From Micrasema longulum (lineage: Eukaryota > Arthropoda > Insecta > Trichoptera > Brachycentridae): 64,000 bases of DNA. The stretch is taken from NCBI GenBank assembly GCA_022494885.1, contig JAGVSM010003405.1, positions 1 through 64,000 of the forward strand, given 5' to 3'. The stretch's first letter is position 1; the number at the start of each line of letters is the position of its first letter. Below the pieces are notes generated by a model, which saw only the letters and a list, made by a program, of their open reading frames with translations, searched no databases and was not told the DNA's origin. This document shows, piece after piece, positions 1 to 64,000 of the stretch. Made by a program: the position numbers and the translations under genes.

Positions 1-372
1 CGTTACGACGGCTGTACTCCGCATCACCGTTCACTACGGCCGTTAAAATACGGGCACCGCTGTCCTAGGAAACCCTAGCTTTAGTGGTTAACCGGCTTTA
101 CTTAAGCGTTCGTGCTTATTACTTATTATTCACAATCGTCACCGCCTCCGTCAGCCGTCAGGACAGGTACGAACACCGAATATTATGATTCTCGGCAATG
201 GGCGTCGAGTCACACTTCTGGTTATTCAAATCTTCCCGGAAGACTTGCGTATTTTGGCGATTTAGTAACACGAAGAGTGCATAATTAATATAATGTTATA
301 AGTTTCATTTGTAATATTATTTGGTTGTCGTTAAGGAAAAAATATAACCAATAAACGCAATAAGGTTAAAAA
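1..372. other. unassigned leader, no gene recognised
   Basis: The first ~240 bases are less AT-rich than the window average and contain several CG dinucleotides, after which the sequence becomes AT-rich. I see no open frame of use, no splice-bounded exon and no repeat shared with the rest of the window. It could be the edge of a promoter or exon lying to the left. Confidence 0.3.
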
Positions 373-1495
373 ACCCTTAAAAAACAAGCACATTAAAAAC
401 TTTATACAACACTTTTGTACGCAGTAACTTGGAGTTTGCTATAAATCAGTGCTTTCAATTTTCTCAATTTCTACTTTTCACTGATGATGCAAAAATCTTT
501 GCCAATGTCAACGATATATCGCACTGTGTAAATATCCAAGAAAAACTTGATCGTTTCCTGTAATAAAAATCAATTGTACATTAATACCTCAAAATGTTAT
601 TCAATGACATTTACTAAAAGTAAAAACAAATTTACGCACAATTATACGATCAAAGATAATACCATATCACGGTGTAGTGAGATTAGAAACTTTGGGTCTC
701 ACATAAATTCTATTGTTGAAAAAGCTTACCAAATGCTGGGCTTCATTTTAAGAATTTCCAAACCCTTTAAAAAACCAAGCACATTGAAAAACTTTATAGA
801 ACACTTTTGTACGCAACTTGGAGTTTGCATCCGTTGTGTGGAGCCCACAATACATAACAAACATAGAAAGGATTGAATATGTTCAACGAAATTTTTTAAA
901 TACCTAGATTATAAAAACAATAAAACGCTTTGCACTTACAGCCAATCTGCTAAACAAAATGGATTTTTTACCCTTGAAAATAGACGCACTGTATCTGAAT
1001 TATGCTATTTATATAAATTATTGACTCTTATAACCTACTCTCCAAAATTAATCTTAATGTCCCCTTACAAGAAATAAGTATTTTTTCCATCTGCCAGTCT
1101 GCAGCACTAAATATGTACAACACTCTTTCCTCTATCGTTCTTGCTCTAACTATAATGCTTTTTTTTCATCTATTGATATATTTAACACGCTCCTTAATTG
1201 ATTTAAAAATAAATTAAGACTGATTCTTTCTGGCTGCGATACGATCCCAATTGCTATAAAATGGTGCACACACGTACACACACCTGAACACTTACTCCCA
1301 CATACACACAAACACACATCTACACTTACTCTCATACAAATGCACATAAACACACCCTTTTGTTTAAACATAATTTAATAATATGTATGATTTTTATTTA
1401 GAAACTTCGCTGGTCTGTCTTTGGACCGTATTTAATTTTTTTTTATTATATCAGGTCGACTGTTTGTTTCTGTAAAATAAATAAATAAATAAATA
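373..1495 (+). mobile_element. LINE-F remnant: reverse transcriptase palm to 3' tail (Jockey/CR1-like)
   Basis: Decayed non-LTR retrotransposon. Around 476-500 a frame reads LLFTDDAKIFANVND, a variant of the catalytic F/Y-A-D-D box of reverse transcriptase with A changed to T. The frame from 547 continues with the usual downstream blocks: NTSKCYSMTFTKSKN, then YQMLGFILRIS. After ~860 the relic reads ERIEYVQRNFLN and later ENRRTVSELCYLYKLL, the C-terminal 'VQR.FL ... RR...L..LYKL' region. Stops and frameshifts separate these blocks, so no protein can be made. The 3' part has a UTR-like stretch and ends in a (AAAT)n tail near 1476-1495, as expected for target-primed insertion on the plus strand. 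Bases 373-437 repeat 768-829, so part of the RT region has been duplicated. The clade is inferred from motif style only. Confidence 0.72.
1262..1345. repeat. CA-rich low-complexity tract
   Basis: A stretch built mostly of CACA and ACACAC units with interruptions, lying in the 3' UTR of the LINE-F remnant. It makes the minus-strand frame over 1150-1371 Cys/Val-rich, which is not evidence for a gene. Confidence 0.75.
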
Positions 1496-1654
1496 AGGTA
1501 TTTGCCCTTTTAAATTATTATTTTTAAATAAGCTAAAAATTACGATGTTACAGGAAAATGATTTTTTCCGCGATAGGTTGGATACATTTTCTATAATGAT
1601 TTACCTGAAAACGAAACATTTTGTTCTCTATGGGACAAACGGCATTTATTACGT

Positions 1655-2045
1655 TATCGTACAATTCTTATTCTTATTTTTAGAGGTGGGGGTCAGTGCT
1701 ATTCAAGCTCCTGACGTCGCTGCGACCTGTGAAGAGCTATTGTGACGGGTCCCTGTGAATAGTTCTCGCCGTCCAAGCCCAGGTATATAAAGAGCCTGGC
1801 TACTGTGTGGAAGGCGAGAGTTTACATTTTGCTAAATCTCCCCCTCCAAGCCCAGATCCGTAAAGTATCGGGCTATTAGATAGGGGGCGAGCTCTTTTAT
1901 ATCCTTAGGTTTAACCAGTGGTCCCCCGAGAATGAGGCTCCTTTTATGATGTAAGGCATTACATTCACATATACTGTGTTTAGGTGTTTCCTCATCTGCA
2001 CTGCAGAACCTACATCTAGAAGTTTCGGAAATATGCATATCATTT
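1655..2045 (-). mobile_element. LINE-A remnant, C-terminal Cys/His cluster and 3' UTR (copy 1)
   Basis: Read on the minus strand, the frame over 1832-2038 gives SETSRCRFCSADEETPKHSI followed by CECNALHHKRSLIL. This is the C-terminal Cys/His cluster (CX2C...H..C) that follows the RNase H domain in R1/I/LOA-type LINEs. It ends in LIARYFTDLGLEGEI. The sequence after it (down to ~1655) is the same 3' UTR seen in copies at 16,476-16,905 and 39,305-39,700, including the stretch encoding the 'gacctgtgaag' and 'ggacggcgaga' landmarks. The upstream RT and RNase H parts are absent, a normal 5' truncation. Confidence 0.75.
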
Positions 2046-2895
2046 GGCTGTCGTTTAAGAAAAAATACAACCTATAAACGAAAAAGGGTCTTTTTACTTT
2101 TTATTTTTTTTTTTTAAACTTATTTCATTTGAGCAAAAAAATTACGACGTTCGAGTATTATTATTTTTAAATAAATAAAAAATTACGATGTTCCAGTATT
2201 ATTATTTTTGTTCATTGATTTTTATTATTAGTTATAGGTTACCGATGAAGATATTTTAAATTTTCATAAAAATATTTTCGAACATAAATATCGATTTTTT
2301 TTATACCGTCTCAATATGTACCGATGAAAATAGCGTTTATGATCGCGGCCCTCGTATCAGCATACGAGCATACTGGATGTCATTAATACTCGTTTGATAA
2401 TTTTTTAATTCGGGTTTTGTTTTGCAAATGGACATTGCTATATGGGTTTATTAAATTGTGACTTTTGCCTCAATTTGCCAATTTATTTGAATTGTAAATG
2501 CTTGATGAGTGATGTAGCCACACTTATAAAAATAAAACAACAGTGTCAAACGAAATGCTTCATTATTACATTATTTGACAAATGACTACAGTAATTCTGA
2601 CCGCTGACAAAACATTTTACGAATTTATAATAGATAAGTATCCATTAAGCATATCTAACAAGTCTAATTTTGTTAGAATGCTATTTTTATTGACAAACGT
2701 AGTAAAAATCTCTGATTAGATATGTTGTTTTTACAAAGAACAATGCTTTTTCAAATACATTCAAACTACGAACAAACGCATTTCAGAAAGTCAAATAAAT
2801 ATTAATTTGAAGTTCGCATTGGCTAATAGTTCTCATTCCGTGGTGCCATGCAGGATTTGCTAAATTAATTGTCTTGAGATTTGCACATTTGTTTG
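2046..2895. other. unassigned AT-rich sequence
   Basis: AT-rich, with short internal repetition (for example 'aaattacgatgtt' units near 1530, 2140 and 2187). No coding signal or structured repeat was found. Confidence 0.4.
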
Positions 2896-2899
2896 TAGG

Positions 2900-3662
2900 A
2901 TTTGTTTTATTTATTTATTTGACACTTTATATACATATACAATAAATATACATATAAGGGCGGGCATATTGCCTTAAGGCAATTTCTTCCTACCTACCCA
3001 AACCGTTCAGTTTGAGAAAATTATAAATACATGGACATATTAAATCTTACAATTTTATACAAAAATTAAAAACAAATATTAACAAAGTAAAAAAAATATA
3101 AATATAAAAAAATAATCACTATACTATGAAGAGAAGAGAAGGGATGGGAAGGAAAGAAAAAGGATAAAGGAACAATTTAAATATTTAGATAGTGACATTT
3201 CAATCTCGACTTAAATGTAAATAAAGAAGGGGCGTCTCTAACATTAGTGGGTAGATTATTCCACAATCGAGCGGCTACTACTGTGAAAGAGGAGGCAAGA
3301 AAATTAGAGCGATGACAGGGCATTAAAAGGGTTCTCTCGTTACTAGAACGAAGAGATAGCCCGTGTTGTGAAAGAGGTTGGATGAGCTCTCTCAGATAAA
3401 CAGGCAAAGTGGGATTATTTAAAATATTGTGAAGAAAAGATAGAATGTGAATGTTTCTTCTATACCTGATACTGAGCCAGTGTAGTTGCGTGCGATACTC
3501 GGTTATGTGGTCAAATTTGCGAAGATTAAAGATATAACGAATACAAATATTCTGCAATCGTTCTAACTTATCAAGCAATTCAGAGTTAGCATCTGGATAA
3601 CATACATCCGCGTAATGACAACAGACGAACAGATTATAATTGTTGGTAGCTTGAGAGCTAGT
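2900..3662 (-). mobile_element. LINE-B remnant, RT C-terminus plus 3' UTR (copy 1)
   Basis: Minus-strand frame beginning near 3660 and ending at 3177. It reads SELLDKLERLQNICIRYIF, then RKFDHITEYRTQLHWLSIR, and closes with ARLWNNLPTNVRDAPS and FKSRLKCHYLNI. These are the RT thumb and C-terminal blocks ('RLQN..IRYIF', 'LHWL.I..RR', 'W..LP') of Jockey/CR1-like LINEs. The frame is open for about 160 codons, so this is one of the younger copies, but it is heavily 5'-truncated. The 3' UTR runs down to ~2905 and ends in an (AAAT)n tail. Near 2965-2985 it contains a short perfect hairpin, TTGCC-TTAA-GGCAA, also present in the copy at 24.5 kb. Confidence 0.82.
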
Positions 3663-3785
3663 ATAAATACATTACACTAAAAATGATAACTAACTGTACT
3701 TATAAAAAGTATATGTATGTGTTTTTGACTTTATGACTGATTTCAAGTTAAAAACCTGTAAAAAGAAATCAACTGGAGATAAGTT

Positions 3786-3990
3786 CACCTCATTGTGTGA
3801 TAGTTGACGCGTTCGTCTGCCATCCTTAAAGTCCTGGGTTCGATTCCTCGAAGGATCGACGTAAAATATTTATTTTAAAAGTTGTTAACTGAAGTATTTT
3901 ATTATTCCTGGACTAGAACTTAAAGCGTCAGACTGATGACCTTAAATTCATGTAACAAATAATCGAAATACGCTGTATCTGGTTAACCAA
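3786..3990 (+). repeat. tRNA-derived SINE S1 (copy a)
   Basis: The head resembles a tRNA: a D-arm-like block, then GGGTTCGATTCC at ~3838, an RNA polymerase III B box. The body then reads 'tcctggactagaac' and 'agcgtcagactgatgacctt', which recurs at 12.6, 27.3, 30.5, 36.3, 47.3 and 60.9 kb. The acceptor stem does not pair, so it is not a tRNA gene. Confidence 0.72.
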
Positions 3991-4019
3991 TGGTCCAAAC
4001 CAATCCAAACCGATGGTTG

Positions 4020-4995
4020 ACCAAATTTGGTTTGCAAAGTGGTTAACGAAAGTCTACCAATGGATAAAATGACTCGCCCACAGTCTGTATTGAATGCCGC
4101 AGCGAGACTTATTTTTGGGATCCCTAAGTTCAGTCATATCACTCCATTTCTTCGGGAATTACACTGGCTACGTTTTTCACTGAGGCTGGAATACAAATTC
4201 CGTTGGCTTATGTATAAGTCACTGCTCAACTCTGCTCCGGAACATCAAAGGGAATTTTGCATTCCAGGTAAACTGGCTGACAGACGTCTTACGTTTGGAT
4301 CAGCTACATCTACGTCAAGAGGAAACGTTATTATACCTCTACGCAAATAGCGCACTAAATTCGTTGAACGCGCATTTGCGGTCGCAGGCCCATGGGATGC
4401 TGAGAAGCAGAAGCGCGAAACTGTGAGAGTGAAGTGATGTTCGGGAAAAATCTTAAAACCCACGTGTTCTGTTAATCGCTTGAATAAATCCGTAGCATGT
4501 GATAACAAAGTAAATTGTTTTACTTAAATCACAAATTCAAAATGTTAAATTAAATTAATTTATTTATACAGGGTGTTCTTTAAGCCCTGTCAAATCCGAA
4601 ACCACGATGATCAGTATGAGCAAGAAGACATATTGGCACATTAAAATACATTTTTAGAACGAATAAAATTTAAAAAATAAAATATTTAAAAAAAACAAAC
4701 GGTTGCTTACTTCTGCAGGGGAGAAACAAGGAGTGGGGAGGGGGTAGTCTGATATACCGTCAAACGCGTGGCGGCGCCCCCCTTGCTTCTCCCCTGCAGA
4801 AGTACGCAACCATTTGTTTTTTTAAATATTTTCTTTTGAAAAAAAATTGTTCGCTCTAAATATATTTTTTAATATGCCAATATGTCTTCTTGCCCATACT
4901 GATCATCGTGGTTTCGGATGTGACAGGGTTTAAAGAACACCTTTATAGTCACTTACGAGGTAATACATTATGAGAACAACGCTTTATAATAACGC
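4020..4995 (+). mobile_element. LINE-C1 remnant (copy a), split by a foldback element
   Basis: The frame 4027-4350 reads PQSVLNAAARLIFGIPKFSH, then LRELHWLRFSLRLEYKF and SATSTSRGNVIIPLRK. This is the RT C-terminal region typical of L2/CR1-type LINEs ('NAAARLI.G....HI...L..LHWL'). After a stop it continues in another frame to about 4480. Copy b at 10,562-11,085 is 80-90% similar by eye and shows the expected continuation ('AWNALPAEIRNCES', 'FRKKLKTHLF'). The 3' UTR is interrupted at 4563 by the foldback element and resumes at 4948. There the degenerate tail 'cgaggtaatacattatgagaac' matches the 'ttgaggtgattttcacaaaaatggcgct' tail shared by all C-type copies. It is not functional. Confidence 0.72.
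4563..4947. mobile_element. foldback element, ~375 bp with very long inverted arms
   Basis: The ends read CAGGGTGTTCTTTAAGCCC (from 4569) and the complement GGGTTTAAAGAACACC (to 4941). The arms stay complementary for about 165 bp each, through 'accacgatgatcagtatg' and 'gacatattgg' to a GC-rich inner part with 'tctgcaggggagaa' / 'ttctcccctgcaga'. That leaves a spacer of only ~45 bp. TTTATA flanks both sides (4563-4568 and 4942-4947), or TA alone if it is Tc1/mariner-like. It carries no transposase. It sits inside the LINE-C1a 3' UTR. A right-end fragment occurs at 35,945-36,000. Confidence 0.8.
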
Positions 4996-5655
4996 CTGCG
5001 TCGGTCGTTGAGAATCAACGGTTTCCATTTCCATAGCATCAACTATTAGTATCAATAGTTAAGCACCTTACCACATAAAACATTTGGTAAGTATCATTGC
5101 CTTAATGCATTACATATTCGATAATCCACTTCAAGTGTTAATCATTTCATTATAAATGTGTTCCGTGGTTCGAGTAAAGGTCTGGCTTTGTTCTGCAATC
5201 CTTCCTCTCAACACTAAAGAGGTCAGATATTATGTTTACTGCGTGCACCGTGCGCCCAAATTACCCAACCATCAAAGCGTTTGATACTAGTGAATATGGA
5301 TACATGTGTATATAAACATGTTCTAGTATCTTCCTGGTCCGATGTTAGAGCTGTTCTGTAGTTGCGATGGACGCTTTTCTGTTTCTTTGTCGCTTGGAGG
5401 GGTCGGCGCGTCGGAACATCTGTTTTCAGTTTCAGTTCAAATATGATGTTTTTTTCATCACAAACTGTTTTGCTTTTAACTTTAAGTCATGTGGTGTCGT
5501 CAAGTGTTTCCTCTTCTCTGAATGCATCATTGGTTTTCAAGCATTCGCTACTCGCTACTTGACAAACAAAGCTCAATGTAGCGACAGATATTTACAATCT
5601 GAATTTGTTGCAATGGTGAATAAAAAAAAAATTGAGAAGGGAATGCCTTTAAATG
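4996..5655. other. unassigned, somewhat GC-richer stretch
   Basis: A plus-strand frame over 5367-5705 is open, but it runs from unrecognised sequence into the LINE-B2 fragment, so it is not a gene. A small hairpin lies at ~5281-5332 ('gatactag' ... 'ctagtatc'). Sequence near 5596-5655 weakly resembles the outer part of the H repeats ('aatttgttgcaatgg'). Confidence 0.35.
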
Positions 5656-5659
5656 CATA

Positions 5660-6588
5660 TTTATATTTGGCTGATTTATGCAGATGCCTGTTACTCAGAT
5701 GCTAATTCTGAACTTCTTGATAAGTTGGGACGATTCTCCCAAAATATCAAACTAATAAACTTCAATCTGTTTTCAATGCAGCAGCAAGGCTAATTACGGG
5801 AGTAAAAAAAATTTCTCACATCTCACAACATCTTCAGCCCAGAGAGAATAAAATACAAGCTTTGCTGGACAGTATTCAAATCCTTCATGAAATGGCTCCA
5901 AAATACCTATCGGACCTTTGTATTAAGGAAAATACATGTCAAAGAAAATCTACTCTTAGGTCAGAATTTGATTCAGGAAGAGGAAAACTTGTCGAAATCC
6001 GGCGCTCCCCAAACACTAGATTTGGAGATCGTGCTTTTGCCGCCGCTGGCTTCTCTGCCTGGAACCAATTGCCTTCAAACTTACGAATCATCGACAGTCC
6101 CAGTCAGTTCAGATCCCAACTAAAATCCCACTTCTTTAGACTATCATACCCTCAATTTTAAATCTGGAAATATAATATATCACTTTAGTTTGGTTAGAAT
6201 GTAAGTTTAGGTATACAATTGTAAAGTGCCCTTGAGGTGATTTTTTACAAAAATGGCGCCATATAAGTCAGCCAAATATTATTATTATTGATTGCAGAAT
6301 GGTGCATTATATCTTCGCAAATTTGACCACATAACCGAATACCACCCGCAACTACACTGGCTCAGAATCAAGCATAGAAGAATCATTCACATTCTATCAC
6401 TTCTTCACAATATTTCGAATAATCCCGCTTCGCCTGTTTATCTGAGAGAGCTCTTCCAACCTCTATCACAACATGGACAATCTCTTCGCTCCAGTAACGA
6501 TAGAACCCCTTTAATACCCCATCACCGCTCTAATTTTCTTGCCTCCTCCCTCGCAGTAGTAGCTGCTCGATTGTGGAATAAAAAATAA
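5660..6588 (+). mobile_element. LINE-B remnant (copy 2), interrupted by a LINE-C2 insertion
   Basis: The left piece, 5660-5735, reads YADACYSDANSELLDKLG, matching LINE-B copy 1 at the same place (YADVCYPDANSELLDKLE). The right piece starts at 6290 and continues with YLRKFDHITEYHPQLHWLRI, then RRIIHILSLLHNISNNPASP, ending truncated at VVAARLWNKK (6588). Joining the two pieces restores the order seen in copy 1, with the break at the codons after 'DKL(E/G)R'. The four bases GATT occur at both edges (5732-5735 and 6290-6293), consistent with a short target duplication. The copy lacks its last ~35 codons and its 3' UTR. Confidence 0.8.
5736..6289 (+). mobile_element. LINE-C2 remnant (copy a), complete 3' end with (ATT)n tail
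   Basis: This short 5'-truncated copy lies inside LINE-B2. The coding part reads QSVFNAAARLITGVKKISHI, then (frame 5862-6161) LHEMAPKYLSDLCIKENTC, RRSPNTRFGDRAFAAAGFSA, WNQLPSNLRI and FRSQLKSHFFRLSYPQF followed by a stop. The 'A..G.SAWN.LP..LR' block is the usual C-terminus of L2/CR1-like LINE proteins. The 3' UTR has the family tail 'gcccttgaggtgattttttacaaaaatggcgcc' and a terminal (ATT)n microsatellite. It is non-functional because it lacks the endonuclease and RT catalytic core. Confidence 0.82.
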
Positions 6589-7140
6589 ATATATAAAATA
6601 ATAAATTTTGACGTAACCCTTGTTTGCAGAATGTCCACAATATGACGATGTTTTCCAGAAAAAAAAAATGAAACAACAAAATTAACATAAATATGGATGT
6701 ATCACGTATTAAATAAAAACAGGTTTAAAAAAAACAATAAAACATTGTGTGCAAAAACAACCTATCAAATTTTGTAAGAAGTGAATTGTCGATTAAAGTA
6801 AATACAGCGCGATCTACATGACTATTGTATTTTTAGCATGCTAAGTAAAAAGTAAAACATACAATCGAACAATTTAAACCCGACTATTTTGTCGTTTTCA
6901 AGTAATTACAAATAACCTAAAAAGCTACCACAGAAGTGGCGCTGAATATATCATCTATAATAATAATACTTAACTCAATTCGATGACTCAGTTCCATAAA
7001 GCAATAACTAGAACTTACTCGTTTTGAGAAATGGCTGGCTACACTTTTGACTCTTCTTTTGAAGTCTTCAAACCTCTTAGACATTGAAATAAACTTATAA
7101 ATATAACGGAACTCAACTATGTTTTGAGTACGTCCAAATA
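6589..7140. other. unassigned AT-rich sequence
   Basis: No frame, repeat or structure could be supported here. Confidence 0.4.
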
Positions 7141-7144
7141 TTTG

Positions 7145-7312
7145 TAGACATGCTAGATTTTCTCCCTAGAAAGTTATACGATCTAAATTCGTTGCAGCAG
7201 AACGGAAAAACACTTTTGAGAAGGAAACATGGATATATGGGCATTCACAGGGCTTATGATCTGTCATTGGCTGGTTTATGTGGCTACTTTACACACTGTA
7301 CGGGGAGCGTCG
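7145..7312. mobile_element. H-family repeat fragment (copy a)
   Basis: It shares 'gcagcagaacgg', 'ttttgagaagg', 'cagggcttatgatctgtcattggctgg' and 'ctactttacacactgt' with the H copies at 33.6 and 44.3 kb. The outer part, 'ctccctagaaagttatacgatctaaat', is the reverse complement of the flank of the 15.9-16.1 kb copy. Only one arm is present. Confidence 0.7.
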
Positions 7313-7394
7313 GATTTCAACAATTTTTCCCATGTCTGAATTGAATGCTGATCTATGAGTAGTTTTTCTTTGACATGTATTTCCCCTAATGCAA

Positions 7395-7562
7395 TGTCCG
7401 ATTAGTATCTTGGAGCAATTTCATGAGGGGATTTGAATACTGTCGAACAAAGCTTGTATTTTATTTTCTCTGGGCAAAGCTCGGAGATGTTGTGAGATGT
7501 GAAAAAAATAATTTTTTCTCCTGTAATTAGCCTTGCTGCTGCACTAAAAACAGATTACATTT
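7395..7562 (-). mobile_element. LINE-C2 fragment (copy b)
   Basis: The minus strand reads QSVFSAAARLITGEK, then 'ISELCPEKIKYKLCSTVFKS', matching the start of the C-terminal block in copy a (QSVFNAAARLITGVK). It is a short internal fragment with no tail. Confidence 0.65.
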
Positions 7563-7804
7563 AGTCTCTAAACTGTTGTAGCCAAACATAACCTGGAAAA
7601 GTAATGAAACTAAAAAAGGAATGATGTATTTATGTATAGGAGTTATGAATATAGTAAATATTATGTTATACATACTAACTTTGTAGAACATAATATACAC
7701 ATCATATCTGATTATTATGATTTATATGCCCACCTAAATGGCTTTTGATCTAGGAACTAAAATATCAGAAAAAATGACATACAACAATTAAGAACAAGAT
7801 AAAT

Positions 7805-8560
7805 AGTTAATTTTATTTATTTATTCATATTTTTCGCTTACAAACTAAAACTAATAATAAAAATAATGTGACCTCACTAGGGTTTCCCGTGCTGAGGACA
7901 CTTAACAATATACTTTTTTGAAATTACATTTTAGAATAAACAAAGAAGACTAATTTAAAAAACAGAGATAATTAACAAATATTTAGACAGTTTTAAAAAC
8001 AAGGTATTTATGTACATCTATATTATTTATATTACAACACACAATGAAAATAACAAAAACCTAACATAAGCTATACACTTGTGGAGTAGTTGATTCAATA
8101 TTGGTTTAGGCGAATGAGACAATCCATTTTAGTTCTACCTAGCTCCACAATCCATTTTTTATAGTACTTTTAAAACATTTTCTCGTTACTAATTGTTTTT
8201 ATAGATAGTGGAAGTAGGTATTTTAATTGAATAATACTCCAAATCCCTTTGTCCAAAAGTGGTATTAGTTTGTATTTGTTTAAGTTGTCTATGTATTGAG
8301 GATAAAGTTATTATATTATTTGTATGTGATGTATTATGGGGGTTATGTCTTTCATTTGAGTAAGAGTAGTTTTTAAAAATAAAGTGAGTATTGTTTTAGC
8401 GTATAATTGTTTTGGTGTCATAAGTTGTGATTTATGGAATATTTCTTCAGTAGATGTCTGTATCGGGACTCTTGAGTATTATTTTAGTTATGGATTTTTG
8501 TGCAATACTCTATGAAAGAAGGGCGTATGAGTTTTTATAAAAAAAACGGTACTTACTTAA
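7805..8560 (-). mobile_element. LINE-N remnant, C-terminal block and poly(A)-type tail (copy 1)
   Basis: On the minus strand a degenerate frame reads HNTSHTNNIITLSSIHRQ, then NTTFGQRDLEYYSIKI. This matches the 'H...TR......P....FGQRSL.Y.GI.I(Y/F)N.LP' block that closes many Jockey-like insect LINE proteins. Stops follow shortly after. The minus-strand 3' end lies at 7805-7830, where the plus strand shows 'ttttatttatttattcat', an A-rich tail on the minus strand. A second element of this type is at 32.6 kb. The catalytic domains are absent. Confidence 0.5.
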
Positions 8561-9338
8561 AACAAGATGACAAAAACGAAGACTACCAAATTGTGATCTA
8601 CTTGACATAAATAATCCGGAACTTAAAGAAGCGGCAAAAATCAAAAGTATTTTAAAATATCTAGCAAAAAATGGCAACTTTTTGTGGGACTAAATATCCG
8701 AACACCTGTGAAACAAAAATGACAAATTTCGTACCAAATTACTCCCGTTGTGACTTGCTCGGATATTTTGTTCGAAGGATCTGAGGACACATTTGTTTTA
8801 TTAGGGAGGAATGTATTATGGAAATGTTTCCGCACGAATTATAAAGAGGACGGTGACGCAATTATCTCCAATGTGTTCGGTAGCACATTAATAGGCCACG
8901 GAAATGGTATGGAAACTTAATGCCCTTAATGATCTTTTGAAAGCTTGCCGACTTTTTACAGAGCTGTTCTTAAAGATTTGTAGCGAGCGACTTATTGACA
9001 GAGAATTTACAAATTGTTATTTGGATAAGGGTTTACAAACGGATAATTATTCAAATAATTACGGTGTCATTTTTAAAATAATAAATTTTAAGAATTTAAA
9101 CTGGCACTTTGTACGTTACGTAACTACGATGTTCAAATTTCAAAAATATTTGTAAGTAAACTGTAAACGGAGCGTATGGTATTTCGGGTAACCAATTTAG
9201 CGAATCTCGGTCATTTGTTACATGAAGTCAAGATGCTCATTATTACGCTTCAGACTTCAGAAACTAGTCCAAGTATCACCGTGGGACTACACGACTATTA
9301 GGACTATGAAAGGTACAATGAAAAATCCTACTTATATT
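8561..9338. other. unassigned sequence
   Basis: Two short frames (8641-8835 minus, 8904-9155 plus) have no recognisable domain and AT-driven composition. No repeat was found. Confidence 0.4.
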
Positions 9339-9391
9339 GAATTAAATGTTATTAAATATTTGTATATACCCAACCACTTACCCTCTTTTCT

Positions 9392-9428
9392 ATGTCTACA
9401 AAACGTACCCGTCTCTTCGCCAGGACAT
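9392..9428 (-). ncRNA. decayed hammerhead ribozyme motif
   Basis: On the minus strand the order is stem I strand ATGTC, core CTGGCGA, the stem II start AGAGACGGGTACG, then (after a deletion that removes the GAAACCGG segment) TA and the second stem I strand GACAT. Stem I can still form 5 pairs. Loss of GAAA and the A6-to-G core change make it inactive. Confidence 0.6.
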
Positions 9429-10198
9429 CAATTTGACCAACATGCAAAACCCACTATACAACTTCACAAACATCAACATATTAAAGAATTGAAGGAATAT
9501 AGATTTTCAAATATGGGCAGAATGGTGAATGTTACACAGTGTGTAAGTGGCCACTTAAACCAGCTATTGACAGGTCATAAGCCCTGTAGATGCCTAGACT
9601 TATATATTACCTTCTTTTAAATGTTCTTCATCTCTGTTGTAATATGTTAACCTAATATTTAGTTATTACAAAAACAATGTAGTGACAATTTGAACAGCAT
9701 ATCATTTGCGGGGAGTCATTGCAGCGGATAAATTCAAAATAAGATAACGGTATGTTATGAATTCTGTGTAAGTTCCTCCATTACCTCTCACATAGAGTAA
9801 TTACGAGGAGATGATAAGCTAAAGTATAACAAATAACGAGTTACCGACTACCATTCCCCATTCCTTATCGGTCACAAGGGCGATAAGCTTAACAAATAAT
9901 AATACTGTCACTTGCGTTTTTGTTTCCACGTCTCTAGAGGTTAAAATCTGCTCAATATTTAAAAATATTTATATTATGTAATTTAAAAAGTGATGAGTAA
10001 AGGATTACCTATATGCACTTATGCACTAAGTTAGTCATTCAAGTATTAGATTGGTTATATAAAGTGTATCCGCTGATAAAATATTATTAATATTTAAAGC
10101 ATTAACTTTGTGGTCAAACATTTTACTAAATGTTATTAAATATTTGTTAGAAGGTGTATAGTGGGTTTTGCATGTTGGTTTGCATGTTGGTTTAATTG

Positions 10199-10242
10199 GT
10201 GTCCTGACGAAGAGACGGGTACGTCTCGAAACCGGTAGGCAC
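10199..10242 (+). ncRNA. hammerhead ribozyme candidate, type I layout
   Basis: Stem I is GTGTC (10199-10203) with GGCAC (10238-10242), five pairs including one G-T wobble. The core CTGACGA is at 10204-10210. Stem II is GAGACG/CGTCTC (10212-10217, 10222-10227) with loop GGTA. The conserved GAAA is at 10228-10231. It is followed by CCGG and the cleavage triplet GTA (10235-10237), which satisfies the NUH rule. One extra A lies between the core and stem II. Stem III is very short, so activity would probably need a dimer, as in known short-stem-III hammerheads. It lies in the right arm of the inverted-repeat element. Confidence 0.7.
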
Positions 10243-10561
10243 AGAAAAGTCGGTAAGTGGTTATATACAAATATTTAATAACATATAGTAAAGTGTATCA
10301 TTCGGGAAATACGTTTTTTAAAATGACATGTTGCTCATAACAAAAACGCTAATATTTAATTGGAATCAAATGGACGAACAAATTATAAAAACTTAAGACT
10401 TATTTTAATATCATTCGCAAATTAGTTCGCCAATCACAAACGTCTGTTTTTTTAATGAATTTAGTTGACATAATAATTTTATTTAAAAAAAAATTATAAC
10501 GAAAAACAGAGATGAATGCTGTCGGAATGCATCTCACACAAATGTGTGGTAAAAATATGTA

Positions 10562-11085
10562 CGATACATGCACAAGGAATTGCACTGGCTACGTTTTCCA
10601 CAGAGGGTGGAATACAAACTCTATTGGCTTATGTATAAGTCAATGCACAACTCTGCTCCAGAATATCTAAGGGAACTCTGCATTCCAGATGAACTAGCTG
10701 ACAGACGTCTTACGCTTAGATCAGCTACATCTACGTCGAAAGAAAAAGTTATTATACCTCTACGCAAGCAGCGCACTAAACTCGGCGAACGTGCATCTGC
10801 GGTCGCAGGCCCTAGGGCATGGAATGCTCTCCCAGCAGAAATCCGAAACTGTGAGAGTGAAGTGATGTTTCGGAAGAAACTTAAAACCCACTTGTTCTCT
10901 AAATCATTTGAATAAATTCTTAGCATGTGGTGGAAAAGAAGTATGAAAAAGTACATTATTTTTCTTAAATTAAAAAGTTAAAATTAAATTTATATATTTA
11001 TATCACTTTGTAAAGCGTCCTTGAGCTATAATATTACGAAAATGGCGCTATATAAGTTATCCATAATAATAATTATTATTATTAT
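10562..11085 (+). mobile_element. LINE-C1 remnant (copy b), RT C-terminus and 3' tail
   Basis: The frame 10568-10915 is open and reads HKELHWLRFPQRVEYKLYWL, then YLRELCIPDELADRRLTLRS and GPRAWNALPAEIRNCESE, ending FRKKLKTHLFSKSFE. This is the same protein end as copy a at 4.0 kb, but without disruption. The 3' UTR finishes with the C-family tail 'agcgtccttgagctataat' plus 'aaaatggcgctatataag' and an (ATT)n microsatellite. It is strongly 5'-truncated, so only about 110 codons of the protein remain. Confidence 0.8.
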
Positions 11086-11455
11086 TACAAGTGTTGAGAT
11101 TCGTGCATTATGTAAGACTGAGATAAGCTTTATCGATAAAATCAAGAAAGGAGCTCTGCACTGGTATGGACATGTAGAGCGAATGGACAGCGAAAGAACG
11201 TCTAAGAATATTTACAATGATGAATGCAGAAATAGAGAAAGACCGAGAAAGACATGGCATGACCAAATCCAACAAATACTTGAAGATGGACAATGGACAT
11301 GTCAAAGTCTATCATCGGCGCGCGTGCATGAGAAGATGTATGAATGTAGAGGAAGCGAGATATGTACGCAAAGATAGGGTGATGTGGCATTCTATCATCT
11401 CTGCCTACCCGTACGCGGGGAAACGGCGTGATGGTTTGTTGTTGTTGTTGTGAAC
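11086..11455 (+). mobile_element. LINE-E remnant, C-terminal region with a frameshift (copy 1)
   Basis: The first frame (to ~11,300) reads KKGALHWYGHVERMDSER, then RNRERPRKTWHDQIQQILED. A frame change is needed to continue with RRACMRRCMNVEEARYVRK and DRVMWHSIISAYPYAGK at 11,305-11,440. This is the end of an endonuclease/reverse-transcriptase LINE protein of the 'GHVERM ... GRPR ... MNVEEAR.VC.DR..W..IVSAYP' type common in insects. It is followed by a (TTG)n run at 11,435-11,450. It lies directly after the LINE-C1b tail, and the MITE at 11,456 abuts its end. Confidence 0.78.
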
Positions 11456-11890
11456 AATAATTGTACGTAGTTATGCAGAAAGCAGCCAGTCCGCAACTTC
11501 GAAAAAAATTGATATTGTGGTTTTCGGGCGCAGTAAGGTCAATTCTATATTCTGCTGAAACAGCCAGACCGTTTTCATACAGTCAAACTGTAATAATCAC
11601 CAACTGAAAAAAGTGTCGATCACAAAAACGGCATTTCTCAATTTGCAAAAAACACCCACAGCACTAGAAAAATCTGACGGTACTAAAAATCATTAAAACT
11701 GGTTAAATAAATATTTATTTTCTTGTTTGTAATAAAAAAAGTAATATATTCATTGTTTATCATTTGACAAAATCAAAAACATTCCAACTGCCGTGAAGAT
11801 TTGATAATTCACTCGTTTCATAAAGGTGCCATTATCTCAGTTTAACTTTTCTATGGCTGGCTGCTTTCTGCATGACTACGTTCAATTGTA
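11456..11890. mobile_element. MITE, ~430 bp, TIR CGTAGTTATGCAGAAAGCAG
   Basis: The left end at 11,466-11,489 begins CGTAGTTATGCAGAAAGCAG. The right end at 11,857-11,880 closes CTTTCTGCATGACTACG, with one mismatch in 24 bp. Complementarity extends a few bases outwards (caattgt / aattg). There is no transposase frame inside. The superfamily is uncertain because no clear target duplication can be read. Confidence 0.75.
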
Positions 11891-12320
11891 ACTAAATTAA
11901 TATTATTAAACAGACGTTTTATAACATTTGTAGGCTACTCATCGTTTTCGCAAATAGTACGTATTTAGTACATTTATACAATAATTATGCGCACCGTGAA
12001 ATTATTTCTATACAATGTGATTCAAAATGGACGGTAATGTTCAAAGTATAAATATTGTGGTGTACCATCATCCGTTTCCAGTGACTTCTAGAAAAAATAT
12101 TAATGATGTCATATTTTTATATACGATACTTCTTAATATATATTTTCTTTTTTTCCATAGTAATAAGAGTTTTTTTATAAGATTATGTATTTATATATTA
12201 GAACTTAACTATAAGCACTCCTGCTGACGAACTGCGTTTTATGCAGTTCAATAGGACTTGATAATTTGCATTTTACTTTTTGTATGTTTTTGATAAGTCA
12301 ACAAATAAAATGAAAAAAAA
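11891..12320. other. unassigned AT-rich sequence
   Basis: A short frame (12,027-12,227) is Phe/Ile/Tyr-rich with no domain and is probably chance. Confidence 0.4.
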
Positions 12321-12324
12321 TATA

Positions 12325-12522
12325 TATTTCATTTTCATTTAATTTATTTTTGCACCACTACAGGCCAGTAGGCCTAATTACAGTGGTGAATTACATCACA
12401 GAACACCCAGGCTTGAGAAGAATTCATTTTGATTTTTGTTTTCTCACCGGGAATCGAACCCGGAACCTTCCGAGCGTGAGTCAAGCGTCTTGACCACTAC
12501 ACCACGGAGACCGCCGTTTGTA
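12325..12522 (-). repeat. tRNA-derived SINE S3
   Basis: On the minus strand the head reads TCCGTGGTGTAGTGGTCA (A box) and later CCGGGTTCGATTCCCGG (B box with a perfect T-arm stem). The body ends near 12,325 with 'ctactggcctgtagtgg' before an A-rich tail. A tRNA acceptor stem cannot be formed and the sequence continues ~110 bp beyond the head, so this is a SINE. The anticodon-region 'GACTCACGC' hints at tRNA-Glu ancestry. Confidence 0.75.
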
Positions 12523-12534
12523 GTGTTTGATATC

Positions 12535-12795
12535 ATCGTATTCCTGCGGCACTTAATACTGCATAAGGCACAGTAAAAGTAGCGTATATAGATTATCTGT
12601 TACATGAAGGTAAGGTGATCATCCTTATGCTTCAGGTGCCAGTCCAAGAACATGAAATATAGCATCTTTGCGTAGAAATATTTAAACAAATACTGCAATA
12701 GAACCACTTGTTCATATAAATGTCATATTGACCTTCCTAGGAATCGAACTCGGGACTTCAAGCATGGTTGGCGGACGCCTTAACCACTGCAGTAC
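12535..12795 (-). repeat. tRNA-derived SINE S1 (copy b)
   Basis: The minus-strand head contains GAGTTCGATTCCTAGG. The body contains 'ttcttggactggcacctgaagc' and 'gatcaccttaccttcatgtaacag', followed by 'atatacgct'. It is close to the copies at 36.2, 47.1 and 60.7 kb. Confidence 0.75.
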
Positions 12796-13370
12796 GAGAC
12801 GGATTTATCCCCTTCCGATTTTCTCAGTCGGGATTTTTATCTGAAAGCCATCGAGTCAAAACCACTTTTCCAGGATTCTGGTTCTATTTCACAAACAGAA
12901 TTGTATTCTTAATCCGCCCGGACACAGGGGAAAATGCAAGTGGAACTGGAGGTAGTAGTAACCGTTTTATCGCGGTGACGGTTTATTCGTAGATTGAACA
13001 ACAAACATAATATGAAAGTTCCGGTGCTGAGTTTATCACAAGAAGGAAGTTATGATTTGTCATGGCGGCATTGTGATCGCCAATCTCCAGTCACTAGTCG
13101 CCAGCCACAACTGTCACCACTGTCTCCAGGAGTAATTCTCTGCGGATAACCAATTGATGGGAATAAAAAAATTGTTCGTAGTTATGGCTAAAATAATTGA
13201 TTGGTTTACGCGAAGGATTTGGGAATAATCGGGTATTAACTTTTTTAATTGGCATGTATTTTCATAACTGGAAAAAACACAAAAACCGCTCATCTCAACG
13301 ATTATTTCTTGACCAATATAAAAATTAAATTCGTAAAATTGCTATTAATTTATTATTTTCTTTGTCTAAG
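12796..13370. other. unassigned sequence
   Basis: The frame at 12,768-12,992 begins inside the SINE head and has no domain. The element-like words 'ttgttcgtagttatggc' near 13,173 resemble the TIR start of the 11.4 kb MITE, but no second end is visible. Confidence 0.35.
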
Positions 13371-13372
13371 AG

Positions 13373-13556
13373 CCAGTTGCAAAAAAAAAAAAAAAATTGA
13401 AATAATTGTTGCATTTTTGTCCAAATGTGTAAAATGTATTTTATTTGACTTTTTCGTTCGAACTCGTTTGTCCGTTTAGACGAAAACGCAACAATTATTA
13501 TTATTATTATTTAACTTTACACTTTATTTTTTCTAACTTTTTTTTATGCAACCGGC
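13373..13556. mobile_element. MITE with AGCCAGTTGCA ends (copy 1)
   Basis: It begins AGCCAGTTGCA (13,371 region) and ends TGCAACCGGCT (to ~13,557). Inside are the inverted blocks 'aataattgttgcatttttgtc' and 'gacgaaaacgcaacaatta'. A second copy lies at 53,048-53,222. It has no coding capacity. Confidence 0.7.
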
Positions 13557-13575
13557 TAATGAGATATAATATATT

Positions 13576-14179
13576 GAGATGACACTCCATACAAATCCAG
13601 GCTAAAAAGTCGTCCTCAAAGAAAAGGGAATGCCCAGCAGAGAGAGCAAGTGTCGTCACGTCGACTTTGGCAAGCAAAATACGTAGTACAGTAAAAAGTA
13701 CGGACTGTTTACAACGGTTTACTGTAAGTTCTATTCAGTATGTCGCTCCCTTCCGTCCATACGCGTCATTTTGTTTATCGTTTCACTTTACGCCCGGCTA
13801 ACTGAGCAGGACAGAGACATGAGGTATAAGTACTGGTAAAATATTAATCACAGTTTTTTTAAGATTCAAATAGTTATTTAAAACAAGTATTGATTAAGAT
13901 AAAAACACGATTACCGGTAAAAAGGTATACCATCGCTTGTCCAGATCTATTTAGCGTATCTTAGCGTAAGTATATAAAGGCATTTCACTAATTGGAAGGA
14001 GACTAACGCTGAAAAGTAGCCGGAGACCGCTCACAACAGAATAAAATCCGTTCTTTCAAACATATGCCATTTGGCCGCAGGTTGCCGACGTGATATGACA
14101 TGACGATACTTGTTCCCTCCGCTTTCCATTTCCTTTTGGGAACGACTTTTTAGCCCAGATTCGTATGGAGTGTCATCTC
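13576..14179. mobile_element. MITE, ~600 bp, TIR GAGATGACACTCCATAC
   Basis: The left TIR, GAGATGACACTCCATAC, continues 'aatccaggctaaaaagtcgt'. The right end is its complement, 'acgactttttagcccagatt' followed by GTATGGAGTGTCATCTC. That is about 38 bp with three mismatches. A further pair ('aaagggaa' / 'ttcctttt') lies just inside. No transposase is present. I found no other copy in the window. Confidence 0.78.
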
Positions 14180-14224
14180 TATTTTTTATACCTCAATGCT
14201 TTAAACAATGTATTTAAGAACGTT

Positions 14225-14412
14225 TTAGAATCGGGTTGTGGTCCGTGGCTAGTGTCTCGGACTCACGGCTCATAGGTCCGTGGTTCAAATCCCACTCTAC
14301 CCCAAGTTGATTCCCATTTTCTAATAGTGAGTTATTTACAACTCGTTGAAAATGGCCCTCAAAATTAAATATTTGGCTATATCATAAGAACGCAAATATT
14401 TAAAAAATAAAT
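14225..14412 (+). repeat. tRNA-derived SINE S2 (copy a)
   Basis: The head reads 'gggttgtggtccgtggctag' and 'ggttcaaatcccac' (B box). The body reads 'gttatttacaactcgttgaa' and 'aatggccctcaaaatt', followed by an A-rich tail with (AAAT). The full-length relative on the opposite strand is at 46,065-46,235. Confidence 0.78.
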
Positions 14413-15155
14413 AAATGAATAATTGTTTTACTAAAAATGTCTATCTCACAAATAAATTTGTTGGCTAAGGAATGTAAACGCGGAATCGGAGAATGTCGTG
14501 CATAGTTAGTTTTATACTATCACTTGTTTTTATTTATTAGTAGTTTTTATTTATTTTGGCAATAAACGCCGTTTTTCGGCACTAAACTATAAAGTACCTA
14601 TTAGCTAGTAGGCGCCTAATATTTTATTGGCAAAATGATAGAGATTTGCCATACCAAATATTGTCCTAAGATTTAAAAAAAAACTTATTCGTAACGCTGG
14701 TAATTAGTTATAAATCCTGCCGTCTGCGCTTGCGCCATCCCGTCACCGCGTATGATACAATAATATTTGTATCTACTGTGAATGTGCGAAACCACTAATA
14801 CTAATGGATGATAAATCGTGACTCATGTCGTTTGTTCTGCACGAATATATCACAACATAAAACGAATGCATATCTGGTTTTGCTTGATCGATCAACGTGT
14901 CGCCATTTTTTTAGTTTAAAATTAATTTAATTAATACTTTTGGATAAAGCGCGGCCGTTATCAACTAAGCCGTCGCGTCGCGTCGGTCAAAAATTCTTTA
15001 AGTGTGGCGCTAGAAACTAAAATGTCAGATTTTCCTCCAAAAAGCAATCGGAAGAATGTTCCCAAGTACACAAATAATAGGAAAAAGGGTTGAACTGCTT
15101 TAGTACAAGAACAGCACTATTACGTTGGTAAAAGGGTTTATGATCCTTTGCCGGA
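14413..15155. other. unassigned sequence
   Basis: Some CG-containing words near 14,940-14,990 ('cgcgtcgcgtcgg'), but no frame or repeat partner. Confidence 0.35.
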
Positions 15156-15157
15156 AA

Positions 15158-15530
15158 GAGGAACTTCAGCCCTACGGAAAATTAGATACAGTAAATGTTT
15201 TTAAATTTAATAAAAGTTTCATGAAAATGTACGAAAAAAAAACATTTAAATAAAAACGGACTACTTTGAATGACGTCACTGGTTCAGATGAATCAACCTA
15301 TGATATGAGAGCTATGAAAGATTTCCGGTTTGCATGCCATGGATGTACCAATGGGAAGAACAGAATGAGAATAAGCGGAAAAAACCCCTGACGTCGAACG
15401 CGGAGTTATTTCAGAAATCGTAGCGCTGATAATACGATTTATAAAAATTGAAGAAAAAATTTTTTGGCTTAGTTTAATAGTCTATTCACAATTAAAAAAA
15501 CAAAAAAAAACACTGAACTTCCTCATTGTG
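15158..15530. mobile_element. MITE family L (copy 1)
   Basis: It begins GAGGAACTTCAGCCCTAC and ends CACTGAACTTCCTCATTG, so the ends are inverted repeats. The inner landmarks 'tgacgtcactggttca', 'tgatatgagag' and 'tatttcagaaat' are shared with copy 2 at 17,981-18,385 in the same order. It contains no transposase. Confidence 0.75.
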
Positions 15531-15544
15531 GAAAAGTGGTAATA

Positions 15545-15905
15545 ATAAAAATAATATTTGGCTGATTTATATAGCGCTATTTTTGTGAAAGATCACCTCA
15601 AGAGCGCTTTACAATTGTATACTAAAACTTACTAAACTAAAGCAAGATATTATATTTTCCGATTTGAAATTGAGGGTATGATATCAGGAGTGAGATTTGA
15701 GTAAGGATCTGAACTGACTGGGACGGCAATTGGTTCCAGACAGAGGGGCCGGCAACGGCAAAAGCACGATCTTCAAATCCAGTGTTTGGGAGCGCCGGAT
15801 TTCGAAAAGTTTTCCTCTTCCTGAATCAAATGCTGACCTAATAGTAGATTTTTTTAGTATTGTTAGTTGAAGAATTTGTTGACCTCGCTCTTTCATGACA
15901 TTCTG
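15545..15905 (-). mobile_element. LINE-C2 remnant (copy c)
   Basis: The minus strand ends with the family tail (15,555-15,620: 'tatagcgctatttttgtgaaagatcacctcaagagcgc' read on plus). The coding relic shows RSAFDSGRGKLFEIRRS, then in a second frame the 'PAPLSGTNC' shadow of 'AAGFSAWNQLP', and FRSLLKSHS. It is equivalent to 5,940-6,260 in copy a, with frameshifts. Confidence 0.75.
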
Positions 15906-15934
15906 ATGGAAATTAAAATAAAACGAATTTTGTA

Positions 15935-16160
15935 TTTAAAATTTGTTGCAGAGAGGGAAAACATTTTGAGAAGGTAATATGTAAGTCTAAGCATTTACAG
16001 GACTTATGGCATATCATTGGTAGGATTAAGTGGCCCTGTAAATGCCTAGACTTCCACATTCCCCTCTCAAAAATGTTTTCCCTGTCTGTTGCAACAAATT
16101 TAGATCGAAATAACTCTCTAGGGAAGAAATCCAGTCTGTCTGCAAACATTTGAACATACC
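15935..16160. mobile_element. H-family palindrome (copy c)
   Basis: The left arm 15,944-16,008 ('tttgttgcagagagg', 'aaaacattttgagaagg', 'agtctaagcatttaca') is complementary to the right arm 16,034-16,098 ('tgtaaatgcctagactt', 'cctctcaaaaatgtttt', 'ctgttgcaacaaa'), with a ~25 bp spacer. The outer flank 'tagggaagaaatccagtctgtctgcaaa' matches the flank of the 34.0 kb copy. Confidence 0.75.
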
Positions 16161-16475
16161 CAAAACAATCTTGAAAATGCGTATTATTTATGTTAATGCA
16201 TTTTTAATTATTTTTTTGCTTTTTCTTTTAGTAAATTTTTATGTTAATAAATAATTATTAGAATGGAATTGCCTGGCTTAGAACGGTTAATGTGCCCCTG
16301 TAAGACGGGAAAAGTTTCAATCAAAAGCTGTAAAAAAAATCGAGTGCATGAAAAACATATGTTGAAAAATAACCACCCCAGGTGAATGTGACTATCCCGT
16401 TTACACATTACACAACAGTCAAAACAAAACGAAATAGGAAGTACATACATCCAATTATTTTATTTTCTATTATTA
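16161..16475. other. unassigned AT-rich sequence
   Basis: Nothing recognisable. The open frame starting at 16,382 is joined to real LINE-A coding sequence only from ~16,480. Confidence 0.4.
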
Positions 16476-16905
16476 CAACTAGAGCCCTTACAGGGCACTG
16501 CAGATTGAACAAACACCTTTCTAGAATGAACCTTTCCGAAACTTCTAGATGTAGGTTCTGCTGTGCAGGTGAGGAAACACCTAAATACAATATATGTGAA
16601 TGTGGTGCTTTGCATCATAAAAGGAGCCTCATCCTCAGGGGACCACTCGTTAAACCTGAGGATGTGAACGAGTTCGACCCCCTACCTAATAGCCCGATAC
16701 TTTACAGATCTTGGCTGGGAGGGGAAGATTTAGCAAAATGTAAACTCTCGCCTTCCACACAGTAGCCAGGCTCTTTATAGACCTGGGCTTGGACGGCGAG
16801 AACTATTCACGGGGACCCGTCACAATAGATCTTCATAGGTCGCAGTGACGTAAGAAGCTTGCATAGAACTGACCCCCACCACTAAGAATAACAATAATAC
16901 ATCTA
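16476..16905 (+). mobile_element. LINE-A remnant, Cys/His cluster and 3' UTR (copy 2)
   Basis: The frame reads RALTGHCRLNKHLSRMNLSE, then TSRCRFCCAGEETPKYNICE, followed by HHKRSLILRGPLVKPEDVNE. The 'LTGH..LN..L' block is the typical end of the LINE RNase H region, followed by the C-terminal Cys/His cluster. The key His is replaced by Tyr in this copy. The frame runs out at ~16,765. The 3' UTR shared with copies 1 and 3 continues to about 16,905. Confidence 0.8.
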
Positions 16906-17385
16906 ATTGTTGTAGTAAATATAACCTTTGTACATATGAATTCGGAAAATAAGCGATACATAAATAAAGGAATTTCTTTCTTTAAAAAACATCCATAAAC
17001 AAGGTGCGAGTACATGTACATGATCTTGCAATAATAATTAATCTTTCTGGCGCACTTTATAACTGTCCTCCGAGAATAAAACCTGCACGGGTATTCTTAA
17101 CACAACATTGCACGGACGTTTAATTAATGCAGAAATGTAGCGCAGTACGATAACTGTTTACCACAATAACAAATAAATAATCAGAGGTTTATAAAAGTTG
17201 ATGCGGATCAAACGTCATTCTTGAAAAAGATGGCTACCGCTATGATCCAGGTATAAGAATAATGCGTCAATAAATTCCGAAGTAAAGTCCCAGGCGCCAA
17301 ATAAAAAAGTAACGGATGTTAATGACATTATAGATTCGTGTTATGTTAGAAATTATGTTTTTTTTGTAACATGTGTTCGATTTAG
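16906..17385. other. unassigned sequence
   Basis: No feature is supported here. The minus-strand frame 16,833-17,021 overlaps the LINE UTR and is a shadow. Confidence 0.4.
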
Positions 17386-17389
17386 CGGT

Positions 17390-17590
17390 TGATTTTCTTA
17401 TGTATTTGTTGAGGCGGGCAAAGTTTTTCACCGTACGCGAATTGGCCCTGCGCCCATTTTCGCGGGCATTTTTCCCGCCTATTTCGCTCGGCGCGCCATT
17501 TTTACAGACCTGAGGAATCTTGCGCGCTTCCTTCCTCCTGTCTGTGCGACATTTCGCATTTGTATTTGGACGCTCGGTTTGCAAAGAGAA
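17390..17590. other. GC- and CpG-rich island
   Basis: Stands out from the AT-rich surroundings with many CG dinucleotides ('cgtacgcg', 'ttcgcgggc', 'gctcggcgcgcc', 'cttgcgcgc'). A short hairpin can form from 'gcggg..' and 'cccgc' near 17,405-17,480. A minus-strand frame (17,267-17,584) covers it but has no recognised domain. It could be a promoter or first exon, or a GC-rich transposon piece. Confidence 0.4.
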
Positions 17591-17980
17591 CCAGATCTTA
17601 GCCCCCTAATTATTGCACCATCTATTTACTACAGTTATATATCACCAGCCAAGAATTCCCGAGGACCGTTGCGCGTTGTTAGAAATTACTCATTGCGAAT
17701 AATATAAATTTACTTTAACGACTTTAAATGATGGGCTTAATGTCTAAATTCGCTAACAATGCTGCTAAGTTGAGATGATTCGGAAATTTTATGAATTTTG
17801 TAATCTAATATTTTTAACACTATTTGTGGTTAGAAATGAGGTCTGGGGGTAAGGTACGGGTGCCAATTTAACAAAAAAATGTATACGCTCATTAGAACCT
17901 TTGGAAAAAAGAGGTTTAATGGGAAGTACACCACAAATATTTATCTTCAGCCATTGTAAAGAGTTACATCACAATTCACA
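17591..17980. other. unassigned AT-rich sequence
   Basis: No frame, repeat or structure could be supported here. Confidence 0.4.
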
Positions 17981-18385
17981 TTGAGGTACTTCAGCCCTAC
18001 GGGGTATTGGATACAAAAAATGTTTTCTTACGCGCGGTAAAAATTAAAGCATTAAATTATACGGCAAAGTCTCTTCAAGGTGTACGCGAAAAATAAAATA
18101 TTTTAATAAAAACGCACTTCTTTGAACGACGTCACTGGTTCATATCAACCAACCAATGATATGAGAGGTGTGAAGGATATCCGGCTTGCGTACTGTAAAC
18201 GATCTAATCTGGAGAACCGACAGAGAAGAACTTCTGACATCACCGCGGCGGTATTTCAGAAATACAAAACTTAAAAAAATCACAGTGTTAATATAACGAT
18301 ACATACAAATATTTTTATTTTTTTGGTTTAGTTAAATTATTAACAAATAAAAACATATTCAAAAAACACCGAAGTTCCTCATTGT
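17981..18385. mobile_element. MITE family L (copy 2)
   Basis: The left end TTGAGGTACTTCAGCCCTAC and right end CACCGAAGTTCCTCATTG form the terminal inverted repeat. The interior is collinear with copy 1 ('gacgtcactggttcat', 'gatatgagaggtgtgaagga', 'tatttcagaaata'). About 400 bp, no coding capacity. Confidence 0.75.
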
Positions 18386-20280
18386 AATAAAAATGATAAA
18401 TTTTAAAGGAATGTTAGATAATTATAACCAATGGCACGTTACAAGCGCGTATTAGATACCTCCCTTGTATGTCGATTTCATATAAACTTTTGCATTTATA
18501 AAGTGATTTTCTACATCTTTTTTTCAAATTATTGTGGGCAACTCTTACATCTGTGAAAGTAACGCAATTTATGCAGAAACTGAGATACGTTTAGTAAATA
18601 AATACCACGTCTGTGTTTTACATGTCAATAAATTGTGCTGAGGAAATACTTTTGTATTACTATTATGTAGGTATTTATGTATTGTAAAAGTACATAAGTA
18701 TGCACAAAAAATAGAAAAATTAGAATTCTCTTTGATTTGACAGGCAGATAATGTGATGGATATGAAAAGATAAGTTTCTTTTTTCGAAAATGCGCAAATT
18801 AATAATGTCAACAATAATTACCCACATATTTAAGAAATACAGACCGTTATCAGGAACAGATCTTTGTGAGTGCATAGGGTTTCAAGTTGTTTTTCAGCGT
18901 ATACTTATTGGTTGCACGAGTGGTTGGTAGGATTGTGAAGGTCCACCTATCCTACCCATCCTGTGATTTCCCAACTTTCAATGTTTGTCTATTCTCCTCA
19001 TCTCTATGGCCATGAGTAGGTACGGTTGCTATGAGAACAATTTTCCATATCCATAGCAACCTAAATCAATAATCACATTTTTTCTTCTTGATAATTTTTG
19101 TCAACCGACGCATGTTCATAATTTTATCTGCTCGCATCAGCTCGTCCTTTAATCATCTGCTTGCATCCAAACACCTTTACATTTTCTGACCGCCGCGCCG
19201 CCACATTCATCTTTATATTTTCCAAATAACTATAGTGAAAGTGCTGTGTTCACCGAAAAAGGGAAAAACTACCCAGAAGCCAGGACTTAAATATAGCATC
19301 CGGATTTCTGTCCCTGATTCTCTTTCCTAGCTTCCTAAAGGTAGGATTTTTGTCTGCTGTAGTTTGTTTGGCCGCACACTGTTCTTTTCCGCATCTGCCA
19401 TCATTGCGCAAACGTATCACAAAATTGAACACAGATCAACGATTCAGTCAAATAATACCCATGCAAAATTATAATCGATATAATGTAAGTGGTTTGATTT
19501 TTTATGATTTTTCCAGCTTTCATAAAGCATTGCAAATTTAAATATAAACAGGCATTAGAAGAAGATAACAAAAAACTTTTTTTTTCTGACTGGTTCATAA
19601 ATTCAGTAATTAAAAAACCGAAAATCATAAAAATACTAAAACAAATAAATTCTTGAACTTTGTAAAACAGGTAGTTTAAAAGGTCATCTTTAGGATTTAG
19701 ACGATATTGGAGATCATGTTTAATTAAACATTTCAAATTAATTTTGTATGCCAATGGATAATTTTTTTTTTTCTAATATAAAACGATGACTTAATGTTTT
19801 AGAGAAAACGCGGTCTCGCTTCTCTTTATACAAACGTATTTCCGTATTTTCTCTCTAGATTATGATACTTTCAGTATACTTTGTAGACGTAAACATATTA
19901 TATATTTTAATGCAAAAAAACATCATACATATACTTGGTATTTGATTTAACTTTCATTACATATAACATGTTTCAGATACACGATAATTCATTGTACATT
20001 TTTTTTCAGTTCGAATTGTATGTGTTATAATCTTAATCAGATTTAATCTGAGCTTATCAAAACATATCTGCGTTTTCATTGGAAAAACATTTCTTGTTTG
20101 CTCATCCGCACGTCACACAGCATTACAAATTACAAGTATAAATTAATTATTAAAATTACGACACCTTTTCAGATAAAAGATAAACCAACCAATTTTTTTA
20201 TTACAAATCATTGGGGATTTAGATAAGACGTTATTTTAGAGAAAAACGCCAATCTAATGGATTTAAGCATGATAACGAAA
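18386..20280. other. unassigned AT-rich block
   Basis: The only structures seen are a hairpin at 19,023-19,062 ('ggttgctatg' with 'catagcaacc') and a short K-family match at ~19,795-19,875 ('gagaaaacgcgg', 'acaaacgtatttccgtattttctc'). The frames at 19,401-19,754 and 18,569-18,814 have no domain and AT-driven composition. Confidence 0.4.
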
Positions 20281-20284
20281 TTTC

Positions 20285-21330
20285 CTGTCTCAGCTTTCTA
20301 AAAGACCGTTTACACGTGGACAATACATAATGGTTTTTTCCTCAGAGTAATAATGCGTAACCTAGAAAGAAGCCCTATCACTATGTTTCATAGAACGCAA
20401 GCGATGTTGGTTTCTTGGTTAGCAACCGATTGGTGGCCATTTTGTTTTATTTGACAACATAAACATGACGAGTCGATCGGATGCTTTTGTAGCTGTGCTT
20501 GGCTTTGATTGTAAATAACTTGGATATTTACGTTATAATAAATAAAAATCCGAAAATTAATTCCGAATATTTTCCCGTGATTTACATTGATTTTTGGCAT
20601 TTATTGTCCCGACACATGAATTATGTTTCTTAAAAACTTTCCTTAAATCAACATATTTACTTCAGATACGATTTTTTTGAATTTAGAGGATAAATTTGTG
20701 ACTTAGAGTATGTTTACTGTTGATAATGACAGTTGATTATGGGCAATATGTCAAGGCCGCACTAGGCATCCATATAAAGTTTGAGTTTTTATCGAGTAGA
20801 GGTCGATTAAAATTTTACTCGAAAATAGCAAACGTTAACCTTAAAATCGCATCTAAAATGACGTGTCCAAATTTCAGGCTGCCACGACTTGCCATTTCGA
20901 AGATGTGACGGACAAACAAACAAACTCAACACAGGACTTTAGTTCAATGGAGTTGGGATTTATGTCTCAATAAATATATTGTGAATAAAATGAATAAATT
21001 AATAAAATAATCAACACAAACATGTATTTTCAGTTTTATAAAATAAATATTGGTGAATTATAAAAAATAGATTGGAATAACCCTGCAATGATAAATACAC
21101 AGGTACATATCTGAAAGTAATTACAATGCAAATTAATATCCATTTGGCAATTCTCGACCTGAGTACGGCCTATTGTTTTTCTGCGAACTGTAGCTAACTT
21201 AATACCCAATAGTCATAGAATGATTTTCCTACGTTTGGGCTCCTCTCTAGGTTACGTATTATTACTCTGAGGTTTTTTCCCAGAAATCGACCATTGTCTA
21301 CGTGTAAACAGCGTTTCGTAGGGGAAAACA
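20285..21330. repeat. inverted repeat pair (~105 bp arms) around a 0.8 kb interior
   Basis: The left arm near 20,305-20,400 contains 'cgtttacacgtggacaat' and 'ctcagagtaataatgcg'. The right arm near 21,215-21,320 is its complement ('cgtattattactctgagg', 'attgtctacgtgtaaac'). Either these are the ends of one non-autonomous element or two copies in opposite orientation. The interior contains a LINE 3' tail. Confidence 0.55.
20930..21010 (+). mobile_element. LINE 3' tail (family G)
   Basis: 'aactcaacacaggactttag' followed by 'gtctcaataaa' and an (AAAT)-rich end. The same tail is at 36,008-36,110. No coding part is attached. Confidence 0.5.
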
Positions 21331-22435
21331 TTGTTTGGAGACATTGTCACAGAGAGCAGGCTATATCCGCGGAACGATGATTATCCCTTCTGCCCTGCGT
21401 GGTCGAGGCTGATCACGGAGCTGGGACAAAACAGTTTTTTTTTTAATATAGAGTCATAGAATTAAGAATAGTCCAGAAGGAGCGTAGAATCATATTTGAA
21501 TACATCGGACTGTGTCCAATAATTCTCCCTCTATGCCTCACTTTCGTACGCATTCGTGATGGCGCCGCACAATGTTGCACGATGGAAAAAAAAAATATAA
21601 CACAAATGTAAGGTAAAATAAAATCAATCTGTTTATTTCTCTAAAATGTTATTGTGCACGCAGAAATATTGATTGACACAACAATATTTCTGAGTAGATA
21701 AGTAAAGGGTCAAAAAAGAGAAAAAAAAACAATTAAATTAAAGAATAAATACACACTTTTAAAACTTTGGAGAAAAAAATTGTGGGTGCTCATAAATGCA
21801 ACCAAAACAAGATATAAAATAACTCTAAAATTTAAATTTAAATCTAATCTGTCATAAATGAGGGGACAAATTATAAAGGGCACCCCCGACGGAAATATTT
21901 GGAGCGAAGATTTAAACTGCGCCTCATATGTCGAGCTGAAGAGGACTGCAGAAAATAGAGACCAATGGAGGACGAGATGCAGGATTTTGCTGCAAATCAA
22001 TCCCTAGGTTTGAGACTGCGAAGAAGATGCAAACGATACTTAAATGTGTAACAATTAATTATACACTGAACATTATTGTTATTTACTATGTTAACCAAAC
22101 TTTTAGAATGTTTCAATATCCTGTTTTTTTATATGTAAATTTCATCTCTTATGTTTAACACCAAAATCATTAGAATGTTTTTTATTGTATTGTTATTGCC
22201 ATAAAATTGATGGTATCAATACTAATATTTGTTAATATTAATTGATGATAATAATTGACGGACTAAAACTACATTTTATCCTTTGTTCACACGAGGAAGA
22301 TATTTTTTGTGGTTATTCTGTATATTTTCATAATCGACGTAGATTTTGAATAAACGCGTCATTTCCTTACATAATACATTTCAGATTTAGCAAATATTGT
22401 GTTGCCCTCAACAAGATATAGATAATCAAGATACA
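21331..22435. other. unassigned sequence
   Basis: The minus frame 21,710-22,000 is hydrophobic and lacks any domain. Nothing repetitive was identified. Confidence 0.4.
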
Positions 22436-22439
22436 CGGA

Positions 22440-22605
22440 ACGCTACCTGATAGACCATAGCTATGATGATCAGACTCTGTCTGAGGCAGTGGAGGTGGAG
22501 TTGAGGATCTTCACTGCTAGCAGTCTCTTGAACGGCAAAGTAGGTGCAGCATTTGTACCTTTCTAAGGCGTGAGAGAGCTGCCGTCGAGGAAGTTACGGA
22601 AAACT
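22440..22605 (+). mobile_element. LINE RNase H fragment, catalytic residue lost
   Basis: The frame reads LSEAVEVELRIFTASSLLNG, then KVGAAFVPF, a stop, and GVRELPSRKLRK. This fits the start of a LINE RNase H domain, 'I.TDGS..NG.VGAA.V.F..G.E', but the first catalytic Asp is Ala and the invariant Gly is Ser (TASS for TDGS). It probably belongs to the A-type elements, which carry RNase H. It runs directly into a K-family copy. Confidence 0.55.
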
Positions 22606-22770
22606 GGTCTACTAAACGTCGATTTTAGTTAGGCAAAATTAGTCCGACCGGCAGTTGTCTTTCTCGCACGGTATTGGAAAGGAATTTGTGAGAGAGCGAC
22701 AGAAAAATAATCTTTACAGAAAAATTCTTCTTCATCAAAATTGCCTGGCATCGCATATTATGTGTTAAAA
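22590..22770 (+). repeat. K-family 3' segment (copy 4)
   Basis: 'aaacgtcgattttagttaggc', 'ccggcagttgtctttctcgcac' and 'gagagcgacagaaaaataat' match the K copies at 23.3 (minus), 40.9 (minus) and 55.2 kb. Confidence 0.65.
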
Positions 22771-23270
22771 TACATTTTAACATTTATAAATGTATGTGGG
22801 TAAAATGTGATTTATGACGCTTACGCCAAGTATGCACTACTATTTTAATTTTTCAAATAGGCATGTCTGTATATATTTTTATGAAATAAATGTGAATGTT
22901 TTACATGAGTCGATTTGGGGTTCATACTGATATTATAACTCTTTGACACTGAATAAGACAGATATAAAATACCGAAAAAAATGGCTAACGTTTCTTCTCG
23001 GTAATAATCAATAATTTGTTGCAATTATCAGCGTCAAAGTCAGCAAATGGCTGACTCAAAGACATACTCACCGGAAGAAGCCGACATTTCGCGGTTTTTT
23101 TGTTGCCACTCTATTGGGCGTCATCGTCATTTCCGGTCAACCGTTTCTGTGGGATTTTCCTGCGGGTATGCAGTGTGGGCGACTTGTGTTTAGTATGAAG
23201 TATCAACCGTCCGTAGTATTTACTTTGTTTTGATTCCGTACTGGTTTAGATCGCTCCTGGCTAAAATAAA
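22771..23270. other. unassigned sequence
   Basis: Slightly GC-richer at 23,030-23,240, with no frame or repeat partner. Confidence 0.35.
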
Positions 23271-23274
23271 GGCC

Positions 23275-23775
23275 TATTTGTAATTTGTATCAAAGGGATA
23301 TGATATGCGATAGCAGAGAGTTTTGATGAAGATGAATTTAAACATTGCCTCCTTGATGCTGTTCGAAAAAGACAACCGCACGTAGGACTGATTATGCAAG
23401 TAACAAATACAAAAATGCGTATCGACAAAATCGACGTTTCGTAATCCCGTTTTTCATACCCCAAAACTACACGGATTTTACTGATTTTTAAAAGAAAGAT
23501 TATCAAAATAAAATTTGCTGTTAGTAAATTATTAGTTTTACAAAAATCGTTATCATATTTGTATATCGTACGTCCAAAGACGTACGATATACAATACAAT
23601 GTAAATCGGTTTTGGATGGTCCTAGTTCCCATAACAAATTATTTATCAAAATATCAAAAGAACAGAAACACGCCAATGGATAATATCTATAGTAAGTATA
23701 AAAATCAGTGCCATTATCCATGGAGAAAATACGGAATACGTTGGTGTGAAAAAAGTCAGACTGCGTTTCCTCTTA
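23275..23775 (-). repeat. K-family repeat (copy 2)
   Basis: On the minus strand it is collinear with 54,915-55,400: 'aagaggaaacgcagtctgac', 'gtattttctccatgg', 'tgggaactaggaccatcc', then 'aaacgtcgattttgtcgat' and 'gcggttgtctttttcgaac'. A perfect inverted 'atatcgtacgt...acgtacgatat' hairpin sits at ~23,562-23,592, absent from the other copies. The frames 23,261-23,632 and 23,559-23,888 are chance. Confidence 0.65.
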
Positions 23776-23884
23776 ACACCAAAATAAACTCTCCGCTATC
23801 CAAAACTTTGAATACGATTAATTTTGGATCTGATTCATTTGTCAATTCATTATTTTTGCAGTGCATCTTGATATTTTTTTTTAC

Positions 23885-24617
23885 ATAAACGTAGGACGAT
23901 CAGTGATATGCACTATTCTAGATTACGCTGATGGTTCCATGACTGATTTAATCCGTGAGCAAGTCGATAAACTTGAACAACTTCAGAATACTTTCATAAG
24001 GTATATTTTTGGTCTTAGGAAATATGACCACATTTCTGATTATCGTAGGCAACTGAAATGGCTCAAAATTAGACAACGGAGAGACTATCATTCCCTCTCA
24101 CTTCTGTTCAATGTACTTCATAGTCCCAACGCTCCTATATACCCGCATGAAAAATTTCAATGCTTATCAGTTCATTGTAATAAAATAAAAACAATAAACA
24201 AAAACCTCATCGTTCTAATTCTCAAAACACTCTCTTAATACATTTCCAAAATTCCTCTTTCTTTCTAACTCATATAGTGTCCATGCCGCTCGACTGTGGA
24301 ATCATCTCCCATCCACCATCAAAGATGTTATTACAGTATCTCTGCTTAAATCACGTCTGAAGAAACATCTCTTTTCTCTTCCTTAATCTCTCCTCCTTTC
24401 CTCTTTTTTCCTTTTTCCCATTGAGTAATAGATTTGATTTAAGGTTATTTATATACAAATACAATGCTCTATGTTTATTTTCTATTGAATATGTATTAAC
24501 TTGAATAATAAAAATGAAACTTTTTTTTATTGGTAGGTTGGAAGAGATTGCCATTTGGCAATAAACTCGCCAATTTACAGTTATCATTATGTGCAAAAAG
24601 TTCAATAAATAAAAAAT
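23885..24617 (+). mobile_element. LINE-B remnant, RT C-terminus to 3' end (copy 3)
   Basis: The first frame reads REQVDKLEQLQNTFIRYIFG, then LRKYDHISDYRRQLKWLKIR, and decays after ~24,190. A second frame continues at ~24,262 with SNSYSVHAARLWNHLPSTIK and LLKSRLKKHLFSLP followed by a stop, so one frameshift separates them. The 3' UTR contains 'ggtaggttggaagagattgcc' with the hairpin TTGCC-ATTT-GGCAA and finishes in an (AAAT)-type tail near 24,617. This matches the 3' end of copy 1 at 2.9 kb. Confidence 0.8.
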
Positions 24618-24644
24618 GGTGTAAAAGATTTTTGCAAATTTCTT

Positions 24645-24778
24645 ATTCTTTTCTCTAAAATGTTCCCCATCCCTGTTGTAATTTGTTAAAAATAAATGCT
24701 TCATTTCCAAAACGTAAGGAATCGAACCCGGGACCTCTTGCATGCTAGACAAACGCGCTGATCATTTGACCGCGTAGC
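24645..24778 (-). repeat. H-family edge joined to a tRNA-like SINE head
   Basis: On the minus strand, 24,720-24,775 reads 'tggtcaaatgatcagcgcgt' and 'cccgggttcgattcc' (B box), like the S1 head at 60.75 kb. It is followed by 'ttaacaaattacaacaggga' and 'ggaacattttagagaa', which is the H-family edge. Confidence 0.65.
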
Positions 24779-25735
24779 GAAAATATGGCGGAGAGTGTGT
24801 AAAATGCATTTTAAAAAGTATACAAATATCATCACAGGTAAATAGAAAAAAAAAATTACGGTCGATGTAAAGGCATCACGCGATTACTTTACGAACTGTG
24901 AATATTGTCTCCATTTGCTTAAAAATGTACATTTCTTTTATAATTCCACCTTTACAAATTTTTCAAAGCGCCTAGAATATCTTAAGATAATTATTTTGTT
25001 ATAAATTGTGTAGTAAATGTACTGGTAGTTACACTCCACTGAATGAATAAATACAAAAATAGTCAAATAGATCAATTAATAAATTTTTAGGTGTATTTAC
25101 TAGGTCCAGGGTCTTGTCAATTTAGTATCATAGTAAAAAAGTGCCTTTTATACTTATTTGTAGAATATTTATGAAAGATATGACATAAAATTCAGAATTC
25201 CATGTGAACTGAAATATAAAAGCATGTCATCAAAGGCGATTTTAGGTGATACGCACGTGGATGTGATGGATTGATTTAATCGCCCTTCTTTTCATCGGCG
25301 CCTCATTTACCCGTGTTTTGACTAGGAATATTAAGAGTGTTGAGTATTTTAGTTCGTCCGGACGTGTCACAACACAGGATTGTGTGCGTATGGGTGAGTA
25401 GGTGAGGCGGGTGGGGGCTGGAGGCAGTCGGGGGGCGGACAAATTATTAGTGATGTAACACCGCCTACCTAAATATCGATATATTGAGACATCGATGTTT
25501 TAAAGTATCAACATTCCAAGAAATTAAAAAAAAATCTTTGGCATTTCGCATAAAACGGTTGAGGGTAAAAGCTAATACGCTTGTCTTGTATGCGAATTTT
25601 TGTAGCGATTCTTAGTGAGATCCCAATAGACACTGTAATTCATTGCAGTAGTTGGTCTCTCGAACCCAACATATATATCTACACCTTAACTGGAAGACAT
25701 TTACATACTAAAAATTTAAGGCATTTTAAACCAAA
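24779..25735. other. unassigned, includes a G-rich tract at 25,380-25,440
   Basis: Mostly AT-rich. The plus strand at 25,400-25,440 is strongly G-rich ('ggcgggtgggggctgg', 'gtcggggggcgg'), preceded by a GC-richer stretch from 25,250. The minus frame 25,242-25,442 is an effect of this composition. Confidence 0.4.
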
Positions 25736-25737
25736 CA

Positions 25738-25855
25738 TCTAATGAGGAAGTCAAGCGCTACTAGAAATTGGATATAAAAAATGTTTTCTTGAGCATTTAA
25801 TTCGAAAAAAAATCATAAAAATGTTTTTTTTAAAAACTACTACTTTGAACTAGGG
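25738..25855 (+). repeat. MITE family L fragment (copy 3)
   Basis: 'aatgaggaagtcaagcgctac', 'attggatataaaaaatgttttctt' and 'tactttgaac' match the left part of copy 2 at 17.98 kb. The right part is missing. Confidence 0.6.
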
Positions 25856-27250
25856 ATGGGCGTTTTGTTTATTTAAAAGAAGTAGCAGCAACAATTGCTG
25901 TTTTGCCAATACAACTGTTTTGTGAAACTGTTACTAAAATAAAAGTTTAGAGCAGCGAAAGCATAAAATCAAATACAGCTTGCCCACCATATACCGCACA
26001 TCGCATCTGAGGACATAAGTCTCCTTGGCGGTGAAAATTTGTTCGTTGCCAAACGAGAAAAGCTGCACGAAGGAGCTTTCTGTAACCTGGTAGCCTCGTA
26101 TCTTCGGGCTGAAAGAAGGTAATCCAGAAGCACATAATATGCACTTCATTGAATAAATTCAAATATTAGTCGCTGCTGGAACAGTTTAACAAAAATTAAT
26201 TGAACTGTTATTGAAGAAACAATCAATGTCAATCATTTAATAGAAAATCAACATTTCTTTGATTTACCAATGTAAAAATAATTCATATTGCACCTAAAGA
26301 CCATAAACTTGACATACTTAAAATTCTCGAAATTAACAGATTAAAAAATAAACCCGACGTAGAATTACTTAATGAACAGATAACACACGTGCAATATCAT
26401 TACTATACCCACTGTAATATTTTTACTAGTGACTTTTTACCCTTTGTTTTTCAGAAATCATAATTAACAAAAAACACACTCACGAAGGATGGGACACTAA
26501 AAATAATATACATAAATACAATACTTACTAAATAAAATAGCATTATATCAACGCATTAGTTAACCCGGAAAAAATTGTTAATGATCCTTAAGATAAAAAT
26601 AATTTTATTTAATTTACTTTCGCATAATTTTGAATTCTCTATCATTACCTCTGTTTTGTAAAAGTACATTAAACTCCTTAGAAGATGTCGCGAAAGCGAT
26701 AAAGCAGGTCACTGGATATTTCAAATTTGTGACTTTAAGTATCACTCGTCTTTTGTTTCTTTACCATGAATAATACTACCATCGATGGTCAAATATAAAA
26801 GTAAGCTGCGCGTAATCGTTTATATGGATGATTCGCCCGCGAATACACAGTTTAAATATTATCATTTTTTATTTTTTAGGTGTTTTCGACAGTGTATCGA
26901 TAATTCGAAAATATCGCGTCCCTAGGCCTAACGCGGAAGTTCTAGAAATAACTTCCTGAGTACCTACTGTGGCTGCCAGCTTTGTTTCAATCCCACACGA
27001 CGGTTCCTCGCTCTCAAATAAAACATCTAAGCAGCAGATTAATAAATATCCCCCGCTTCCATTACTCAAAACAAAGAGTTAAATTAATTTAACTGATTGT
27101 TGTTTGAGAAATATGGTCGGTGACTCTAGTTCTTCCCTTTTATCACGTGTTGATGTCGTTTTCTTATTTCGTTCAGATTCTAATTCTGTTATATTCTAAA
27201 CATCTAAACAATACGAACCTTCAATTTGTACTGTGAAACTTCTTTGAAAT
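25856..27250. other. unassigned sequence
   Basis: 26,770-26,855 shares 'gtcaaatataaaagtaagctgcgcgtaatcg' with 50,785-50,850, so a dispersed repeat is present. The frames at 25,934-26,162 and 26,869-27,069 have no domain. The latter follows an acceptor-like 'ttttattttttag', but no partner exon is visible. Confidence 0.35.
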
Positions 27251-27254
27251 ATCA

Positions 27255-27370
27255 TCATTATTATTATTTCCTTTAGCCACACCCATAAGTGCATAGGAAA
27301 CTGTATTGGTACACCAAATGCACAAATTAAAATACGCTTTCCTTCATATATGGCTACGTTGATGATTAAA
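27255..27370 (-). repeat. SINE S1, 3' half only
   Basis: 'gcataggaaactgtattggtacaccaaatgc' and 'aatacgctt' read on the plus strand are the complement of the S1 body end. The tRNA head is absent. Confidence 0.6.
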
Positions 27371-27379
27371 CATCAAATC

Positions 27380-28700
27380 TGTTGCAAAATTGTGTGTTCT
27401 CGATGGTCTTAATAACTACTGGACCGATTTACGTCCGGTTTTTAATAATATGATGGGCTTTGCCATGGGTATTTTCCTCACTCTTAAAATCTTTTATTAT
27501 ATAATTTGTTATGTAGAAAAAAGGTAAATGTGAAAATGTTTTATTCATCGTTCACCAGGGCTGCATTTATTTATAAACAAAATTATTTTGTTTTTTATGA
27601 CTCCTAATTATTATATGCTTTTCTAAAATTCCTTATTTTTTCTACCCATTTGTTTCTTTTTACTGGAGTTTTGGTACTACTAATAAAACATTCAATCTTT
27701 TTTTGAAAATCATATTTCTACATAAAGTGCACCGCTGTCGGTAGGAAGAGCAGAGTTCGACTTTTGCAAAAATAATTCTTAATTTGAAAATGAATTACTT
27801 CAAATTTAAGAATTCAATCATAAACAAATACCTAGGTACCCACTAACCAATGAAAATTTACACGAGTAAAGTTTTATTAGTATACTTAATAATGTTCAAC
27901 AGGGTGGGTCGATATATTTTTTTTAAATTTAGAAATGAAAGGGGTCTAAAAAGATGCCTTTTGGATTACTCAGAATGCAAACAATATTTTTTTAAATATT
28001 CGATTCTACTTTTGGCCTTCAACCAGAGCTTGACTTTTTCAAAAAAGTCGATTTTTTGCTCTAAGCCGGCTGTCATTTCGAATTTGAGTAAGTAAATCAG
28101 TCCAATTAAATTTTATAATGTGCATTAAATCTTATTAAATAAGCATCTAAGGGCGTGAGTTACACTTTGTTTTGTAATAAATGGGTAGCAATGTTTTAAT
28201 GGACCATTATTTTCGTCAGGCGCTCGACGGAATCAGTTTGGCGGAGTGTAAACTTTTTGCATTTCGGTAGTTTTAAAGCGTGTTCGAATTTGCAATGTAA
28301 TTAAGTTATCAATTTACTGACAAAAAATAATTTTATCAATATAGATAATTAACAAAATGTTCAGACAGTGATAAACTTCAAACCTCGGTTGAGGGCCAAA
28401 AGTAGTATGTAATATTTTTAAAAATAATTTTTACGTTCAATGTGATTTAAAATGCAACTTTTTAGACCCCTTTCACTTTGATGTCTAAAAAAATAAAAAA
28501 CCTCATACATCATCGGTCCACTCTAATGTTCAATCATTAGAAGAAACGTGGTCTGACTCTTCTTCATACGAACGTGTTCCATATTTTCTCATTGGATTAT
28601 GGACCAAAACAGTGGTTTTTTTTTACACACTATGAGTATTTACAATTGGCGTGTCTCTATGGCTTTGTTTTTATTTATTAATTGACTCACTAAGGATTTT
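27380..28700 (+). mobile_element. K-family Helitron-like repeat (copy 3) split by a hAT MITE
   Basis: 27,390-27,899 aligns with 54,280-54,925: 'gtgtgttctcgatgg', 'taactactggaccgatttacg', 'tttctacccatttgtttctttttac', 'acctaggtacccactaacc'. After the hAT insertion the K sequence resumes at 28,526 with 'agaagaaacgtggtctgac' and 'attttctcattggattatgg'. The first part also matches the body of the Helitron at 41.75 kb. No coding capacity; the 5' and 3' limits are uncertain. Confidence 0.65.
27900..28525. mobile_element. hAT-type MITE, 626 bp, 8-bp target duplication
   Basis: It is flanked by ATGTTCAA on both sides (27,892-27,899 and 28,526-28,533). The left end begins CAGGGTGGGTCGAT and the right end read inwards is TAGAGTGGACCGAT, the CAGRG/TAGRG style of hAT ends. 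Arms are long: 'aaaggggtctaaaaag' and 'actacttttggcc' recur inverted near the right end. The related K copy at 54.9 kb has the empty site (a single atgtttaa). There is no transposase frame; the open frame 27,850-28,095 crosses the junction and is chance. Confidence 0.85.
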
Positions 28701-30530
28701 TAAAGGGGTTGCTAAAAGATTTTGTGAGAGTCATTCAGGAAAAACTAAACTCACTGTATATACCTTGTGACTTGTTGATATCTCTGAACTAGCATTTATG
28801 GATGAAAGCGTATTTTTATAATCATTGATTAAATTATTGATGACCTATTAAAACATTGAAAAAAGATGAGGAAAAAGATAGATTGCTGGAATATTAATTA
28901 TTATTATTTTTAGAATGGATAGTGGGAATTAAAAAAAAAAAAAAAAAAATAATAACAACGATTAAATTGTGAAGCTATGCAAATGTCAAGTTTAAATTAT
29001 TAATATTCGGTCAACGAGGAAGTATCAGTATTGGTGATTTAGCTATTTAACGAACATACCAGGATGTATAAAATTGATTGGCATTTATAATCGCTCGTAG
29101 ATTCCGATTCCGTTCACCATAAACAAAAAAATGTTGTAGCCATAAACATTAGGCATCATTACTTCATTCAACTTGTAATATTAATTTATTAACAGTTGTC
29201 AGAAGACATGGTTGCTTAAAAATGCAATAATTTTTTTTTTTATTATTATATATGATTACATAAAATGAAACATGTTTTTTTTCTATTACGACCTACTTTT
29301 ACATTTATATATATATATCTTCTTAAAGCTGTAACATTCCAAGAAAAAATAAATGATTTTGTGCTTGGAGAGCGGCTTACACTGTTTTAGTTTTTTAGTG
29401 CATTTTAAGTTATATAAATTAAAAAAAAAACACGTATTACAAATTTTTAAGATGTTACAAATGTACATACATATATAAACATACATACTCATATATATAT
29501 ATGCATTAAAACATACGTACATCCACACATCCACACATACGTACATAAACAAAATGTACCAATTTAAAAATAAATGAAAAAAAAAACATATTTTAAAAAA
29601 AATACCACAACAACCAATTGAGGAAAAAATCTTTCTCAAATTTCTTTCTTGCAACTGGCGGGAATCAAACCCGAGAAAAAAACTGATTTCACTCTCCCCG
29701 GAAAAAAAGGAAGTTTGGGATTTGCGAGTTTTACAAGTTTGGCCAACGATATGATTCCAATTTCGATTTTAAGTATTACATATCCCAAATTCTAACTTGA
29801 CTTAATCCAGGACCTTTAGCCTTATGTGTATACTATACCTCTGTTTTTATAACCACTTTGTTTTACGTAATAATATTTTTAAAAAAATGTACATTTGAGT
29901 AGATTATCGTTAGACTCTACGTTAGTAGTAATTAGTATGTAATACATTGACTTCAGTATTCTCCGATGAATAATTTCTTCGTCTCTGTTGAGTTTTGAGA
30001 TAACTGTCAACAATTATAATTTCTTTGTCTCAATTAAAAAAGTTTAATAATGCATTAAAACGTGTATCATTGAATTTGTTTTTTTATTTAGAAAGGCTAT
30101 CTGCGCAATTAAAACTGCTGAAACATTACGGAATCGGATAAAGAATAATGTGGGCACCGGAAATGAGAACGGAAAGGTAAGAAGGAAATGAAACGAACTC
30201 AGTGCCAAATGGAGTGGGGACCGGAAGTTCCATACAAGGGTGGCGGAAGTTAACAGGGTGGGAGGCTTTCAACGTTAAGGGCAGTAATTCATGAAATCTG
30301 AAAATATTATCTACGTCACGATGTTACGTTAAGAAAATAAAGTCACTCCAATGTCCTAGTTGGAAATCCTACTTGCAATACGCATTTTGGAACAAAACTG
30401 TCACTTTGTTAAGATATTAAATGACTTGATTAATTTCCTTATAACGACATGTTTAAAATGTCCTGATTTTAATTTCTGGGAGGCGGACGTTAAATATTGG
30501 CTTTAAATAAGGTTATTCTGTAATATTTCA
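28701..30530. other. unassigned AT-rich block with simple repeats
   Basis: Contains a poly(A) run at ~28,931-28,950, an (AT)n run at ~29,306-29,318 and a CATA/ACAT-rich tract at 29,460-29,560, which explains the Tyr/Met/Cys-rich minus frame 29,286-29,654. A possible SINE head on the minus strand is at ~29,650-29,680 ('gggtttgattcccgcc'). 30,130-30,270 is purine-rich with no partner. Confidence 0.4.
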
Positions 30531-30534
30531 CTGT

Positions 30535-30665
30535 TTTTTTACTGGAACTTGGGGCGTAAGACTGATCACTTTAACTTCGCGTGACAGAAGATCTAAATAC
30601 GCTTCAAATTTATCTTCTGTCTCGTTCAAATGCTGTGCTATATGAAACACTAGGTGCGGATAGGC
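30535..30665 (+). repeat. SINE S1, 3' half only
   Basis: 'acttggggcgtaagactgatcac' and 'aatacgctt' match the S1 body at 60.86-60.96 kb. The protein-like minus frame over 30,528-30,716 is therefore a shadow of a SINE. Confidence 0.6.
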
Positions 30666-32595
30666 AAATAATGGAGACGATGTTGTAAAATGTTCTAACT
30701 CCCTTTTGGAAAACATGACTTTTCTGTTACAGGTTCAATGACAGTGACGTAGTGCATATTTTTTTATTTATTTAATAAATAACTTTCGCACAAAGTACTC
30801 GGCTAGTCATTTGCTTTAAAGCAATTATTTATTTCAACCAATCAGAATTATAAAATAATTAAAAAGTATTTTCAGGCAACAAGCAATAAAAACAACTGAT
30901 ATCATAAAATATTCTTATTTTGATTCTTGTGTACGATATATTCATAAAAAAAACTTATCTTCAACTTTGTTCGTTTAGTTTTTAAATATACTTAACTTCA
31001 GTACCGTACCTTGATGATTCATGAATAACGCAAAATCTACATTAGAATTTTTCTTTTATTAAACTAAGTCTCCACGGTTTTATAAAAAGTATATTTTTAT
31101 ATTTGAAACACTTACTTTATGGTTATTCATTATAATTCAAAAATAAAAAAAAAACCCCTTATTTTTAAGCCCTTAATGAAAAAAAAAACATTCTTACCGA
31201 CTGGTTTCGAAGTTGAACGAGCTTCGTTATCAAGGTTTAAATTTTTTCATGAATATTTTCCTATTCAATTTTGACATATTGTTTATTTAATTATTTATTT
31301 TATTTTTTTTGTTATTATTTTTCCCTTTCTTAATTCCTTCTGTTCATGGGTTGCCTAATTTTAATATTTTACTTTCAACGTGTAGAACCTTCAACCTATT
31401 TTTTTTAATTAATCGATAATTTTTTTATATCTAATAGTTTGCGAATTCATAAAAAAATAAAATATTATGGGACCTTATGTGTTTCTTGGGCTCGTTATAT
31501 ATTTAAGTTTTATTGAGTTTTTCCAATTTAAATTGAATCGCAATCATTAAAACTTAATTTGTTTACGTAAACTTTAATTATCTTCGTAATTTTTTAACAA
31601 TGTCCCTATTTTATATTAGTTTAGAATGCAAAGTTTATGTTAGATGGTCAGAAAAATTGAGATTTTTAAAAATAATCTGTCTCCCAAAAAGACAAAAAGA
31701 CTTTAATTATAACCTCCTTGTGATTCGATTTTATATTTTTTGAAACTGATAGCGTTGTAAAAAATAAATTGGGAAAATATTTATTTGTAAAGTGTAAATT
31801 GGTAAGAAAGCTAGTATGGGCTTCAATACCGGTCGGTAAATTAAATAAAACGAAATTAGAAAAAAATAATTGATTAAAAACTAAGTTGTTTTTATTTTCA
31901 TTTTAACGCCAATGCTTAGTTTCGAAAATAAATATTACAAAGCTTCGTGTGATTTTTTTATATTTGTAGCCGATTAATATTTTATTAATCAGTATTAAAT
32001 TACAGGCATATTACAAAATGTGTTGTATCTCACTTCAAGATTGGATATACTTAAACTCAATGATAATTGTTCTCACGTTATTCTGTTGAAAACAAAAATA
32101 AATATATTTAAAAATAAAACGAAATTTTCCACGTGATTCCACGTTTGCACCTAAATTTATTCGTATTAATCGGAAACGACAGTGTATAAATTTCATTCAA
32201 TAAATACCAGAATCATTATCATAATGGTATTATCAATTTGAAAAATGTTACTAAAGTACTTACTTACCTTTGCCTGCCAATCAATTATTTTTTATCACTG
32301 TTTGATCTGTTTAATCTAAGATTATTTTTATATTTATAGCAATGAGTGTTCTTATTTTGATGCGATTTTCGTTAATACTTCGAGTATACCTTATTTAAAA
32401 TTGACAGCAATGACAGTGGTACGCAAGAGTACGTATTATGCAGAATACCTGTACCTAGTAATAACGATTATCTTCTGCTTTATCCTAAAGCTAGAAACCA
32501 ATGATTAAAAAAAATAAAAACACGGATCTAAGTGCTGTTAACAAGTTAGGAAAGTCTATATAAAATATTTAAGGTTCATACAGTAGACACTCTTT
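30666..32595. other. unassigned AT-rich block with two hammerhead-like relics
   Basis: No gene. At 31,194-31,240 (minus) and 31,821-31,840 (plus) are words resembling the second half of the hammerhead motif (see the separate entry and findings). (TTTA)n-type runs occur near 31,280. Confidence 0.4.
31194..31240 (-). ncRNA. hammerhead-like relic, weak
   Basis: On the minus strand: CTTGATAACGAAG, a hairpin closing with CTTCG, then GAAACCAGTCGGTAAG. GAAA, a GTC triplet and a stem II (CGAAG/CTTCG) are present, but the CTGANGA core is altered (TTGATAACGA) and stem I is short. It may be a diverged relative of the 10.2 and 43.1 kb motifs. Confidence 0.35.
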
Positions 32596-32599
32596 ATAA

Positions 32600-33060
32600 A
32601 ATAAATTCTTTTATACAAATATGTATATAAAGAAAAAATAAAAGAAATTAAGATGAATAAGTCACTCAGATACCAACATAATATTAAAATTTCTAAATTC
32701 CCCACAAGTCATGGTCAAAATAGCTTTGTCTTCAAAGGTATAAAAAATTATAAAAATCTTCCAATGAACTAAAAACTATTAAAAATAATATATCAATAAT
32801 TAAATTTAAAGTAAATCCAAAGAAATTTTTTGAACACGTGTAAAAACTACATTCAATTTTAATTAGTATGAATTTATAATTGTTTTATGTTTTTTTCTTT
32901 ATATATCCTATATTTTTATTTTGTTTCTCGTGTACTCGTATATTGTAAATTATATAAACTCAGTTACAGTGTTAACATTTACTCGAAGTATAAAAGTAGA
33001 TCTGTATAGATTTAAAAAAAATGTACCTTTTATGAACTTTGTTAATAAAAAATAAAAAAA
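32600..33060 (+). mobile_element. LINE-N remnant, C-terminal block and 3' tail (copy 2)
   Basis: A degenerate frame near 32,653-32,770 reads NKSLRYQHNIKISKFPTSHG, then QNSFVFKGIKNYKNLP. This is the 'TR...L..P....GQ.SF.F.GI..YN.LP' block that ends Jockey-like LINE proteins. The tail at 33,040-33,060 is A-rich with AATAAA. No catalytic part is present. Confidence 0.5.
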
Positions 33061-33605
33061 TATCAAAAATTTAAATCATTGCACTGGCAAACTCAATGAA
33101 AATATTTTTCTCTCCATTATATAAATGTTGACTTTTGTTTATCCATCTTATAGACGATATTAATTGTTTATAAAATGGAAGATCGAAGTCCGAAGGTAAT
33201 TTGTCATCGTTGATAAAATTAAAGCTTATTTAAAGATCAATTAAGTTCACAGACATATGTCGTTTCTGGATATAGCACTATAAGCTGTGTCTGTGTAACA
33301 TATTTAATCCGTTTATGTAATGGATAAAATAAAATAAATAAAAAAACAATGAAAAAATTGCAAAATCTTAAACGCACGCGGCCAATCTTTTCTGAATTGG
33401 TGAATTTTTAATAAATTTTATTCTATAAAAAACGTTACGGTGTTTTTGATTACGTTATCTGCAAATTAGTCATATTAAAAACTATCAAAGTTTTAACTCA
33501 CTGTTCGTAAAAATATTTTTTGTTATAATTTAATCAATTACACCGGTAAAATTTGTTATTCGTGATATAAAATTGGTCATAGTTCTGAGACAATGTACAA
33601 AGTAA
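33061..33605. other. unassigned AT-rich sequence
   Basis: An (AAAT)-rich tail-like run lies near 33,325-33,350, possibly another LINE 3' end on the plus strand without recognisable coding sequence. Confidence 0.35.
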
Positions 33606-33608
33606 ATA

Positions 33609-34086
33609 AAACAATTTATTATTAACATATTACAACAGACATGAAGAACATTTAAGAGAAGGTAATATAGAAGTCTAGGCATCTACAGGGCTTATGACCT
33701 GTCAATGGCTGGTTTAAGTGGCCACTTTACACACTGTGTAACATTCACCATTCTGCCTATATTTGAACATCTATATTCCTTCAATTCTTTCATTTGTTGA
33801 TGTTTGTGAAGTTAAAGAGCTGAAACTTTTATTTATACGGGTGAGATTCATCTAATTGAATAATTTCACCTACATACTAGGCAACGCCTGAAAATTTTAT
33901 TATGTCCATTTCTATACTTCTTCATGGACCAGGTAATTTATCTATAATATAATATATTTATATAGGTAATATATTACCTTCTCTCAAATGTTCTTCATCT
34001 CTGTTGTAATATGTTAATATAAACAGCTCCCCGGGGAATCGAATCCAGTCTCTGTCTACAAAAATTTGAAAAAACAATTTATTATT
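33609..34086. mobile_element. H-family element, complete copy with ~14-bp target duplication (copy d)
   Basis: 'acaatttattatt' flanks both sides (33,610-33,622 and 34,074-34,086). Inside, the left arm from 33,621 ('attaacatattacaacag', 'gaagaacatttaagagaagg') is complementary to 33,970-34,018 ('ccttctctcaaatgttcttc', 'ctgttgtaatatgttaat'). Outside the right arm is a 50-bp extension with 'ggggaatcgaatccagtc', the complement of a pol III B-box-like 'ggattcgattcccc'. A middle part holds the hairpin words 'taggcaacgcct'. No coding capacity. The long target duplication argues for a retro-type insertion rather than a DNA transposon. Confidence 0.78.
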
Positions 34087-34685
34087 GAAGTATTTGAAAT
34101 TGTATCATTGTGGCACCGATCAAATTAAATAAAGCAAGTGTTAATTCTATACCTTTGTACTAGAAAATATATGTGTCTTAGCATACATACATCCGTTTCC
34201 GGGATAATTGATGAGAAAGATTTGACGCCGGAAATAATCAAGATAAAGAGAAAGGATAGGAACCGGAAACATCAATCTATGTAGTCTTTCAGATGTTGGC
34301 CAATGATTATCTTTTGTAACAGTACTTACAGGACGTAAAATTATTTTTTAAATCACTGGTACGCACTTAAGAATTTAATGGAATGCCGATATACAATTTA
34401 ATCAATTGTTTTAATTTGATGTAGTATTAGAAGCCCCAACGTAACTTTAAGGCCGATTTTACACCTCACATCGTGATCGGTCGTGACACGGTAAAATTAA
34501 GGTGGATGGATTGATTTCCACTAGAATAAAAAAAATAAGTATTTATTTATTTAGTGGCTACTCTTAGGTGAAATTAGAAATCGAGTGTAAATCAATGGAT
34601 TGCACGGTGTACTAGTAAGTGAATTTGCCTGGTATTTAATAATAAGTCGAACGTAACAAATAATAAAAATAATAAAGTTATCAAA
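34087..34685. other. unassigned sequence
   Basis: A loose inverted pair, 'catccgtttccgg' (34,189) and 'ccggaaacatc' (~34,264), encloses 90 bp. Nothing else was seen. Confidence 0.35.
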
Positions 34686-34689
34686 ATAA

Positions 34690-35060
34690 TAGTAAGTGCA
34701 TGAGGAGAATATTAGGCATCAGGTGGTTTGATTTCATAATTAGCATTTAAGTCCGAGAACGACACAGCAGCCTTTTATAACGAGCGTCTCGAGGATGAGG
34801 CGATGGACCTGTTTTGGACACGTGCTGCGCATCCCTCGTGAGAACCTAAACCCAAGTCGCCTCTTCTTTACACCTGCGGTCTCCCGCCATCCTGCAAGGC
34901 CGTCAATGACGATCTTTCGGCTTTATTCGGCGGAACTAAGGGACGCGGGATTGACGCGGTAGGAGCCGAGAGTGCTGGCTGGCGATAGGGCTCCTTGAGG
35001 GGTCTGGTGATGTCCATATGCTCCACTTAGGAGCATGAGCGGAAAATAAGAAGAAGAACC
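34690..35060 (+). mobile_element. LINE-I remnant, C-terminal region (copy 1)
   Basis: Reads MRRILGIRWFDFIISI, a stop, VRERHS, then in another frame RRWTCFGHVLRIPRENLNPS and later SAELRDAGLTR. 'RRMLRI.W.D.ITN..V..R ... GHVLR.P' is the C-terminal pattern of RTE-type endonuclease/reverse transcriptases. The 3' end at 35,005-35,058 ('ctggtgatgtccatatgctcc', 'gaagaagaa') matches the end of copy 2 at 47.77 kb (minus). Confidence 0.7.
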
Positions 35061-35061
35061 A

Positions 35062-35120
35062 TGAGCGGGGTTGGACCTTCTGATTCGGAGTCTACGACGC
35101 TACCCACGGCACCACAACCC
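35062..35120 (-). repeat. SINE S2 head fragment
   Basis: The complement reads 'cgggttgtggtgccgtggg' and 'gaaggtccaaccccgc', similar to the S2 head at 14.23 kb. The body is absent. Confidence 0.55.
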
Positions 35121-35944
35121 GAAAAAAGACCCAAAAAATTGTTATTAAATAAATAATAAACGAAATATAAAATTTAACAGTTTAAATAAAGTTATCGTGA
35201 AAGAAATGTAGATGTGCCTTCTACTTAGATACATATGATTTTTTTACGACTCGTATTATATCTAAAAGTTTTGTATTAGAAAATACTTAATTGTCTAATT
35301 GTGATAGTAATATTATCGATAATATTAATGACAAGTCGATAAGAAAATAGAAATATCGATCTAAAATAATTTTATCATCAATATCTACGTCATAGATTTG
35401 AGTGTTTACGCTTATCTTCTAATAATACATCTGTATGTATATCTCCATCTAATGGGTTCCGGATACCTAATACCTACCACAACCTGCTCTGCTAAAGTTA
35501 TTTAATTTATTATTAAAGTCCAATGGATGTTCAAGCATGGGAAGAATGGCCAATGTTATACAGTTGTAAAATTATCATTAAAACCGGGTAATAGATTGTA
35601 ATTGTCAAGACTTCCATTAAATTCGCTTCTCCAAGAGGTTTTCTATCTAACCAAATGGTAGGCAAATAGGAAAAACAAGGTAACTTATTTTTTTTAATTG
35701 GAAAGTTTTGACGGTTTCTAGGTACACTATAGAATTCGCATTTTGCGGGGTTATATGTTTGACAATTCTACAGTATCTGATAGCTTATAAAAAAAATATT
35801 AAGCCTTGTTTTGGCTCTCCTGTAAACCTTGGAAAATGCTGATTCGAAAGTATACGTTTGGGAACACACTCATATGAGGTGTAGTTTTAAGATTCATAAA
35901 AGCTTTACTCCCCTATAAAAGTTAATTTCTATGTATAATATGTA
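35121..35944. other. unassigned AT-rich sequence
   Basis: 35,525-35,640 weakly resembles the H middle region ('atgggaagaatggccaatgtta'). Nothing firm. Confidence 0.35.
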
Positions 35945-36000
35945 TTCTAGCTCATACTAATCATCGTGGTTTTAGATGTGACAGAGTTTAAAGAACATCT
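35945..36000 (-). mobile_element. foldback element end fragment
   Basis: 'ctcatactaatcatcgtggt' followed by 'gatgtgacagagtttaaagaac' matches the right arm of the 4.56-4.95 kb foldback. Only ~55 bp remain. Confidence 0.65.
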
Positions 36001-36002
36001 GT

Positions 36003-36112
36003 ATATTCGTCCTAACTCAACACAGGACTTGAGTTTCATGGATTTATGATTTGTATCTCAATGAAATGTAACATAAATATGTATACTGTAAATGAAATAA
36101 ATAAATAAGTAA
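36003..36112 (+). mobile_element. LINE 3' tail (family G), second copy
   Basis: 'ctcaacacaggacttgagtt' followed by 'tgtatctcaatgaaa' and an (AAAT)n tail, matching 20,930-21,010. Confidence 0.55.
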
Positions 36113-36184
36113 AAAATACAATATATTATATATTTTTTTCACTTAAAAAACATAATATATTAATACAAAATACCTGTACACTCT

Positions 36185-36445
36185 ATTTATCATCGTCATC
36201 ATATCTCTGTCCGCACCCGATGTTACATAGAGCAATGTATTGGTATACTAAATGCAGCGTATATCTATCACCTGTTACATGAAGGTAAGATGATCAGTCT
36301 TACGATTCAGGTGCCAGTCAAGGAACATGAAATATTGCAGTATAGAACCACTTTTTCGAACAATATTTCATGTCGATTTTTCCAGGAATTGATCCTAGGA
36401 CCTCAGGCCCGATAGGGAAATGCGCCAACCACTTCACGACGATGC
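36185..36445 (-). repeat. tRNA-derived SINE S1 (copy c)
   Basis: Full-length like copy b: 'cctgttacatgaaggtaagatgatcag', 'aggtgccagtcaaggaac' and, in the head, 'ccaggaattgatcctagg', the altered B-box complement. Confidence 0.72.
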
Positions 36446-36750
36446 GGACTTATCTTCACTTGGTTTTCTTCATTGGGGTTTCTACCTGACAGTAGTTATC
36501 GAGTTGAAAGCACTCGTCCAGGATTCTAGTTCTATTTTAAACACATAACTGTATTCTAAATCTGCCGGGACACATTTTATTAGCCAGATCCTACGCATGC
36601 ATATTTCTCTTTCACATTTTAAATTAAATTCAAAACGGTATAGAATCGCTTTTGTTAATCACCCTTGAAATATTATATTAGGAAAGTGGCGTTTCGTAAG
36701 TTTTCAATAATTGTTATAATTTTATGCTTCTTGTTGTAATTAGTATACTC
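36446..36750. other. unassigned sequence
   Basis: 36,470-36,560 ('ggttttcttcattggggttt', 'gttgaaagcactcgtccagg') resembles 12,820-12,900, so a longer repeat probably extends beyond both S1 heads. Confidence 0.4.
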
Positions 36751-36754
36751 AAGC

Positions 36755-37062
36755 GTTGCATATATGTACATAGTTTGTACAACCGCAGAGTCCTTAGTCC
36801 GTACCTTAGTACTGTGTACTGTGTTCGCGCCCGGCAACATGGCGCGGTCAGCCGTTGTTTTGTTGTTCACAAGATCTCGAGATTTGTTCCTGTGTTGTGA
36901 GATGATGTCACTGCCGGATCTGCGGCCATTTTCTCAGAAGGCGGTGACGTCACAACGAAGATATGTATGTAATGTGAACACTCGGCTTGAGGAAGTTCGT
37001 AAATACCTAAATACACCAGACGGTTGAGCTCGGGGATTGAGCCGAGTGCTAATTGAACTTAT
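36755..37062. other. GC-richer block with hairpin, possible LTR or promoter
   Basis: Less AT-rich than its surroundings. Contains TGACGTCA (within 'ggtgacgtcacaac'). An inverted pair, CACTCGGCT (36,979-36,987) and AGCCGAGTG (37,040-37,048), brackets 52 bp. A frame of 87 codons (36,764-37,027) has no domain. A solo LTR is possible but no target duplication is visible. Confidence 0.3.
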
Positions 37063-37290
37063 ACATTATTACATTATACATATTATATACACGGCTAGCT
37101 GTTTTACATCTGTATTGTAGTACAATACTCTGGCCAAGAACGGATGGATCAATGGAGAATAACATACAAAAATATATTGATGTTGTTAAATTTAAGTAAA
37201 TTGCGAAATTTAAAAGTTTAAAAATGTCTGTTCCTATTCCTTATCTACATAAAAGTTAACATCAACAGAAAGCATAAGCAGTGAGCGGTT
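37063..37290. other. unassigned AT-rich sequence
   Basis: Nothing supported. Confidence 0.4.
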
Positions 37291-37294
37291 AAAA

Positions 37295-37860
37295 CCTTGC
37301 AGAATTGGTGACCCTACTAACACTACTACCATAGCGTCATTTCCCGCAGGGGTAAGCAAAGAGGATGGACCGCCACACACGTCTATCCTGAAATACACTC
37401 CTAGCTTTTTCCACATTCATAAATCCAGTCAAACATGCTTTTCGGTTGGGTCTGCTTTTGACATGACTCTCATACATTGATTTCCAACACATTCATTTGG
37501 CACGCTTTCATCCTTCATCTGCCGATTCCACGTTTCACTTCCATACATGAGTGTTGGAACTGAAACCCCGCTGTGTACAGCCAGTATAGCTTCGATTGAC
37601 ATATTTTTATTAGCAGCCATTACGCATAGTGAGCCGTTCATTTTGTTGCGCGCATTCACTCTCCTTTCAACAACTTTTTGTTCTCTTCCACCACTAGAAA
37701 ACGTGCTTTGATACACAAATTCTTCTACTTGTTCAAAACATTCATTGTTCATTTTTATTATGAACTCAGTAACCTCACTTCCCCTTTCAAATACCATAAC
37801 TTTTGACATACTTTTGTTCATTACCAACTCGCTTTTCAGGCACATTTTAGAGACTATTTA
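37295..37860 (-). mobile_element. LINE-E remnant, RT C-terminal part with internal deletion (copy 2)
   Basis: The minus frame 37,845-37,429 reads MNKSMSKVMVFERGSEVTEF, then EQVEEFVYQSTFSSGGREQK, RRVNARNKMNGSLCVMAANK, and VPTLMYGSETWNRQMKDES. The pattern 'SKVMVFERGE..... QVEEFVYLGS.FS.DG.... VPTLMYGSETW' is characteristic of a common insect LINE RT C-terminus. After GNQCMRVMSK the expected 'GHVERM...GRPR' part is deleted. The sequence resumes at ~37,385 in a shifted frame with the terminal 'SAYP.GK' stretch (seen as SSLLTPAGND). The same family end is at 11.1 kb. Confidence 0.8.
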
Positions 37861-38125
37861 AGTAACTAGCATTGAGGTATATATTTCAAATCTTAATGGT
37901 AACTAGAGGGAAATGCTGAATCTGGTATCATAACATTTACTGAAGTTTTACCATCTGCAATTTCTGTTTTGTTTATTTTGAAAGCCTCGAATCCTCATTT
38001 ACATACTCACAATGCTGCATCAAAATATATGTATATGTCAGTACAACTGCAGTCGTAGAGGCCTAGTAAGGTAAGTTGTATATTATTTTTTAATTTTATT
38101 TTTTTGGTAAATCATATAAAACTTA
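37861..38125. other. unassigned sequence
   Basis: Nothing supported. Confidence 0.4.
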
Positions 38126-38127
38126 TG

Positions 38128-38235
38128 TGTGCCCCGCGGTGTAGTATCAGCGCGTCTGGCTACATGGCTAATGGCTACGATACAAGAGATCCCAGATCCT
38201 GAGTGCGACTCCCGAAAAGGTTGACATGAAAGATC
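38128..38235 (+). repeat. tRNA-like SINE head, degenerate
   Basis: 'ccccgcggtgtagtatcagc' resembles an A box and 'gagtgcgactcccg' a mutated B box. An A-rich stretch follows. Probably S1-type. Confidence 0.5.
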
Positions 38236-39300
38236 TTCAAATAAAAAAAAAACTGAAGAAATATCTTCTAGATACTTTATAGTGCCTGTTCATAAATAAA
38301 TTTGTAAAATATAAATAAAATAAATGTAATATAAACCTGCCATAAAAAAATGTGTCACACCGAAAAGTCAGTTCAGACTTAGTGGGTAACAAATTCTTGT
38401 ATGTAATATTTAATTATAAAACAAACGTTGCTCTGCAGCACTGAAACTGAAAAAAAAAAAGATTTTTGAAATGTTTTTTTTCAAGTCGCTATTTCTTTAT
38501 CATAAGACTGATACGCTGTAATTACTGTACTAATGTGCTCCTCTACGCACCGTTACGTATACGAAAACCTGGCATAAATATGACGTAAGCGGTTGTATAA
38601 GTAGGTACCAAGTACAAAGTTTGTTATGATTTGCAAAACGTATAAAAATAGCTCTTATTATCAGTTAACCTTTTGATAACAAGCGCGAGTCAAGTAGATA
38701 AGTACTATTGACAAGCACCTAGTAGACATAGAGATCATCTATCATAAATATTGGGTACTTTTACCAAGTAGACTATTTCCAAAATATGGAAAATCAAGTT
38801 TTATATCACGTGTATTGTATATTTATATCACAGTATTTGAACACGCAAAACTTGTTGATACATGTATTTATTTTCACCAAAACGGACTAAAAAATGTAAA
38901 TATAAAATTTCCACAAACCTAGTTCCAGAAATTAATCAGTTTTGAGTAAAATCTATTTTTTATTTTTTATTTTGGTAGACCGGCCTAACTTCAAAAGAAA
39001 TAAAAATACTCTTCATGCCTTCTTAACTGTATCCACATCTTATCATTTTTTTACTTCAAACAATCCGTAACAAAAAATATCGATTCTTGATAAAATTTAA
39101 ATTTGGGAATAGTCAGTTTTGGAAAAGAACCCAGGACATAGACTTTTTTACATTTTATTTATCAAATAATAGTTAAATATAAAACACTATTTATACAAAA
39201 TAAACGTAATCAAATAGTATTTTTGTTAGATATTACAACATAAATGGAGAACTTTTTCGAGAAGATAATTTTGACGATTAGGCGATTAGGCCTTGGCTTG
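38236..39300. other. unassigned AT-rich sequence
   Basis: No frame, repeat or structure could be supported here. Confidence 0.4.
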
Positions 39301-39304
39301 GCAT

Positions 39305-39700
39305 TGGTTTATTCTTATTCTTTGAAGTGAGCGTTAGTGCTACAAGCTCCTAACGTCACTGCGACCTATGAAGATCTATGTGACGGGTCCTCACGAATTA
39401 GCTCTCGCCCTCCAAGCCCACAACTTTAAAGGTGTGAAAGACGAGAGTTCTCATTTCACTAAATCTCCCCCTCCAAGCCCAAATCCATAAAGTATCGGGC
39501 TATAAGGTAAGGGGTGAGCTCTTTAACATCCTCAGGTTCAACTAGTGGACGCCCGAGGACGCAGCTTCTTTTATGATAAAAAGCGACACTTTCACATATA
39601 ATGTATGTAAGTGTTTCCTCATCTAGCATTGGCTGGTTCATGTAATCACTTTGCATACTGTGTATCTTTCGGCTTTGTCTAAAGGTATTTAAGTAGGTGG
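39305..39700 (-). mobile_element. LINE-A remnant, C-terminus and 3' UTR (copy 3)
   Basis: The minus frame contains YIICESVAFYHKRSCVLGRP, then LVEPEDVKELTPYLIARYF and MDLGLEGEI, parallel to copy 1 (CECNALHHKRSLILGGP). The Cys/His cluster is lost upstream. The 3' UTR down to ~39,310 matches copies 1 and 2. Confidence 0.75.
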
Positions 39701-39814
39701 TATAATTCACTCACCCACATCAATAAAGGTTGAATTAATAAATACTCACAAAACAATTGGATAAATAATTTACAACTAAAAGAAAATTACGCCAAAAGAA
39801 AACAAACATACCAT

Positions 39815-40110
39815 CACGTCCTTTTTCGAAGACAGAACGCTACATCATTCTGTCTTTGCATCTATACCTCGCTTCTTCTACATTTATACATCTTATAATG
39901 CTTCACGCCGATTATGACATGTCCAACTTATGACATGTCCATCTTCAAATATTTGTTGGATTTAGTCGTGCTTTGTCTTTCTCAGTCATCCTCATTTTCT
40001 GCATCCATGAACACTCGAATGGTAGATCTTTTTAACAGTTATTTTGCCGTTCGTTCGCTTTACATGTTAACATGACTCAAAACTGCTTTCTTGATTTTGT
40101 CAATAATCAC
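39815..40110 (-). mobile_element. LINE-E remnant, highly decayed (copy 3)
   Basis: The minus strand aligns with 11,120-11,400. It reads IDKIKKAVLSH, then 'catggatgcagaaaatgagg', 'ccaacaaatatttgaagatgg' and 'gtagaagaagcgagg', the last being the 'MNVEEAR' region. Many stops. Confidence 0.65.
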
Positions 40111-40440
40111 TACATACACATACCTTCATTAATTTTTAAGATGTTTTTAAATTGACTTAAATTTATTGTCTTATTTAAAGATTCTTCTCATCGTTTCTTT
40201 GAATCCCTTAAAATATGAATGTGTATATTTATGTTTTTCCTTTTTAAAAAATGTTATTATTATTTTATTTAAGTTTTACACCTGAGCATGTTTTTTATTA
40301 TTTATTTTCATTCTAAACTTTGAATTACTTTTACAATTTTTCATAATTTTTTTACTTTAATTTTATTTTTTAAACAACTTCTATTTATGTTTGTTTTCCT
40401 TCTCTTTTTGTACTTTAATTAATAACCTTACATATAATTA
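40111..40440. other. unassigned AT-rich sequence
   Basis: T-rich and low complexity; possibly the worn 3' UTR of the LINE-F tail that follows. Confidence 0.35.
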
Positions 40441-40444
40441 CTTT

Positions 40445-40550
40445 ATAATATAAAAACTTCACTGGTCCATTAGAGTTAAGTCTAACTGTGTAAAATATAA
40501 AACTATGTAACTGTACTGTATGTTTCCTAAATAAAAGAAAATAAAAAAAT
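40445..40550 (+). mobile_element. LINE-F type 3' tail
   Basis: 'aaaacttcactggtcca' parallels 'gaaacttcgctggtctg' at 1,401. The stretch ends 'cctaaataaaagaaaataaaaaa', an A-rich tail with AATAAA. Confidence 0.45.
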
Positions 40551-40929
40551 ATATAAAGAAATACCTATGTCAGTCAGCCTTACGTGATTCAGGGATCTCT
40601 AATTTGTGCACCTACCATATACAGTTTTAGCACATTTTCGCCCGAGAGATCGCATTTTAACAGCATTTAGCTTACTTTCATTCTTGTTTTTACACACATA
40701 AGGGTCGGGACCAGGACTCCATTGTGAATTGCTAATTTCGCCTCCTGCGACAAACATTCATTTGCCGAAGTTGATCTTTTTTGTGTATCGTTTACCCTGT
40801 TCTGAGTACTCACCACCCTCAATCATTGGGTTAGTTATAAAAACGCAAATATCGTTTTTATCAAAAAAAATATTACGTAGTGAACCGTTACTAGGATACG
40901 CGTGGCCAGACAATTTCGATGAATAGGTA
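40551..40929. other. unassigned sequence
   Basis: Two overlapping frames (40,729-40,926 plus, 40,758-40,952 minus) have no domain. Confidence 0.4.
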
Positions 40930-41035
40930 TTTGAACATTGTTTTTCTGTCACTCTCCGATACTGTGCGAAATAGACAACTGCACGTCGGACTGATTATGC
41001 CTGATTAAAATCGACGAAATCGACAAAATCGACAA
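40930..41035 (-). repeat. K-family 3' segment (copy 5)
   Basis: The complement contains 'gtcgattttaatcaggcataatcag', 'gtccgacgtgcagttgtctattt' and 'gagagtgacagaaaaacaatgtt', matching the copies at 22.6 and 55.2 kb. Confidence 0.65.
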
Positions 41036-41750
41036 AAACAAAATAATCTAAGGTTTTTCCTTTTTGATAATTAAACCACTAAATAATGATTAATACTCAA
41101 GTAGTTATTAACGAAACGTTTAGCAGATATGAAAACAGGTGTGATTAAAATAGATTGATGCTTAATTAATATGGGAAATACGTCCGACTTAAAAGCACCA
41201 TAAAAACATTTATAAATCACCTTCGCGTAAAAAGGAAATACCAGTTTCGATTTAAATAAAAATAAATAATTCAAAAACTTACATTCGTATAAAGTTAATT
41301 TTAATATTAGAAAATTTGAGGTACGACAGTTATCACGACCGATCGTTGACAATACATTTTAAATTTAGCTAGGTTAAAAATATAATCAAAGTACATTGAA
41401 TTTTGCGTTATTTTTATGTGATATTTACACAATTATTTTTACTCGGTAATGGGTAAAAATGTGTGAATGAATTATACTTTATATTTTATCTGGTAAGAAA
41501 ATATAATGTTCTTTATTGCTGTACCAAACAACAAAAAAGCCATAACTAAGTAAATGTAGAAATTAAATGTTTCAACAGAGGAGTAGAAATTATTTTTAAA
41601 GCTGAAAATATAAAAATAAATGGCTTTTTACTGGTTTTGATTGTCAATTTACACAGTGTATAACATTCGCCATTCGCCCTACTCCTGAACATTCGTAATT
41701 TTGGTCTTTTTTTAAAGTTTGTTTTTAATTCCCGTTATCTTCTATTGTTA
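41036..41750. other. unassigned AT-rich sequence
   Basis: The minus frame 41,071-41,352 has no domain. Confidence 0.4.
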
Positions 41751-42443
41751 TCTTTATATATATAATTCCGCTGAACAAGTGATGTCACTGAACTCCTCTT
41801 AAACGGCTTAACCGATTTACGTGCGGTTTTCAGAGAAATATAGATCTTTGCGCTGTGCGTGTTCGTAGATATTAAAATCTTCAATCTAATATGTAAAAAA
41901 TAAGTAAGGAGCATAAATGTTTTATTAATCGATCTACCAGGGTTGCATTCGAGGAGAATGCATTTACAAAAAAAATGGAAAGATGTTGTTTTTTGTGTAT
42001 TAAAAAAGTTTGTTTTTGAATGTTTGAGAACAGCCTTTGTTTTTTGTGGATCTTAATCAGATCATTCCCCTAAATTCCTTAAAATTTCTACCCATTTATT
42101 TCTTTTTACTGGATTTTTGATAATACTCAAATAATATTAAATTCAACACATTTTTAAAAATCGTTTTTCTACATAAGTACATCCTTCTGTTGGTGAGAAG
42201 ACCGAAGTTTGAAGTTTGAAAAAAGAATGCCATATTTGAAAAAAAAACAATATTTTTTGTTTTAGAATTCAACTATAAGCAAGTACCTACTTAAATGCAA
42301 TATTTGAATGTTAACAATTTTTAGTTTTGGGATTTAATCACAAACAAGTATCTGAGTACCTACTTTTCAATGAAAAGTCTTTTTCCAAGCTAATAGCAGG
42401 TAAGCCAACGTTCGGGTAGGACAACGTCTATCGGGTCCGCTAG
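41751..42443 (+). mobile_element. non-autonomous Helitron, 693 bp
   Basis: Starts TCTTTATATATATAATT directly after an A (41,750) and ends GGGTCCGCTAG directly before a T (42,444), matching the Helitron A/TC...CTRR/T insertion rule. Just inside the 5' end is 'ggcttaaccgatttacgtgc', a phrase style common near the 5' end of insect Helitrons. A short GGAC/GTCC stem lies just before the 3' end. There are no Rep/helicase frames. The body is shared with the K repeats at 27.4 and 54.3 kb. Confidence 0.7.
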
Positions 42444-42527
42444 TTTTTTATAAATTTGGAGGTTCCGCTTTTCTTAGATCTTAATATTTTTAACAACTGT
42501 GTTTTAAAAAACCTATCAAATGAGATA

Positions 42528-42848
42528 TTACCTATTACTTTTATTTCGAGTCTTACCTAAGCTCGCGAGATCGCGATCTCTCAGTGATGCGGTGTAAGTA
42601 CACTCGGGCAAATGCGGACTGGGATGTTTGCGCCGGTAATGAAAATGCAAATAGTCCGACGCGACGTTGTTTATGTAGATATGTAGCCAAACAGCAACGC
42701 TAAAAACCACGGGAAACTCAAACACATCTTCGTTGTGTTTGATCTCCTGATACTTTTGTCTTGTTTGGGTACTTTCCGTTGCCAATCTTTCCACGTAAAT
42801 CGTCAATTTGCCAATATTTTTGCAAACTGACTGGCAAAATTTAATCAT
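42528..42848 (-). other. unrecognised 106-codon frame, possible exon
   Basis: The minus frame begins MIKFCQSVCKNIGKLTIYVE and contains FEFPVVFSVAVWLHIYIN, with codon content less AT-driven than neighbouring chance frames. A strong splice-donor-like CTTAG/GTAAGA occurs at about 42,557-42,547 (read on minus), after ...SLRDRDLASLG, so the sequence could be a first or internal exon on the minus strand. A perfect 14-bp palindrome, GAGATCGCGATCTC, is at ~42,567-42,580. I recognise no domain. It could equally be a GC-richer transposon relic. Confidence 0.28.
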
Positions 42849-43032
42849 TTTATATCACATTATTATTTTATTTTATTTGGGAAACCAACAGTTCTACATA
42901 CATATTTATAGTAAAAAACGGATATAGTGTATAAACTCAGAACTAATAACAGATTTTCACAAAGTATACAAAGTTAGTAAAGAAAATATTAAAAATTTTC
43001 TACTGACATTTCTCGGTGGAGCTGCATTTTAA

Positions 43033-43236
43033 TTATAATAATAAAAATAATTTCAAGTTTTATTCCACTTTTATTTATAATAATTTTATATTTTTTTTTA
43101 CCAGTGACCGGGTTTCGTCGTGACCGACATCACCAGTCTGACGATGTCGGTCACGACGAAACCCGGTCACTGGTAAAAAACTTATAAAATAATTATAAAT
43201 AAAAGTGGAATAAAACTATATAGTATTTTTATTATT
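43033..43236. mobile_element. ~200-bp palindrome (foldback) carrying a hammerhead ribozyme
   Basis: The left arm runs 'ttttattccacttttattta' ... 'ccagtgaccgggtttcgtcg' and 'tgaccgacatc'. The right arm is its complement, 'gatgtcggtca', 'cgacgaaacccggtcactgg' ... 'taaataaaagtggaataaaa'. The GC-rich 31-bp core is perfect in both arms and the AT-rich outer arms have a few mismatches. The loop is only about 11 bases. The hammerhead on the plus strand lies across the loop and right arm. Confidence 0.85.
43132..43174 (+). ncRNA. type I hammerhead ribozyme, all core bases present
   Basis: Stem I is ACCAGT (43,132-43,137) paired with ACTGGT (43,169-43,174), six perfect pairs. The core CTGACGA is at 43,138-43,144. 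After one T comes stem II GTCG/CGAC (43,146-43,149 and 43,154-43,157) with loop GTCA. GAAA is at 43,158-43,161. Minimal stem III is A-CC-C-GG-T, and the cleavage triplet GTC ends at 43,168, so cleavage would be predicted between C43,168 and A43,169. The single T between core and stem II matches the extra A in the 10.2 kb copy. The short stem III suggests it acts as a dimer or co-transcriptionally. Confidence 0.78.
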
Positions 43237-44305
43237 TTAATAAAAATATATTACATATTAAATAAATACATATAAAAATGTTATTTTCATGTAATCGTAA
43301 ATATTTTTCAACAACCAAAGAATTTATTTATATATTTTTAAGAACTGTAAGTTATTGAACATTGGGCGGGATTAGAACAAGGATGCTTGATGAGAGTATA
43401 AGGAGGGGAAGGGAGATGTACATATTTATTTTTATAATGTCTACCAAGTTACATAATTCATTTTTAGTGAAAATTTTAAATCTGACAGAGTGATGTTTGT
43501 GTAATCTGTCTTTAAATTTTGTATTGTACACTGAAAAAGTGCTACAAAAAAAGCATTTTTAACACACGATGCTTTACTTATTGGTATATGAAACAGCTGG
43601 TACTGTCTACAAATCCTGGCTGGCACATGTATTGTTATGAGTTGATTAGTTTGAATTAAATGAATAATTTTACAGTGAATTTTGATTTATTTATGTAAAT
43701 GACAGCTTAGGATACAGATCATGTTTTGAAGTTAGAAATCAATAATAAACAAGAATTGACTTGTTTCTTGATTTAACGTTAAAAATTATAAGTAGGTGTT
43801 TGAAAAGAAAACATAAGTAAAGGTCGAATGACTATGTTCAGAAAATATTAATGAATTTGGGATCAAACGAAATAGTGCACCGAGTGCTTTAACTACAATT
43901 GTCTCGGATTTCCCTGTTATCAGAGAAAGTGCGTTCTTTAAAACATGCTGTTGAAATACTTTTCATTAATGTGAATTAAAAAGTAATGTGTATATGTGTA
44001 TGTATCTTTAACGGGGTAAAAAATATTCACGGGGTTTTTTACAATATAAAACGGTTTAAAAATAGCTTTCGCATATGGGAAATGTTTAAAAAATCGTAGA
44101 ATAGTAGGCTTAAAAATATATGTAACACGATATTATTCTGCTATTAATTTGTAGAAATATGCATTTCTATGGCTATGCCTCAAAAACAATATAAAAATCC
44201 TTGATAAACTAACATGCTCAGAAAGCAAAAATGATCCAAAGCTAAAGGCATTTATTTGTAGTGGTAATAATTACATTTTTTTTAAAAAACGGCGCATTAT
44301 TATAC
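43237..44305. other. unassigned AT-rich sequence
   Basis: The frame 43,441-43,626 (minus) has no domain. Nothing repetitive was seen. Confidence 0.4.
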
Positions 44306-44308
44306 AAA

Positions 44309-44830
44309 AAAACATTTATTAACATATTACAACAGAGATTACGAACATTTTAGGGAAGGTAATACAGAAGTCAAGGCATCTACAGTGCTAATGACCTGTC
44401 ATTGGCTGGTTTAAGTGGCCACTTTACTCATTGTGTAACATTCACCATTCTGCCCATATTTGAACATCTATATTCCTTTAATTCTGTCGTCTATTAATGA
44501 TTGTGAAGTTAAAGAGCTGAAACTTTTATTTATACGGGTGAGATCAATCTTATTTAATTGTTTCACCCAAATACTAGGCAACGCCTAATTTATTTATTTT
44601 TCATTTTTATACTTCTTTATGAACCACGTAGATTTATCAACAATATTTTGAGTTTGTCCAAATAAACCAGCCAATGACAGCTCATAAGGCCCGTAGATGC
44701 CTTGACTTCTATATTACATTCCCTAAAAGGTTCATAATTTCTGTTTGAATATGTTAATATGAACAGTTCCGCGGGAGTTGAATCCGAAAATTCAGACTAA
44801 CTCAAAATATTGTTGAAAAAACACTTATAT
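44309..44830. mobile_element. H-family element, complete copy with ~13-bp target duplication (copy e)
   Basis: 'aaaaaacatttat' (44,308-44,320 region) and 'aaaaaacacttat' (44,817-44,829) flank it. The arms are ~95 bp: 'attaacatattacaacag', 'gaaggtaatacagaagtcaa' and 'ggcatctac...cctgtcattggctggttt' against the complement at 44,665-44,760 ('aaaccagccaatgacag', 'gtagatgccttgacttct', 'aatatgttaat'). A second inverted pair, 'caacaatattttgag' (44,638) and 'ctcaaaatattgttg' (44,800), lies in the right half. There is a right-hand extension with 'gggagttgaatcc', parallel to copy d. Confidence 0.78.
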
Positions 44831-46060
44831 ATTTAATTTTCTTCTGTATAATATTATTTTTAAAATATCTGCTTGGCTAATGGGACTTCCATGTAAATGG
44901 CTGGCTACGGCTGTGTGTGAAAAATACTTTATTCTTAAACAACTTAAATTATAATAATAAGCGGATGGAACCGGTTTCTGATTCACTGTCAAGACACCTG
45001 TATTATATTACATGATAGGTATAATTTTCAGTTGCTATAGTCGCTTGTGATTTGCGTCAATCGAATAAAACAAATACATCCTATCGGAAATGCCATGTTG
45101 AACACCTGCTTCATTTTATTTTATTTCTTATCTATGTTTAAAAAAGATCGACTGCAGCTAGTATTACGAATCACAAATGATAAAATAGATTATGATCTTT
45201 CATTGGGAGTTTTTTTATTTTATATTAATTTCGTATCCAGTGAGATGTTGATCTAAAATGAATGAGTTTAGCACTTGTCTACAAATATTAGATTTTGAAT
45301 GATAATAATTATATCTGGAGACTATCCTAACCAGAGGACGCTCGGTATTCAATTTCTAATTCACCTGTTTTAGGTGTTTTAGGTTTGTTTTAGGTTTTTA
45401 TATAGATTCCCTGGTATATTAAATATGTATATTTATCTACGCAATAAATTCATAAAATAAAATAAATAAATGTGGGATTAAATATACATATTATTATTTA
45501 CATAGAAATATAATTACAAAAATACACTTTAGAAAAATACATCTTAAAATTAAGCTTAAATGTAAAATTGGCTCAATTAAACACTGGTTTATCACTAATA
45601 TTTTTCATACGTACAACTCTTAGAAGAAAAATCGATAAACAATCAAGTCAGCCATCTAATTTGTATGTGTCTTTGTTTTACATTTCTACAATGTCAATTA
45701 ATAATTTAAAAAATATTCTATTAAGAAAAAAAAAGTTAAACAATTACTAATTCTGTCAGTAAAATAGAAATATAAATATTTCTGACGGATGTTTTAGACT
45801 CAATAGCTACTCTCAAAATATAATTGTAATAAATCCATTAACATTCGCATGGCAAAAAATGTTTAATAAGGAAATGTAGAGAAAATCGTGATTTGTTAAA
45901 AATTATCGTATTGGACACTAAATTAAACAAATTAATGTAAAATAAAAGAATATATTCATTTTAATCAAGTAAATATAGATTTTTTCATCCGTTTTATGAA
46001 CTGCTAAGCTTTGTAATTTATTTTCTAAGTGCGTAAACACTTTTAAAAAAATAAAATATA
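44831..46060. other. unassigned AT-rich sequence
   Basis: A LINE-type AAAT tail may end near 45,470 ('aataaattcataaaataaaataaataaa'). The frames at 45,047-45,256 and 45,568-45,750 have no domain. Confidence 0.4.
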
Positions 46061-46064
46061 AAAG

Positions 46065-46235
46065 CGTTCTTATAATTTACCCAAATATTTTAATTTTGAT
46101 GACCATTTTCAACGAGTTGTAAATAACTTTCTATTAGAAAATGGAAATCAAGTTGGGGTGGAGTGGGGTTCAAACTTCGGATCTTTGATCCGTGAGTTCG
46201 CAACACTAGCCACGGGATTACAACCCGATTCCTTT
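46065..46235 (-). repeat. tRNA-derived SINE S2 (copy b)
   Basis: The complement reads 'cgggttgtaatcccgtggct', 'gaagtttgaaccccactcc', 'gttatttacaactcgttgaa' and 'aatggtcatcaaaatt'. It is collinear with copy a at 14.2 kb. Confidence 0.78.
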
Positions 46236-47080
46236 TAAAATACCTTTATTTTTACATTATTTTAGTTTTAAGTATATACCGTCGCTTTAGTTCGTTTTTA
46301 TTCAACAGACCAAGACCAAAACGCAAGTCTGCAGAAATAGAGCTTTAAAGTATTTTTTTTACGAAATAGTCATAAATAATGACTACAACTTAAGACAGAA
46401 TTCGTTTAAAAACCCCTTAAATGTATATTTTTTTTAATTTGAATTTTATGAATAAAAGTTTTCTCAGTTTCTTTAAAAATTGTCTGTTGGACAAAAACGA
46501 ACTAAAGCAACGATATGTTTCATCTGAGAAATAGAACCTTAAAGAAGATGCTTTATGTACAATTCATTATGTAGTCAAACACTAAAAATTATCTTATTCA
46601 TCCTTCAGTTTTGTAGATGCAAGAGCTGAAACCTTTATTGAGTGTACGTTAAAATTGGGCTTTTGACGAAATGAGCTGAAATCTGATGTGCTACCATTTA
46701 GCATGATACAGAAGTATAGTAGATTATGATATGTGCGGATGATTATACGATACACGAGTGTGTGAACACAACACAAATAGACTTCCGCATATCTGACGCC
46801 AAGAGGAAGATTGTGATGTTAACCAATCTAACTCACCCATCTACATATATATAAAAGTAATTATTCGTCTGCATAAACAACTCTGTAATTATTGTTATGT
46901 TTTTTATGCACATTAATATACGCAAACGCATATTTATCAATATGCATATGATCATAATATAATTCATTAGAGTATATGCCTTTAAAGATAACATTGTATA
47001 GTTCCCCAAGTTAATCTACTAATTTGATAAAATAAAATAAATTCGATAAATTCTTAGACACTGTTAAATTACATTATTGT
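46236..47080. other. unassigned AT-rich sequence
   Basis: 46,610-46,665 shares 'agctgaaacctttattgagtg' with the H-family middle region. Otherwise nothing. Confidence 0.35.
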
Positions 47081-47082
47081 CA

Positions 47083-47428
47083 TTATCATTCCATTTCCAC
47101 CCTTAATTATGCACAGGGTACTACTGTATTGGTAAACCAACTGTAACGTCTCTTGATAAAAAAAGTTCTTAATTTCATTGTTTTATTTATTGGCGATAAA
47201 AGAGGATTACAAAATATGTATAAATGAAAGCACTAAACAAATCCAATAAAGTTTAAACGAAAATAAATGGAAGTTACGTGATCAGTCATACGGTTCAGTT
47301 GCCAGTCCAGGGACACAGAGCTACTGTAAAACTATTTTTAAATTAATATTACGCGTCAACCATGTCGAGAATCGAACCCGAGACCTCGTTCAAGGTAGGC
47401 GAACGCGCTTTTTAACCACAAGGTGGTC
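47083..47428 (-). repeat. SINE S1 (copy d) with ~110 bp internal insertion
   Basis: 'acagggtactactgtattgg' and, after an insertion (about 47,150-47,265), 'gttacgtgatcagtcatacgg', 'gttgccagtccagggaca' and the head 'gtcgagaatcgaacccgagacc'. It has the order of copies b and c. Confidence 0.7.
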
Positions 47429-47765
47429 AGTGAATACACACAATATAAATAGTCTGCCTTAGCAGCACGGGTCTTCTGCTACAAGGCATTACTTTATAAT
47501 ACATATTAAAAATAAATAAAAATAAATATAATCTGTTTAAACAAGAAAATTTATGCTATTTTTTCATTTCTTTGCGCTGGTGTGCGAATGAAACGAAAAT
47601 AGCGTAGCATGGTAAAAGCGAACAAATCATACAATTCTGCTATTTTAATGGACTTTCTTTTAAAGTCGCGCTAATAAAAAATCACAGTAAACAAACATGA
47701 GATAAAAACAATTGTTTTCTCATGTATTTCTGATAAAAAAATATACCTTTATGTTTTATGTAACT
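47429..47765. other. unassigned AT-rich sequence
   Basis: Nothing supported. Confidence 0.4.
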
Positions 47766-48905
47766 TCTTTTCTTCTTCTTTTTCACATCCGCTCCTAAGT
47801 ACAGCATGTGGACATCACCAGTAGCTCAATCACAAATAACTATCGACGTGCTTAAAAATCATGCTAAGCATTTGAGCGATCACAATGAGCAATAATAACC
47901 ATGCTTAAGTTATCGCAGTCATAAGTCGACGCGTGTGTAATCTCTTGAGTCAACGCTCGTATCGATTGGTTTTTGGTTTACCTCGTAAATAAATACAGTT
48001 CACTAGCGAAAAATCAGCGATTACTATAAAAAATATTGCAATATTTTGCATTTACATTTAAGTATCAAATACAAAAAAGTGAAAATTTTATTACAATTAC
48101 TATGGCGACATTTGGCTTGCCAACTGCCGGCTAAATGCAATACATATCATAATAAAGGATAAATACATAAATAAAATTAGCAGTTTTGGAATATTTTCCA
48201 TATTTACACCGGTGAAATTCAAATATGTGATTGCGCAGCAGGATTATACGCTGCGAAACGTAAATATTTTGACATTTAATATTAGGTGTTCACGGATGTT
48301 TCATTGTGGTCGCGAATACGATAAAAAACCATGGTGAGAAATTGTTATCACGTCGATAGTTATTTGTGATTGAGCTGCAGGACGGCGTGAGCCCGCGGGG
48401 TTAAAGAACTGGCATCTTGGGTTTTAGATTTCCCGAGGCATGCGCAGCACGTCAAGCCAGCCATAGGAGGCTTCTGCGTCCGTTCTCGGACTTCAATGTT
48501 AGTTATTAAATCTAACCACCTTATGCCTAACATCCTCCTCAAGAACTTACTCTCAAAAGCTTCTGAGCTTTGGTAACGTGCCAAGATTCGCACCCATTCT
48601 GACATCACACAAGAGTTGAATAATCGACATTTCGTTTTGACTGAGTATAGGCTAGAGTTTCATACAACACGTACCATGTTAAACGCTGCTCCAGAAATTC
48701 CTAGGCGGGTTGCGAGCTCTTTGTGCATGCTTCCATGAAAATTTATGTAACTCCCAAGTATTTAAAGTGGTCAACTTTCTCGATCTTCTTTCTATTATTA
48801 TAGAGAGACTGATCAAGGTCAGGTCAGGATTCGTTGCACATAATTTCAGTCTTTTGGTATTTATATTAAGACCTAGACGAGTAGAGATTTATGTAACTGA
48901 TATAT
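47766..48905 (-). mobile_element. LINE-I remnant (copy 2), split by a MITE
   Basis: On the minus strand, from the right: a decayed RT stretch reading SSRLGLNINTKRLKLCATNP near 48,840-48,890, then EAFESKFLRRMLGIRWLDLI and TNIEVRERTQKPPM in the frame 48,608-48,360, a GC-rich shadow, and (after the MITE) the 3' end at 47,768-47,822 ('gtgatgtccacatgctgtac', 'gaagaagaa'). The order matches RTE-type C-termini and copy 1 at 34.7 kb. Part of the region between GHVLR and the tail is also deleted. Confidence 0.72.
47823..48376. mobile_element. MITE, 554 bp, TIR AGCTCAATCACAAATAACTA
   Basis: The left end starts AGCTCAATCACAAATAACTA and continues TCGACGTG. The right end is the exact complement (CACGTCGA, TAGTTATTTGTGATTGAGCT), a 28-bp perfect TIR. 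If AGCT is the target duplication, the TIR proper is 24 bp. The interior has no frame. It interrupts LINE-I copy 2. Confidence 0.82.
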
Positions 48906-48960
48906 AATTATTTTTCGACAGTCAATCATTTTCGATGATCGGCAGATTATATATCTTGAA

Positions 48961-49335
48961 AATTGGACTGACTATGGTACTCATATACAGACGAAGGACT
49001 TAAGTAAGATTTGTTGAAACGATTTGAAGATAATGCATTGGAAAATACACATTTGATGGAAAAACCCTAAACTTCGTGTCTTTAACTTGAAAATTGTCCA
49101 AAATGTCGCCGAGCAGGCGCGTCGTATTTTATTTCCTTTAGTATTTTTAAGATAATACGAGTAAATATTATAAATCACAAGGTTTACGTTAAAATTAGAA
49201 TATTATGTAATTATTACATTCCATACATAAATTTGTACTACCAGCTATCTTAATACAATACATTTATAAAATTACCGACGTGACGCAATGCGTAAAAACA
49301 TAATTCAAACATGTTACTTATGACTTATACGACGC
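48961..49335. other. unassigned AT-rich sequence
   Basis: Nothing supported. Confidence 0.4.
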
Positions 49336-49337
49336 AT

Positions 49338-50880
49338 ACTGCCGTCGTACATGGAGAAAGGCCGTAACTTATTTATTTAGTTAAAATGAGTTATGTATAT
49401 ATCTGGAATCAGCAAGAAAATATAACAATTGGTATTTATATGTAACAAAGTCCAAATCGGTTCCATTAAAACAAAAATACCTTAAGATAAAAGGATGCAT
49501 TTTCACCCGACAAATTCCGCAATGACGAATTTCAGTGGTTTTTATATAAATACTATTAAACTACTATTAAAACTGAGCCAAAGTTAAGAAAAATAAATTA
49601 TGTTCCGTATTATCAGCGCCATGATTTCTTGTTTTGTAGTTTTGAAATATTCCGCTCGTGAATATTCCGCTCGTGACGTCAAAAGTTTTCGTCGTAGAGT
49701 TCAGCTGATTGGTGAGTTGGCTTCTCTTTTATGAATTTTTTCATACATTTTCAAGAAACTTCACCATTCAATCAAATGTTTTAATTTTTTCCGCGTGTTT
49801 TTTCCCGTAGCACTGAACTTCCTCATTTGATCGATTTCATAGTTTTTACGAAAATGAAAGGCAAAACTTATATTTAAAATAACAACGGATCATGTGCCAA
49901 AAATACATATTATTAAAAAAACAAAACATACATATTTTTGAAAATAAAACATTTAAGTGTAACAAATAAGGTATCTTTGTCCATAAAGCTACGATAAGCT
50001 CAAATCCGACTATTAACAAAACGCTAATTTTCACAGAATTCCTATCCATGTAGCAATGGCGAAGGGTGGTTTTATTTACAGGTAAGCTATAAAAAAATAA
50101 TATATATTTGTACCTACATAGGAGGTACATAATATGTTGTAAGTAATATATACTATAAATTGATAATTTTCTGTGGTTCTGTGTGATACAACAACTTTCG
50201 CCCATGAAATTAACTCAAATTATGTAACTTTGTGATATATTATATTATATAGATATATTATGCATAACTTTAATATATAATTCATTAAAAAATACCACTA
50301 TGAATTCAGTCGATATTGGGTATTCAATTTAAATGTCAACTGGGCGAATTGTTCTTGTAATTAATAGTGCTAAAAACGGCCGCGTGGAGCGCTTTATGTC
50401 CTGCTATATGACGCATAAAAGTAATTATGGTCATATGTCAAAAGTACTATCTCAAAGATAAATGGTCCTTAAGAAACAATGTTTGAAATACTGTTTTCCA
50501 AATTAAGAATCTTCAAATAATTTGTGTAATCTGCAAGTTTAATCCAGGAGAAAAAACCGCACCGGGGTTAATACTTTCAAAATATGTTATACTTATTTTT
50601 ATGAAAATATAAACTGGAATAATCGGCTAGTTTCTTGGCTCACCGCAGGCGCTGGGCGCGCTTTATTAAAATTTATATTTATATTAGGATAAAAATACAA
50701 ACGGTGGAAATGATTTTAAATAAATTTTAATTATTTATTTGTTTTTCTGTAAATAACGTTACAATAAAACATTATTATGGTTAGTCAAATATAATAGTAA
50801 GCTGCGCATAATCGCTTCTGTACACGGTTCGCCCCTGCCATGTAGTTACGGCCTTTCTTCGTATGACAGTAGTATAATAA
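49338..50880. repeat. inverted repeat pair bounding a 1.5 kb segment
   Basis: 'actgccgtcgtacatgg' plus 'agaaaggccgtaact' (49,342-49,373) is complementary to 'agttacggcctttct' plus 'tcgtatgacagtagt' (50,847-50,877). The right end is preceded by 'taagctgcgcataatcgc', which recurs at 26.79 kb. Either the ends of one element or two copies in opposite orientation. The interior holds MITE L4 and unassigned AT-rich DNA. Confidence 0.5.
49522..49829 (-). mobile_element. MITE family L (copy 4)
   Basis: Ends CAATGACGAATTTCAGTG and CACTGAACTTCCTCATTT. The interior contains 'gtgacgtcaaaagtt' and an 11-bp direct duplication ('atattccgctcgtga' twice). Less similar inside than copies 1 and 2. Confidence 0.6.
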
Positions 50881-51790
50881 TTGTGAATGCATAAGAATTA
50901 TCTAGGTATCATGCAATATGAAATAAAAATAACGAAAATTAAACAAATAGTAGGCATTATTTATAAGGCAAGTAATGATCTTTTAGGTGATACAATGATG
51001 AATATATAAGGCTGTTTACCCCATAAAAAATCAGTTTTCCTTCGTATTGTCGCATTTTAGGTCTTCGGAAAATACCCATTTAAAAACTCCGTTAACTTTA
51101 ATGTACGCATGTATTTAAAATTCAGAAAAATTATAGTGAATCATATCTCCAAGATACTGATCACGTCTGCATCAGAAATGGTAAACGGCTGATTCTTGTT
51201 ACAGAATTGCTACAAATATGATTTATGTTGATGTTTTTAATGATGCTGTAAAGTTTTTACTGATTTTAACTTTTTGTTTATATTACCTACGTTTTTAAAA
51301 TCACTCCAATTATAAATTATTTATTTTAAAATAATAGGCGTAACTAAGCACTGCCTCCACCATTTTAATAAATAATTTTAAAAAAATATCATTAAGCTAA
51401 TATTGTTTTTTTTTTTTTTCAATTTTAATTAATTTATTTTACTGAGGTTTTGAAAATTTAAAACGTCTCATATGTAGTAAATAACTTTTTTAATTTGAAA
51501 TATATTTAACAACTATTAATTTTTGTTTGAAGATCCTTGGGTTACCGAAAGCATCTTACACACAATTCAAGCAATTTTTTTTCTAGGATTATCAATCACA
51601 AAGTAAGCTATAGTTTACAGCAAAAAAATGGGCCGTAGGTATTCAGGTCAAGAATCACAAGCGCAGCGACGAAACTGTCCGTTAAACATCTGTTGTTAAA
51701 TCGAAAACTCAACCAAATATTTGCAATGCTTTTGTTAAATGCAATAAAGCGAAATGCCATCTCTACAGCTGTAGCTCATTATGACTTATT
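50881..51790. other. unassigned AT-rich sequence
   Basis: Nothing supported. T-run near 51,408-51,420. Confidence 0.4.
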
Positions 51791-51792
51791 GC

Positions 51793-52472
51793 TAGTGGGG
51801 AAATGGATAGTAGTTTGGTCGGATACCGGATATCCGGCAAACTCCTAAGCCGGATATACAGCCAATTGTCTCTCTTTTAAGGCAAAAATATTTTTAATGA
51901 AAAAATCTCGTTTTTCTTAAACATTTGTTATTTCAGAATATAATTCTTTTTCTAAAGTGTATACTGAACACTGACGAACGTATTTATGTGAAAAAGACAA
52001 TTTTTAAAGACAAACAATGAGGATCACTTCCCTTTTCCACAGTCGATATCAATAAATCAATTAAGTAGCGTTTAAATCATGAAATTTTCCCAATGTGTAT
52101 TACGTGTCCGCTATTATCCGGGATCTGGCCGGATATTAGGCTACTATCCGATATCAGGGCCAGGATTACAACGGGAAGTTAACGGAGTTATCTTCGACTG
52201 TCTTTAAAGAAAAACCGATATTTTTGTACCAAAATGAATATATTTACATCAACAATTACAGTATCTTCGTCGGTAACCTATAATTAAACACGTTTAGAAG
52301 AAAAAAACTTATGCATATTCTGCATTTCATACAGAAAACTTAATTTTACTTTGCAGATAAAATTGAAGATAATATGTTAACTTCCCATTGTAATCAGGGC
52401 CCTGGCCAGGTAATATAATTAGGCCGGATAGCCCGGATACCGGAAAGTTGCTGGATATCCGTTTCATCTCTA
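51793..52472. mobile_element. hAT-like element with CCGGATATCCGG-type subterminal repeats
   Basis: The left end TAGTGGGGAAATGGAT and right end (read inwards) TAGAGATGAAACGGAT are a degenerate TIR. The flanks 'cttattgc' and 'attattac' agree at 6 of 8 positions, as expected of an old 8-bp target duplication. Inside both ends are repeated 'gccggata', 'ccggatatcc' and 'ggatacc' words, likely transposase-binding sites. A second element is nested at 52,155-52,404. No transposase frame. Confidence 0.65.
52155..52404. mobile_element. nested 250-bp TIR element (CAGGGCC ends)
   Basis: Begins CAGGGCCAGGATTACAACGG and continues 'gaagttaac'. It ends with the complement, 'gttaacttcccattgtaatc' and 'agggccctg'. 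The TIR is 29 bp with three mismatches. A relative lacking its left end is at 58,306-58,430. Confidence 0.7.
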
Positions 52473-52995
52473 ATTATTACTCTGATTAAACAATAAATAA
52501 TAGAAATAACCTAGATATATTTATGACTAAAAAAAAAAAGGAAATAATTTAAAACTAAAAGAGACAAATTGACATGCAGCAAAAAACAAGTGATGTACAC
52601 ATTTAGCCATAGTACAATCATTTCTTTCGAAAATCATCACGTTCGATTTATCGACATTCATCAGCAAATCGCTTCCCTTGCATGCATCGTAGTACGCACT
52701 AATAAAATTAAACTATATTTGCCACACCTGCAACCGGTACACACTATACGACTATACCTACGTAAATATTATATGAAGATGTATTTACGTGAGTATTCAC
52801 GAGTGGAGTGTCGTATACCGATAATTTATTCTAGTTCCGGGTTGAGGAGAACGAACCAATACAAACACGATCTTCTGTACACAGTACACAGTACACGCTG
52901 AACTAAACACCTACTCAAAGGAAACAAGAACACAGACGGACACACGGGCAGTGCCGGTGGACGAAACATCCAAAACAGACGTAGCTGATAATCAT
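52473..52995. other. unassigned sequence
   Basis: The frame 52,569-52,901 (plus) and its antisense partner have no recognised domain. 'acacagtacacagtacacg' is a short direct duplication at ~52,878-52,893. Confidence 0.35.
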
Positions 52996-53047
52996 TTATC
53001 ATTGAACATGAGCATATTACAACAGAAATGGAGAACATTTTAGAGAA

Positions 53048-53222
53048 GGAATATTGAAATCTAGGTAGCTACAGCCAGTTGCATAAAAATAGGCAAATAA
53101 TTGTTGCGTTTTTGTCAAAATGTGGAAAATGAGTTGTAGTATTTTATTTTTTCGTGCGAACTCATTTGCCCATTTTGACGAAATTGCAACAATTATTTAA
53201 CTTTATTTTATTTATGCAAATG
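53048..53222. mobile_element. MITE with GCCAGTTGCA ends, nested in the H element (copy 2)
   Basis: Begins GCCAGTTGCATAAAAATAGG and ends 'ttatttatgcaa'. The long arms 'aaataattgttgcgtttttgtc' (broken here after 20) and 'gacgaaattgcaacaatta' are inverted. It interrupts H sequence between 'gcatctacag' and 'atgatctgtcattgg', which is continuous in copies d and e. Confidence 0.72.
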
Positions 53223-53405
53223 ATCTGTCATTGGTTGGATTTCAGGGCCACTTTACACACTGTGTAACGTTCACCATTCTGCCTATGTTTTAACATACAC
53301 ATTTTTTCACTTCTTTTATCTCTTGATTTTACTGGAGTTAACGGCTGAAACCTTTATTGATGTGGGTAAAATTGATTCATCTGACTAAATTATAACACAT
53401 TTTGG

Positions 53406-53448
53406 GCATCCTGACGAAGAGACGGGTCACATCGAAATCGGCAGACAT
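53406..53448 (+). ncRNA. decayed hammerhead ribozyme motif
   Basis: Core CTGACGA (53,411-53,417) and GAAA (53,434-53,437) are present, with the AGAGACGGGT stem II start. Stem II pairing is lost, the required U before the cleavage base is C (GGCA), and stem I (GCATC/GACAT) is broken. Probably inactive. Confidence 0.6.
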
Positions 53449-53489
53449 AGAAAAGTCGGTAAATGATTATAAAGAAATATTTAATCTTC

Positions 53490-53580
53490 TTATTCTTGCG
53501 GTGCCTTTTTAGGGCCCCCGACGTTGGCGATCACTACAGCGAAAGCATCTCGGTCCTGCGCTACTCCGAAACCTCCTGAA
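53490..53580 (-). mobile_element. RTE-type LINE C-terminal fragment
   Basis: The minus strand reads GGFGVAQDRDAFAVVIANVG, then GPKKAPQE and a stop, followed by 'taagaag'. The 'AQDR..W...V' ending and the short AAGAAG-like tail are typical of RTE LINE 3' ends. Only about 28 codons remain. Confidence 0.5.
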
Positions 53581-54265
53581 AATGTAATTCATATATTCTA
53601 TACTTTGTAATAGATAAACAAAAATGTAACTAACTAACTCAACCTTTTCCCCTAAAACAAGTTTAATTAAGTATAATTATTATAACTACGATAATTAATA
53701 ATAAATGCTTATATAAAATACGTATTTCATGAACCTTATTTCAGATAGTGATATGGAATTGTTATTTATCTTAAAATTGTATTTTCGTATTTTAAAAAAT
53801 ATTTATAATTCTACTTTTCAATCTTTCCATTACGTTGTATTCCAACTCGACACAGTGCTTTTGGTCTTATGAAATTTAAGATATGTTACTATTTTGTTAG
53901 ATAAAATATGTAGGTAATGTACAGGTTAAGTAAAAAATCATAAGATTGTGACTTTACTAAATGATAACTTGTACATTTATAATGTAAAGTTGGACGGTAG
54001 GCCCATGTCATGCTATCATATATATATCATATTGCCCCTGCCAAAAAATAAAATGATAATTAAATAATGCCGTTTCCCTAAACGCGCTAGCCAAAACACC
54101 ATGTAGCTTGATTCCACTCGGTTTTTTTGCAGAGGGTAACTAGTAGCCAATAAATAAATAGTACTATAAAAATCAATTCAATTTTTTTTTTTACGATTAA
54201 TAATATATTAATGTGATTAATGAAATATTTCAATAAAACCTTGGCTTTTTTTAGTTTATAAAATA
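53581..54265. other. unassigned AT-rich sequence
   Basis: Nothing supported. Confidence 0.4.
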
Positions 54266-54269
54266 TATA

Positions 54270-55400
54270 TAATATACAATGTTTGTAAGTGTGTTCTCGA
54301 TGGACTGAATAACTACAAGACCAATTCATGTGCAGTTTTCAGGGAAACGCAGATCATTGCCTCGAGCACATTTACAGCCATTAAAATCTTCGATTTTAAA
54401 ATTTAAAAAAAAGCTAGAAGCATAAATGCTTTTTTTATCCATCACCAGTGCTGAATTCGACGTGAATGCATGTGAAAAAGGGAAGATGTAATTTTTTAGC
54501 ATATAAAAAAAGTTTGTTTTTGAATGTTTAAAACCCAAATTCGTTTTTTGTGGATCCTCATCAGATTGTTTCCTTATTTTTTTATAATTTCTACCCATTT
54601 ATTTCTTTTTAGTAATATAACAATAATAAATCCAGTGCACCCCTGTTGGTGAGAAGAGCAGAGTTTGACATTTGCAAAAAGAATTTTATATTTACAATGA
54701 ATTATTTACAGTTTTGGAATTCAACCATAAACAAGTACCTAGCTACCTAGGAACCTACTTAAATAAAATATTTGAAAACGAATTTTTTAATTCAATCATA
54801 AAAAAGTACCTAGGTACCCAATTACCCATGAAAAGTTACACCATCTTTCTTACGTTTATCCGAACGGTTTTCACTATATATTTTTTTGTAAAGTTTTGTG
54901 AGTAAACTTAATAATGTTTAATCTTAAGAGGAAACGCGTATTCCTGTATCTTCTCTATGGATTATGGCGCCAAAGCGGTGATTTTTTATACACTATAGAT
55001 ATATACTATTGGCGTGTCCTTTTATTTGGTTTTTATAAAAATAGTTTATTATGGGAACTAGAACCACCAAAACCCGTAAAAAAGCAGTTTTATGTGCTGT
55101 CTTTGGGCGCTCGGTATACAAATATGATAACTATTTTTGAAAAACGTAAAACGCGTAAATACAGAAAATTTTATTTTAATACGTTTTTTTGAAAAAATAA
55201 TAAAATTGGTTCAGTTTTGAGGAGCGGAAAATGGGACAGCGAAACGTCGAATTTGTCTATTTTAGTCAGGCATAAAAGGTCCAAAATACAGTTGTCTTTT
55301 TCACATAGCGTCGGGAAGGCATCTTCAAAACGGTGACAGGAAAACAATGTTTAAATACCTATTTGTCAATATTTCCTGTCACTGCATATCCTCACTATGA
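54270..55400 (+). mobile_element. K-family Helitron-like repeat, longest copy (copy 1)
   Basis: The first 570 bp match the 41.75 kb Helitron body and 27.39-27.90 kb. 54,915-55,200 matches 23.46-23.77 kb (minus) and 28.53-28.70 kb. 55,215-55,400 matches the shorter K copies at 22.6 and 40.9 kb. Frames such as 54,914-55,192 are not conserved between copies, so the repeat is non-coding. Neither end shows a clean Helitron terminus. Confidence 0.65.
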
Positions 55401-56160
55401 AATCCAAAACATATGAATAATAATGAAAATGTATATATCTAATTTTAACTAAATATAATAACTGATACGAAACTTTCTATTACGTTAATTTAACCTGTAT
55501 ATATGAAAAAAATAATATTTATATATATAAGAGTATGTACTTAAATCAATAGCAAAGCATTGACTGGTTCAACTCGTAAAATATAAAACTAAAATTTATG
55601 GTTTTATGAAAAAACGTCAACGTTATTTTGATGATTCTATCGTATTTTTTAACATTTATCTTATCAAAAGATGACTTATATCTTATATCAGATCTAAATA
55701 AAATTGTTTGCTGATTTTTACATTTTCCAGGTTTATTTTCATAACATTCCTTTCCTTATCAGAGATAAATGATAAGAACTAACAGGAAGCAACATGTTAC
55801 GAAGTTACAATTAATTATACCGTCACTAGCAGGTGACTATTATAAATAGCGAGATATCGATAAAAATACTAAGTAAGAATAATTATTATTTAGAATTTAC
55901 TATCTATCAATATCATATGATTGAATAGTGAATAAATTACGTTGATTGATATCCTTGTTTTAATTTCACGCAATATAACAAGAAATCGACTGATTTTTTT
56001 ATGAACGCGTGGGATTATTTTGTACTATGTTGTATTCTGTCCAAGATTTTAAAAGAAAAATAAAAATGACGTACTCGGTTTAATTTTAAATAGTGTATCC
56101 TTAATATATAAAACAAATTCACCCTATGTATCTTCATGTCACCAACTTTTTTTTTTAGAG
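55401..56160. other. unassigned AT-rich sequence
   Basis: Nothing supported. Confidence 0.4.
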
Positions 56161-56164
56161 AGAG

Positions 56165-56625
56165 AATGAATATTCTAGAGTGGGCCAATCAGGAACTTCT
56201 AAGCATTTGCTCACGTGGAGAGGAAACCACTTAAAACTCTTCAGGAGAAGCTGGCCCATTGACAGTAGTCAACAGGCCTTTCATTCCACTAGAAGAGTGT
56301 TCGGCATTTTGTTCCCTACTTTGGTTTATTTTACCAATTGCCTGCACTATATTGACCATGGATAATACTACCTCTCGTGTGAGTTCTTCATTACCTATCA
56401 CCGATGGGATGTCACTAAGATCTTCACCCGGGCTTTTGCATCGCGCCTTCAGCTGTGGTATTTGAATGCTGAAAAGAGGGCAATGCATCAACAAGCGAGG
56501 AACATCTTGTGGAGTTTTATCGTCGCATGGGCAGCTATCAATCTCAGAGAGCTTAAAGCGATGCAGGTAGCTCATGAACCCACCAAAATATCTCCAACTA
56601 TCTCATCTTTATATCTCCATATATC
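56165..56625 (-). mobile_element. LINE-D remnant, C-terminal region (copy 1)
   Basis: The minus frame 56,575-56,231 reads MSYLHRFKLSEIDSCPCDDK, then TPQDVPRLLMHCPLFSIQIP, and later MVNIVQAIGKINQSREQNAE. The 'L.RF.L.....C.C....Q...HLL..CP' pattern is the post-RNase H end of R1/Jockey-type LINE proteins, with the usual His replaced (VPRLLMHCP). A near-identical copy is at 63,275-63,670. It joins an unrelated LINE fragment at ~56,627. Confidence 0.75.
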
Positions 56626-56626
56626 T

Positions 56627-57015
56627 TCTTTTGCCGCTCCTACCGGAGGTTGGCATCATTCTGAACTCATCATGATCCTGAACCAGTCTAATCAGCGCTG
56701 CTGCATCCAACACACCAAACCACTATCTCATACCCCGCCTGTCCACTATCGTTCCTTTCATAATAAGTTGGAGAAGAGCATACTTCTCACTGCGGAATAT
56801 GGGACCAAAGTATGAAGCTTTTCTTCTTTTGACAGTGGTCAGTAACTCTCTCTTTTTGTTCATGATGCTTAAAAGCGCTTTATTAGAGATACAATCAGCC
56901 TATGAGATTCGAAGCATTCTTCTATACAACCAAAGTTCAAAGGCCTCAATTTTGTTCATCGTTGAGACTCTAAGAGTCCAGCACTCCACTCCATACAGCA
57001 TCACTGGCAATGTAA
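56627..57015 (-). mobile_element. RTE-type LINE C-terminal remnant joined to LINE-D
   Basis: The minus strand reads PVMLYGVECWTLRVSTMNKI, then EAFELWLYRRMLRIS, a stop where Trp is expected, ADCISNKALLSIMNKKRELL, and ASYFGPIFRSEKYALLQLIM. This is the 'LYG.E.WTL......EAFE.W.YRRMLRISW.D.ISN' C-terminus of RTE-like endonuclease/reverse transcriptases. The frame carries further stops. Confidence 0.75.
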
Positions 57016-57390
57016 TATTTAATAATGAATATAATATTTCAACCGACAATATGATAACCAATTTAACCTTTAAAAATACAACTCAACACGGACGATTTAT
57101 AACTTTCTACAAGAATTTTGAATTAGTTATTTATTGATTAAAATATATTTATTTTTTTAATTCCGCATTTTTTCACTGTCTTGGTGAGATGGTGTTTGTT
57201 GACTCTGTTTCTTTTCAAAAAGAAGTCCACTCTTTAATTATTTGTTTTTTTTACATATGTATTTGTGCATTGTGACAATTTCTTGGAACCAATCAATAAA
57301 ATTAAATGAGGTGTTTAAATAACTTTAGTTTCATGACCTATGCAAGAAAAAATAAAATACATACAAAATAGAGCAATGTGTGTTAATAAG
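57016..57390. other. unassigned AT-rich sequence
   Basis: Nothing supported. Confidence 0.4.
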
Positions 57391-57394
57391 TGGA

Positions 57395-57545
57395 TTTGAA
57401 ACATAGGCAGAGTGGTAAACTCCAATCAGCCAATGACAGAACATTAGCACTGTAAATGCCCAGAATTACATATTACCCTCTCAAAAATGTTTCGCCTTTC
57501 TGTTGAAATAAATTTCAAACTCCAAAAATATCTAACTTACGGAAG
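57395..57545 (-). mobile_element. H-family fragment (copy g)
   Basis: The complement contains 'gaaatttatttcaacagaaagg', 'aaacatttttgagagggtaat', 'gggcatttacag' and 'ctgtcattggctgattgg', like the 15.9 kb copy. Confidence 0.65.
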
Positions 57546-57621
57546 CGCAACACTAAATAATAATTGTGTTTCATGATTTAACAACTATTAATAAATTAAG
57601 CCAAATATTGATAATTTTTAT

Positions 57622-57797
57622 CACCACATCAGGATGTGGTCTTATGCTGATGTTACGGACTTCTGATCAAAGGTTCGTTGTCCGAAGATCACTCTCCGCA
57701 CTAGAATAATTCGATTCGAACTTTTTTTTTAACATTGTTATTTTTTGACTAGTTGGAAATGGCTCATAAATATTGTAAATAGAAATAAATAAGGTAT
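57622..57797 (+). repeat. SINE S2 (copy c), degenerate
   Basis: 'ggatgtggtcttatgctgatg' (head), 'cactctccgcactagaataa' and 'gactagttggaaatggctcat' (body) are parallel to copy a; the tail is 'aaataaataagg'. Confidence 0.55.
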
Positions 57798-58300
57798 AAC
57801 TTTGGATCGAGAGAAGACCTGTAGAAATATATCTCGAAAAACATCGATCAAAATGTTTACAAAAGCGTGGAAACTAGATAAATTACTATTGGAACTACAC
57901 GGTTATTCGATTGTGGAAATCTCCTGTCACACCTTACACCAGCTAGTTATTCGAGATATGGTGTGAACTGTGTACAGCAGATGGTTTATCTAACACCGCG
58001 TCATACCAAGTATGGTTCTTTTCACTCTACTGACCATAATTGACTGTCCATCAAGGAGTGAGAGACTTGACTTCCATAAATACGTACAAAAACATATCTT
58101 CAAAGTGGCAAAATTCACTGTGAGTGAGATTTGGCACTGTCAAACAAGATTGTTGGACGATGCAATGCTGTCCAAAATGAAGACTGATCAGGGCCTCGAT
58201 TACGATAGGAAGTTTTAACAGTCATTTCAATTGTCTAATCAGTAAAATCAAATTTCCTGTACGAAAATGTGTATGGTTATGAAAATTTAGAGTTTTATTG
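57798..58300. other. unassigned sequence
   Basis: The frame 58,012-58,218 (plus) is open for 68 codons but no domain is recognised. Confidence 0.35.
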
Positions 58301-58305
58301 TCGGA

Positions 58306-58430
58306 AACCTGTAATTGAACACGTCTAAAAATATATTTTATATAAATATTCTATTTTTAATAAAGTACGTTATTTTTTAATAGACAATTGAAGATCTGTT
58401 TAACTCCCCATTACAATACGGGCCGATAGG
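58306..58430 (+). mobile_element. right part of a CAGGGCC-type TIR element
   Basis: 'gtcggaaacctgtaattgaac', 'aattgaagatctgtttaact' and 'ccccattacaatacgggcc' are collinear with 52,270-52,400. The left end is missing. Confidence 0.6.
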
Positions 58431-58559
58431 GCGAAATTCTTCTTAACTTTCAAATTTTGACTGTAACAAGATTTTCGCTTATCAAAAATATATAAATTCA
58501 AGGCGATGGCCAACAATGAAATAGACGCTTTACAAGTGCGTAATAAATGGCATTTTAAT

Positions 58560-58842
58560 TCGTAGGTAGTTGCCTTCCTAACATCTCTTAAGCTATGCTT
58601 TTTTAGGAGAGCGATGCTGTCATCTAGCGGCCGTCATGTGGCGGTGGATGACGTCATTAAAACGTCGTCTGCACAAATCAATGCCGCTGGTTTCTTAGAG
58701 AGCGTTGCAATCAACTGCTCATAATTGAGCAGAACGTCAAACATCGGTGGCGCTATTTGCAGGACGGCCGCCATAGGCAAACAGTATTCGAACGGTTTTT
58801 ATCGTGTAGTGGTGATTATTTTCGGCAGTCAAAGCTGTCAAA
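58560..58842 (+). promoter_or_regulatory. GC-richer leader upstream of a MADF-like frame
   Basis: Contains a full TGACGTCA palindrome (58,649-58,656), CG-containing words ('tagcggccgtcatg', 'aggacggccgcc') and a small hairpin, 'ctgctcat-aattgagcag'. It ends just before the ATG at 58,843. It may be the 5' region of a transposon or of a small gene. Confidence 0.35.
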
Positions 58843-58962
58843 ATGAGTGCAACCGTGATGTGGACTACTGAAATTGACGAAATATTAATTGATTTTGTAA
58901 AAAATTATAAAGCTTTACATAATGTAAAGAGCAAAGACTATAAAAAAGCACAGTACAAATAA
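58843..58962 (+). pseudogene. short MADF-like reading frame (39 codons)
   Basis: Reads MSATVMWTTEIDEILIDFVK, then NYKALHNVKSKDYKKAQYK and a stop. 'W...ID.LIDFV...K.L.....KDYKK' fits the first helices of a MADF (Adf-1-type, Myb/SANT-like) DNA-binding domain, whose usual length is ~85 residues. Here the frame ends after about 35 residues of the domain. Just after the stop another frame reads LIEKYRDHT, again MADF-like, so a small indel may have broken it. MADF proteins are host transcription factors and also the second protein of PIF/Harbinger transposons. The start is chosen as the only ATG, preceded by the GC-richer leader. Function unknown; a relic is the simplest reading. Confidence 0.4.
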
Positions 58963-60020
58963 AATTAATAGAGAAATATCGGGATCACACTTAAGATTTT
59001 AGATACGGACTATAATGTAAATAACAAACAAATTGTACGAATAATGTAAAAAAACATATTTTCCAGAATAAAATTTTACCGTCTATTTTAATACTTATTC
59101 TTGAAATTTAAATTCATTTTATTTCTATTTACTTTATTTTATGACTATATATCACATATACAGTATCACGCTCAGCCACCGTACGGGCTGGGCGTGAAAT
59201 ATAGTTCCTCCCCAACCGTAGCTTATAATCTTATAATAAATCTGAAAATAAGTTGTTATATGTTAGAAAACAATGAGTTTATGTTTATAAATCATTAGTG
59301 TGTAGTAGTGTAGTCATGTTTCAACAAACAGTGGAAAAAAGAAGACTATTTATTTAATAGCATTGTTTTATACTTTATTCTTAACAAAATATGTGACAAA
59401 TAGTGAACAATGGAAACTTTAAAAAAATAGTGCGTCTGTAACCTTTAAATCATAAAATTTTATGTGAATCATTAAAACCGTTTAAGAATGCATCAGCTTT
59501 TGACGCGAAAGTACCTAAATTTTGCTATTTGGAACACTACACCCATAATTCATAAATTACAACAGTGCTACTAAAAGTGAACTGACATTTATTGATAAAT
59601 ACATAATATTTCAAATATCTGCCTTCTAATAATATGCAAAATTATAAATCAAACCGCTTATACACGCGTTTGTGTAATATTCATGTAAAGAAGTGAATTT
59701 GAACAGGAATGTTGCGTCTCATAAAACGAAATAATACGGACCAAAATGGACACCAAGTCGTTGGAACAATAGGCGTAATCCTGGGGTCTACACACGTGCG
59801 TTTCCAGAAATTCTCCAGCAGCCTAGTGGACCACATCGTGACGATATCTACCTACTGTCTACAAAAGATTCTCTTCGGACATCTATCTCCCTTTGTTAAC
59901 CATGGAGTTGAAACAGTGTTTGATTTATTTAGTTTTTTATTGCTTACTTCTTGGTATGAACACTTGACCAATTTACTACTATACTCTATTTTTTATAAAT
60001 TTATTGATATTGTTTTAACT
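58963..60020. other. unassigned AT-rich sequence
   Basis: The 118-codon frame at 59,709-60,065 has no recognised domain and runs into the tandem repeat. Confidence 0.4.
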
Positions 60021-60025
60021 TTGCT

Positions 60026-60475
60026 GGAATTCCTCTCATCCATGCGCTTTGTAGCTGCACGATGATTGGTTATCTAGCTTTCATATTTCAACTTTAAAAT
60101 ACCTTAATTTTGTAAACGGGGTCTAGAATTCCAATCGTCTATGCGCTTAGTAGCAGCAAGGCGTGTTGTAATCTTACTCCTTTTACTATTCATATTATTA
60201 TTATTTTGTAATACACTAAATTTATTTGTCAATTTTTAAAATGTGTAAATGGGGGCTAAATTTCTAACTGTCTATGCGCTCTGTAGCTGCAAGACGTCCT
60301 GTAATCTAGCTCCTATCTATTATAATTTTTGATTGATCTTAATTGAAAACGAGGAACTAGAATCCCAACCGTCCATGCGCTCTGTAGCTGCAAGACGTAC
60401 TGGGATATTTATTAATTGTACAGCGCCCTTGAGGTGATTTTCACAAAAATGGCGCTTTATAAATTATCCAACTAT
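60026..60475 (+). mobile_element. LINE-C 3' end with four tandem ~100-bp repeats
   Basis: Four units start near 60,026, 60,124, 60,256 and 60,357. Each has 'ctagaattcc.aa..gtctatgcgc' followed by 'tctgtagctgcaagacg' with variants. Spacing is 98, 132 and 101 bp. They run directly into the C-family tail at 60,420-60,470 ('gcgcccttgaggtgattttc', 'acaaaaatggcgctttataa'), then a (TA)n run. The repeats are probably the 3' UTR of a third LINE-C subfamily. Confidence 0.65.
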
Positions 60476-60725
60476 ATATATATATACATATTTATGTATT
60501 TTCTGTGTGTAATATTTGAAAAAATTTATGTTTTTTTCCCAAATAAATAAATACGGTTTTTTTTATTTCAAAACATTTCTTGCAATGATATTAATTCTAC
60601 GTAAATTATATCTACATAATGACAACGGATAAATATGACGGATCGCGGGCGCCAAATAACGGTGCACAATTGACAGATGACTTGTTTCGGTCAATTTTTG
60701 TCCGAAACCGAAACCGCGACTGAAA
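60474..60725. other. (TA)n run and unassigned sequence
   Basis: (TA)n at ~60,474-60,485, then AT-rich DNA with a CG-containing part near 60,640-60,720. Confidence 0.4.
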
Positions 60726-60744
60726 ATCGCTATATTAATATATA

Positions 60745-60985
60745 ACACTCTTGGTCAAATGGTCAGCGCGTTTGTCTACCTTGCATTCTCGGATTCAATT
60801 CCCGAATGTGACTCGGAATATTTAGTTTAAAGAGTGTTTTTGCACGAGAATATTTCATTGTCTTTGGAGTAGTAGCTGAAGCGTAAGACTGATAAATGAT
60901 ACTCTCAACTTCATTTTAAAAAAAGATAAATATACGCATCGGTTAGTGTACCAATGCAGTGTCCTATATACAATTAGGTGACTGG
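60745..60985 (+). repeat. tRNA-derived SINE S1 (copy e)
   Basis: The head 'cttggtcaaatggtcagcgc' (A-box-like) and 'ggattcaattcccg' (B box), the body 'agctgaagcgtaagactgat', 'aatatacgc' and the end 'caatgcagtgtcctatatac'. This is the most complete plus-strand S1 copy. Confidence 0.75.
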
Positions 60986-62450
60986 CAAAAAAAGGGAATA
61001 AACCTAGATAAATGTATGCACCTATTTTGGTGGTTACAATCTTATCGATATGATTTCTTTATCTTAAAGGGTAAACCACGAGAGACACATTAAACGAAAC
61101 GTTTAGGAAACAAGATTTTATGAAAGTGCCATTTCCAAAACATCTTAGGTTTTGAACCAAATGAGATAATTTGAACCTAAAAAGAACTTTCAATGTAAAA
61201 TAATGTTTTTACAAATATAATAATAGTACATATTAAAAAAGCCTATCTGGGACTACTGGGGTTTCTTGCATCAAAACAAAGTGGACTTCAGGTTTTTATT
61301 TTAATTTAAAAAGCATTTTTTTACAAAGAAAGTGGATTTCGGTTTCGAATTTTCACGTATAAAATAGCATATTGCGATAATTCCTTAATTTTTAACTTCA
61401 AAATGTCAAAAAGTGGACTCCCGTATCTTATTCTGTAAGATACAGATTTATGTCATGACCTCAACACAGCAGAGGCAAATGAAATAGAATCTAAAATAAA
61501 GATATAATTTTTTTTTTATTTCACAAGCGCAATTAACTAGCCTAGCCGAACCAAAGGGGGGGATTCGAATCTCCCATACACCGAATTTAATTTAATAACT
61601 CAAGTAATTTAAAAGCTATTTGCCGTAAATTTTTTGTATTCGTGAAATTAATAAAAACCAGCATTTTCCTGTTTTCGTTTTTAAATTTTGAGAGTTGTTT
61701 TTTTAAAAAATATTCAAACAAAAAAGGCATAAATAATACAAGGGTCAATTTCACCTTATGTATATAAGTATTCGGCAAATTAACAAAAATTAATAAAATA
61801 CACGAATGAGTAAAATAAGTGTACGCAAAAACATGAATAAATTAGTACACCGTCATAAACACTTCTAACGTTTTATTCTGCTGACTCCATATACAAGTAG
61901 GCGCTGGGGTCGTTTGGTCCCCCGTTCGGATCATGTGTATTTTTTTATGCTTAGTGAAGAAAATGTTAAATATTAATATTAAAACCACTGTTTTTATCGT
62001 TACTTATCGCAAGATTGATTCGAAATTAGAATGCAGATGTACAATATACAAATGATTACATTACTTATTATTATTATTATTGTTTTTTTTTATTTATTAA
62101 GAACAACAACAGTTATTATATAAGAATACAAAACATAAAAATAGTACATATCTCCAGTTAAAGTTTTTCACAAATATAATGAGAGAACATGTTACACAGT
62201 AAAGAGAAAAATAATATATTATATAAGACATGAGAAAAACAAAGAGCTCGTAAGAAGGTTAAGGGATGAGAATATAGAGTGGAGGAGAGGGATTTTTATA
62301 ATATAGTTGACCAATTCATAATTTTGATATTATAATAAAATAAACATAATTAAAGGAACATAAACTTATTACACACTGACAAATATTTCATTTTACAGTG
62401 TTTCAAAAAGTTTATTTTTTGAATTCGAGTATATAAACATAATTAAAATA
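60986..62450. other. unassigned AT-rich sequence
   Basis: A tRNA-like 'gggggattcgaatctccc' lies near 61,556 (its two halves pair, so it may be a SINE T-arm). (ATT)n at ~62,070. The frame 61,587-61,778 has no domain. Confidence 0.35.
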
Positions 62451-62639
62451 ATTATTGAATTTATTGCAAATAGACATGCCGTCACTAACAGAAACACCTC
62501 CACAGTGCATTATTCTAGGTAAAGTTTTGATATTAGATCTTTTAACATTTCAGTTAATCATTTGCTGCAAATATATATTTTTTCTGAATTTCGCATCATT
62601 GAAAAAACTACTCGTATTATTACATAAAAATATATGCGG

Positions 62640-62940
62640 TCATAATGCAAAGTGTAACAAACACAAAGGCCCCGAGAAGGCTCTGTTCAAGTTTTGTCTT
62701 TATCCCGTTGACGTCAGCGGCTGTGTGAATACGGAGGTACGTATGGTAATAGGAAGTGTGTAGATAACAGGTAGATCAGCTGACCTTGCCCGTGACTCCG
62801 GCGAAATACGCAACCGCCGAGAATACATTAGGCGCAGGCGCAGGCGCCGCACCCGAACTCGACGGTCCTCTTTGTCTCCGCTTTACTAGATGCAAGGCCA
62901 GTGATAGGTAACCTATGACCAGCGTCGCCAACCTCCAACA
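62640..62940. promoter_or_regulatory. GC-rich block, candidate promoter or first exon
   Basis: Clearly GC-richer than all neighbours. Contains the full cAMP-response-element palindrome TGACGTCA (62,709-62,716) and 'ggcgcaggcgcaggcgccgc' (62,831-62,850), which resembles tandem NRF-1-type sites. A plus-strand frame reads HNAKCNKHKGPEKALFKFC and is followed at ~62,736 by the donor-like GAG/GTACGT. No domain is recognised, so I cannot tell promoter from exon or say which strand. Confidence 0.35.
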
Positions 62941-63270
62941 TCAAAAAGCGAAAATCGGTAGATGCAGAAAAATAAATCGACAAATTTCGGTACATTTATT
63001 GTCCTATATTGGCCGGGGAGGTGGATGAAGGGAGATGTAATAAAATTAACCTACCTTTTTTTTATTACAAAATTTCGCTTAACATGCTAGGGTTTTTTTA
63101 AATCAAACCAAATGGCGGCTCCCGTGGACTAATACCTGACGCTTTTTTTATTTTATTTTTATATAGGAGTTGCTTTATTATTTACCTTGCTTATAATATA
63201 CAAGGTTTATATTTCAAAAGTGGATTTTTCTGCAATTAAATTTATTTAAATTTATCTAATCTGTTGGGAT
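62941..63270. other. unassigned sequence
   Basis: Nothing supported. Confidence 0.4.
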
Positions 63271-63274
63271 CAGG

Positions 63275-63670
63275 ATGGATATACTAATGTGGGCCAATCA
63301 AGAACTTCTCAGCATTTGCTCATGTGGAGAGGAAACCACTTAAAACTCTTCAGGAGAAGCCGGCTTATTGACAGTTGTCAACCGGCTTTCCGTTCCACTA
63401 GAAGAGTGTTCGACATTTTGTTCCCTATTTTGGTTTATTTTACCAATTGCCTGCACTATATTTATCATGTATGATACAAACTCTCGTGTAAGTTCTTTAT
63501 TACCCATCACCGATAGGATGTCGCAAAGATTTTCATCCAGGCTTCTGGATCGCGCCTCCAGCTGTTGTCTTTGAAAACTGAAAAAGGGGCAATGCATCAA
63601 CGGGTGATCTCTTGAGGAGTTTCATCGTCTCATGGGCAGCTGTCGATCTCGGAGAGCTTGAAGCCTACCT
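63275..63670 (-). mobile_element. LINE-D remnant, C-terminal region (copy 2)
   Basis: The minus frame 63,600-63,340 reads MMHCPFFSFQRQQLEARSRS, then ILSVMGNKELTREFVSYMIN and IVQAIGKINQNREQNVEHSS, parallel to copy 1 at 56.2-56.6 kb. The Cys pair upstream survives only in another frame. The two copies share the same 3' boundary ('gggccaatca'). Confidence 0.75.
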
Positions 63671-63689
63671 GAAGAATACCTGACGCTTG

Positions 63690-63745
63690 TGTGAAACACG
63701 GAGAGTTCCGGATTCGATTTCCAGTGAGATATATATATTTTTTTA
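63690..63745 (+). repeat. tRNA-like SINE head fragment
   Basis: 'gttccggattcgatttccag' is B-box-like, followed by an AT-rich run. No body is recognised. Confidence 0.4.
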
Positions 63746-63955
63746 CGTTTATCGTAATTTCAAGTTTAATGGTAAATAAATAACTGCTAATCGCTCAAAT
63801 AGGTTACTCAATTTGAACAGGAATAGTAACAGATGACAAAAACGTTTCATTATTATTTTGTGATCTGCTGACGTTCCACATAAAGAGTAGGTGCTCGCAA
63901 AGATTTGCTTTCGACCTAATAAAGCTCAGCCAAAATCAAGTGAAGGTTATCACTA

Positions 63956-64000
63956 GAGCTCGCCCAGGGCACTGCAGATTGAACTAACACGTTGCTGGAA
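63956..64000 (+). mobile_element. LINE-A remnant, start of a fourth copy (cut by window end)
   Basis: 'agggcactgcagattgaac' is identical to 16,494-16,512, the LTGHCRLN codons at the RNase H end. The rest lies beyond the window. Confidence 0.65.

Follow-up and report, generated by a model that had tools for sequence, protein, structure and literature searches.

The palindrome at positions 43026-43247 of the analysed window (the window being the whole stretch of 64,000 nucleotides) probably marks a non-autonomous retroelement of Penelope-like type, inserted as two head-to-head cDNAs and with the palindrome formed at their joining. A type I hammerhead pattern stands at the start of one arm, and related insertions occur elsewhere in the genome.

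The re-reading of positions 43132-43174 (plus strand) matched the letters and coordinates of the preliminary description, and all of the elements of a type I hammerhead (CUGANGA, GAAA, NUH and stems I and II) are present there in the right order. The pattern, with a one-base insertion and a minimal helix III, is confirmed by sequence and by the descriptor match. The 5' strand of stem I, ACCAGT (43132-43137), which doubles as the element's 5' end, is followed by the core CTGACGA (43138-43144), an extra T (43145) and stem II (GTCG at 43146-43149, CGAC at 43154-43157, loop GTCA). Then come GAAA (43158-43161), the minimal helix III, the triplet GTC (43166-43168) and the 3' strand of stem I, ACTGGT (43169-43174); by the hammerhead layout, the predicted cut lies after 43168. 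Helix III, which had not been emphasised earlier, has only one A-U and one C-G pair with a loop of 3 nt. The ACC-C-GGU sequence of the motif is nearly self-complementary, and the co-fold minimum of two RNAs is another structure; hammerheads with a short helix III and a palindromic loop are reported to need a dimer (PMC6466107).

The unpaired T between the core and stem II was called unusual in the preliminary description. The extra base is indeed present, but it is not a disqualifying obstacle, given the precedent of the CChMVd plus-strand hammerhead, which likewise has an extra base between A9 and G10.1 (A10), and in which a U substitution raised trans-cleavage 3-4-fold (PMC3705267). The two differ in that the extra base is an A in a viroid in the case of CChMVd and a T in a genomic repeat in the window.

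The descriptor used for the hammerhead was composed after the motif had been seen and accepts its extra base, so that the following chance figures flatter the motif. Its only two matches in the window lie at 10204 and 43138, and 150 Markov windows gave two; with one core mismatch permitted, the same two sites compare with four in 30 Markov windows. The 200,000 palindromes built from shuffled 3' arms (both strands) gave no match, and the loose core occurred 2,858 times among them. Chance does not explain the pattern well, and a chance motif inside the palindrome was rejected on the descriptor counts, the palindrome shuffles and the genomic copies. The Rfam scan of the whole window found no family at gathering score, hammerheads included. 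With a cut-off of 48.5 bits, Hammerhead_3 reached 21.2 on the hairpin and 12 on 43125-43185; Hammerhead_1 gave no row at the E limits used. The missing match counts against a canonical hammerhead, to whatever extent the Rfam models recognise forms with an extra base and a short helix III.

The search of the 584,481,819-base assembly, in which the window is C3239:1-64000, gave 1,698 candidates, of which 40 places were scored (80 matches, each place on both strands). The 39 other places were taken with 200-base flanks and aligned with the window copy. The suggestion of a small mobile element was borne out, as the hammerhead belongs to a repeated element with further copies in the genome. Head-to-head pairs were present at all 40 scored places, although the scoring favoured likeness to the window palindrome, and single-arm copies could therefore be missed. 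Such an arrangement is known from Penelope, whose inverted head-to-head pLTRs form junction palindromes, including a nearly perfect one of 38 bp (PMC3846280), and every scored copy likewise has a palindromic junction. Among the 40 copies, one arm normally starts with (A)CCAGTCTGACGATG, and the ACCAGT start is exact in 33 (L013, L019, L029, L033, L039, L044 and L046 differ). The second arm is the same repeat, inverted and shortened at about 22 different points; the script distinguished 26 junction classes, which became about 22 once the mutated copies L015, L025, L036 and L047 were merged by eye. The commonest classes occur 8, 6, 4 and 4 times, and several junctions, e.g., those of L032, L035, L041 and L049, contain filler of nearby sequence.

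A tail of about 40 nt is found on one arm only, namely on the shortened arm in 31 copies and on the intact arm in nine, and tails on either arm were found with the same junction class. Some copies have partial tails; in this alignment, the tails of L013 and L033 are incomplete. Penelope also has an optional tail on one pLTR, and its target duplications are either absent or about 8-10 bp long (PMC3846280). Here, the flanks beyond the element ends looked unrelated among the copies. Of the 40 copies, 21 have an exact target duplication of 10 bp or more, compared with 1.6% of 774 mispaired flanks, and 25 have one of 8 bp or more, compared with 5.6% of the mispaired flanks. The target sites are AT-rich by eye, so that short or absent duplication in an AT-rich site is a further trait shared with Penelope. 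Taken together, the varied junctions, the one-sided tail on either arm and the target duplications indicate that most of the palindromes were probably made anew at insertion. The palindrome had been taken for the element itself; since the junction point and the tail side vary between copies, it is rather a product of insertion.

The window insertion, whose ends were set by comparison with the 39 other copies, has a length of 246 (42996-43241). It consists of the one-sided tail (42996-43031, sense strand minus), which is common to the copies whose flanks are otherwise unique, the shortened inverted pseudo-LTR (43032-43131, minus strand), the head-to-head junction (43131-43132) and the intact pseudo-LTR without tail (43132-43241, plus strand), which starts with the hammerhead. 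The copy alignment places the 5' end of the shortened arm within the hammerhead core, and the junction comparison assigns the junction to the class in which ...GACATC is joined to A. The candidate target duplication AAAATAT (plus strand, 42983-42989, second copy at 43243-43249) is 7 bp long and weak for this copy; an 11-bp direct repeat was discarded after the true element ends were established. The palindrome itself measures 222 nt, with AT-rich outer arms of 73 nt (nine mismatches) enclosing GC-rich arms of 38 nt (two mismatches).

The state of the hammerhead was compared across the 40 copies. According to the preliminary description, copies that do not conserve stem I pairing would speak against the hammerhead; stem I has six pairs in 30 copies and at least five in 37, so that this objection does not hold. 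The core is intact in 32 copies, GAAA and the four pairs of stem II in 34 each and NUH in 37, and all of the hammerhead features occur together in 20. As the copies are recent relatives decaying from one source, the conservation of stem I shows a shared source and not selection, and the selection comparison of the GC core with the AT arms gave a Fisher p of 0.33. The second hammerhead family of the window (10204-10237) is a better sign of constraint than the copies of the palindrome family.

Folding predictions separate RNAs with one arm from those with both. The 222-nt palindrome RNA has a predicted energy of -122.4 kcal/mol (z -22), and the best structure with the hammerhead forced has -63.8. 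When the RNA includes the 5' arm, the pair probability of stems I and II is 0.0 in the window copy; for all 40 copies, the both-arm RNA formed the hammerhead in none and gave stem I a probability below 0.01 in each. In RNA that begins at 43125, the two stems have pair probabilities of about 0.6-0.9; with 43132 as the first base, stem I has 0.67-1.0 and stem II 0.92-0.93. The minimum-energy fold of the 43-nt RNA keeps both stems, with core bases paired (-13.2 vs. -7.3 kcal/mol), and 61 of 200 shuffles reach a fold as good as that of this RNA. Across the family, 25 of 40 copies form both stems with a mean probability of 0.5 or more in RNA from the element 5' end. The palindrome is thus predicted to prevent hammerhead folding in its own transcript, and the earlier claim that the palindrome RNA self-cleaves between C43,168 and A43,169 does not agree with these models; we infer that the hammerhead would cut in single-arm RNA. 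Even a ribozyme motif that is correct at the DNA level can fail to fold within its own locus, and genome surveys that count ribozymes from motifs should allow for this.

The proposed course of insertion is as follows. The element RNA would start at ACCAGT, the first strand of the minimal type I hammerhead, and would continue via an AT-rich pseudo-LTR of about 110 nt into the tail of about 40 nt. A Penelope-like reverse transcriptase/endonuclease presumably acts on this RNA in trans. At insertion, two cDNAs would be made in opposite directions and meet head to head, one attaining the 5' end of the RNA and the other halting within the hammerhead; the meeting of two inverted copies produces the palindrome. 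The favoured manner of joining is a staggered cut primed on both strands, after which the cDNAs would join by template switching or through 1-2 shared bases. Such bilateral priming would explain the one-sided tail and the target duplications, and for the Penelope element of the anole, both target strands are reported to be cut and extended (PMC11167929). A single fold-back relic was also considered and was abandoned once the genomic copies appeared. More tentatively, the hammerhead-bearing 5' end may serve as a joining device, in which case each insertion would rebuild a palindrome that silences the ribozyme, while RNA from ACCAGT would keep the hammerhead.

It is also conceivable, though rather unlikely, that the element is Penelope-like and that its palindrome arose by self-priming, in which the antisense strand loops back at its 3' end and primes its own extension. 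Self-priming on an antisense template was proposed for Penelope palindromes by Arkhipova and colleagues (PMC3846280). On the sense strand, the mismatches at the window junction (43133/43141 and 43132/43142) are C.A and A.C; they become G.U and U.G only on the antisense strand, whose junction RNA folds without the mismatch gap (-69.0 vs. -67.4 for the sense strand), as antisense self-priming would explain. The two commonest junctions permit four consecutive pairs; however, the positional test was not significant, with 1,814 of 20,000 shuffles as good, and copying back the whole first arm should put the tail on both arms, whereas it is observed on one only. The likeness of the arms is uninformative in separating bilateral priming from self-priming, as it is 0.943 within a copy and 0.943 between copies (5,494 of 10,000 permutations).

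The remaining readings depart from a Penelope-like origin. One is a palindromic MITE that is inherited as such and mobilised by a DNA transposase, its likeness to a hammerhead being incidental. This would suit a compact palindrome with many copies in a window that holds 14 separate inverted-repeat spans; it is improbable because the 40 copies show roughly 22 junctions, carry the tail on either arm and have duplications of varying length, and because the second family has the same hammerhead layout. Another reading, in line with the preliminary description, takes the palindrome RNA for a self-cleaving satellite or retrozyme unit: the motif is complete, and animal retrozymes carry type I hammerheads in highly self-paired RNAs of 170-400 nt (PMC7229834). 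Nevertheless, no tandem array is reported at the palindrome locus, which speaks against a satellite and, as there is no hammerhead array there, led to the rejection of a tandem retrozyme; with the hammerhead pairs at zero probability in the palindrome and stem I suppressed in every copy, this origin is very improbable. The least probable reading is that of a functional hairpin RNA, miRNA-like or a siRNA precursor: the z-score of the 222-nt fold and matches of miRNA models, e.g., MIR841 at 70 bits, are in its favour, but all miRNA models scored under their gathering scores, long hairpins attract such models, and the loop varies among the copies. Accordingly, a microRNA and the likeness to mir-981 were dismissed on scores below the gathering cut-off. 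Matches to viral contigs (one and two stretches) were judged by eye to be due to chance and further searches gave 0; there were 0 matches in prokaryote contigs and 0 in phages.

The preferred reading, that of a Penelope-like insertion, calls for a partner that supplies the enzymes. Of 781 candidates from the GIY-YIG search of the genome, 150 were scored, yielding 43 matches. Penelope-like genes exist in this genome, as shown by the open 642-aa frame at L071:4327-6252 with RVT_1 (7.2e-13) and GIY-YIG (2.7e-5). Several GIY-YIG matches lie in opposite-strand pairs (e.g., C5023, C403, C2237 and C3215), which is expected from head-to-head insertion. The descriptor hammerhead occurs at two of 20 GIY-YIG loci (L065 and L068), and 18 are without it. 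At L079, second-family hammerheads at 6458 and 3667 (minus strand) flank GIY-YIG at 3898-4056, and a 76% relative of the palindrome-family repeat (5405-5491, 100-nt match) lies 1.3 kb from GIY-YIG sequence, which is the best such link. A third hammerhead layout (CTGATGA with an extra T and a 6-bp stem I) lies at L080:4176-4211, downstream of GIY-YIG sequence by about 0.8 kb. With blastn, eight of the 11 larger loci (L071-L081) had no match to the palindrome-family repeat or the second-family hammerhead, and no autonomous copy of the palindrome family was found in these searches. As the GIY-YIG loci gave no clear repeat match, the palindrome family is tied to a Penelope ORF by anatomy and not by sequence. 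Among 30 window ORFs submitted to Pfam, none had a GIY-YIG match, and the only match related to reverse transcriptase was a sub-threshold zf-RVT; the absence of an RT and GIY-YIG ORF is expected of a non-autonomous copy.

The second family of the window (10118-10296) has a complete hammerhead layout inside AT-rich inverted ends of 30 nt (93%). Its stems at 10204-10237 (GTGTC/GGCAC and GAGACG/CGTCTC) are unlike those at 43138, but the layout is the same, with an extra A at the same place; its loop III, ACCGGT, is self-complementary. Rfam listed nothing hammerhead-like on 10180-10270. Copies at 53411 (within 53340-53540) and 9424 (minus strand, span 9333-9484) are broken as hammerheads, and no inverted ends were found in 9300-9520 or 53380-53520. 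The relative at 9333-9484 opposes 10118-10296 head to head, with about 0.6 kb between them. Other repeats in the window include a LINE-like ORF at 3177-3671 (minus strand), 50% identical to a protein of the butterfly Maniola hyperantus and 51% to one of Euphydryas editha, with a best match of 60%, from which a lepidopteran host was judged probable; end fragments at 5724-6161 and 10553-10915 resemble it by eye. The arms of the foldback elements at 13388-13512 and 53085-53208 share AACAATTATT-like sequence and perhaps represent one MITE family, and four spaced 46-nt units, with starts 99-133 nt apart and 63-85% alike to the reference copy, lie at 60024-60402.

How Penelope-like elements copy into DNA is unsettled, and the 2013 Adineta vaga paper did not decide on self-priming or on which strand would be the template (PMC3846280). 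The palindrome family bears on this question: many of its insertions are short, complete and flanked by target duplications, with a defined 5' end and junctions that differ, so that the competing models give countable predictions, and the junction differences from copy to copy preserve traces of the insertion process that are rarely available. If the 5' end is indeed a joining device, the copies would form a natural catalogue of independent junctions, separating bilateral priming from antisense self-priming. Pseudo-LTR pairs, junction palindromes, one-sided tails and hammerheads have each already been published for Penelope-like elements. We found no account of hammerheads at the junctions of palindromic insertions in the literature covered, most subscription papers lying outside it.

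Among known systems, Pen2a_Av and Pen3a_Av of Adineta vaga (PMC3846280) share with the window family the head-to-head pLTRs, the junction palindrome, the one-sided tail and the short duplications. They differ in carrying, in the cases described, an ORF or captured genes, whereas the window family is about 250 bp long with no ORF. Hammerheads have 0 mentions in that paper and are present in the window family, which also varies in its junctions over many copies of one small family, a feature not described in the available part of the Adineta vaga account. The hammerheads of Penelope-like elements (Cervera and De la Pena 2014; Lunse and others 2016), compared here via PMC6155905, PMC6466107 and PMC11167929, resemble the window motif in being minimal, of type I and with almost no helix III, and they are usually reported to be without helix III (PMC6155905). 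Animal non-LTR retrozymes likewise have a type I hammerhead and are small and non-autonomous, but they are arranged as tandem units, whereas the window element is a single head-to-head pair (PMC7229834). Poseidon of Anolis (PAc) has a hammerhead as well, which lies near the pLTR-ORF junction, and the start codon is at stem II (PMC11167929). An ATG occurs at 43144-43146 in the window as well, with the predicted cut 25 nt further on and a frame that ends after 10 codons; cleavage in PAc required protein (PMC11167929), and the window family is without an ORF.
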